Shown: positions 1 to 30,595 of the stretch, one piece after another
Layout: each line of letters opens with the position of its first letter
Numbering within the stretch: position 1 is the stretch's first letter
Virus record (IMG/VR): IMGVR_UViG_3300046004_000576
Coordinates: 1 to 30,595 of that record
From: a virus
Reading direction: 5' to 3' (one strand)
Length of the DNA: 30,595 bases
Made by a program: the position numbers and the translations under genes
The notes under the pieces: generated by a model
The model's database searches: none
What the model was told of the DNA's origin: nothing
What the model saw: the letters and a program-made list of their open reading frames with translations, nothing else

Positions 1-628
1 GAATGATCTTTGGCCAGTCGGTCGGGTCGTCGTTCCACTCTTCCTTGTAGGACTCGTAGGTCATCGAGTAGATGACGTAGCAAAAACGGGCGTCGGCCTT
101 GTCCTGGCGCTTGGCGTTCAAGTCAAAGAAAACGGAGCTGTCGGCATCAAAGATCGGCTCGATCACAATGCGCTGGCGCTCGTTGTCCTCGTCCTCGTCG
201 TCCTCATAGGTGGTGCGCAGTCGCCAGGCACCAAAGCCACCACCGACGGCCTCTTCAAAGGCGTTGTCATAGGCCTCGTTGGCCACGCTGTCGTGCTCGT
301 CGGCACGGTACAAGCCGTCGCAGGTGTCGGCCAGCTTGTCGTTCTCTGCGCCATCTTTGGACACGAAGTCCACGGTGATGCGGTTGTTCCTGTATTCAGA
401 AATAATCCGCATGACCGCCAAGGCGACCTTGTTCACCTCGAACTTTGGCTTGTTCTCGTAAATGTCCCAAAGTGGGCCTTCCCATTGAGCACCGGCCAGC
501 GAGTAGAAGCGCCTGTCTTGCAAGCACTGAAGGCGCTCGTCACGCAGCGCCGTTTGGACGTTGTCAAACTGTGAGAGCGCTTCTGAGTGAAGATTCGCCA
601 GTCGCTGCTCTTTGGAAATGCGTGCCAT
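1..628 (-). CDS. P22-like portal protein, N-terminal 209 residues (cut by window edge)
   Basis: The reading frame is open from an ATG at 628 to the left edge, so only the N-terminal part (209 residues) is visible. It starts MARISKEQRLANLHSEALSQ and continues through an acidic stretch near residues 175-185. It resembles P22-type portal proteins, which form the twelve-fold ring at the capsid vertex through which DNA is pumped in and ejected. The start is supported by GAGGG upstream of the ATG. The gene lies 27 bases after the large terminase, which is the usual terminase-portal order. P22 portal is about 725 residues, so roughly 500 residues should lie outside the window. The call rests on remembered family resemblance plus synteny. 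Confidence 0.85.
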   Translation of the reverse strand, partial: MARISKEQRLANLHSEALSQFDNVQTALRDERLQCLQDRRFYSLAGAQWEGPLWDIYENKPKFEVNKVALAVMRIISEYRNNRITVDFVSKDGAENDKLADTCDGLYRADEHDSVANEAYDNAFEEAVGGGFGAWRLRTTYEDDEDEDNERQRIVIEPIFDADSSVFFDLNAKRQDKADARFCYVIYSMTYESYKEEWNDDPTDWPKII

Positions 629-655
629 ATTTTTGCCCTCGTTTCAAGTATTTTC

Positions 656-2122
656 TCACCATTTCGACACGGTAGGCAATGGTTTGACCATCGCCGCCTT
701 GTTTGCCGGTAGGCGCTGCACCAGGTTGATCGCGTCGAACATCGGGTCAAGCTGGTCGTCGTGAGCGCCGGACGGGAAGGCCGCGACCTCGGCCAGGAAG
801 TCCGAAAGCCATGGCGCGTCCTGCGGCAGCAGCACGTTGCCGGTCTCGATGAATGGTGCCGCGTCGTAGCCTCGGCTGATTTTGTCCTTGTTGCGCTGCA
901 CGGCAATGACAGGCAGGCCTTCCCTGCGCAGGGTCTGAATCAGGCCGGTGCCCGATACCTTGTCCTCGACGTACATGCCGCGCATGGTGGCCGCGTTGGC
1001 AAGAGGCCTTGGGTCGTTCAGGTGCTTGAGCCAAAAGGCACGGGCCTGCACCAAAAGCTCGGGCGCTTCCCACTTGCCGCGCACCTGGTCGAGCTTGACG
1101 GCATTTCCAATGGATGAGCGTGCCCAACATTGCAGCACAGACCAGTCGTTGTGGTCGGCGGTCTTTTGGGCCGTGTCCACGGTGATGAAGCGGAACTCCA
1201 GCTGCGGGACGTGCGACCAGTAGCCGAACCAGTCGGTGTTGATGATGCCGCCACCTCGGGGTGCTGGCCGCTGTTGAAGCTGTCCGGCAGTGCCGTAGGT
1301 TCCCAGGGTCTTTTCCAGTTCGGCCACCTGCGTCTCACCAAAGCGCTCGGGGAACATCAGCTCGCCTTCCACGGTGCGCGGGTCAGTCCAGCCAATGCTG
1401 GTGGTGCACCGGAACTCAGGCTCGAAGCGCATCGGAATGCATAGGTGCGTATACGGCAGGCCCATTTCCTTGATGACGCCGGAAATGTCCTTCTCGTTCA
1501 GGCGCTGCATGATGACCACGATGGCCGACTTGTCGGAGTTGACGCGGGTCGGCAGGGTCTCGGTGAAAGCAATCCGGGCAGCCTCCAACTTGGCCGCGCT
1601 GTTGGCGTTGTCGGCGCTAATCGGGTCGTCCAGGATAACCCTGTCGCCTCGCACGCCGGTCATGCTGGTGAAGGACCGAGCCTGCCGAATGCCTTTGCGG
1701 GTATTCCCGAACTCGCGCTTGCCGTCCAGATCGGCCAGCAGCTCGATCGGCCAGAGGTTCTGGAACCAGTCGGACTTGATCAGGTCGCGGCAGCGTCGGC
1801 TGTCCCGGATGGCCAACTGCTCTTCGTGGGCCGTGCCGACAAAGCGCATCTCGGGCATCTCACGAGGCCCCCACTCCCAGGCTGGCCAGATCACGCCGGT
1901 CAGCAGGGACTTCATGGAGCCGGGTGGCACGTTCATCAGCAGGCGGGTGATCTCGCCCTTTGTCACGGCCTCCAGGTGCAGGCAGATGGCGTCGAGCGCC
2001 CAGCCCCACTTCAGCTCGGCAGCCGGTTCAAGCACGCGCCAGGCACGCTTGGCAAACTCGGCCAGGCTGCGCCTGCACAGCTCGCGCTCGACGGCTAGCA
2101 GGTCAGCTTGCGTCAGCAGCAT
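656..2122 (-). CDS. terL: Terminase large subunit (packaging ATPase/nuclease)
   Basis: This 488-residue protein is the DNA-packaging motor: an N-terminal ATPase drives DNA into the prohead and a C-terminal RNase H-like nuclease cuts the concatemer. A Walker A loop, VPPGSMKS, sits at residues 65-72 and a Walker B strand RVILDDP at 161-167. The nuclease domain has an acidic strand FITVDTAQK near residue 312, with a distal GAHDDQLDP motif near the C terminus. The size fits the family. The open frame extends further upstream, but the ATG at 2122 gives the normal N terminus and overlaps the small subunit by 20 bases. It belongs to the PPGSMKS type of phage terminases rather than being close to P22 gp2. 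Confidence 0.95.
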   Translation of the reverse strand: MLLTQADLLAVERELCRRSLAEFAKRAWRVLEPAAELKWGWALDAICLHLEAVTKGEITRLLMNVPPGSMKSLLTGVIWPAWEWGPREMPEMRFVGTAHEEQLAIRDSRRCRDLIKSDWFQNLWPIELLADLDGKREFGNTRKGIRQARSFTSMTGVRGDRVILDDPISADNANSAAKLEAARIAFTETLPTRVNSDKSAIVVIMQRLNEKDISGVIKEMGLPYTHLCIPMRFEPEFRCTTSIGWTDPRTVEGELMFPERFGETQVAELEKTLGTYGTAGQLQQRPAPRGGGIINTDWFGYWSHVPQLEFRFITVDTAQKTADHNDWSVLQCWARSSIGNAVKLDQVRGKWEAPELLVQARAFWLKHLNDPRPLANAATMRGMYVEDKVSGTGLIQTLRREGLPVIAVQRNKDKISRGYDAAPFIETGNVLLPQDAPWLSDFLAEVAAFPSGAHDDQLDPMFDAINLVQRLPANKAAMVKPLPTVSKW

Positions 2123-2609
2123 GGTCTTTGGCAGCGATGATCTGCGCCAGCACGTCTGTGGATAACTTTGAGGCGTCGATTGTCTGCACTTGCAGCGGGT
2201 TTTCCTTGTCGCCTGCCAGCTCCAGCCTGTCGCCATACTTTTTCGGGGCCAGTTTGGAAAGCAGCCACTTGCGGCTGTCAACTTGCAGTTTGCGCTGCTG
2301 GATGGCCTGCCAGTCGCGCTTTCCGTCTCCAGTCTCAGGGACGTCGCTGTCGGCCAGCTCCAGCACCTCATTCGCCATGCGCTCGATCAGGTCTTCCCTC
2401 GCGTGCGCGTAGTCTTCCGCAAGTTTCGCGTCAGCATCCACCCACCTATTGAACGTGCTTTGCGGAACTCCTGCGGCTTGGCAAGCCTTGAAAGCGCTCA
2501 AGCCGTCTCTCATCCCTTGCAGGACGGATTGACAGATGGCGTCCTTGTCTCGCTCTGGCTTTGCTGGTTTCGCTGTTTTTTTGGGCTTTTCAGTGCGTTT
2601 CGTTGCCAT
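2103..2609 (-). CDS. terS: Terminase small subunit (DNA recognition)
   Basis: The 168-residue protein should bind the packaging site and hand DNA to TerL. It has a Lys-rich N terminus followed by a helix-turn-helix around residues 34-60 (GLSAFKACQAAGVPQSTFNR), a central helical region and a charged C-terminal segment. The ATG at 2609 has AGGA at good spacing; a GTG at 2624 would add five residues but has no ribosome site. It lies directly before terL with a 20-base overlap, and its start overlaps the end of the methyltransferase frame by 20 bases, which suggests translational coupling to that gene. Identification is by helix-turn-helix plus position. Confidence 0.88.
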   Translation of the reverse strand: MATKRTEKPKKTAKPAKPERDKDAICQSVLQGMRDGLSAFKACQAAGVPQSTFNRWVDADAKLAEDYAHAREDLIERMANEVLELADSDVPETGDGKRDWQAIQQRKLQVDSRKWLLSKLAPKKYGDRLELAGDKENPLQVQTIDASKLSTDVLAQIIAAKDHAADAS

Positions 2610-3515
2610 TTTTGAATCCTGCACTCAAGATGTTAAATGCTGTTGCAGCACACAGAGGGACTTGTCCGTTTCCAATGGCTTTAAGTCTGTCCACCCTAGC
2701 GGCCACCCCATCAGCCACTCGACCCACGTTGGGTTCAGTTTGCCACCATTCCCTGCGCCCATTTGTCTGGCTTCTTCGATTGTTGTGTTCTTGTTGAGCA
2801 AATCCCATGATCCACTGCCGCCACACATCCCCTTTGTTCTCGGTGTCGGCCAATGAACCTGCGTCCCCAAATTCGGTGATTTTCTGTTTCCCTGACTGGC
2901 TCCGCTGTCCTTCCAATCCCGTGAATTTGGACTTGCCCATTCCATTTGCTTTTTTTTCAGCGCTTTCCTGGAGTTGCTTCCTCCATCCAGTCCCGAGCAA
3001 TTCGGCGTGTGAAATGTTGTCTCTCCGTCTGGCGACAATCCAGATTCTGTCCCTCTGATGATTTGCTCCAACATCGGAAGCTCCCATAACAGCCCATCGA
3101 GTGTCATACCGTAGCGCGGTAAGGTCTGCAATAACTCTGGCTCCTCCCCTAGTAGTGAGCATTGGGCTATTTTCCACAAAGACGAATCTGGGTCGTATTT
3201 CGCTAACCAACCTCGCCATGTGCCTCCACATTCCGCTACGTTCTCCGTCAAGTCCTTTTCCTTTTCCTGCCGCTGAAATGTCTTGGCATGGAAATCCGCC
3301 AGATATGACGTCAACAATTCCTCGCCACGGGTTTCCATCAAAGGTTTGAACGTCATCCCATACTGGGAAAGGCGGGAGAATTCCGTCATTTTGTCTGGCG
3401 CACAATACGCTTGCTGCATATGGCTCCCATTCGACAGCACAGACTGTTCGCCATCCGAGCAGCCCCCCCCAAGTATTCCTCCACCAGCGCCTGCGAAAAG
3501 AGCCAACTCATTCAT
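2590..3515 (-). CDS. C5 cytosine DNA methyltransferase, requires a -1 frameshift at G8
   Basis: The 308-residue enzyme is readable only if the frame changes at the eight-G run at 3463-3470. Before it, from ATG 3515 (AAGG upstream), comes MNELALFAGAGGGILGGG, the SAM-binding motif I. After a -1 shift (equivalent to nine G) the frame continues LLGWRTVCAVEWEPYAASVL and then shows motif IV GGFPCQDIS with the catalytic Cys, motif VI FVENSP, motif VIII HQRDRIWIVA, and the C-terminal motif IX/X segment RVDRLKAIGNGQVP. It therefore looks like a complete family member transferring methyl groups to cytosine C5. It could protect phage DNA from host restriction. Its start overlaps the HNH gene by 8 bases. 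Alternatives are a phase-variable gene, a recent inactivating mutation, or a base missing in the assembly. Confidence 0.85.
2625..3515 (-). CDS. Overlapping frame sharing methyltransferase N terminus, function unknown
   Basis: Without any frameshift, the ATG at 3515 gives a 296-residue protein. It shares its first 18 residues (methyltransferase motif I) with the C5 methyltransferase, then runs through the same DNA in the other frame for about 840 bases. The frame is not random-looking: it contains LLTSYLADFHAKTF, KYDPDSSLWKIAQCSL, LDGGSNSRKALKKK, SPNSRDWKDSGA, HWPTPRTKG and LNPTWVEWLMGWPLGWTDL. From memory, WPTP, SRDWK and NPxWVEWLMGxPxGWT motifs recur in phage proteins annotated as cytosine methylases or as hypothetical. 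Whether this frame is translated is not shown. If the G run is really nine, the upstream 18 codons belong only to the methyltransferase and this protein would need an internal start. Confidence 0.5.
   Translation of the reverse strand: MNELALFAGAGGGILGGGCSDGEQSVLSNGSHMQQAYCAPDKMTEFSRLSQYGMTFKPLMETRGEELLTSYLADFHAKTFQRQEKEKDLTENVAECGGTWRGWLAKYDPDSSLWKIAQCSLLGEEPELLQTLPRYGMTLDGLLWELPMLEQIIRGTESGLSPDGETTFHTPNCSGLDGGSNSRKALKKKQMEWASPNSRDWKDSGASQGNRKSPNLGTQVHWPTPRTKGMCGGSGSWDLLNKNTTIEEARQMGAGNGGKLNPTWVEWLMGWPLGWTDLKPLETDKSLCVLQQHLTS
2950..2958 (-). promoter_or_regulatory. A8 run, A AAA AAG-type slippery sequence
   Basis: On the minus strand eight A are followed by G. In the zero frame of the overlapping protein the codons are AAA AAA AAG, which contains the classical bacterial slippery heptamer A AAA AAG. 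A -1 slip here would move ribosomes from the overlapping frame into the methyltransferase frame about two-thirds along. It may simply reflect the Lys-rich KALKKKQ segment. No stimulator was identified. Confidence 0.3.
3463..3482 (-). promoter_or_regulatory. Candidate -1 frameshift or slippage site: G8 run with upstream GGAGG
   Basis: On the minus strand the order is GGAGG (3482-3478), AATACTT, then eight G (3470-3463), then CTGCTC. The zero frame reads CTT GGG GGG GGC TGC. A -1 slip reads GGG GGG GGG CTG CTC and enters the methyltransferase frame exactly. The GGAGG lies 7 bases before the run, a spacing reminiscent of the internal Shine-Dalgarno stimulator of bacterial -1 frameshift sites such as dnaX. 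The GGAGG also encodes the Gly-rich motif I, so it may be coincidental. I see no convincing downstream hairpin. A long G run is also a classic replication-slippage and sequencing-error site. Confidence 0.5.
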
Positions 3516-4059
3516 AACCACCTTTCAGTCTGTTTTTGATGATGTGGTGTGCGCCACTTTTTGAGATATTCAAGAACAAAGCAACATCAGCAACAGACGC
3601 TCCGTCTGAAACCATTTTTTTGATCACATCAGCCATTGGATGCTTTGTTGGTTTTGTGCCACGCTTTTTGTGCCATGGTTTCTTGAAATTTTTTGGTCTC
3701 GCATATGTTCCATGCAGCTTTTTTTGCTGTTCGTTTTCTGAATGACTGACCCAAGCAAGATTCGATGGCGCGTTGTTTTGTGGATTTCCATCGAGATGTG
3801 ATGCCTCTTGTTTTTCCTCTGGCAGTCCATGAAACGCCATGCACACAAGCCGATGGACTGATGTTTTCACGCCACTTCCTGCTTGGCAATACTGGTAAGC
3901 GTTCGCCATCCACGGCTTGAGCTTCTTTCCCTTCAGCATAAAAAGACGCTCGACACCTTTGATGGTTTTTTTTACCTGCCGATCTTTCGACCAAATTTCC
4001 CCAAGACTATTCGCCATGTACCCTTGGGCAATGGGTATGTCTCGCCACTCGATTTCCAT
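3508..4059 (-). CDS. NUMOD4/HNH homing-type endonuclease
   Basis: The 183-residue protein starts with a NUMOD4-like segment (residues 4-23, WRDIPIAQGYMANSLGEIWS). It continues with an HNH core around residues 68-112, including VHRLVCMAF, SHLDGNPQNN and NLAWVSHSENEQQ, whose His and Asn residues form the metal-dependent nuclease site. The C terminus has a helix-turn-helix (about 150-175, GASVADVALFLNISKSGAHH) suited to DNA binding. Such enzymes cut a specific target and spread by gene conversion; some HNH proteins beside terminase also help packaging. The start has GAGG 5 bases upstream and lies about 20 bases below the predicted transcription start. Its stop overlaps the methyltransferase ATG (ATGAATGA). 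Base composition looks AT-richer than neighbours, suggesting a mobile insertion. Confidence 0.9.
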   Translation of the reverse strand: MEIEWRDIPIAQGYMANSLGEIWSKDRQVKKTIKGVERLFMLKGKKLKPWMANAYQYCQAGSGVKTSVHRLVCMAFHGLPEEKQEASHLDGNPQNNAPSNLAWVSHSENEQQKKLHGTYARPKNFKKPWHKKRGTKPTKHPMADVIKKMVSDGASVADVALFLNISKSGAHHIIKNRLKGGYE

Positions 4060-4087
4060 AAATGCCTCACTGCATTGTTTGGAAATT

Positions 4088-4116
4088 ATTGTAAGGGTTT
4101 AATCTGAAGTTGTCAA
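4088..4116 (-). promoter_or_regulatory. Near-consensus sigma70 promoter for HNH, methyltransferase and packaging genes
   Basis: On the minus strand a perfect -35 TTGACA (4116-4111) is followed after exactly 17 bases by TACAAT (4093-4088). Transcription should start near 4081, giving a leader of about 20 bases before the HNH start at 4059, with its GAGG ribosome site. No other promoter of this quality was noticed. It should be read by host sigma70 without an activator, so the packaging genes need not wait for a late antiterminator. Confidence 0.8.
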
Positions 4117-4167
4117 GGGTATGAGCGCATCGATCTGGATGGCTTCGAGTGTGTCTGGAAGTTTCAT
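4099..4167 (-). CDS. Possible 22-residue leader peptide
   Basis: An ATG at 4167 preceded by AAGGTC opens a 22-codon frame, MKLPDTLEAIQIDALIPLTT and two more residues. It starts 15 bases after the small secreted-type peptide gene and ends within the promoter at 4088-4116. I do not recognise it. It fills the gap between the NinG operon tail and the promoter, but such a short frame may be chance. Confidence 0.3.
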   Translation of the reverse strand: MKLPDTLEAIQIDALIPLTTSD

Positions 4168-4181
4168 TTTTCTGACCTTTG

Positions 4182-4310
4182 TCAAAAGCCGCCGTTGCGG
4201 GTGGTGGTGCAGGTAACGCTGCCGTCCCAGTTCTTGACGCACCTGGTGGTGGTCTGAGCCTGAGCAAAGGTGGCGGCCAGGGTGATGGCGAGGATGATGA
4301 TGGTTTTCAT
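4182..4310 (-). CDS. 42-residue exported-type peptide, unknown function
   Basis: The ATG at 4310 overlaps the ninG stop as ATGA. The peptide begins MKTIIILAITLAATFAQAQ, a standard signal peptide with a Lys, a hydrophobic core and an AxA-type cleavage site at about residues 16-18. A short mature part follows with two Cys (positions 24 and 34) flanked by Thr-rich stretches (TTTRC, TCTTTRNGGF). The two Cys could form a disulfide in the periplasm. Similar tiny secreted proteins occur in phages and their hosts, but I cannot name this one. It might act on the cell envelope, which is inference. Confidence 0.65.
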   Translation of the reverse strand: MKTIIILAITLAATFAQAQTTTRCVKNWDGSVTCTTTRNGGF

Positions 4311-4873
4311 GGTTTCCCTTTCTTAGTTGCGAGCGCTGCCGCCCGATAGTGTTTGGCCAGTTCGATCAGGCCTTCGTGAGAGTATTTGCGCACCGTGTTG
4401 TCGCTCTCGATGCTTTCCACGGCTTTAAGGCCGATCCGCTCGACCAGGCGCTTGCGGTATTCCACATGGTTTCCGGCCAAGTAGTTGTTGCAGTGCTTGC
4501 ATTGGCCGTGGCAGTTGTCCTCCACAAACCTCATGTTTGGTGCACTACCGACTGAACGGTAGTGTCCTGCATCGTAGGTGTTCGGCTCGTTGCTCAGTGG
4601 CGTACCGCAGGAAATGCAGGGTTTACCCGCGTCCCTTGCCCGGATGAATGCGTTGAAGGCCGTCTGCGCTTTCTTGGTCAGCTGCGGCTTGGTTTGCATG
4701 GCGTCCAGCTTTTGGCGGGTTTCCTTGCGGTCTTTGGCCTGCTCTTTGGCTTGGGCCTTCTCCGTGGCTTTCCTGGCCAACACAAGGGCGCAGGGTGGGC
4801 TGCACACCGTTTGTAGCGGCCTGGTCTTGGTGTAAGCGCACTGGCAAACTTTGCACTTGGCTGGTTTTGTCAT
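4307..4873 (-). CDS. ninG: NinG (Rap)-like recombination endonuclease
   Basis: The 188 residues match the size of lambda NinG (about 200). The N terminus has a zinc-binding cluster, CKVCQCAYTKTR followed by CSPPC (residues 8-29). A Lys/Glu-rich helical spacer follows, then a second Cys-rich, HNH-like core: CISCGTPLSN, AGHYRSVG and CHGQCKHCNNYLAGNH (about residues 90-145). NinG/Rap is a structure-specific endonuclease acting on Holliday and D-loop branched DNA in phage recombination. It lies in the replication operon next to ninB, as in lambda. Its start overlaps the upstream gene by 4 bases (ATGA). Confidence 0.92.
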   Translation of the reverse strand: MTKPAKCKVCQCAYTKTRPLQTVCSPPCALVLARKATEKAQAKEQAKDRKETRQKLDAMQTKPQLTKKAQTAFNAFIRARDAGKPCISCGTPLSNEPNTYDAGHYRSVGSAPNMRFVEDNCHGQCKHCNNYLAGNHVEYRKRLVERIGLKAVESIESDNTVRKYSHEGLIELAKHYRAAALATKKGKP

Positions 4874-5157
4874 TTGACACCCCTGTCATCCAGCCAAAGC
4901 ATGAACAGCAAACAGCATCCAGCGTGGGCCAGGTGGTGCAGGCCGCTTTCCGGGTCGTTCTTCTCACCATCGCGCCAGGCGTGAACGTGCCGCATCAGAG
5001 CGTCGTAGTAACGCTCCGGGCCTCGGTCAACGTGCTGCCAGTTGTTCTCGGTGTACTTTGCAGCGCCGAACTCAAGCACGGCAATGATGTGCTGGACGGT
5101 TCCGGCAGGCAGAAGGCTCCAGCGTGGCTTTTGTCCGTCGTGCTTGGTGCCAATCAT
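4870..5157 (-). CDS. dATP/dGTP diphosphohydrolase-like protein (DUF5664 type)
   Basis: The 95-residue protein has the pattern of the phage DUF5664/dATP-dGTP diphosphohydrolase N-terminal family: KHDGQKPRWSLLPAG at the start, FGAAKYTENNW at about residue 36, then RYYDALMRHVHAW and GLHHLAHAGCCLLFMLWLDD. The His/Glu/Asp residues in the last helices would bind metal in this all-alpha MazG-like fold. Members hydrolyse (d)NTPs or are uncharacterised; substrate cannot be told from sequence. An open frame extends upstream, but the ATG at 5157 overlaps the ninB stop as ATGA and gives the family-like N terminus. It sits between ninB and ninG. Confidence 0.75.
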   Translation of the reverse strand: MIGTKHDGQKPRWSLLPAGTVQHIIAVLEFGAAKYTENNWQHVDRGPERYYDALMRHVHAWRDGEKNDPESGLHHLAHAGCCLLFMLWLDDRGVK

Positions 5158-5591
5158 GTGATCTCTCCGGTGTCTTGGTCGATGAATTCTGGCGCAGTGA
5201 ACTTCACGCCTTGCTGCGCACCGAAGGCCTCGATCAGCTCTTGCAGTTCGCACATCTCTGGCTTGGTCATGTTGCTGGTGGACTTTCCCAAGGCAACAAA
5301 GCCGCCGTCTATGCCCGGCACGACGTCCTGCTTGGTCAAGGCAGCGGTCAGCACGTCCTTCCAGTTTTCAGGTGTCAGCTTCCTGCCATACCAGTTCACC
5401 TGCTTGCTGACGTCGGTCAGCATGGCCCACAAACGTGAGTTCTGGGCAAGCGTGCGGGTCTCAGGCCGAACCTCAACGACCATCCGGTGGCCAGCCATCA
5501 GGGATGCTTTGATCAGCGGCCAGATCTGTTGCGTCAGGATTTTGTGCGCCTGGACTGGCTCGAACAGCGTGAGCTTGATACGGTCGGTCAT
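5154..5591 (-). CDS. ninB: NinB (Orf family) recombination mediator
   Basis: The 145-residue length equals lambda NinB/Orf (146). Recognisable features are RPETRTLAQNSRLWAMLTDV (residues 53-72), WYGRKLTPENWKDVLTAAL and the C-terminal GVKFTAPEFIDQDTGEIT. The family binds single-stranded DNA and SSB and can replace host RecFOR in lambda recombination. It should cooperate here with Erf, the YqaJ nuclease and SSB encoded on the other strand. The ATG at 5591 is chosen over one 10 codons upstream because it follows the preceding stop by one base and matches the family N terminus. Confidence 0.92.
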   Translation of the reverse strand: MTDRIKLTLFEPVQAHKILTQQIWPLIKASLMAGHRMVVEVRPETRTLAQNSRLWAMLTDVSKQVNWYGRKLTPENWKDVLTAALTKQDVVPGIDGGFVALGKSTSNMTKPEMCELQELIEAFGAQQGVKFTAPEFIDQDTGEIT

Positions 5592-5592
5592 G

Positions 5593-5847
5593 TCAGGCAC
5601 TCCCGGACTGCGATCCAGCACTCGTCGGCGCTGAGTGGGGTTTCGTCAAGGTCTGGCGCACGCACTCCAAGATGCGCTCCCGGCCAGGGTTGTCGGGGAA
5701 GCGCTCGATGGCAGCCAGCATGGACGCAGCCAGGCGCTTGTCGGGCCGGGCGCTCAGTACCAGCCTGCAGCAACACTCCACGCATTTGAACGAATACGCC
5801 CCACTGTGCGGCCGTTGTTTCGATGATTCGCATTGCTGGCATGTCAT
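5593..5847 (-). CDS. Small Cys-rich (zinc ribbon-like) phage protein
   Basis: The 84 residues start MTCQQCESSKQRPHSGAY and carry paired cysteines at 3/6 and 22/25 (plus 26 and 27), a probable zinc site, followed by a helical region, ARPDKRLAASMLAAIERF. Similar small proteins sit beside replication genes in related phages; no function is known to me. Its ATG overlaps the end of the helicase loader-like gene (ATGA) and its stop is one base before ninB. A second frame over the same bases (5588-5887) is open but lacks the Cys pattern. Confidence 0.7.
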   Translation of the reverse strand: MTCQQCESSKQRPHSGAYSFKCVECCCRLVLSARPDKRLAASMLAAIERFPDNPGRERILECVRQTLTKPHSAPTSAGSQSGSA

Positions 5848-6374
5848 TCTTCCTCCTGCAGGCGCAGGGCCTTCTTGGCCATGTCAACGCTGCCTACGCT
5901 GATTCGAGCGCCAGCCGCCTGCCTGGCCAGAATCTTTCTCGCCCAATCTCGCCCGTCGTTCATGGCCACAAACTCCACCGGGCCGATGGGCTTTTCCTCT
6001 GGCGGTGGCAATCTGCGCGGCTGGTCGTCGCTGAAGGTCTTGCGCGGCATCACGGCTTTGCAGATCGATTCAAACTGTGGAAGGTTCGGCGGGAACTCTG
6101 GACAAACCTCGGTCAGGCGCTTGGCAGCCGTTTCGATGGTGTCCGGTGAATACTTGGCCAGGGTCGATTCCCAGACCAGCATGGCAGCGCGGATTCCCTT
6201 GTCCTTGCCGTTGGCGTCGCGCTCGCCTGTGGAAAATTTGGTGGTAAACAGGCTGCCGTAAGACCCGTGCAAGACCAGAAACAGCTTGCGAATGGTCGGG
6301 TTGTCGCCGCGTGGTGCGGGTTGTTGGCCAGCGTTCTGGATGGCCTGGCTTGCCATTTCAGCGAGGTTATTCAT
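5844..6374 (-). CDS. Replication protein P-like helicase loader
   Basis: The 176-residue protein follows the initiator-like gene, in the place of lambda P. Its middle part, IRKLFLVLHGSYGSLFTTKF (from about residue 27) and LVWESTLAKYSPDTIETAAK, then EVCPEFPPNLPQFESICKA, matches the phage replication P/loader-like family as I know it. Such proteins recruit host DnaB helicase to the origin. The ATG at 6374 overlaps the preceding stop by 8 bases (ATGAATAA), and its own end overlaps the next ATG. No nucleotide-binding motif is visible, as in lambda P. Confidence 0.8.
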   Translation of the reverse strand: MNNLAEMASQAIQNAGQQPAPRGDNPTIRKLFLVLHGSYGSLFTTKFSTGERDANGKDKGIRAAMLVWESTLAKYSPDTIETAAKRLTEVCPEFPPNLPQFESICKAVMPRKTFSDDQPRRLPPPEEKPIGPVEFVAMNDGRDWARKILARQAAGARISVGSVDMAKKALRLQEEE

Positions 6375-7053
6375 CGTCGAACACCCCGTCAAAGATTGCG
6401 CGGGAGGCTGCAGCGTGCTTGTGCTCGTTGCGGCCAGCCGTCCTAGCCTGGTTCTGTCGCCTCACCCAGTTGCGCCAAGTTGCATCCCAGTCGGTCTTGA
6501 CGCCCTTTTGGCCAGGCTGTGCGATCCAGTAATCCCTGAACTCGTCAAACACTTGTTTTGGCACAAGGTCGGGGCGTTCCTGTTTGCAGAAGTGAAACCA
6601 GTCAGTCGGCAAAAGGCAGTCTGCTGGCAAGCGCGTGCCGCGCTGCTTTGTCTTCTTGTGTTCTGGGTCTTGTGTTATGTGTATTGTGTCTTGTGTAGCA
6701 TTGCTTTCGATATGCGTTCGCATTGCGTTCGCATCTCTTTGCTTGCTCCACCTGGCCTTGGCGCTCTCGCTGGCCTTGCTGGACTTCTCTCCAGCTCTGG
6801 CGATTTCCTGATCTGCCCGGTGGTTTGCCCATCCGGTTTCAGTGCGAATGAAGAACTCCTGCAAAACGACCGCAATGCAGTCGGTATGCGTTCGCATCCG
6901 AATCAGGCGTGCGATCTCGCTGGTCTCCAAAGGCAAAGGGGTCTCGTGAAGGTAGTACCAATCGAGCATGCGTCGATAGGCCAGGTCTTCAAGATCGGAA
7001 AGGTGCTCAGTGTGGCTTTTGTAGTCGCCAATATTGAACTGGTAGTAGTGCAT
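6367..7053 (-). CDS. DUF1376 replication initiator-like protein (O-like)
   Basis: The 228-residue protein has a typical DUF1376 N terminus: MHYYQFNIGDYKSHTEHLSD, then LEDLAYRRMLDWYYLHETPL and a winged-helix region to about residue 90. A charged, low-complexity linker (about 95-140) follows, then a C-terminal domain with FCKQERPDLVPKQVFDEFRD and DWDATWRNWVRRQNQ. DUF1376 proteins occupy the place of lambda O. The linker-coding DNA contains repeats that look like a replication origin, as lambda ori lies in gene O. The start has AGGTAA upstream. Confidence 0.88.
   Translation of the reverse strand: MHYYQFNIGDYKSHTEHLSDLEDLAYRRMLDWYYLHETPLPLETSEIARLIRMRTHTDCIAVVLQEFFIRTETGWANHRADQEIARAGEKSSKASESAKARWSKQRDANAMRTHIESNATQDTIHITQDPEHKKTKQRGTRLPADCLLPTDWFHFCKQERPDLVPKQVFDEFRDYWIAQPGQKGVKTDWDATWRNWVRRQNQARTAGRNEHKHAAASRAIFDGVFDDE
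6654..6897 (-). other. Putative replication origin inside the initiator gene (iterons plus T/G-rich repeats)
   Basis: Two kinds of repeat lie inside the DUF1376 gene. The 12-base inverted repeat ATGCGTTCGCAT occurs at 6712-6723 and 6886-6897, and a copy lacking the first base (TGCGTTCGCAT) at 6724-6734 directly abuts the first. Beside them, the octamer TCTTGTGT occurs at 6654-6661, 6668-6675 and 6689-6696, spaced 14 and 21 bases apart, in a strand-asymmetric T/G-rich stretch that could unwind easily. The lambda origin has the same plan, iterons next to an easily melted region inside gene O. Part of the repetition could instead reflect repeated peptide motifs (MRTH twice). Confidence 0.55.
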
Positions 7054-7055
7054 CG

Positions 7056-7148
7056 TTACCTCACATCATCGGTAGTCATCACGAAAGAATCAGCGGCAGG
7101 ACGGTGATGAGACGTCTTTTCGGGAGCTACCCTAGCCGTGATTGCCAC
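7056..7148 (-). CDS. Possible 30-residue ORF between Cro-like gene and initiator
   Basis: A GTG at 7148 with GAGG 8 bases upstream opens a 30-codon frame ending at a TAA just before the initiator start. The peptide begins MAITARVAPEKTSHHRPAAD. It bridges the only gap in an otherwise continuous operon, which slightly favours a real gene, but I recognise no family. Confidence 0.35.
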   Translation of the reverse strand: MAITARVAPEKTSHHRPAADSFVMTTDDVR

Positions 7149-7158
7149 TCAATTTACC

Positions 7159-7371
7159 TCAGACCAGCAGGCCATTCAAGGATTTTCTGAAGCCTGGGCC
7201 GAACTTCTTGTCCAGCACCGGCCGCCATTTGTGCGCCACGCCATTACGCGTCCAAGCCTCTACAGCCTGGCCACTGGTGGCTCCCAAGGCCTGCGCCACT
7301 GCCTTATAGGAGCCAAGGCTCTCACGGGCAAAGGCCAGCACCTGTGCGAAATATTGGTCGTCTTTCTTCAT
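7159..7371 (-). CDS. Cro-like helix-turn-helix regulator
   Basis: The 70-residue protein contains a helix-turn-helix, SYKAVAQALGATSGQAVEAW (about residues 21-40), followed by a basic segment with HKWRPVLDKKFG. Size and layout resemble Cro or YdaS-type phage regulators. It is the first gene of the leftward early operon and lies next to the divergent control region, where a Cro protein would bind. No CI-type repressor is encoded on the other side, so the usual lysogeny switch partner is missing here. The ATG follows TTTGAGGC. Confidence 0.7.
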   Translation of the reverse strand: MKKDDQYFAQVLAFARESLGSYKAVAQALGATSGQAVEAWTRNGVAHKWRPVLDKKFGPGFRKSLNGLLV

Positions 7372-7389
7372 GCCTCAAACTTTACCACG

Positions 7390-7461
7390 ATTTTGCATGA
7401 TTCGTGCAAAAATATTTTTTGCCGATTGCACAAAATCCTCTTGCACTATGCTATGATTCGT
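7390..7461. promoter_or_regulatory. Divergent early control region with inverted repeat and rightward promoter
   Basis: The 123-base gap between divergent operons is AT-rich. It holds an inverted repeat, TTTTGCA (7391-7397) and TGCAAAA (7405-7411) around a 7-base centre. The nonamer ATGATTCGT occurs twice (7397-7405 and 7453-7461), and TTGCAC twice (7426-7431 and 7441-7446). A rightward extended -10, TGCTATGAT (7449-7457), would start transcription about 30 bases before the 7495 gene; no good -35 is present. The nonamer overlapping this -10 could be an operator half-site. A clear leftward promoter was not found, though weak candidates exist. Confidence 0.55.
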
Positions 7462-7494
7462 TTCACCAACAACCAACCACGAAAGGTGAACTCG

Positions 7495-7680
7495 ATGCAA
7501 GACGACTTTTACATCACGGTGAACGATGGCAACGCCGTCATCATCAGCCCCAACGAGGAATACATCTCGATGGGCGTGCACATCCGAGGCGGCAGCGTTC
7601 GGATCGACATGACACCCCAGCAGGCCAAAGAATTGATCAAGGCCATCGCAAACACCATAAACACAAAGGAGACAGCATGA
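7495..7680 (+). CDS. 61-residue protein heading the recombination operon, unknown
   Basis: The ATG at 7495 has AAAGG upstream and is the first gene after the rightward promoter. The protein starts MQDDFYITVNDGNAVIISPN and ends in a helix, TPQQAKELIKAIANTIN. It looks like a small beta-alpha protein without Cys or known motifs. Its stop overlaps the erf start (ATGA). First position suggests high, early expression. Function is not recognisable; small early operon leaders in phages can be host-takeover or nuclease-inhibiting proteins, which is only a possibility here. Confidence 0.75.
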   Translation: MQDDFYITVNDGNAVIISPNEEYISMGVHIRGGSVRIDMTPQQAKELIKAIANTINTKETA

Positions 7681-8252
7681 AAGAGATCGCAGCAGCATTG
7701 GTCAAGGCCCAGCGAGCATTCGGGCCTGCGCTCAAGACCAGCTCAAACCCTCACTTCAAGAGCCGATACGCCGACCTGGCCGCCTGCGTCGAGGCTGTCA
7801 TGGATGGCCTGAACGCCAACGGCATCGCCTTGGTGCAGCAAACCCACGAATGCGAATCAGGCGTGATCGTCGAGACGGTCTTTGTCCACGAGTCCGGGGA
7901 AACCTTCTCGGCTGGCAAGTTGCATGTGCCTGCTGTCAAGCACGACGCCCAGGGCTACGGCAGCGCCCTGACCTACGCACGCCGCTACAGCCTGATGGCC
8001 GCCTGCGGTATCGCGCCAGAGGATGACGATGGCAACGCAGCCAGCAAGCGCACGCCAGCGCCTGTGCCGGGTTATGGCGAGTACGAGGCCGAGACCCTTC
8101 CGGCCATGCGCGACGCCGCTATGCAAGGCAGCGAAGCCTTGGCCGCAGCCTTCCAAGCATTGCCCAAATCGGCACACAAGGCCGCGTTCTGGCAAGCCCA
8201 AGGCCCAGCCCTCAAGAAGGCCGCCAAGACAGCAGACGGAGGTGCAGCATGA
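7677..8252 (+). CDS. erf: Erf-family single-strand annealing protein
   Basis: The 191-residue protein matches P22 Erf-family annealing recombinases in its N-terminal half: LVKAQRAFGPALKTSSNPHF (residues 8-27), KSRYADLAACVEAV, and GSALTYARRYSLMAACGIAPEDDDGN (about 99-124). The C-terminal part is Ala-rich and variable. Erf forms rings on single-stranded DNA and anneals complementary strands, working with the exonuclease encoded next. It serves recombination and circularisation of terminally redundant genomes. Overlaps at both ends (ATGA) show tight coupling. Confidence 0.93.
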   Translation: MKEIAAALVKAQRAFGPALKTSSNPHFKSRYADLAACVEAVMDGLNANGIALVQQTHECESGVIVETVFVHESGETFSAGKLHVPAVKHDAQGYGSALTYARRYSLMAACGIAPEDDDGNAASKRTPAPVPGYGEYEAETLPAMRDAAMQGSEALAAAFQALPKSAHKAAFWQAQGPALKKAAKTADGGAA

Positions 8253-8869
8253 TCGAGCAACGCACACCTGAGTGGTTCGCCCAGCGTCTGGGCAAGGTCA
8301 CCGCCAGCCGGGTGGCGGACATCATCGCCAAGACCCAGAGCGGAGCAGCCGCCAGCCGCAAAAACTACCTGGCTCAGCTGGTGGCCGAGCGCCTGACTGG
8401 TCAGGCTGCCGACAGCTTCAAAAGTGGGGCCATGCAACACGGCACCGAGACGGAGCCCATGGCACGGATGGCCTACGAGACCGAGACTGGCCAAATGGTC
8501 ACCGAGGTGGCCATGATCCAGCATCCCAAGATCGAGATGGCTGGGGCCTCGCCAGATGGTCTTGTCGGGGAGGATGGCCTGGTCGAGATCAAGTGCCCGA
8601 ACACCAGCACGCATATCGCTACGCTGATGGCCGACAAAGCGCCCAGCGGGTACATGGCCCAGATGCAGTGGCAGATGGCCTGCACGGGCCGGGCCTGGGT
8701 GGACTTCGTGAGCTTCGACCCACGGATGCCAGAGGACATGCAGCTGTTCATCAAGCGGGTGCCACGCGACGAGAAGCTGATTGCTGAGTACGAGACTGAG
8801 GTGGTCAAGTTCTTGGCCGAGGTGCAGGAGACGGTCGACAAGCTGATCGAGCTGCGGAGGGGTATATGA
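8249..8869 (+). CDS. YqaJ/lambda Exo-type recombination exonuclease
   Basis: The 206-residue protein belongs to the PD-(D/E)XK YqaJ viral recombinase family. It starts with RTPEWFAQRLGKVTASRVAD, has the motif GAMQHGTETEPMARMAYE around residue 60-77, and the catalytic core GASPDG (Asp103) with LVEIKCP (Glu113, Lys115). A later segment, YMAQMQWQMACTGRAWVDFV, also fits. It should digest one strand of double-stranded DNA from ends and feed Erf, the usual exonuclease-annealase pair. The ATG overlaps the erf stop. Confidence 0.95.
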   Translation: MIEQRTPEWFAQRLGKVTASRVADIIAKTQSGAAASRKNYLAQLVAERLTGQAADSFKSGAMQHGTETEPMARMAYETETGQMVTEVAMIQHPKIEMAGASPDGLVGEDGLVEIKCPNTSTHIATLMADKAPSGYMAQMQWQMACTGRAWVDFVSFDPRMPEDMQLFIKRVPRDEKLIAEYETEVVKFLAEVQETVDKLIELRRGI

Positions 8870-9093
8870 GCAGGATACCAATGAAAGACATGCAAGCTCT
8901 GTTGGAGCGCACAACTTACCAAGATGACTATGGTGTACATGGTTCAACCTTCATACATTGCCGCATTTGTGATCACGAAAGTGGTGCTGGAGTCTTGTAC
9001 AAACCAAACTGGCATGCTGCAGATTGCCCAGTGCCACGACTGAAGCGAAAGTACAGCGAGCGCGGTGCGATCAAGAAATGTGGTGCAGCATGA
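8866..9093 (+). CDS. Small Cys/His protein, possible zinc finger
   Basis: The 75-residue protein contains HCRICDHESG at residues 31-40 followed by NWHAADC near residue 48-54, a Cys2-His-Cys arrangement that could bind one zinc, and a basic C terminus (RLKRKYSERGAIKK). Position between exonuclease and SSB-region genes suggests a DNA or RNA role, but I do not recognise the family. ATGA overlaps join it to both neighbours. Codon use looks slightly AT-richer than around it. Confidence 0.7.
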   Translation: MSRIPMKDMQALLERTTYQDDYGVHGSTFIHCRICDHESGAGVLYKPNWHAADCPVPRLKRKYSERGAIKKCGAA

Positions 9094-9377
9094 ACGGCCG
9101 CGACCTTCGAGACGCAGGCATCGCTCGCGTGTCCATTGGCCGCGAGGAATGGATCGCCAAGGCACGCGGCACAGCGGTGGCAATTGCGCAGCGTGCTGGC
9201 CAGGTGACCATCAACGACGTTCGGAAGTTCATCGAGCTGCCGGACGACTACCACCCAAACACTTGGGGCGCGGTTCTGAGGGGTGACGCCTTCGAGCCGA
9301 TCGGATTCTGTCAAGCAACCCACCCATCAGCCCACGCTCGGGTCGTTCGGGTCTACAAACTGAAGGAGCAAGCATGA
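9090..9377 (+). CDS. 95-residue conserved-looking phage protein, winged-helix-like
   Basis: The start at 9090 (ATGA overlap) gives MNGRDLRDAGIARVSIGREE, then a helical region, AVAIAQRAGQVTINDVRKF, and a probable wing with NTWGAVLRGDAFEPIGF. The pattern of a helical start, a turn and a beta-hairpin resembles winged-helix DNA-binding proteins found beside phage ssb and recombination genes. That is a structural guess; no function is known to me. It lies directly before ssb with a 4-base overlap. Confidence 0.75.
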   Translation: MNGRDLRDAGIARVSIGREEWIAKARGTAVAIAQRAGQVTINDVRKFIELPDDYHPNTWGAVLRGDAFEPIGFCQATHPSAHARVVRVYKLKEQA

Positions 9378-9796
9378 AAGCAAACGGACTGGCACGCATC
9401 GGCAAAGACGCCGAGGTGCGATACACACCAGGAGGGGCAGCTGTGGCCAACGTCTCGCTGGCGTTCACCTACGGAAAAAAAGGCGACGACGGCAAGCGGC
9501 CAACGCAGTGGGTTGACGCCTCGCTGTGGGGCCAGCGGGTGGAATCGCTCACGCCATACCTGACCAAAGGCAAGCAGATCGTGGCCTACCTGGAGGACGT
9601 GCACATCCAGACCTACACCAAAGGCGACGGCACGCAGAACACCAAGATGGTGGCACGCCTGGCCGATCTGGAATTTGTCTCTGATAATTCAGACCACAAA
9701 CCAACACAAAAGCCTCAAAGTGCGCCACAATCACGTCCAGCGCCGGCACCGCAAGGCTCAGGCTTTGACGACATGGACGATGACATTCCCTTCTAA
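9374..9796 (+). CDS. ssb: Single-stranded DNA-binding protein
   Basis: The 140-residue protein has an OB-fold (residues 1-105) with KANGLARIGKDAEVRYTPGG, VANVSLAF, WVDASLWGQRVESL and YLTKGKQIVAYLEDVHI, typical of bacterial-type SSB. A Pro/Gln linker follows (about 110-130) and the acidic tip FDDMDDDIPF, the docking peptide for recombination and replication partners. It coats single strands made by the exonuclease and by replication. Length is somewhat shorter than E. coli SSB (178), common in phages. Confidence 0.96.
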   Translation: MKANGLARIGKDAEVRYTPGGAAVANVSLAFTYGKKGDDGKRPTQWVDASLWGQRVESLTPYLTKGKQIVAYLEDVHIQTYTKGDGTQNTKMVARLADLEFVSDNSDHKPTQKPQSAPQSRPAPAPQGSGFDDMDDDIPF

Positions 9797-9805
9797 GGAG
9801 ACAAC

Positions 9806-10294
9806 ATGGAAGAGCAACAACCAAAGCGGCCACCGTTCAAGGTGTCTGGGTCGGCAGCGATCAAGCATCTCAACGTGCGCAAGGAAGGGCCAGAAGACGA
9901 GAAGATTCTGGCCGTGGACATCAAGATGGAGATCAAAGGCGTCGACAAGGCGCTGTGCGGGTACTTTGACGACGCCCTGGAGGCTTTCTTGTGGCGAGGT
10001 GATACCAATGCCCTGATCGTCCGCAATCTCTGGCTCACGCCGGTGCAGTACGGCAACCTGGTGTCATCGGCAACCGCCGAGATCGGCAGCCAGACATTTG
10101 TCGGTGCTGAGATCAAGAAGTTCAGCATCGCACCGCGTGACGGTGGAGTGATCGCGCTGACCTGCAGCGTGACCATCTACCCCACCGCGCAAGAAGTCTC
10201 GCAGCTGGCCAAGCTGGTGCAAGACGAAACCCGCGTCCTTCTTGAAGGGCCACCAGACCTTTTCGATTCATCAACCCCAACGGAGCAAAAATGA
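9806..10294 (+). CDS. 162-residue phage protein of unknown function in recombination operon
   Basis: The ATG at 9806 has AAGGAG upstream. The protein begins with a Lys/Pro-rich segment and continues with alternating beta-type sequence (AAIKHLNVRKEGPEDEKILA, VDIKMEIKGVDKALCGYF, IGSQTFVGAEIKKFSIAP) and a C-terminal helix, AQEVSQLAKLVQDETRVLL. Proteins of this look are common after ssb in related phages, but I know no assigned role. It overlaps the next gene by 4 bases. Confidence 0.78.
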   Translation: MEEQQPKRPPFKVSGSAAIKHLNVRKEGPEDEKILAVDIKMEIKGVDKALCGYFDDALEAFLWRGDTNALIVRNLWLTPVQYGNLVSSATAEIGSQTFVGAEIKKFSIAPRDGGVIALTCSVTIYPTAQEVSQLAKLVQDETRVLLEGPPDLFDSSTPTEQK

Positions 10295-10518
10295 GCACAC
10301 GCATCTACCTGGTCACCGACGTGGAGACCAACAAACACCGCCTGATTCGCGCAGGCAACCAGGCCCAGGCCATCCGGCACGCCGCACAGACCCGGTTTGA
10401 CATCGAGGTGGCTGGCCAGGACGATCTGGTGAGTCTGCTGACCAGCGGAATTCCGGTCGAGATGGCTGGCGCTGGTGCCACAGCCGACATGTTTGAAGAA
10501 GCGCAGGAGGCAGCATGA
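10291..10518 (+). CDS. 75-residue protein, unknown
   Basis: MSTRIYLVTDVETNKHRLIR is followed by a helix, NQAQAIRHAAQTRF, and a C-terminal acidic tail. It looks like a small alpha-beta protein: a strand, a basic loop and a helix that often occurs in short phage proteins that modify host processes. There are no catalytic motifs. ATGA overlaps join it to both neighbours. Its position directly before the Tad2-like gene might mean shared function, which is inference. Confidence 0.72.
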   Translation: MSTRIYLVTDVETNKHRLIRAGNQAQAIRHAAQTRFDIEVAGQDDLVSLLTSGIPVEMAGAGATADMFEEAQEAA

Positions 10519-11024
10519 AACGCTACATCGGAACCAAACTGATCAACGCCAAGCCGATGACACGGCAGGCCTACAACGACTTCCGAGGCTGGACTTTGCC
10601 AGCCGACGAGAACGGCGCCGATGAGGGTTACCTTGTCGAATACGTGGATGGCGGCAAAGGCAACACAGACCATTACGCCGGTTACGTGAGCTGGTCGCCT
10701 GCTGACGTTTTCGACCGTGCTTACCGTCCGTGCGAAGGCATGACGTTTGGCCAAGCAATCGAATCGCTGAAGGCTGGCCAGAAGGTCGCACGCAAAGGCT
10801 GGAACGGCAAAGGTATGTGGCTGGTTCTTGTGCATGGTCGAACAAGTGTGGAAGTGCAAGAAGGCTCTCCATATGGCAATGCACTCGGCCCATGCACTGC
10901 GATTGAAATCCTGTCGCACATCGACATGTGGACTACAAACGCACACGGACGTCGCGCAATGCTGCCTGGCTGGTTGGCCAGCCAAACCGACATGCTTTCT
11001 GAAGACTGGGAGATCGTGGAATGA
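10515..11024 (+). CDS. Tad2-like (DUF2829) protein with extra N-terminal domain, candidate anti-Thoeris
   Basis: The C-terminal half (residues 76-169) fits DUF2829, now called the Tad2 domain: MTFGQAIESLKAGQKVARKG, WNGKGMWLVLV, then GWLASQTDMLSEDWEIVE at the end. Tad2 of phage SPO1 binds the cyclic ADP-ribose-type signal of Thoeris defence and so blocks host suicide. The N-terminal 75 residues (KRYIGTKLINAKPMTRQAYN, GYVSWSPADVFDRAYRP) are a second conserved-looking module seen in other phage proteins. Whether this homologue still binds a nucleotide signal cannot be told. It is the best candidate defence-evasion gene in the window. Confidence 0.8.
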   Translation: MKRYIGTKLINAKPMTRQAYNDFRGWTLPADENGADEGYLVEYVDGGKGNTDHYAGYVSWSPADVFDRAYRPCEGMTFGQAIESLKAGQKVARKGWNGKGMWLVLVHGRTSVEVQEGSPYGNALGPCTAIEILSHIDMWTTNAHGRRAMLPGWLASQTDMLSEDWEIVE

Positions 11025-11173
11025 CCACCGGAAACAAACGCCAATACGTGACCGTCCGCCTGCCGGACGACATCATGGCCAAGCTCAAGGCCGAGGCCGA
11101 GCGCAACACACGCAGCCTGTCTGCCCAGGTGCTGCACTATCTGAAGCAAGGTCTTGAGAAGGTGAAAGCATGA
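11021..11173 (+). CDS. Ribbon-helix-helix (Arc/CopG-like) DNA-binding protein
   Basis: The 50-residue protein shows the Arc-type plan: a short strand, RQYVTVRLPDDIMAKLK (residues 7-23), then two helices with AEAERNTRSLSAQVLHYLKQ. The first strand of a dimer would enter the DNA major groove. It may repress its own operon or host genes. Length equals P22 Arc (53). The ATG at 11021 overlaps the preceding stop. Confidence 0.85.
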   Translation: MTTGNKRQYVTVRLPDDIMAKLKAEAERNTRSLSAQVLHYLKQGLEKVKA

Positions 11174-11298
11174 AGCGAGGCTGGCAGTTTGACGTGGAGT
11201 GGTTCACGCACCGCTGGCCGCTGTTTGTGTGCGGCATTCACCAAGGCCAGTTCTGTCTGTGCCTTTGGGTGGTCGATGTGACCATCTGGAGATACTGA
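11170..11298 (+). CDS. 42-residue Trp/Cys-rich small protein
   Basis: The frame starts at the ATGA overlap and ends at a TGA that overlaps the next ATG. The peptide, MKRGWQFDVEWFTHRWPLFV and on to FCLCLWVVDVTIWRY, is rich in Trp, Phe and Cys. It could be a beta-hairpin protein or associate with membranes. No family is recognised; the case for a gene is the coupled starts and stops on both sides. Confidence 0.6.
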   Translation: MKRGWQFDVEWFTHRWPLFVCGIHQGQFCLCLWVVDVTIWRY

Positions 11299-11450
11299 TG
11301 GACAAGCGTTATGTCCTGATGGCCGTCCTGCGGCCTTCATCCATCCACCTGGCCGCGTGCCGGGCACTTTCCTGCGGTTCACGGCCAGCGATGGCTGTGT
11401 TCCTTGACCGAGCTGAAAAGACATTCAGCATCCTGGAGTACAAGCCATGA
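11298..11450 (+). CDS. 50-residue protein, unknown
   Basis: It starts MDKRYVLMAVLRPSSIHLAA and ends FLDRAEKTFSILEYKP. Start and stop overlap both neighbours (TGATG and ATGA), which supports translation. No motif is recognised. Confidence 0.6.
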   Translation: MDKRYVLMAVLRPSSIHLAACRALSCGSRPAMAVFLDRAEKTFSILEYKP

Positions 11451-11995
11451 CCGAAGACGAGATGAACCTTGACATGCTGGTGGCCGAGCTGGAGCAGGAA
11501 AACCGGCTTTTGAGAGCACGCAACGAGCGACTGATGGCAGAGGTTCAAGCCAGCAACTTTGAGCGCACAGCGGCCTGGCTGAAGGCCTGCGGCAAGGTTC
11601 CTGGGCCTGCTGCGCTGTCGGTGCAGATCGGATGCCACCTTGAGGAGTTCATTGAGTTCCTGATGTGCGTGGACTTCGATTCAGCGGACGACGCGGAAAG
11701 CCTGGAGCGCAGCGTGACCGATCTGCTGCGTGTGGCCAACGGTCTGAAGAAGGGCATGCTCATGGCCAGCATCAACCCAAGCGACCGCATCGAGGCGCTC
11801 GACGCCTTGTGCGACAGCGAGGTCACTGGCAACGGTGTGGCGTACTTGGCAGGCTTTGATAAGCAGGGAGCAGACATGGCCGTGCTGGCCAGCAACGACG
11901 CCAAACTGGTGGACGGCAAGCCGGTCATCCTGCCAGGCGGCAAGATCGGCAAGCCTGACGGCTGGAAGGCCCCAGACTTGTCGGGGTTCGTGTGA
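11447..11995 (+). CDS. MazG/PRA-PH-like nucleotide pyrophosphohydrolase
   Basis: The 182-residue protein starts with a short coiled coil (residues 10-35). The helical core has EEFIE (66-70) and EALD (116-119), matching the metal-binding EExxE...ExxD pattern of the MazG/HisE superfamily. It ends with the phage hallmark VLASNDAKLVDGKPVILPGG and GKPDGWKAPDL. Such enzymes cleave NTPs or dNTPs to monophosphate and pyrophosphate; phage versions may alter nucleotide pools or alarmone levels. The natural substrate is unknown. It is coupled to genes on both sides (ATGA and GTGA overlaps). Confidence 0.82.
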   Translation: MTEDEMNLDMLVAELEQENRLLRARNERLMAEVQASNFERTAAWLKACGKVPGPAALSVQIGCHLEEFIEFLMCVDFDSADDAESLERSVTDLLRVANGLKKGMLMASINPSDRIEALDALCDSEVTGNGVAYLAGFDKQGADMAVLASNDAKLVDGKPVILPGGKIGKPDGWKAPDLSGFV

Positions 11996-12480
11996 AGAAA
12001 CCAAAACGCCAACCACGGCCGAAGCGGTACACCTTGCTGGACGAGATGACCGCCAGCCCCACGGAGCCTATGCCAGAGGCTTGGCGGGTTGGCCAGCTCA
12101 CCAAGATGTACCAAGCCCTGCACCAGCTCGAGCAAGGAGATCAGCCAACTCCAAACGACTGGAGGCTTTGCTCTGACGCTGTGAACTTGGTCGAGACACT
12201 GATCATCGAGATGAAGATCTGCCAGGACGACAGCGGCCTGCTCATGGATGCCATCACCGCGCTGGCAATGGCAGGAAGGCGAAACAAGGAAGGCAAGACT
12301 TTGCGCCTGGACGGTGCAGGCATCGTGGCCGTGCGTGCGATCTTGCAGGACTATTCCGATCTGATCGAGGTGCTGCCTGCGCGTGTCATGGTGCGCTGCC
12401 ACCGGCTGACCGAAAAGCGCCTGCATGAAATCCTGGACGGCAAGAAACGGCCTCATGATGTTGAAATCGTCGATTTATAG
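11992..12480 (+). CDS. 162-residue phage protein, unknown
   Basis: A GTG start at 11992 overlaps the preceding stop (GTGA). The N terminus is basic, KKPKRQPRPKRYTLLDEM, and the rest is mainly helical: AWRVGQLTKMYQALHQLEQG, CSDAVNLVETLIIEMKIC, then a Lys-rich C terminus. It ends the first part of the plus-strand operon; a new promoter follows. The basic start suggests nucleic-acid contact, but no family is recognised. Confidence 0.75.
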   Translation: MKKPKRQPRPKRYTLLDEMTASPTEPMPEAWRVGQLTKMYQALHQLEQGDQPTPNDWRLCSDAVNLVETLIIEMKICQDDSGLLMDAITALAMAGRRNKEGKTLRLDGAGIVAVRAILQDYSDLIEVLPARVMVRCHRLTEKRLHEILDGKKRPHDVEIVDL

Positions 12481-12495
12481 GGTTTATCCTAATAC

Positions 12496-12523
12496 TTGCA
12501 CTTGTGGTTGTATGTGGTAGGAT
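12496..12523 (+). promoter_or_regulatory. Probable sigma70 promoter for the second plus-strand gene block
   Basis: TTGCAC (12496-12501) is followed after 16 bases by TAGGAT (12518-12523), with TGG directly before the -10, an extended -10 arrangement. It lies in the 70-base gap after the 12480 stop and 28 bases before the next start, one of the few non-coding gaps in the plus-strand block. Confidence 0.55.
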
Positions 12524-12550
12524 GTGGTCATCTTAACCAAGGAGCAAAGC

Positions 12551-12715
12551 ATGAAACATCACCAGCACACTCAGTACCCGTACAGCGCCGAGATCAAGCG
12601 CCGTTTGTTCATCAGCAAGACCGAGCGCCGTTGCGAAGCCGCTGCCGGGTTCCTTCTGGCCGTTGCCATCGGTGTCGGCCTGGCCTGCTTGTTGGTCGCA
12701 TGGTGGTCGTCATGA
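12551..12715 (+). CDS. 54-residue single-pass membrane protein, unknown
   Basis: The ATG at 12551 follows AAGGAG by 6 bases. A cytoplasmic basic part (residues 1-31, with KRRLFISKTERRCEAA) precedes a C-terminal transmembrane helix, GFLLAVAIGVGLACLLVAWW. Such C-tail-anchored phage proteins can act in superinfection exclusion or lysis timing; position far from the lysis genes favours the former, but this is a guess. Confidence 0.75.
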   Translation: MKHHQHTQYPYSAEIKRRLFISKTERRCEAAAGFLLAVAIGVGLACLLVAWWSS

Positions 12716-12972
12716 GCTACATCACCGAAATCGAAAGCCGCGTGGCTGGCATACCTTGCCTGATTGGAGTGACGCACTTCGACTGCGTTCGCGGGTCGTA
12801 TTCCTACAACGCGGCCAGCGACATGGACTATTACGGCTACAGCGAAAGCGAGTGGGATGTTCTCGACCGCCGAGGCCGTCCGGCTGCCTGGCTGGAGCGA
12901 AAGCTCACCGACGACGACCGCCAGCGCATCGAGCAGGAGATCGCAGAAGCCATGACCGAGGAGGCGTACTGA
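12712..12972 (+). CDS. 86-residue acidic protein, unknown
   Basis: It starts MSYITEIESRVAGIPCLIGV at an ATGA overlap and contains a Tyr-rich acidic segment, DMDYYGYSESEWDVLD, followed by a charged helix, ERKLTDDDRQRIEQEIAEAM. The acidic Tyr/Glu-rich part could mimic DNA, as in some phage inhibitors, but nothing confirms this. No family recognised. Confidence 0.75.
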   Translation: MSYITEIESRVAGIPCLIGVTHFDCVRGSYSYNAASDMDYYGYSESEWDVLDRRGRPAAWLERKLTDDDRQRIEQEIAEAMTEEAY

Positions 12973-13547
12973 TGAACCCGTTTGCACACTTTGAAGACCA
13001 GTTCGGGCACTTGCGACTGTACGACAACGACGCAGCGCTGCACGTATTCCTAGCTGGCTGGAACAGCGCCATGATGGAGATGATGCAGCGGGTCAACAAG
13101 ATGCCGTTTGGTGACGACACACGGGCCAGCTTTGCGGTGTACTTTCAGAGCCAGATGGTCAATGTGGACGCCATCGAAAAGCCATCACAGCAAGAGCCGT
13201 TTGCATGGGCTGACCTCAATGCGTTGACTGCGCAATTTAACTCAGTGAACTGCGGCACGGCATATCGACTGCCAGGAGAAGGTCGCCAACCACTCTACAC
13301 ATCCCCACCACCCTGCCCGACGTGCGAAGCATTGGCGCGAACCGTGATGCTTGACCAGACATCGCATGACGCACAGCGCAAGCCGACCGATGAAATGGTC
13401 GTGGCCGCTGCGCGAGTGTTGAGTGACCGCCAAGCCGCTGCGTGCAACGTGGATTGTGGCGACATGTGGAAGCTGCATGGCAATGACTTCATTGACGATG
13501 CACGCGCCGCATTGGAAGCCGCCCACGGCATCAAGGAGAACACATGA
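12972..13547 (+). CDS. 191-residue protein, unknown
   Basis: The start at 12972 shares its A with the preceding TGA. The N-terminal part has FLAGWNSAMMEMMQRVNKMP (from about residue 26). The middle is Pro/Ser-rich with CPTCEALA, a possible metal site, and the C-terminal half has AARVLSDRQAAACNVDCGDM and DARAALEAAHG. The pattern of a leading ALHVFLAGWNSA helix and a C-terminal DARAALEAA helix recurs in uncharacterised phage proteins. Function unknown. Confidence 0.72.
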   Translation: MNPFAHFEDQFGHLRLYDNDAALHVFLAGWNSAMMEMMQRVNKMPFGDDTRASFAVYFQSQMVNVDAIEKPSQQEPFAWADLNALTAQFNSVNCGTAYRLPGEGRQPLYTSPPPCPTCEALARTVMLDQTSHDAQRKPTDEMVVAAARVLSDRQAAACNVDCGDMWKLHGNDFIDDARAALEAAHGIKENT

Positions 13548-13777
13548 GCACATTTCACGCACGAGTCAGCGAGGTCACGATTGAGATGGACGGTCTGCAC
13601 ATCACAACCGTGTCAGCACCAAGCACCAGCGAAGCAGCGCCAGATGAGGCGCAGATTGGGGACTTCCACATGAGCTTGTTTACCGCATCGGAATGGATGG
13701 AGATTTCGGCGCTGATCGAAACAGCCATTCGTGAGGTGACTGCTGATGCCACTATCCGCGCCAGAGGCAAAGCATGA
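13544..13777 (+). CDS. 77-residue protein, unknown
   Basis: MSTFHARVSEVTIEMDGLHI is followed by an Ala/Ser-rich loop and a helix, ASEWMEISALIETAIREVTA. The ATG overlaps the preceding stop and the stop overlaps the next ATG. No family recognised; the alternating N-terminal strand and C-terminal helix suggest a small alpha-beta fold. Confidence 0.7.
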   Translation: MSTFHARVSEVTIEMDGLHITTVSAPSTSEAAPDEAQIGDFHMSLFTASEWMEISALIETAIREVTADATIRARGKA

Positions 13778-13983
13778 CCTGCAACCAGAACTGCAACCAA
13801 GGCCGTGCCTGCAACTGTGGTGGCTGGCATGTGTACCCTGTGAACGATCTGCGCGATCACGATCTCAACGGCAATTGCTGGTGCAAGCCAACGCTCGATG
13901 ACGAAGGCTCAGAGCCGATCTGGATTCACAACAGCATGGATGGCCGGGAGGCCTTCGAGACAGGCGACAGAAAGCCGTCCTAG
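13774..13983 (+). CDS. 69-residue Cys-rich protein, probable metal binder
   Basis: Cysteines cluster near the N terminus, CNQNCNQGRACNCGGWH, with two more at NCWCKP around residue 35-37, together six, probably binding zinc. It is the last plus-strand gene. Its TAG stop lies in the palindrome CTAG (13980-13983), whose other strand supplies the stop of the convergent gene. Similar short Cys-rich proteins are common in phage accessory regions without known role. Confidence 0.7.
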   Translation: MTCNQNCNQGRACNCGGWHVYPVNDLRDHDLNGNCWCKPTLDDEGSEPIWIHNSMDGREAFETGDRKPS

Positions 13984-14195
13984 CGCCTGCCAGCCCGTTG
14001 CCTGGCGTTGGTATCAGCCTGCCATTGATCGCGGCATTCAGGGCCGCAGAAGCGCCTGTCGTCGGCCACCACATCCTCGCAGTAGTGGCACATGCCAGTC
14101 GGCTGCAAACGCTGGTGCGGCTCCCTGGCGGTGCGCAGGCAGGCCTCGCGTTCTTGTTCTTCTCGGATGGTTGCTTGGTCGGAAACGTCGGTCAT
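13980..14195 (-). CDS. Small zinc-finger protein (DksA/TraR-like C4)
   Basis: The 71-residue protein has a helical N terminus (TDVSDQATIREEQEREACLR) and a C-terminal finger, CHYCEDVVADDRRFCGPEC (C-x2-C-x11-C-x3-C), then a basic tail, QRAGRR. It resembles short phage TraR/DksA-type proteins that bind RNA polymerase, though the loop is shorter than in DksA. It lies just after the terminator of the late operon and shows no clear ribosome site before ATG 14195, so expression may depend on read-through. Its stop shares CTAG with the convergent gene. Confidence 0.68.
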   Translation of the reverse strand: MTDVSDQATIREEQEREACLRTAREPHQRLQPTGMCHYCEDVVADDRRFCGPECRDQWQADTNARQRAGRR

Positions 14196-14197
14196 AG

Positions 14198-14223
14198 AAA
14201 AAAGCCCGGCACAAAGACCGGGC
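14198..14223 (-). terminator. Rho-independent terminator of the late/lysis operon
   Basis: On the minus strand GCCCGG, an 8-base loop and CCGGGC are followed directly by TTTTTT (14203-14198). Stem and U-tract are textbook quality. It lies just after the holin gene and so ends the long leftward late transcript. Confidence 0.9.
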
Positions 14224-14255
14224 AAGGCTGCCGAAGCAGCTGGAGACAACTGAAA

Positions 14256-14669
14256 TCAGGCTTTCCCTTTGATGCGCTCAAAGGTGCGAAGTCCACCAAG
14301 GCCCAACATGCCGGTCAGCAAGACCATCAGGGTCTCATTGTCGATGGGCGGCAAAGGCGGCACAGAACCGCCACAAACGGCCACCAGCCACGGTAAACCA
14401 GGCTGGAGCAGGAACTGGTACACCAGGCCGAAAACACAAGCCCAGCCGGTTGCTGGACGCCAGCCACCACGGAACATGTCGGTGCCAGCCTCGACCTTGT
14501 TGACCTCAAGCTGGCCAAGCGCCAGTTTGGTCTCTGCGTCCAGCACTGCCAGCTCGCCTTTCTGAGCCAGCTCCATCAGCTTGATCTTGGCGTCTGCGCT
14601 GGCCTGGGGGTCGGGCAGCACTTTCTCCAGGACGGTGCCGATCACGGGGATAAGTGCCTGCCAGATCAT
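14256..14669 (-). CDS. Holin (phage 3TM family)
   Basis: The 137-residue protein matches the Holin_3TM type: an N-terminal hydrophobic helix (IWQALIPVIGTVLEKVLP), a charged amphipathic middle (ASADAKIKLMELAQKGELAV), then two membrane segments (WACVFGLVYQFLLQPGLPWL and LMVLLTGMLGLGGLRTFERI). The conserved GGWRPATGW motif at residues 68-76 is typical of the family. It should form the inner-membrane lesion that releases the endolysin. Start overlaps the endolysin stop (ATGA). Confidence 0.9.
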   Translation of the reverse strand: MIWQALIPVIGTVLEKVLPDPQASADAKIKLMELAQKGELAVLDAETKLALGQLEVNKVEAGTDMFRGGWRPATGWACVFGLVYQFLLQPGLPWLVAVCGGSVPPLPPIDNETLMVLLTGMLGLGGLRTFERIKGKA

Positions 14670-15046
14670 GGGTATGCCTTTCGATCAAGCTCGAAATGTG
14701 GGCCGTCTGGAAAACTTTTCCAATCAGCGCCGCAGACGATTTTGATGTCCAGTTGCTTTGCAGCTTCTTTCATGGCAGCTGCGATCTTGTGATACAGCGG
14801 CCAGTCCCATCGAACTTCACCATCCACCCAAGCCCCAAGATCGACCGCATGGCCGGTGATGTGTCGGCCGTTGAGGGTCTGGCTTGCACCAGACTCATAC
14901 AGCGCCTTCTGTCGCTCAGGAGTGCGTAAGCCTTCCAGGACTGTGAAATCCACTGTGGTGATCTCAATGGCACGCTCGACAACCCTCACCAGGTCATCGT
15001 GCACGCCTTTGAGCCGCTGCTTTGAACGTGCGCCGAGCTTGTACAT
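14666..15046 (-). CDS. Endolysin, M15 L-alanyl-D-glutamate peptidase
   Basis: The 126-residue enzyme is a T5-type M15 peptidase. The zinc site is HITGHAVDLGAW (His62, Asp69) with GPHFEL (His117), matching the HxxGxAxD and H motifs of the family. LEGLRTPERQKALYESGASQ (from about residue 37) fits the substrate region. It should cut the L-Ala-D-Glu peptide bond in peptidoglycan. There is no signal peptide, so release depends on the holin. Confidence 0.94.
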   Translation of the reverse strand: MYKLGARSKQRLKGVHDDLVRVVERAIEITTVDFTVLEGLRTPERQKALYESGASQTLNGRHITGHAVDLGAWVDGEVRWDWPLYHKIAAAMKEAAKQLDIKIVCGADWKSFPDGPHFELDRKAYP

Positions 15047-15054
15047 GCTGATTC

Positions 15055-15243
15055 CTACTTTGCGACGTAATGAATGACTACGACAGGACGGCCACGACCG
15101 CCATGGCTGACGGTGCGAACAGCATCAACAGGAAGACCAGACAAATGCGCAAGGACTGCCTGCTTTGACAGGCCAGTGGCGTCGGCCAGGTCTTTGACCG
15201 TCCTTGGGTTCTCACGAACCATCTGCATGATCTGCTCGCGCAT
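15055..15243 (-). CDS. Small winged-helix/HTH protein inside the lysis cassette
   Basis: The 62-residue protein reads MREQIMQMVRENPRTVKDLA and then ADATGLSKQAVLAHLSGLP, a clear helix-turn-helix, followed by a wing-like hairpin, RTVSHGGRGRPVVVIHYVA. It resembles MarR/ArsR-type winged helices reduced to the core. Its start touches the end of the XhlA-like gene and it lies 8 bases before the endolysin. A DNA-binding protein here could regulate lysis timing; that role is inference. Confidence 0.8.
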   Translation of the reverse strand: MREQIMQMVRENPRTVKDLADATGLSKQAVLAHLSGLPVDAVRTVSHGGRGRPVVVIHYVAK

Positions 15244-15455
15244 CAGTTTTTCCAGTGGCTGGCAACAAATCCAACGAAGGCAGAAAACGCCGATGCGATG
15301 CTCATGCCAATCCAAAGCCCACCCTTGGAGCGATTGGCCAAGGCCAGCAGCTCTTCGAGTTGGCGCTCCATTTTGTCTACCTTGCGATCCATGTCCTGGA
15401 CTTTTTGCCAGAGGACGCCGTACTTCACCAAGTCGATCTCATTCCCATCCGCCAT
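15243..15455 (-). CDS. XhlA-like small membrane protein with coiled coil
   Basis: The 70-residue protein has a heptad-like coiled coil, VLWQKVQDMDRKVDKMERQL (about 14-33), then a basic turn and a C-terminal transmembrane helix, GLWIGMSIASAFSAFVGFVA. This is the layout of the XhlA/haemolysin-type phage proteins that often accompany holins. The ATG at 15455 is chosen because GGAGG lies 8 bases upstream. It might act as a second holin or tune lysis. Confidence 0.75.
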   Translation of the reverse strand: MADGNEIDLVKYGVLWQKVQDMDRKVDKMERQLEELLALANRSKGGLWIGMSIASAFSAFVGFVASHWKN

Positions 15456-15473
15456 GACGTCGGCCTCCAACAC

Positions 15474-15827
15474 TTAGATGCCTTCGCCGGGCGTGACGTA
15501 AATCGTGGTTGCGCCAGATGCCAGGCCGCTGAAAAAGGTGTCTTTGTTGAAGCGCAAGATTTCCACTGCGCCTGGCACCAAGACAATGGCATCCGATGGC
15601 GTGCCAGCCACAGGTGCAACGGCAGCAGCCTGGGCCAGTGCCGCTGTGGGGCCAGTGCCCAAAAACACGGTGTTTGCGCCTGCGTTCACAAAGCGGTACT
15701 GGCCTGTGGCCTGAGGGTTGAACTTCTCATAGACGGGAGCCTGCACGCCGGTGGGCGCTGTGCCTGCGGCAGCGACGACGACTGTCTTGCCTTGTGGATT
15801 GAATGCGATTTGAGAATTAGTAGCCAT
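15474..15827 (-). CDS. 117-residue probable virion decoration or fibre-associated protein
   Basis: The protein is Ala/Gly/Val/Thr-rich and beta-type throughout (TNSQIAFNPQGKTVVVAAAG, YRFVNAGANTVFLGTGPTAA, DAIVLVPGAVEILRF). It resembles small phage structural proteins with a beta-sandwich. It shows a loose likeness to the 111-residue pair at 24081-24761 (VFLGTG..., ILRF..., ending in a polar strand). Its place after the tail fibre and before the lysis genes suggests a late virion or adhesion accessory. GAGG precedes the ATG. Confidence 0.65.
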   Translation of the reverse strand: MATNSQIAFNPQGKTVVVAAAGTAPTGVQAPVYEKFNPQATGQYRFVNAGANTVFLGTGPTAALAQAAAVAPVAGTPSDAIVLVPGAVEILRFNKDTFFSGLASGATTIYVTPGEGI

Positions 15828-15843
15828 TTTTTACCTCACTCCA

Positions 15844-16581
15844 TTAAGGATTTTCAAAAACAAGACCATTGCCAGCATCGTTGAGCCTGACGCGCTTGGT
15901 CACTGTACCAGCAGCGTTGGTCATGATGACGCCTTTTCCGGCAGTGGAAATTTTTAGGTCGTTTGAGTTGACATATACAAGTCTTGTTACACGATCAACT
16001 TGCCACGCAGTGCCCCAGCCGCCGCCAACAATGGTTTCAAACTTAATGTCAACATCGCTGTTCATGTTAAACCGATAGCGCGGTGAGCCATCGTTCATAT
16101 TGAAGTTAAACAGCGGGTTATCAGTCCCTCCGGATGTAGCATTGACGCCTGTGTAATCGCCAGAACTACGGCGAACAGTGACGTCTCCTTCAACAATTTG
16201 ATTGCCGCTAAAAGTCTGACCAGCGTTGGTTATTGCTGCTGTGAAGTTGGCGTCTGGCACTGTCATTACACGAGTCGCACCAGCAGCCGGCCCGGTGACC
16301 TGCAACACACCAGTAGTGCTGTTGCTGCGCACAGATGGCGCAGGGTCGTCCACACCACCCTCAAGGCGTTGCCAAACGCTGCCGTTGAAGGCAGCCCAAT
16401 CTCCAACGTACCAAGTCGAAATTCCATTCAGTGTTGTGCTGCCAGCAACACTGACAACATAGTAGTCTCCCTTTGTGCCAACACTGGAAGTCAGTGTTGG
16501 ACTGTTTGTGCTGGCGTCCCAAGTGCCTTTGTAATTTAGAGCACCAATGGCATTGGTGATTGAAGAAACTGTCTTCAGCAT
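15844..16581 (-). CDS. Tail fibre/spike-like protein
   Basis: The 245-residue protein starts after AAAGGAG. Residues 17-75 (YKGTWDASTNSPTLTSSVGT, GDYYVVSVAGSTTLNGISTW, AAFNGSVWQRLEGG) form a module found in phage tail fibres and spikes. The rest is Gly/Ser/Asn-rich beta sequence (VTVRRSSGDYTGVNATSGGT, YRFNMNSDVDIKFETIVGGG) resembling repeats of a trimeric fibre shaft. It lacks an intramolecular chaperone domain. It lies directly downstream of the tailspike and could be an additional receptor-binding protein. Confidence 0.75.
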   Translation of the reverse strand: MLKTVSSITNAIGALNYKGTWDASTNSPTLTSSVGTKGDYYVVSVAGSTTLNGISTWYVGDWAAFNGSVWQRLEGGVDDPAPSVRSNSTTGVLQVTGPAAGATRVMTVPDANFTAAITNAGQTFSGNQIVEGDVTVRRSSGDYTGVNATSGGTDNPLFNFNMNDGSPRYRFNMNSDVDIKFETIVGGGWGTAWQVDRVTRLVYVNSNDLKISTAGKGVIMTNAAGTVTKRVRLNDAGNGLVFENP

Positions 16582-16592
16582 TTTTCTCTCCT

Positions 16593-18686
16593 TTATGCGG
16601 CAATTGCGCCAAATGATTTCCAAGTACCCGGCGTACCAGCGGTAGTACAAACCCATCCACTGACACCACCAGCAGTGGGTGCAGTGTTCATTACTTTATC
16701 GCCAACAAGCCAATCTCCAGCAACTGGGATAGCAGTTCCATATACGATGATGTTCGTGCGCTCTCTTGCACCATATGTGTATGCGGTGTCAATATAGCCG
16801 CCTTCATAGATGCTCTGTTGAACAGATGGTCTTGTGTCGATGGCGTCCATCACATCGTAAATGCCGGGCCGCCAGACTTGAATGCCGTTTGGGCTATTCG
16901 GTGTCAAATCGATCAAAATGCTGTCCATCACTTGCGAGACATCAGTGATCTTGACCCTGAAAACAAGGCGAGTCCAAGAGGATGTGTTGATGTTGTAGTA
17001 GAACGGCCTGCCGAAGTTTTGCAGACGAATGACGCCAGCGCCTTTGGCCCACAGCACCATCTCGTAGAACTGGCCGACAGCAATTGCTGGTGGAGTAACG
17101 CGACCACCTTCAACAAAGCCGTTCCAGCTGTATGCAGTGCTACCACCCAACGGATCGGTTTCAGTTTGAACGGTCGTTGCGCCGGTCTTGTCCCAAGACG
17201 TTGAGCCAGGAATGTTCCAGTTGACTAGGTAGTTCTTGCCAAAAGCACCGCTTTGCCGCACCGTGTCCATGACGCTGGTGCCCATGATCTGAGCGCCTGA
17301 TACAGCCGGTTCAATCAACGACCCGTTGGCGCGAGAGCCGGTCAGCGCCGTGACAGCATAGGAATAGCCGCCAACATCACTGGTTCGCATGTTGTGCGCG
17401 TTGACATTAGCAGCACCTGCAAAGTGAGTTATGCTGCCACCATACTGACCTTCAACGAACACATCTTGTGCTGTGCCAGTTTCCAGAGCAGCACGGTCAA
17501 ACAATTCGATGCCAGCGTTGTTGGCGTTGCGAACATGCTTGAAATACAACTGTGTGCCAGCCCAAACAACGATTGGCTCTGCGTTGTCCTCCAACCACAA
17601 ACCATCAAACACCACGTTCTCGGCGCTGGTGCCGGGGTTGAAATAAACAGTGTAGTTGTTGCTTTCAATGTCACAGTTGAAGAACATGATGTTGCGGCCA
17701 GCGTTCCCTTGGAACGTGACAGCAGCAGTCGTTGCTCCGCTGATTGACAGTTGACTGAACGAAATGACGTTGTTTGCAGGAAAGGCACTGCCTGCACCGT
17801 TAAACACTACACCGTTCAGCGCAGAATTGATGGTCACATAGTCAAACGCGCCAAGGATCACGCCGCGCAGCAGCAGTCCATATGCGCCGCCCTGAATGTG
17901 GACGCGCATCATGTTCACATGGCTTACAACTTGAGACGGGCCTGGGCCGTCGCCGTCAAACGATATGTTTGCGCCTTGCGTAAAGTAAGCATTGGCTCGA
18001 TTGAATCGAAGGTCTTGCAAGAAAACGCCGATGTGGGATTGGTCAGAAACCAGAAGTCCAGTCCCCGCGTGGTCGATCAGAATCTCAGACGCAATGCCAG
18101 TGTTGAACCGCTTGCCTTCGCCGTACAGCGAAACAGTGATTCCTGTCATGTTGATAGGGGCTGTCGTGCGATATACCCCAACAGGAAAAAACACGTTTCC
18201 TTCATCGGCATCAATCGCCGCTTGGATTGCTGCGGTGTCGTCCGTCACACCATCGCCCACAGCGCCAAAGTCTTTCACACTGACGTACTGCGCCAACTTT
18301 GCTTCCACATTGGTCTGCACTCCACCAATGAACGGAGGATCGTAGACCACAGCATCAGCATTTACGCCACTAACCACAACATCGCTGTAACGCTCCGTCG
18401 CAGACGGTGCACTGTAAACAGCGCTGCCATTGCGATTCATCACACGGATGCTGTAGTCGCTGTTGACGTAAAGGCGTGCAGGCGTTCCGTTGCGAGATGG
18501 ATAACCACCGAGCGTGCGGATTGGCTGAGGTGCTGAGATTGTCAGCGCTGCATCCCAATACACGTTGATCGGGTTGACCTGTGGGTCAAGGTTTGCTTGG
18601 CCAATCCAGACATAACCGGCCTCAAGAGGCTGGCCATCGATGTCCGTGAAGATCGGATAGGTGGGTTGGATGCTGAGTGCGGACAT
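16593..18686 (-). CDS. Tailspike with P22-like head-binding domain and beta-helix
   Basis: This 697-residue protein begins with a P22 tailspike-type head-binding domain (about 1-115: YPIFTDIDGQPLEAGYVWIG, NPINVYWDAALT, QPIRTLGGYPSRNGTPARLY). A pectate lyase-like beta-helix follows, opening with VSVKDFGAVGDGVTDDTAAI at residue 136, then repeated strands. The C terminus has a separate module, GGVSGWVCTTAGTPGTWKS. P22-type spikes bind and cleave O-antigen; the sugar specificity is not readable. It overlaps the ejection gene stop by one base (TAATG), coupling translation to it. Confidence 0.93.
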   Translation of the reverse strand: MSALSIQPTYPIFTDIDGQPLEAGYVWIGQANLDPQVNPINVYWDAALTISAPQPIRTLGGYPSRNGTPARLYVNSDYSIRVMNRNGSAVYSAPSATERYSDVVVSGVNADAVVYDPPFIGGVQTNVEAKLAQYVSVKDFGAVGDGVTDDTAAIQAAIDADEGNVFFPVGVYRTTAPINMTGITVSLYGEGKRFNTGIASEILIDHAGTGLLVSDQSHIGVFLQDLRFNRANAYFTQGANISFDGDGPGPSQVVSHVNMMRVHIQGGAYGLLLRGVILGAFDYVTINSALNGVVFNGAGSAFPANNVISFSQLSISGATTAAVTFQGNAGRNIMFFNCDIESNNYTVYFNPGTSAENVVFDGLWLEDNAEPIVVWAGTQLYFKHVRNANNAGIELFDRAALETGTAQDVFVEGQYGGSITHFAGAANVNAHNMRTSDVGGYSYAVTALTGSRANGSLIEPAVSGAQIMGTSVMDTVRQSGAFGKNYLVNWNIPGSTSWDKTGATTVQTETDPLGGSTAYSWNGFVEGGRVTPPAIAVGQFYEMVLWAKGAGVIRLQNFGRPFYYNINTSSWTRLVFRVKITDVSQVMDSILIDLTPNSPNGIQVWRPGIYDVMDAIDTRPSVQQSIYEGGYIDTAYTYGARERTNIIVYGTAIPVAGDWLVGDKVMNTAPTAGGVSGWVCTTAGTPGTWKSFGAIAA

Positions 18687-21109
18687 TACTGGTTCTCCTG
18701 GTCAAATTGGCGTCCTGTCTGGACAGCGGATTGCAGCCACTGCACTCTCGCGTCCAGGGATTGTGGCAGCTTTGCTGCGTTTGCGAAATCGGCAAATGCT
18801 TTGCTCGCGGCAGTGCGACGGAGCACAGCCTGGCTTGGCTCTGTTTTGGTCGCGGCCTCGATGGCCAGCTTCTGGAAGTCGTCGCTGGCAAATAACTTAC
18901 CGGCAGCTTTCACTGCATCTGCGTTGCCCTTGGACATGAACTGAACAATGTCGGGAGCAACGAAGCCACCGCCAGGGATTGCACTTGCTGCACCTGTGAC
19001 GACGCGTTGAGCTGTCGTGCTTTGCATGACCTTACCGATCAAGCCTTCAGCCTTCATGGCCTCCACCAGCGCCTGGTTGGCCTTTCCGGTGGTGAGCACC
19101 TGGGCGCGTGCGTCGGTGATCCTGCGCGAGATCTCGAACAGGTCGCGCAGCACGGGGTCTGCATCCTTACCAAGGACTTCGATCACCTGCTTGTAGACAG
19201 GTGGGTTAGCACGCAGGCCGCGATATGTCTTGGCGAACTCAGCAAAGCCAAACGCGCCTTCTTGGGCAGCGCGGCCGGAGCTTGCGACGGATGCCAGGGC
19301 CGTGGCGATGGTCTCTTTGCGTAACTCAGGTGGCACGACCTTGATCAGCTTGTTGAACTGCGCCGCGTCGCCCTTGGCTGCCGACTTGATGGCCGACTGC
19401 ATGAGGGTGGCCACGCTGCCGTCGCTCTCTTTGCCAAATGCACCGACGATGCGGTTTTCCAGGGCTTTGCGCTTGGCTGTCAGCAAGTTGGCTGCACGCA
19501 ACTCTTGGCGCAGTGCATCCCCACCGATCTGGCCGACGTTGGTCAGCTGGTCTTCGGCCAAGGCACCATAAAGGCGCTTAAGGTCGCCTGCGGCCATGTT
19601 GCCGTAAGGAGACTCTTTGCCAGCCATTGCTTGGCCGATCAGGTTCTTCTCGCGCAGCAGACGTCCGTAGGTCACGGCAGGGTCTGTGGCCAGCTCGTAG
19701 AGCTTCTTTTCCTGTGCGGACAGGCCTTTTTCACCGACTTCGGCCAGCACGTCGTCGAGCGTTTGCGTCAGGCGAGGAAATTGGACGGTCGCGGTCTTTG
19801 GAATCGTGGCGTCCACACGCTTGTAGATCACGTCGGCATCGTTGAACAGCTGCGTGCGTGTCGTGTTCAGGTTGTCCAGGATGCGCTGAGAAGTTGCGCC
19901 GGGAGCCGGACGGCCCTCAATGAAGGCCGCGTCGAACTGCTGCACCACGTCGTCGGCTTTGCCGATGGCAGTGCGGACGGTATTCACCCAGGCAGCCTCA
20001 GCCTCACCACCGGCAACAGACCGGGTCAGACCAACGGCTGCACGCACCTGCGGGTTGTCGCTGAACACGTCGAACGGCAAGTCCATGCCAAGGCGCTCGG
20101 CTGCGGCACGGGCATCAGGGTTTACCTGGGCAACGTCGGCCAGCTTGGCTTTTGCTGCAGCAGAGCCTGGGCCGCTGCCGGAGGCTTTGCGCACCAGGTC
20201 GCCAACTTCCTCGAAGGCCTCGGTGGCCACCTGGGCCACAGGAGCAGCCTCGGGTGCCATGGCCGTGCCCATCGGTGCGCCAGCAGGGGCCGCAGGAGCA
20301 GGCGGTGCGGCTGGCGCAGGCATTGGCTCAAGCGTTGGCTCAATTCGCGCAGCAGGGGCTGGAGCAGGAGCCGCAGCGGGTGCTCCAGGCGCTGGAGTAA
20401 CCGGACGGCCTGTGGCACGCTGTACGGTACTCCTCACGGCAGGTGCAGCCGATTGCACGGCACGCTGCACGACTTGGCCAGCTCCACCAGCAGCGCCAGC
20501 GGTGACAACCTCTCCAGTGTCAAAGCGGCCACCAGTGCCTGCTTGGGTTGCCTCGATCACGGCCTGAGTGCCAGCACCAGCGGCAACAGCACCTGGAAGC
20601 GTTGTGGCGCGACCAGCAGGGGTGAAGGCCAGCAAGCCGCCAAGAGCACGCGGAATGTCGCCAACCGAGAAACCTGGTGGGATGGCGTACTCTTTCTGGT
20701 CAACAGACGATTTCAGGATGAAATTTCCCTTCGCGTCTTGGCGTGCCTCGATGCCTGGGAAGTTGGCCTTCAAAATCTGCACGGTCTCCTGTGGGTTGGA
20801 AACCAAGGTGCCCAGGGCAGACTTCAGAGAAGCCACGCTCATCTGGTTCAACTCTGGCATGCCAGTCCACTCTGGCAGCGCTTGGGTTTCAGGAGTTGCG
20901 CGTCGTGCGCCGGTGACCATCTCGCCAACGGACTCAAAGAACCCCATCTTCTGAGGTTCAGCTTGGCCGCCGAACTGCGTGGCCATGGCCGCATAGTCGA
21001 CGGCCGGAGCTGCGGCAGGTGCGGGTGCAGGCGCTGCCGAAGCAGGCGCAGCTGGACTGGTAGCCGTGCCACCGAACTGTCGTGCGAGTGCTGCGTAATC
21101 GGTTGCCAT
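18686..21109 (-). CDS. Large ejection (internal virion) protein
   Basis: The 807-residue protein lies just before the tailspike, the place of P22 gp16. The N terminus has two similar motifs, DYAALARQFGG (residues 4-14) and DYAAMATQFGG (38-48), joined by an Ala/Pro linker. A hydrophobic region around 160-200 (LGGLLAFTPAGRATTLPGAV) and a second long Ala/Pro-rich linker (about 235-300) follow. The C-terminal half is helical. Ejection proteins leave the capsid with the DNA and build a conduit through the envelope. The role follows from size, position and composition rather than a catalytic motif. Confidence 0.8.
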   Translation of the reverse strand: MATDYAALARQFGGTATSPAAPASAAPAPAPAAAPAVDYAAMATQFGGQAEPQKMGFFESVGEMVTGARRATPETQALPEWTGMPELNQMSVASLKSALGTLVSNPQETVQILKANFPGIEARQDAKGNFILKSSVDQKEYAIPPGFSVGDIPRALGGLLAFTPAGRATTLPGAVAAGAGTQAVIEATQAGTGGRFDTGEVVTAGAAGGAGQVVQRAVQSAAPAVRSTVQRATGRPVTPAPGAPAAAPAPAPAARIEPTLEPMPAPAAPPAPAAPAGAPMGTAMAPEAAPVAQVATEAFEEVGDLVRKASGSGPGSAAAKAKLADVAQVNPDARAAAERLGMDLPFDVFSDNPQVRAAVGLTRSVAGGEAEAAWVNTVRTAIGKADDVVQQFDAAFIEGRPAPGATSQRILDNLNTTRTQLFNDADVIYKRVDATIPKTATVQFPRLTQTLDDVLAEVGEKGLSAQEKKLYELATDPAVTYGRLLREKNLIGQAMAGKESPYGNMAAGDLKRLYGALAEDQLTNVGQIGGDALRQELRAANLLTAKRKALENRIVGAFGKESDGSVATLMQSAIKSAAKGDAAQFNKLIKVVPPELRKETIATALASVASSGRAAQEGAFGFAEFAKTYRGLRANPPVYKQVIEVLGKDADPVLRDLFEISRRITDARAQVLTTGKANQALVEAMKAEGLIGKVMQSTTAQRVVTGAASAIPGGGFVAPDIVQFMSKGNADAVKAAGKLFASDDFQKLAIEAATKTEPSQAVLRRTAASKAFADFANAAKLPQSLDARVQWLQSAVQTGRQFDQENQ

Positions 21110-22491
21110 CAGCGAATCCCTGCTGCTTTCTTGAAGGCGTCAGCCGCCTGCTGGTTCGGGAATGTGATCACTTGGCCGTTGGGAGCTGTGACTCGCACGG
21201 CCGCAGGTGCAGGAGCGGGTGCAGGTGCACCAGGCGCACCAGGTGTTGCGGGTGGTGCAGCGCCTGGGGCAGTCGGAACTGTCTCGGTCGGGGTGTAGAA
21301 GATGTTTTCAGTTTTCAGGCCGTAACCTTTGGCAATTCGCTCGATGCCCTGGCGAACCTGAGCTTCTTGCTGCTGTGCGGTCGTGTACAGCTTGCCAGCC
21401 TGACCTTTGAAAGCGTTGCGCTGCGAAGCGGAAAGGCGCTCGCCGCTGATGACCTTGTTGTAGACGTTCTGGATGCGTTCAGGCACGCCAGCAGCGTTTT
21501 GCGCCGTGGCGAATTCGCCCTCTCGTACCACAGAGCCTGGGTCGAGCATTTTCATGTAGCCGAAGATCAGCGACAGATCGCCAACAGCGTTGTCCTCGGA
21601 GGAAAGCACGCGACCATAGGCCGACTTGACCTCCTGATAGCCCTTGGTCTGGTCGCTGTATTCCTTGCGGAACTTGGTCTCGGCTTCTGGTCGCTTGTCG
21701 GCAGGAATGATGCCTGCGCTGATCTGGTCAGCCTCTGCCTGGGCGCGTCTTGCATCTGCACCGGACTTTGCAGCCGCAGCGTCTGAGGCGCGACGGGCTG
21801 CTTTGGATGCTTCGATCTGGGATTGCGTGAGGCCCAACTCAGCACCAAACTTGTCAGGCGCAAACTTTGCCTCGGCCTCTTTGATGATGGCCTCGGATGT
21901 GGCTTTGCGCAGCGTGAACGGCTGGAGTTGCTCCTTGCGACGGTCTTCTTCCAGCTTGACAGCGGACTCGATGACCTTGTCGCCACCTGGCATCTGCGAA
22001 ATGGTGAAGCCAAAGTAATCCTCGGCTGCCTTTGGATTTTCCTTGGCCACGTCGCGCCAGGTCTCCAGGAACTTCGCGCCTTCCTCGTCGCCACCGTTGC
22101 GTCGTGCTGTGATCTGCTGGTCGAGCAGATTCACAGCGATGTCAGGCTTGCCGGACTTGAAGGCCGAGAACACTTGGCCAGATCGCTGCAGGGCGTTTTG
22201 TTGCTGGTCGGCGTTGATCAGGCTGAAGCTCTCGCGCACGGCCTTGGCTTGCGTCTCGGGCAGCATCATGGCCAGATCGGCATAGTCCTTGGCCGTTGCG
22301 CCAGGCTGGCGCAGACGCTCAAAGGCTTGCGTGATGATCTTCTGCTGGTCTGCTTGGCGCTGTGCTTGTTCCTGCGCCATGCGGGTTTCGGTGATGGCTG
22401 TGCCAGTCTTGAAAGCCTGCAGGAATGTCTGCGACGGGTCAGGCACGTCAATGCCGTAATTGATTGGAGCCATTGGTAGTTGAAGTGCCAT
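21109..22491 (-). CDS. Ejection protein (P22 gp20-like position)
   Basis: The 460-residue protein is mostly helical with long Gln/Ala/Lys-rich coils (RMAQEQAQRQADQQKIITQA near residue 37, KSGADARRAQAEADQI near 230). It ends in an Ala/Pro linker and a small C-terminal module, VTAPNGQVITFPNQQAADAF, which I have seen at the end of other podovirus ejection proteins. It sits second of three in the ejection block, as P22 gp20 between gp7 and gp16. Start and stop share a base or codon with neighbours (22491 and 21109), so the block is translationally coupled. Confidence 0.8.
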   Translation of the reverse strand: MALQLPMAPINYGIDVPDPSQTFLQAFKTGTAITETRMAQEQAQRQADQQKIITQAFERLRQPGATAKDYADLAMMLPETQAKAVRESFSLINADQQQNALQRSGQVFSAFKSGKPDIAVNLLDQQITARRNGGDEEGAKFLETWRDVAKENPKAAEDYFGFTISQMPGGDKVIESAVKLEEDRRKEQLQPFTLRKATSEAIIKEAEAKFAPDKFGAELGLTQSQIEASKAARRASDAAAAKSGADARRAQAEADQISAGIIPADKRPEAETKFRKEYSDQTKGYQEVKSAYGRVLSSEDNAVGDLSLIFGYMKMLDPGSVVREGEFATAQNAAGVPERIQNVYNKVISGERLSASQRNAFKGQAGKLYTTAQQQEAQVRQGIERIAKGYGLKTENIFYTPTETVPTAPGAAPPATPGAPGAPAPAPAPAAVRVTAPNGQVITFPNQQAADAFKKAAGIR

Positions 22492-23138
22492 CAGAATTTC
22501 CCTCCAAGGCCAGAGAAGATGCCTAGGCCACCAGAGATGGCAGAAGGAATCGACGCAAAGGCCTTACCTGCAGCCATCTGGCCGCCAGCCGTTGCCGCGC
22601 CCTGTGCTGCAAGAAGTTGAGCCACGTTGGCACCAGTTTCCTGTGCTGCAGCGCCAGTGCCTGCAGCGGATGCCTGGCCAAATTTAGCCAAACCGCCAAG
22701 CTGGCCATATTGCTGCTCGATCAACTGGCTAAGAATTTGCGGCCGGAACTGAGCGAGCGCAGCCTGCACGTTGCCACCACGCAAGCCGCCAGTGGCAGAT
22801 GCGCGTTGCAGCAGGGCGTTTTCGCCTTGCTCGGTCAAAGCCTGAAAGGCCGGGCCTTGCTCGATGGCAGAAATGGCAGCACGTTGCGCCTCTGGGCCTT
22901 GCACACCGACCAGGGCTTGCTGCTGCTTAAACGCCTCAGTGCCTCCGGTGACATACGGCTCCAGCAGCTTTTGAACAACGTCGAACTGGCGACGCTGCTC
23001 CTCGATGCCAGCTTGTGATGCGCCAGCCTGTGTTGAGGCCGCGTCTTTGGCAGCCTCGCCTTGCATGTAGCCAGAAACCAGCGTTGCGCCGCCAACGGCA
23101 ACGCCAGCCAGTGCGGCTCCAGATAGTCCAAAAGTCAT
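22491..23138 (-). CDS. Ejection protein (P22 gp7-like DNA transfer protein)
   Basis: The 215-residue protein has a hydrophobic Gly/Ala-rich N terminus (FGLSGAALAGVAVGGATLVS) that could insert in membrane. A helical middle follows with IEEQRRQFDVVQKLLEPYVT, then repeats of Ala/Gly/Gln, and a C-terminal glycine-rich segment SGGLGIFSGLGGKF. Size is close to P22 gp7 (229) and it is the first of the three ejection genes, also as in P22. It overlaps the cupin stop (ATGA). Confidence 0.85.
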   Translation of the reverse strand: MTFGLSGAALAGVAVGGATLVSGYMQGEAAKDAASTQAGASQAGIEEQRRQFDVVQKLLEPYVTGGTEAFKQQQALVGVQGPEAQRAAISAIEQGPAFQALTEQGENALLQRASATGGLRGGNVQAALAQFRPQILSQLIEQQYGQLGGLAKFGQASAAGTGAAAQETGANVAQLLAAQGAATAGGQMAAGKAFASIPSAISGGLGIFSGLGGKF

Positions 23139-23593
23139 TTTGCGCCCTCCAGGTGCGGGTGTTGGACGGCCTCCAAAGCCAAAGCCGGTGCCGGGACGGT
23201 GTACATGTCCCAGATGGTCTTTGGATCAGTCTCGTTTGTGGGGTTCGCGTGGAATGTGGTCACCTCGACGTCAGTCAGCGCAACGCCAGCACGCTTGGTG
23301 TGGGGTTTGGTGACGCTCATGAAGCCGGGGCCGACATTGGCCGAGCCGTCGTCAGTGGTGACGATCAGGTGGCCTTTGCGAACAACGAAAAAGGACTCGT
23401 CCTTGTGTACTGCGCCGGTCAGGACGGTGCCAGCCGGTATGTGCATGGTGCGAGCGTAGAGGCCATTGCAGAAGTTGTGATCGACTGGCATCTCAACCTG
23501 GGGCAACTTGAGCAGTTCGGCCTCCAGGCGATAGATCGGCAGGTGCTCTGCTGGCACTTGCTTCTCAATTTCCTGAACCGCAGCATTGCTCAT
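23135..23593 (-). CDS. Cupin-fold protein in the ejection gene cluster
   Basis: The 152-residue protein starts at ATG 23593 with AGGAG 6 bases upstream. After a helical lead (AAVQEIEKQVPAEHLPIYRL) it shows a cupin barrel: ARTMHIPAGTVLTGAVHKDE (about residues 46-65), SFFVVRKGHLIVTTDDGSAN and GFMSVTKPHTKRAGVALTDV, then VTTFHANPTNE. His62 and His94 could bind a metal. Cupins range from enzymes to plain structural modules; similar genes occur among podovirus virion genes without known role. Confidence 0.8.
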   Translation of the reverse strand: MSNAAVQEIEKQVPAEHLPIYRLEAELLKLPQVEMPVDHNFCNGLYARTMHIPAGTVLTGAVHKDESFFVVRKGHLIVTTDDGSANVGPGFMSVTKPHTKRAGVALTDVEVTTFHANPTNETDPKTIWDMYTVPAPALALEAVQHPHLEGAK

Positions 23594-23647
23594 GAGGCAC
23601 TCCTGTGAAGGGTGAGCCACTGGCAGCTCGGACAGCTCAGTGCCGGT

Positions 23648-23675
23648 ATTGTCCCACATTTGCATGGCCTGTCAA
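23648..23675 (-). promoter_or_regulatory. Possible sigma70 promoter before the cupin and ejection genes
   Basis: On the minus strand TTGACA (23675-23670) overlaps the stop of the 23672 gene. GACAAT (23653-23648) follows after 16 bases. The -35 is perfect and the -10 matches at four positions. It lies in a 78-base gap before the cupin start at 23593, which could allow extra transcription of the ejection genes. Confidence 0.4.
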
Positions 23676-24070
23676 TCCATCTCAAAGTCGCGCTCTTCCC
23701 AGGCTTGGCAAGAACGAAGGTCGTGACAGATGAAGTCAAACTTGCGGCAGTAGCCACGGAAACCAGCGTCGGTGTCCCAATCGTTGCGAGGGATGCGCTC
23801 CATCAAAGCCTGTTTGTAGGTGCTGTTGTCGTAATACTCGCAGTTCGAGCAGCGACGACGACGGGCCTCTTTCTCGTCCACCTGCATGGCTTTGCCCAAT
23901 GCGACCCAGTAGACCTTGTTGGCCATTGGCTCGTTGCTTGGGTTTTCTGGGCCAAGCATCCAGTCGTCGATGACGGTTTGGGTATTCTTCTTATTCTCAG
24001 CGGTGGTGATGAATGGCATCGAATCTGGCAGGCCAGTGAATCCGGCCATCATGATCTTTGGCATTTCCAT
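23672..24070 (-). CDS. 132-residue Cys-cluster protein among virion genes
   Basis: The start at 24070 has AAGGAG 6 bases upstream. Five cysteines lie at residues 74, 77, 108, 115 and 121, in CSNCEYYDN, GYCRKFDFICHDL and SCQAW. The pattern C-x2-C with aromatic followers and a final C-x-A-W is reminiscent of iron-sulfur (HiPIP-like) or zinc sites. The N-terminal half, with GFTGLPDSMPFITTAENKKN and DDWMLGPENPSNEPM, is unknown to me. It sits between virion structural genes, so it may be in the particle or help assembly. Confidence 0.75.
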   Translation of the reverse strand: MEMPKIMMAGFTGLPDSMPFITTAENKKNTQTVIDDWMLGPENPSNEPMANKVYWVALGKAMQVDEKEARRRRCSNCEYYDNSTYKQALMERIPRNDWDTDAGFRGYCRKFDFICHDLRSCQAWEERDFEMD

Positions 24071-24080
24071 GGTGTTCTCC

Positions 24081-24416
24081 TTAAGTAATCTCGCGGCCAC
24101 TGGCGCGAATGGTCAGCGCCGTTGCTGCGCTTGCGATGGTGGAAATGAACCCGCTTGGCTCCAGGACTTGGCCAACCAGCTCGGGGAAGGTGTAGGTCTC
24201 ATCGGGAGCAATGGCACGCGAGTCGACGATCAGGTTGGAGACTCCAGCACTGCCGCCGCTGGTCACGATGTTGACGCTGAATGTCACGTTGGCCGCGCTG
24301 GTGTTGGTGGCTGTGAATTTGTCAATGATGGTCTTGCAGTTGACGGCCGTGTATTGGGTCGTTTGTGCGTTTTCTGCCTGCTTTGCAGGAATAAGTGCTT
24401 TGACGAGGACGCTCAT
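24081..24416 (-). CDS. 111-residue virion protein, paralog A
   Basis: This protein and the next one upstream have the same length and matching layout: a start of 20 residues, a strand TIIDKFTATNTSAANVTFSV, a middle VDSRAIAPDETYTFPELVGQ and an end ALTIRASGREIT. Position by position it mirrors the neighbour's LLKEFSIANTTGAAINARVF and LTITASGAEAI. It looks like a beta-sandwich structural protein, perhaps capsid decoration or tail. Ribosome site AAGGAG precedes ATG. Confidence 0.78.
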   Translation of the reverse strand: MSVLVKALIPAKQAENAQTTQYTAVNCKTIIDKFTATNTSAANVTFSVNIVTSGGSAGVSNLIVDSRAIAPDETYTFPELVGQVLEPSGFISTIASAATALTIRASGREIT

Positions 24417-24425
24417 GGTTTCTCC

Positions 24426-24761
24426 TTAAATGGCTTCGGCACCGCTGGCGGTGATGGTCAGGCCTGCCGAGGCCGCCTGAATTTGGATTGTTTCTGCTGC
24501 GTTCATCACCTGCACGCCGTTGTACTGCAGGGCGTTGTTGGCCGGGACGGATACGTCGTACAGGAAGGCGTTTGTCGTGCCAGCCGTGCCAGCAGCAGGA
24601 ACCAGGAACACGCGAGCGTTGATGGCCGCGCCTGTGGTGTTGGCGATGCTGAATTCCTTGAGCAGCGTGCGCGTGCTGGCTGGGACGGTGTACAGCGTGG
24701 TGACGCCAGTCGTGATGGCCGCTTGGCCAAGTTTGGTCGGGGTGATGTTCTGAAATGCCAT
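24426..24761 (-). CDS. 111-residue virion protein, paralog B
   Basis: The protein contains TTLYTVPASTRTLLKEFSIA (residues 21-40), AAINARVFLVPAAGTAGTTN, LYDVSVPANNALQYNGVQVM and AGLTITASGAEAI. This beta-rich pattern with a TVPA...L start is common in small phage structural proteins. It pairs with the downstream 111-residue protein, presumably by tandem duplication and divergence. Function in the particle is unassigned. Its ATG lies 1 base after the preceding stop. Confidence 0.8.
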   Translation of the reverse strand: MAFQNITPTKLGQAAITTGVTTLYTVPASTRTLLKEFSIANTTGAAINARVFLVPAAGTAGTTNAFLYDVSVPANNALQYNGVQVMNAAETIQIQAASAGLTITASGAEAI

Positions 24762-24762
24762 G

Positions 24763-25767
24763 TCACATGCTCATCCATTCAAGCACCTGCACGGCAGATG
24801 CGGGTTTGTTTTCCCAGCGCGATTGTGTGGCATCGTAGAGCAAAACATCAAAGTCGCCTGGTGTTCCGCTGATGTAGACGTCTTGCAGTCTGGACAGAGA
24901 TTCGGCCACGGTCATGCGCACGAAGATCGAGCCAGAGCCGCCTCCTCCTGCGTTGACGACAACGGCCACAGGCACGTCAATGTTCGGGGCTTGTGGTGCA
25001 ACGTTTGTCCATGTGCCTGGAGTGGCCGGGTCGAAATAGATCAAGTCGCCATCAGCCCAAACCTCGCCATAAGGTGCGCCGGTCGTGTTGAAGCCGCGCA
25101 CCAGGCCGAAGCTGGTCACGTAGCCAAAAGCGTTGTCTGGAATATCCTGCGTTGCCACGCCCATCATGTAGTCGGCAAGCACAGAGCCATCAGCAACAGC
25201 CAGGCCAAATGTCAGCTTTCCAGATGCGCCAATAGTGCCGGTGAACATCACGGGCGTGCCATTCGCAATCGTCGCGCCGCTGGTGTTCTTGGCGTAGTAC
25301 ATCGTCTCCTGGCCAACTTGCAGGACGCTGCCGCCATACAGCCCAACGTCCATGGTGCCGTCGTCTTGGTTCCACTGGACGCGCCGGGCTTGTGTGACGT
25401 GTGGGCCATCCTCTGGCAGATCGATGTAGTCGGTGACCACCGAGTTGTTGTTCTGGATGACGGGCGCAGTGGTCAGCATCTCCAGAGCGTTGGCAATGCG
25501 GCCAAGCGCGTCCAAAGCCTGCACAGCCTTCTGGTCGGCTGCTCCGCTGTTGATGGCTGCGTCTTGCGCTAATCTGACAATTTGCGCCAGCGCCTCGGTG
25601 GCCGCTGCATCTGCGTTGCCAGCCTGAATGCTGATGCCTGTCGTGTCGCTGGATGGCGCGACTTCATCGGCCAGCTGGAACAGCCTCTCAAACTGCTTGA
25701 TCTGCTCGTGGTTCTTGAGGAACGTGGCGAGCTGATCGCGGGTGAGGTTGAGCTTTTGCGTTGCCAT
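24763..25767 (-). CDS. 334-residue virion protein, probable tail fibre or adaptor
   Basis: The N terminus, TRDQLATFLKNHEQIKQFER, resembles the start of podovirus fibre-type proteins. A helical part (LAQIVRLAQDAAINSGAADQ, about 60-80) could form a trimeric coil. The rest is beta-type: HVTQARRVQWNQDDGTMDVG, MYYAKNTSGATIANGTPVMF and FGYVTSFGLVRGFNTTG, a module that recurs in tail fibres. It lies after gp10-like protein, where P22 has the tail needle gp26, so a needle or fibre role is possible but not shown. Confidence 0.72.
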   Translation of the reverse strand: MATQKLNLTRDQLATFLKNHEQIKQFERLFQLADEVAPSSDTTGISIQAGNADAAATEALAQIVRLAQDAAINSGAADQKAVQALDALGRIANALEMLTTAPVIQNNNSVVTDYIDLPEDGPHVTQARRVQWNQDDGTMDVGLYGGSVLQVGQETMYYAKNTSGATIANGTPVMFTGTIGASGKLTFGLAVADGSVLADYMMGVATQDIPDNAFGYVTSFGLVRGFNTTGAPYGEVWADGDLIYFDPATPGTWTNVAPQAPNIDVPVAVVVNAGGGGSGSIFVRMTVAESLSRLQDVYISGTPGDFDVLLYDATQSRWENKPASAVQVLEWMSM

Positions 25768-25769
25768 GG

Positions 25770-27173
25770 TCAGTAGGCCAGCGGCTCAAGTTGCGCCTCA
25801 AGACGGGCAAAAGACAGGTGCGCTTGGCTGTCGCCACGGAAACGTTGGATGCGCCAGTTGCGCATGTGGCCCTGCTGGAACCATGCTAGGCGCTTGGTGG
25901 TGTTGCCAGTCGTGCCAACGCGCAGTGGTCGGTCTTGGCTCCAGGCCATGCCGTCCACCGAGTAGCTGGTTGTGATGATCGGGTCAATGCCCAACGCCAC
26001 GCGGCCGGTGAGGCTGACCAGCTCCAGCTTATTGAAGATCGCGCCGTTGCCTTCGTTGTAGACGATGATGGTGCCGAACTCCCAGCGGACGATCTGTCCC
26101 CAATGCGTGCCGATGTTGTCCACCAGGTAGCCGATGGCGCTGGACTGCGGGTCGCCAACCAGCCACTTGTCGTAGGCCCAGACCAGGTTTCGCGCACGGT
26201 ACTGACTGAATCCAACGGTCGAAGTGGTCAGCGTGAACCAGACCTGCGTCTGCATTTCCTGCGATGCGGCTGCGTCATAGACCAGCGTTTTGTCTGGCAG
26301 GTGCACATACAGGTGTTCGTGCGCCTTGTCGTTGCGTGCCTCCATCTTCACCGTGACAAGTTGCGCCTCGGTGTACGTCTGCAAAAGCTCGTCGATTTCC
26401 TGTGTGCTGATTTTTGTGGCAGTCGCGTTTGCGCCCAGGTAGATGCCTGGGGCTTCGTTGCGGCCGCTGCCCAAGAAGGCAACTGTCTCGATGAACACGC
26501 AGCAGCCAAAGGTGCCGATCACGCCCTTTTGAATCTGAGCACCATCGACACGCTGGAATGGGAAGAAGTCGCCGCCGACGTTGTCGAACACCTCAATGGT
26601 GTTGCGGTTGAGCGCATAGATCTCGTTGCGCAGCTTGAGCAGGGCCACCACCGGGTCGGGGTCAACTTCAGAGCTGCCGTACTTCAACGGGTTGACGGCC
26701 AGCGGGTCGGCCAGTTCGGTGACGATCAGGCTTGTGCCGTCGGTGGTCATGAAGTAGCCATCCACCCACACCACATCCAGCACGACGCCAAGGTCTGGGT
26801 CTGTCACTTGCGTGAGTGCGCCGTTCCAGTAATACAAGCGACCACCGGACGCGATGGCCAGGCGGTCGAAGCTGTAATCCATGGTCACCAGCGTATTGAC
26901 GGGGCCACCAACATCTCCAAGCACGGTCACGGCGCCATTGCTGGCCACGGTCACGAGCTTGGTGCCCATGACGCGGTAGCAGACACCGTTCCAGTTTATG
27001 CCTCCACGGTCAATGCCTGGGCCTGTGCCGTTGGCCACGATGCCGTCGCCAGGACGCAGGAAACCGGCACTGATGCCGGACTGCTTCGGAACTGGCACCA
27101 TGTTCACCGGATAGCTCGTGCGCAGGTCAGGGCCGTTGTCGGTGTAGATGCCGTTGAGGATTTGAATTTGCAT
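25770..27173 (-). CDS. Packaged DNA stabilisation protein (P22 gp10-like)
   Basis: The 467-residue protein has the size of P22 gp10 (472) and its pattern: MQIQILNGIYTDNGPDLRTS, YPVNMVPVPKQSGISAGFLR, then a beta-propeller-type middle with VVWVDGYFMTTDGTSLIV, LLKLRNEIYALNRNTIEVFD and GTFGCCVFIETVAFLGSGRN. It closes with TTKRLAWFQQGHMRNWRIQ. gp10 forms the second hexameric ring under the portal and plugs the channel after packaging. It lies in the tail gene block with the gp4-like gene upstream. Confidence 0.94.
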   Translation of the reverse strand: MQIQILNGIYTDNGPDLRTSYPVNMVPVPKQSGISAGFLRPGDGIVANGTGPGIDRGGINWNGVCYRVMGTKLVTVASNGAVTVLGDVGGPVNTLVTMDYSFDRLAIASGGRLYYWNGALTQVTDPDLGVVLDVVWVDGYFMTTDGTSLIVTELADPLAVNPLKYGSSEVDPDPVVALLKLRNEIYALNRNTIEVFDNVGGDFFPFQRVDGAQIQKGVIGTFGCCVFIETVAFLGSGRNEAPGIYLGANATATKISTQEIDELLQTYTEAQLVTVKMEARNDKAHEHLYVHLPDKTLVYDAAASQEMQTQVWFTLTTSTVGFSQYRARNLVWAYDKWLVGDPQSSAIGYLVDNIGTHWGQIVRWEFGTIIVYNEGNGAIFNKLELVSLTGRVALGIDPIITTSYSVDGMAWSQDRPLRVGTTGNTTKRLAWFQQGHMRNWRIQRFRGDSQAHLSFARLEAQLEPLAY

Positions 27174-27178
27174 TCAGT

Positions 27179-27466
27179 TCACCATTTCACTTTTGACGCC
27201 CACCACGCTGCGCTCATTTTGCCCTTGGCAATGTTTTCTCCGTGCCTGGCTTTGAAAGATTCGCGCCGGGTCTTGTCGGCCTTGCTCTCGCCTTCACGCT
27301 TTGGAGACCCGGACACGCCTTGCTGGCCAAAGCGGATGGTTTTCACCTGGTCGCCTTCCTTGGCCACAACGACGTGCGACTTGGTGGGGTGCGAAGGCGT
27401 GCGCTTGGGCTTGTTGTAGCCCGGCACGCCGACGCGCTCCAGTCGTGGGTCTTTTTTTGTGGCCAT
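27179..27466 (-). CDS. 95-residue basic protein (DUF6321-like)
   Basis: The protein is rich in Lys and Arg: MATKKDPRLERVGVPGYNKP, KRTPSHPTKSHVVVAKEGDQ, IRFGQQGVSGSPKREGESKA and the end KGKMSAAWWASKVKW. It matches a conserved small phage family of unknown function (DUF6321 by my recollection). Strong positive charge suggests DNA contact, perhaps in the particle. It lies between two virion genes and 5 bases before the gp10-like start. Confidence 0.8.
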   Translation of the reverse strand: MATKKDPRLERVGVPGYNKPKRTPSHPTKSHVVVAKEGDQVKTIRFGQQGVSGSPKREGESKADKTRRESFKARHGENIAKGKMSAAWWASKVKW

Positions 27467-27468
27467 GG

Positions 27469-28653
27469 TCAGAAGTTGATCATGAGCTTGTAGGCTTCCA
27501 GGCGCACCACGTTGTTCGCTGCCGCAGGCTGTGCGGTGAAAGCAAACGTCTGGTTTTGCGTAGCGTCCACGGTCAGCACCACGTTTGCGCCGGTGGACAA
27601 GCCGTGGCCGACTTGGTTGGCTGCGTTGCTGATGATCTGAGAGCTGCCACGGTTGCACATGAGCTTTTGAGCGCAGGCGCTGGCGTTGCTTGCACCGCTG
27701 ACAGCCATCAAGACGCCACCGCCGTAGGTCATGCCGATGTTTTTGGCCGTTGCGCTGTTGGTCAGGGTGTACAGGGCATCGATCTCCATGCCGCCGCCAA
27801 CACCCATCGACCAGCCAGGGATTGTGGAGGTGGCCAAGGTCACGGCTGTGTTTGCCACGGCCACGACTGCGGTGCCGTACCAAACCAAGGCGGTCTGGGT
27901 GCCGGACTGCGTGCCACTGGTGGTAACGGCTGCGCCGCCTGCTGAGGTGGACACGGTGAAGGTGTTGGCCGACAGCACTTCCTTGACGTAGTAGGTGGTG
28001 TTGATGGCCAGGCCAGTGGGCAAAGCGCCAGTGGTGGTGAAACGGATGGTGTCGTTGACCGACAGGCCGTGGTTCGTCCAGGTCACCACACCAGGTGCAG
28101 CAATGCTGATCGTCACGGTGGCATCGATGTAAGGCAGGTCGATGGTCACCTCGTCGGTGGCCGTGTCAGCGTCCACCACCTCATAGAAGCCAGTTGCAGC
28201 CGTGCCGCCAGTCCAGGTGATATACAAGTCCTGGCCTTGCGCGACTGCGTTGGTCAGGTCGTGCACGCCAGCGCTCACCAGCTTCACGTTGCCTGCGTCG
28301 TCGTCATAGGTCAAGGTCACAAAGGTGGCCGCAGGTTGCACCAAACTTACAGGCTCAAGACTGCCAATGGTCAAAGCAGGGAAGCCACGCAGCTTGGGCT
28401 GTGCGCCAACGTCGTATTCCACGGTGGCATTGCGGTTCTGAATGCGAATCGTGCGCTCTTGCGTGTACGGGCCGAATGTCTGGGCGCTGTTGGACAGCGT
28501 GCCGATGGTGGTGTAAATCCACTGCTGGCCTGGATAGGCTGTTTGCAGTTGAACGATGGTCGGCTCGTTGCCGGTGTTGCCGATGCTGATGTACTCGCCA
28601 ACAGGCAAGACCACATCGACGTCGCTGGTGGTTGGGCTTGGTTGAATGAACAT
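27469..28653 (-). CDS. 394-residue virion protein, unknown
   Basis: The protein is beta-rich with few Lys. The middle contains TWTNHGLSVNDTIRFTTTGA (about residue 191-210), ALPTGLAINTTYYVKEVLSA and NTFTVSTSAGGAAVTTSGTQ, a module repeated in many tail fibre and baseplate proteins. The C-terminal third (TIPGWSMGVGGGMEIDALYT, SQIISNAANQVGHGLSTGAN) looks like another beta domain. It probably forms part of the tail or capsid surface. AGGAG precedes ATG. Confidence 0.78.
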   Translation of the reverse strand: MFIQPSPTTSDVDVVLPVGEYISIGNTGNEPTIVQLQTAYPGQQWIYTTIGTLSNSAQTFGPYTQERTIRIQNRNATVEYDVGAQPKLRGFPALTIGSLEPVSLVQPAATFVTLTYDDDAGNVKLVSAGVHDLTNAVAQGQDLYITWTGGTAATGFYEVVDADTATDEVTIDLPYIDATVTISIAAPGVVTWTNHGLSVNDTIRFTTTGALPTGLAINTTYYVKEVLSANTFTVSTSAGGAAVTTSGTQSGTQTALVWYGTAVVAVANTAVTLATSTIPGWSMGVGGGMEIDALYTLTNSATAKNIGMTYGGGVLMAVSGASNASACAQKLMCNRGSSQIISNAANQVGHGLSTGANVVLTVDATQNQTFAFTAQPAAANNVVRLEAYKLMINF

Positions 28654-28671
28654 GGTTTTCTCCTGGTGGGG

Positions 28672-29127
28672 TTAAGCGATGCGATACCAGCTGTTTGTGG
28701 CCTGCACAAAGCGCATGCGGAAGAAGTCCTCAGCGGCCAAAGTGGTCGGGTCGCCATAGGCAGCGCTTGCGCCGTTCAAAGCCAACGTGAAGGCGGTGAT
28801 CTGCTGCGTGGTGGTGATGAGAACTTCGGTGCCGTCAGGCGTCTGGGTGTTCAAAGGCAGGGTCACGGTGCCAGCGGCCAAAGTGCCAGCAGGTTGAATC
28901 AGCATCCACTGCTGCTGCGCCACGGGTGTCGGCACGGCCACGTTGAAGCCGGTGCCTGGCGTGAAAATGCTGGTGGCCAGCGTTGGGCTGGCAAAGTTCT
29001 GCTGGAAAAATTGCAACAGCGCACCGATGGGCAGACGACGAGCGTCGCCGTTGTTCGGTGTGTAGACGGGAATCTGGTCGCCTGGTGAGGCAACAGCGAG
29101 CAGCGGCAGTTGGTTGATGTAAGCCAT
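28672..29127 (-). CDS. 151-residue virion protein, unknown
   Basis: It starts MAYINQLPLLAVASPGDQIP and VYTPNNGDARRLPIGALLQF, a start seen in podovirus structural genes. It continues with a beta part (MLIQPAGTLAAGTVTLPLNT, TEVLITTTQQITAFTLALNG) and ends RMRFVQATNSWYRIA. The layout fits a small tail or capsid-associated protein with a head-facing N terminus. It lies between the gp4-like factor and the 394-residue protein. Confidence 0.78.
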   Translation of the reverse strand: MAYINQLPLLAVASPGDQIPVYTPNNGDARRLPIGALLQFFQQNFASPTLATSIFTPGTGFNVAVPTPVAQQQWMLIQPAGTLAAGTVTLPLNTQTPDGTEVLITTTQQITAFTLALNGASAAYGDPTTLAAEDFFRMRFVQATNSWYRIA

Positions 29128-29136
29128 GGTGAATCC

Positions 29137-29619
29137 TTAGTTGAACTGGAGTGGGCCGTCTGGGCCAGCGTCGACAGGATCGACAGGCGGACGGATGAAC
29201 GGGTTGTCGTAGACGCGCCATGGCTTGTTGCCAGCGCCAGCAGGCATGGTGGCCGGGAGCTGTTGCTCGGGTGGCATGGTGGCACGTTGCAGCAGGGTGT
29301 TGTAGCTGTCCTTGGCCACGGCCTTGGTCTCAGGCATCACCACCTTGCCGTAGCCAGGAGCGAGTCGAACAGCACCATTGGTGATGATCGCTTCATTCGC
29401 CCAGTCTGGCACCAGTGTCGGCTCGTCCAGATCGCTGTCTTGTGGGCTGTTTGGCAGCGGGTAGCCAAGACGGATGCCCTTGCCGTTCCAGTCGGCCATC
29501 ATGGCATCGATGCGACGCATGGCGGACTGGAGCTGTTCTGGCTGCAGGTCAAAGACATAGGACGCAAGGCCGATCTCTTCAAAGGCTGCCGCGACGAATT
29601 GGCGCTTGCTGTAGCCCAT
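29137..29619 (-). CDS. Tail accessory factor (P22 gp4-like)
   Basis: The 160 residues equal P22 gp4 in size (166) and share its pattern: GYSKRQFVAAAFEEIGLASY, LQPEQLQSAMRRIDAMMADW, NGKGIRLGYPLPNSP and PDWANEAIITNGAVRLAPGY. gp4 forms the first ring attached to the portal after packaging; in P22 it also has a peptidoglycan-cutting activity. GGAGG precedes the ATG. The C terminus is Pro-rich (NPFIRPPVDPVDAGPDGPL). Confidence 0.93.
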   Translation of the reverse strand: MGYSKRQFVAAAFEEIGLASYVFDLQPEQLQSAMRRIDAMMADWNGKGIRLGYPLPNSPQDSDLDEPTLVPDWANEAIITNGAVRLAPGYGKVVMPETKAVAKDSYNTLLQRATMPPEQQLPATMPAGAGNKPWRVYDNPFIRPPVDPVDAGPDGPLQFN

Positions 29620-29620
29620 G

Positions 29621-29923
29621 TCAGGCCTCCTGCTTGTTGAGTGCTTCAGTGATCATGGCCAGCAGCTTCTCGTCGCTGGTGCGCTTGGTAAATGTCAGAC
29701 CGAGTTCTTTGGCCTTCTCGACCAGCTCGATGCGGGTTGGCGCTTCGCTGTCGTCAGGAACAGAGGTTTCCACGACTTCGGACGCTTGAGGCGCGGCTGC
29801 AGCTGCGGCTGCCTGCTCGCGCAACAGACGGTGATTGATGCCGTCGATTGGCCGGGATGGCTTGCGAACCTTCACGGGCTTTTTGTTCTTGCGGTACTTG
29901 GGCATGAGGATGTTGTCTTGCAT
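29621..29923 (-). CDS. 100-residue protein with basic N terminus and LEM/HeH-like C terminus
   Basis: The N terminus is basic, KYRKNKKPVKVRKPSRPIDG. An Ala-rich spacer and an acidic segment follow, then the helical C-terminal RIELVEKAKELGLTFTKRTS and DEKLLAMITEALNK, resembling the small HeH/SAP-type two-helix fold used in nucleic-acid binding. The ATG at 29923 shares a base with the preceding stop (TGATG). It lies beside other small basic genes between coat and gp4-like. Confidence 0.72.
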   Translation of the reverse strand: MQDNILMPKYRKNKKPVKVRKPSRPIDGINHRLLREQAAAAAAAPQASEVVETSVPDDSEAPTRIELVEKAKELGLTFTKRTSDEKLLAMITEALNKQEA

Positions 29924-30099
29924 CACTTGGCCTTTCTTTTCATGGGCTTTGCTGTTTTCGCAGCGGCTTTGAACGCTGCAGAGGTCGGTGCGCCCTTGGT
30001 GCCAGGCTTGCGCATGCGCTCAGGCGTCTTGCCTGCAGCCTTCTGCTTTTCGATGCGCTCACGCTTGGCGTGAATGTTGGCGTAGAGACCGGCCTTCAT
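29923..30099 (-). CDS. 58-residue Lys-rich protein
   Basis: The frame starts at an ATGA overlap and ends overlapping the next start. It reads MKAGLYANIHAKRERIEKQK, then GKTPERMRKPGTKGAPTSAA and a Lys/Ala-rich tail. The start MKxGLYANIHAKR is familiar from short conserved phage proteins of unknown function near capsid genes. About one third of residues are Lys or Arg, so DNA or RNA contact is likely; a histone-like role is only speculation. Confidence 0.75.
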   Translation of the reverse strand: MKAGLYANIHAKRERIEKQKAAGKTPERMRKPGTKGAPTSAAFKAAAKTAKPMKRKAK

Positions 30100-30278
30100 T
30101 TTTTGGCCTTCTTGGGTGCTGCTTTTGGAGCCTTGCCGGGCTTGCCAGCAGCTTTGGCCGCCTTGCGAGCGACGTTGAGTGCAACGGCCACAGCCTGCTT
30201 TTGAGGCACGCCAGACTTCATCTCCTTGGAGATGTTCTTGCCGATGGACTTGCTTGAGTAACCTTTGGTCAGTGGCAT
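30096..30278 (-). CDS. 60-residue Lys/Ala-rich protein (DUF6496-like)
   Basis: It begins MPLTKGYSSKSIGKNISKEM, then KSGVPQKQAVAVALNVARKA, and ends in a Lys/Ala/Pro tail. The first 40 residues match a small conserved phage and bacterial family (DUF6496 by recollection). It follows the coat gene and its terminator-like hairpin. GGAG precedes the ATG. Function unknown; very basic. Confidence 0.78.
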   Translation of the reverse strand: MPLTKGYSSKSIGKNISKEMKSGVPQKQAVAVALNVARKAAKAAGKPGKAPKAAPKKAKK

Positions 30279-30295
30279 TTTGGTCTCCTATGCAG

Positions 30296-30316
30296 AAAGG
30301 GGGGCCGGAGCCCCCC
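30296..30316 (-). terminator. Strong GC hairpin after the coat gene, attenuator-like terminator
   Basis: On the minus strand six G and six C (30316-30311 and 30304-30299) enclose a 6-base loop and are followed by only TTT. It lies 14 bases after the coat stop. The short U-tract suggests partial termination, which would lower downstream gene expression relative to coat. Confidence 0.55.
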
Positions 30317-30330
30317 AGTCTTTTGCCAGA

Positions 30331-30595
30331 TTACTGGTTGAACAACAAGATGCCGGACATCTCGGGGTTCTTGTTCACCACACCGAACAGCGTATCCATA
30401 CGGTACTTGATGGTCATGCTGTCAATGTCGTAGAACTTCTGCATGACCAGCTCGATGCCTTGGTCGGTGGTGGCACGCATCACTGCGACGCCAGCGTCCG
30501 AAGGCACGGCATAACGGCCGGGCAAAATTTCCAGCGAGTCACGCTGCCAGAACACGTTTACCGAGGCGGCATTCACGTTCAGGAAGGTGATGGCT
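30331..30595 (-). CDS. Major capsid (coat) protein, C-terminal 87 residues (cut by window edge)
   Basis: Only the C-terminal part is present; the frame is open to the right edge. It includes NVFWQRDSLEILPGRYAVPS, AGVAVMRATTDQGIELVMQK and YDIDSMTIKYRMDTLFGVVN, which matches the C terminus of P22 gp5-type coat proteins. It is followed by a GC hairpin and the small basic genes. P22 coat is 430 residues, so about 340 should lie beyond the window. Confidence 0.88.
   Translation of the reverse strand, partial: AITFLNVNAASVNVFWQRDSLEILPGRYAVPSDAGVAVMRATTDQGIELVMQKFYDIDSMTIKYRMDTLFGVVNKNPEMSGILLFNQ

What the first reader, a model, noticed from the sequence alone, without database searches (positions are those of the whole stretch)
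2590..3515. C5 methyltransferase readable only through a -1 frameshift at a G8 run
Motif I (ALFAGAGGGILGG) lies in the frame starting at 3515, while motifs IV, VI, VIII and X lie in the -1 frame. The two join exactly at eight G (3470-3463); a -1 ribosomal slip or one extra G gives a complete 308-residue enzyme. GGAGG lies 7 bases upstream of the run. Options: programmed frameshifting, G-tract phase variation of a phage methylase, or a missing base in the assembly. The surrounding sequence is otherwise fully intact, so decay is unlikely.
Basis: partly seen in the sequence, partly recalled or inferred. Interest (0 to 1): 0.8.

Follow-up and report, generated by a model that had tools for sequence, protein, structure and literature searches.

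The report
Phage methyltransferase genes in two frames
The odd eight-G run is probably just a one-base slip or sequencing error, but it exposed something better: this phage DNA-methylating enzyme appears to be written as two proteins in two overlapping reading frames of the same 900 bases, an arrangement conserved in many phages and bacteria and rarely annotated.

Summary
The G8 run and frame offset are real in this sequence. Seven contigs of close relatives (L172, L174, L176, L004, L180, L183, L185) all carry nine G; in the four aligned base by base, one substitution and this one G are the only differences in the gene. With nine G the methylase is one normal ORF. Most of 113 viral relatives lack the run. 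G8 recurs once, in a distinct phage (L168). So there is no conserved programmed frameshift; a sporadic slip or assembly error is likeliest, phase variation is possible.

Frame A (+1) is open over nearly the whole gene in 112 of 113 relatives, starts with a conserved ATG 4 nt after the methylase ATG (Asn codon AAT 106/106, versus 45% elsewhere), avoids stops far beyond chance, and is the frame under amino-acid selection between motifs VIII and X. Frame B carries motifs I-VIII and X, joined by a predicted disordered linker; frame A carries the recognition-like segment and motif IX. Best reading: a two-subunit C5 methyltransferase of M.EcoHK31I type from two fully overlapping frames. If real, the lost base removes the catalytic subunit.

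The parts
3513..3515 (-). ATG start of frame B (methylase, alpha-like)
   Evidence: Sequence; start of the intact ORF in L002 and most relatives
3509..3511 (-). ATG start of frame A, 4 nt downstream of the frame B ATG (ATGAATGAG)
   Evidence: Present in 106 of 108 viral relatives; the Asn codon that makes it is always AAT, against 45% AAT elsewhere; 45 of 45 in bacterial loci
3463..3470 (-). Run of eight G; nine G in seven close relatives; joins the frame B start to frame A in this sequence
3031..3515 (-). Frame B catalytic half: motifs I-VIII of a C5-cytosine methyltransferase (one base short at the G run)
   Evidence: Pfam DNA_methylase and M.HhaI/M.HaeIII similarity end at motif VIII; codon-position pattern of frame B coding
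2739..3030 (-). Region where frame A is the selected frame (target-recognition-like segment); frame B is open here but predicted disordered
   Evidence: Frame-neutral substitution rates .40/.18/.17 at B positions 1/2/3; AlphaFold pLDDT about 26-46 for B 191-280
2682..2738 (-). Frame A motif IX-like segment LNPTWVEWLMGWPLGWTDL
   Evidence: Invariant or nearly invariant in alignment A1; the L244 frame A segment aligns to phrog_363 257-311
2656..2688 (-). Frame B motif X (RLKAIGNGQVP)
   Evidence: Sequence; followed by a confident AlphaFold helix, B 286-302; invariant columns in A2
2590..3468 (-). Frame B body (P0002), 292 codons to the stop, without its own start in this sequence
2625..3521 (-). 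ORF as it reads here: frame B start fused at G8 to frame A (P0001, 298 aa)
   Evidence: phrog_1008 E 5e-22

Best explanation
The locus encodes a two-subunit C5-cytosine DNA methyltransferase in two fully overlapping frames on one strand. Frame B (about 308 aa) supplies the SAM-binding and catalytic core (motifs I-VIII) and, after a disordered tether, motif X. Frame A (about 295 aa, starting 4 nt later, +1 frame) supplies the target-recognition-like segment and motif IX. Both would be started independently from the ATGAATGAG double start and assemble into one enzyme that methylates the phage's own DNA. Shown by sequence: both frames conserved and constrained, and the division of motifs between them. 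Inferred: translation of A, assembly, activity, protective role. The eight-G run here is a sporadic one-base loss (real or technical) in a tract that is nine G in close relatives; as written it leaves frame B without its start and puts the B start onto frame A.
For: Seven close relatives have G9 and one methylase frame; in the four aligned base by base, one substitution and the single G are the only differences over 2600-3600. In 113 unique viral loci frame A always lies at phase +1, and it spans nearly the whole gene in 112. Frame A stops: 1 in 69 sequences fetched by frame B alone, against 3.0 per sequence expected from synonymous shuffles; 0 in 11 sequences below 80% identity, against 2.9; the third frame is not depleted. 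Start Asn codon AAT 106/106 viral and 45/45 bacterial, against 45% and 41% elsewhere. Frame-neutral alignment of 600 pairs: B positions 1/2/3 differ .13/.06/.27 before motif VIII (B coding) and .40/.18/.17 between VIII and X (A coding). B matches M.HhaI only over motifs I-VIII; its model has a core, a disordered linker and a motif X helix. A is phrog_1008, the same family as the annotated C-terminal 'DNA methylase' genes of actinophages Lilbooboo gp33 and Datway gp75, which in turn match the segment following the catalytic domain in the single-chain family phrog_116. In Spirochaetia locus L244 frame B stops after motif VIII and frame A carries both IX and X. Bacterial loci: phase +1 in 73 of 74. 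Precedent: M.EcoHK31I, larger subunit I-VIII and X, smaller subunit IX (PMC3404938).
Against: No expression data. Frame A alone folds poorly in AlphaFold2 (mean pLDDT 53), so its fold and its identity as a recognition domain rest on homology. The cited paper places the predicted recognition domain of M.EcoHK31I in the larger subunit, unlike the reading here. Frame B stays open through the linker in about 97% of viral relatives although its residues there look unconstrained, which this model explains only as a need for the tether to motif X.
Confidence: 0.78

Rival explanations
1. Frame B alone is the whole methylase, and frame A is open only as a by-product of codon use.
For: Frame B has motifs I, IV, VI, VIII and X, and annotators call only this frame in most records checked.
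Against: Synonymous shuffles predict about 3 frame A stops per gene and almost none occur. Between motifs VIII and X the substitution pattern is that of frame A. The frame A ATG is fixed through a degenerate codon. Actinophage relatives carry this half as a separate annotated gene in frame A.
Confidence: 0.06
2. Frame A is a real but independent protein (for example a regulator or anti-restriction factor) that merely overlaps the methylase.
For: Frame A has its own start and family, and its first ~90 residues have no counterpart in known methylases.
Against: Its C-terminal half is homologous to the C-terminal halves of other phage methylases and carries motif IX, which frame B lacks.
Confidence: 0.13
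3. On the G run: it is a phase-variation switch; 9 G gives the catalytic subunit, 8 G turns it off (and fuses its start to frame A).
For: G9 is shared by close relatives and by several other lineages; G8 occurs twice independently, in the window and in L168. Poly-G tracts drive phase-variable methylases in some bacteria (own knowledge).
Against: Most relatives have no tract. No 10-12 G alleles were seen although the pattern allowed them. No read data.
Confidence: 0.2
4. On the G run: programmed -1 frameshifting at G8 makes the methylase from the frame A-fused message.
For: G8 is a plausible slippery run; GGAGG lies 7 nt upstream; the zero-frame product would be frame A, so one start could serve both proteins.
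Against: Only two contigs have G8; relatives read both frames without it. GGAGG is motif I coding sequence present in relatives without the run.
Confidence: 0.06
5. On the G run: assembly or sequencing error; the true sequence has nine G.
For: Longest G run in the window, and the only indel against L180, L185 and L004 over their aligned stretches around the gene.
Against: The same G8 appears in an unrelated contig, L168, so slips of this kind recur, though that too could be technical.
Confidence: 0.5

Closest known systems
M.EcoHK31I (and the isoschizomer M.EaeI), two-polypeptide C5 methyltransferase
   Same: Larger polypeptide with motifs I-VIII and X, smaller one with motif IX (PMC3404938); from memory, the smaller gene is nested in the larger in another frame and the larger protein is about 309 aa.
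   Different: Here frame A begins 4 nt after frame B and overlaps it along its whole length (about 295 codons; the known beta is, from memory, about 176). The target-recognition-like segment appears to be in frame A. Direct sequence relation to M.EcoHK31I was not tested.
M.AquI, two-polypeptide C5 methyltransferase
   Same: Enzyme split after motif VIII into a catalytic and a recognition/IX subunit (PMC3404938).
   Different: In M.AquI motif X is on the small subunit; here it is on the catalytic one (locus L244 resembles M.AquI).
Actinophage split methylases (phiBT1 gp9.1 region, Lilbooboo gp32/gp33, Datway gp76/gp75)
   Same: Catalytic half in one frame, C-terminal half in the +1 frame, phrog_1008.
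   Different: There frame B ends after motif VIII and frame A holds both IX and X; the annotated genes overlap by only about 20-30 nt.

Membership tests
C5-cytosine DNA methyltransferase | Motifs I, IV (PCQ), VI (ENS/ENV), VIII and X in one polypeptide | tested here: met
   Frame B in relatives; Pfam PF00145 E 5e-32, M.HhaI alignment, Foldseek to HhaI/HaeIII
C5-cytosine DNA methyltransferase (single-chain) | Target-recognition domain and motif IX in the same polypeptide | tested here: not met
   Frame B is predicted disordered between VIII and X and matches no solved structure there; motif IX-like segment is in frame A
M.EcoHK31I-type two-polypeptide C5 methyltransferase | Larger polypeptide with I-VIII and X, without IX | tested here: met
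M.EcoHK31I-type two-polypeptide C5 methyltransferase | Second polypeptide carrying motif IX | tested here: met
   By homology: LNPTWVEWLMG segment in A, and alignment of the L244 frame A to phrog_363
M.EcoHK31I-type two-polypeptide C5 methyltransferase | Second gene in another frame inside the first | tested here: met
   Phase +1 in all 113 viral loci and 73 of 74 bacterial loci; that M.EcoHK31I itself is so arranged is from memory
M.EcoHK31I-type two-polypeptide C5 methyltransferase | Both polypeptides needed for activity | not testable with these tools
   Needs expression
M.EcoHK31I-type two-polypeptide C5 methyltransferase | Sequence homology to M.EcoHK31I and specificity YGGCCR | not tested
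   The M.EcoHK31I paper was not held and its sequence was not compared
Programmed -1 frameshift gene | Slippery site and frame offset conserved in relatives | tested here: not met
   Relatives are in frame; the run is absent from most
Phase-variable methyltransferase | Variable tract length among close relatives or within a population | tested here: inconclusive
   8 against 9 between the window and relatives; no reads available

The most novel reading that the evidence does not exclude
A near-complete same-strand overlap of about 295 codons, conserved across phages and bacteria of several phyla, encodes both subunits of one enzyme, with a double start 4 nt apart and a change at motif VIII in which frame carries the amino-acid selection; and in G-tract lineages a one-base slip is used to turn the catalytic subunit off while keeping the recognition subunit in frame with the primary start.
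Probability: 0.15. Interest if true: 0.8.

Novelty: new variant of a known kind. Interest (0 to 1): 0.58.

Why it matters
Long same-strand dual coding is rare and usually hard to prove; here several independent sequence tests agree across a large family. Annotation calls only one frame in most records checked, so these phage enzymes look as if they had no recognition domain, and methylation predictions and some pseudogene calls may be wrong. It also gives a clean natural system for asking how two proteins of one complex evolve in the same DNA.

Tried and rejected
Programmed frameshift at G8: rejected because close relatives have G9 and most relatives no run. Frame A as chance ORF: rejected by stop, start-codon and substitution tests. 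Sequence match of frame A to solved structures: nothing significant, nor in Pfam. AlphaFold2 of frame A alone: too poor to search. A fused B/A model was not run because only a single sequence could have been supplied. A collection scan for exact copies of the window's G8 allele with its flank found none. The test for open frame B in the linker is biased because long B ORFs had been selected; the unbiased count is 3 interrupted linkers (L034, L041, L140) of 113. Bacterial loci were fetched with frame A, so their frame A openness is a weaker test than that of the viral loci fetched with frame B. Codon-position counts printed for the downstream gene were out of phase and are not used. Literature on this overlap in phages: none found among the papers held.

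Full report
Observation. The minus strand has an ATG at 3515, motif I, eight G at 3470-3463, and the remaining methylase motifs one frame back, to a stop at 2590. The -1 frame (frame B) is a C5-cytosine methyltransferase by Pfam and PHROGs. The zero frame after the run (frame A) is open for 298 codons and matches phrog_1008 at E 5e-22.

The G run. Four mutually identical IMG/VR contigs of a close relative (L002-L005) have nine G and an uninterrupted methylase; over 2600-3600 they differ from the window by one substitution and that G, while flanks differ by 2-20%. L180, L183 and L185 also have nine. A scan for 8-12 G at this site found 20 contigs: 19 with nine, and one, L168, a distinct phage, with eight and the same frame break. 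Most relatives code G-G-K or G-G-H here and have no run. The G8 state is thus sporadic. I cannot tell a real slip from a base error without reads.

Two coding frames. In 113 unique viral relatives frame A lies at phase +1 without exception, and its ORF runs from near the start to near the end of the methylase in 112 (L055 is shorter). Frame A begins with ATG 4 nt after the frame B ATG. That ATG depends on the Asn codon being AAT: 106 of 106, against 648 AAT and 787 AAC overall, and 45 of 45 in bacteria. Shuffling synonymous codons of frame B predicts about three frame A stops per sequence in the catalytic half; one was seen in 69 sequences fetched using frame B alone, none in 11 sequences under 80% identical. 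Frame C, the control, was not depleted. In 52 non-redundant bacterial loci 20 were seen, against 2.8 expected per sequence; 10 of the 73 phase +1 loci, such as Virgibacillus L254 and Oscillospiraceae L255 and L261, open frame A only later in the gene. Sequences are related, and the bacterial set was fetched with frame A, so these are not independent draws, but the direction is consistent.

Where each frame is selected. In a DNA alignment that favours neither frame, differences at B codon positions 1/2/3 are .13/.06/.27 up to motif VIII.40/.18/.17 between VIII and X, and .14/.06/.20 at motif X (600 pairs). The middle pattern is that of a gene read in frame A. For the pair L002/L006 the middle counts are 36, 9 and 6 of 100. 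Single wobble bases of frame B inside the catalytic half are also frozen where frame A is invariant (Pro118 CCA 106/106, residue 136 GGG 107/107).

What the frames make. Frame B aligns to M.HhaI and M.HaeIII over motifs I-VIII only. Its AlphaFold2 model has a confident core, very low confidence through the linker (about 195-283), and a confident helix 286-302 after motif X; Foldseek finds HhaI, HaeIII and DNMT1. Frame A is the same family as Lilbooboo gp33 and Datway gp75 (phrog_1008), which match phrog_116 just after the part matched by frame B. In those actinophages, and in Spirochaetia locus L244, frame B ends after motif VIII and frame A carries IX and X. So frame A supplies the C-terminal, recognition and motif IX part. 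The AlphaFold2 model of A alone is poor.

Interpretation. The closest described enzyme is M.EcoHK31I, whose larger subunit has I-VIII and X and whose smaller one has IX (PMC3404938). I recall that its smaller gene is nested in another frame; that paper was not held. The family here works like it and meets the anatomical features tested; need for both proteins and homology to M.EcoHK31I remain untested. In the window as written, the frame B start leads into frame A, the frame A start leads into a third frame that soon stops, and frame B lacks motif I unless a slip occurs. If real, this phage has lost the catalytic subunit.

Verdict. The frameshift is probably ordinary. The conserved full-length dual coding of the two halves of one enzyme is the result worth keeping: a new variant of a known kind, sparsely annotated.

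Noticed in passing
L168:1713-1735: A second, distinct viral contig with exactly eight G and the same frame break, while 19 other tract-bearing contigs have nine.
   Followed up: yes
L266:2500-3261: E. coli prophage copy annotated as a pseudogene with an internal stop; one site stops both frames, so it looks truly broken.
   Followed up: partly
L217, L239, L251 (bacterial); L034, L140 (viral): Frame B is interrupted while frame A is intact or nearly so, in most cases in the linker after motif VIII; these may work as catalytic half plus frame A, with motif X lost or reinitiated.
   Followed up: partly
L259:1478-4057: Frame A-like C-terminal segment with a motif X match in a separate ORF well downstream of the catalytic half; may show an unlinked arrangement.
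   Followed up: no
window 2600-3600: The methylase differs from L002-L005 by one substitution while flanking genes differ by 2-20%; recent exchange of the gene or strong dual constraint.
   Followed up: no
window 7076-7142 (-): Rfam int-alpA RNA just above the gathering score.
   Followed up: no
window 3508-4059 (-): HNH endonuclease gene directly upstream, overlapping the methylase start by a few bases.
   Followed up: no
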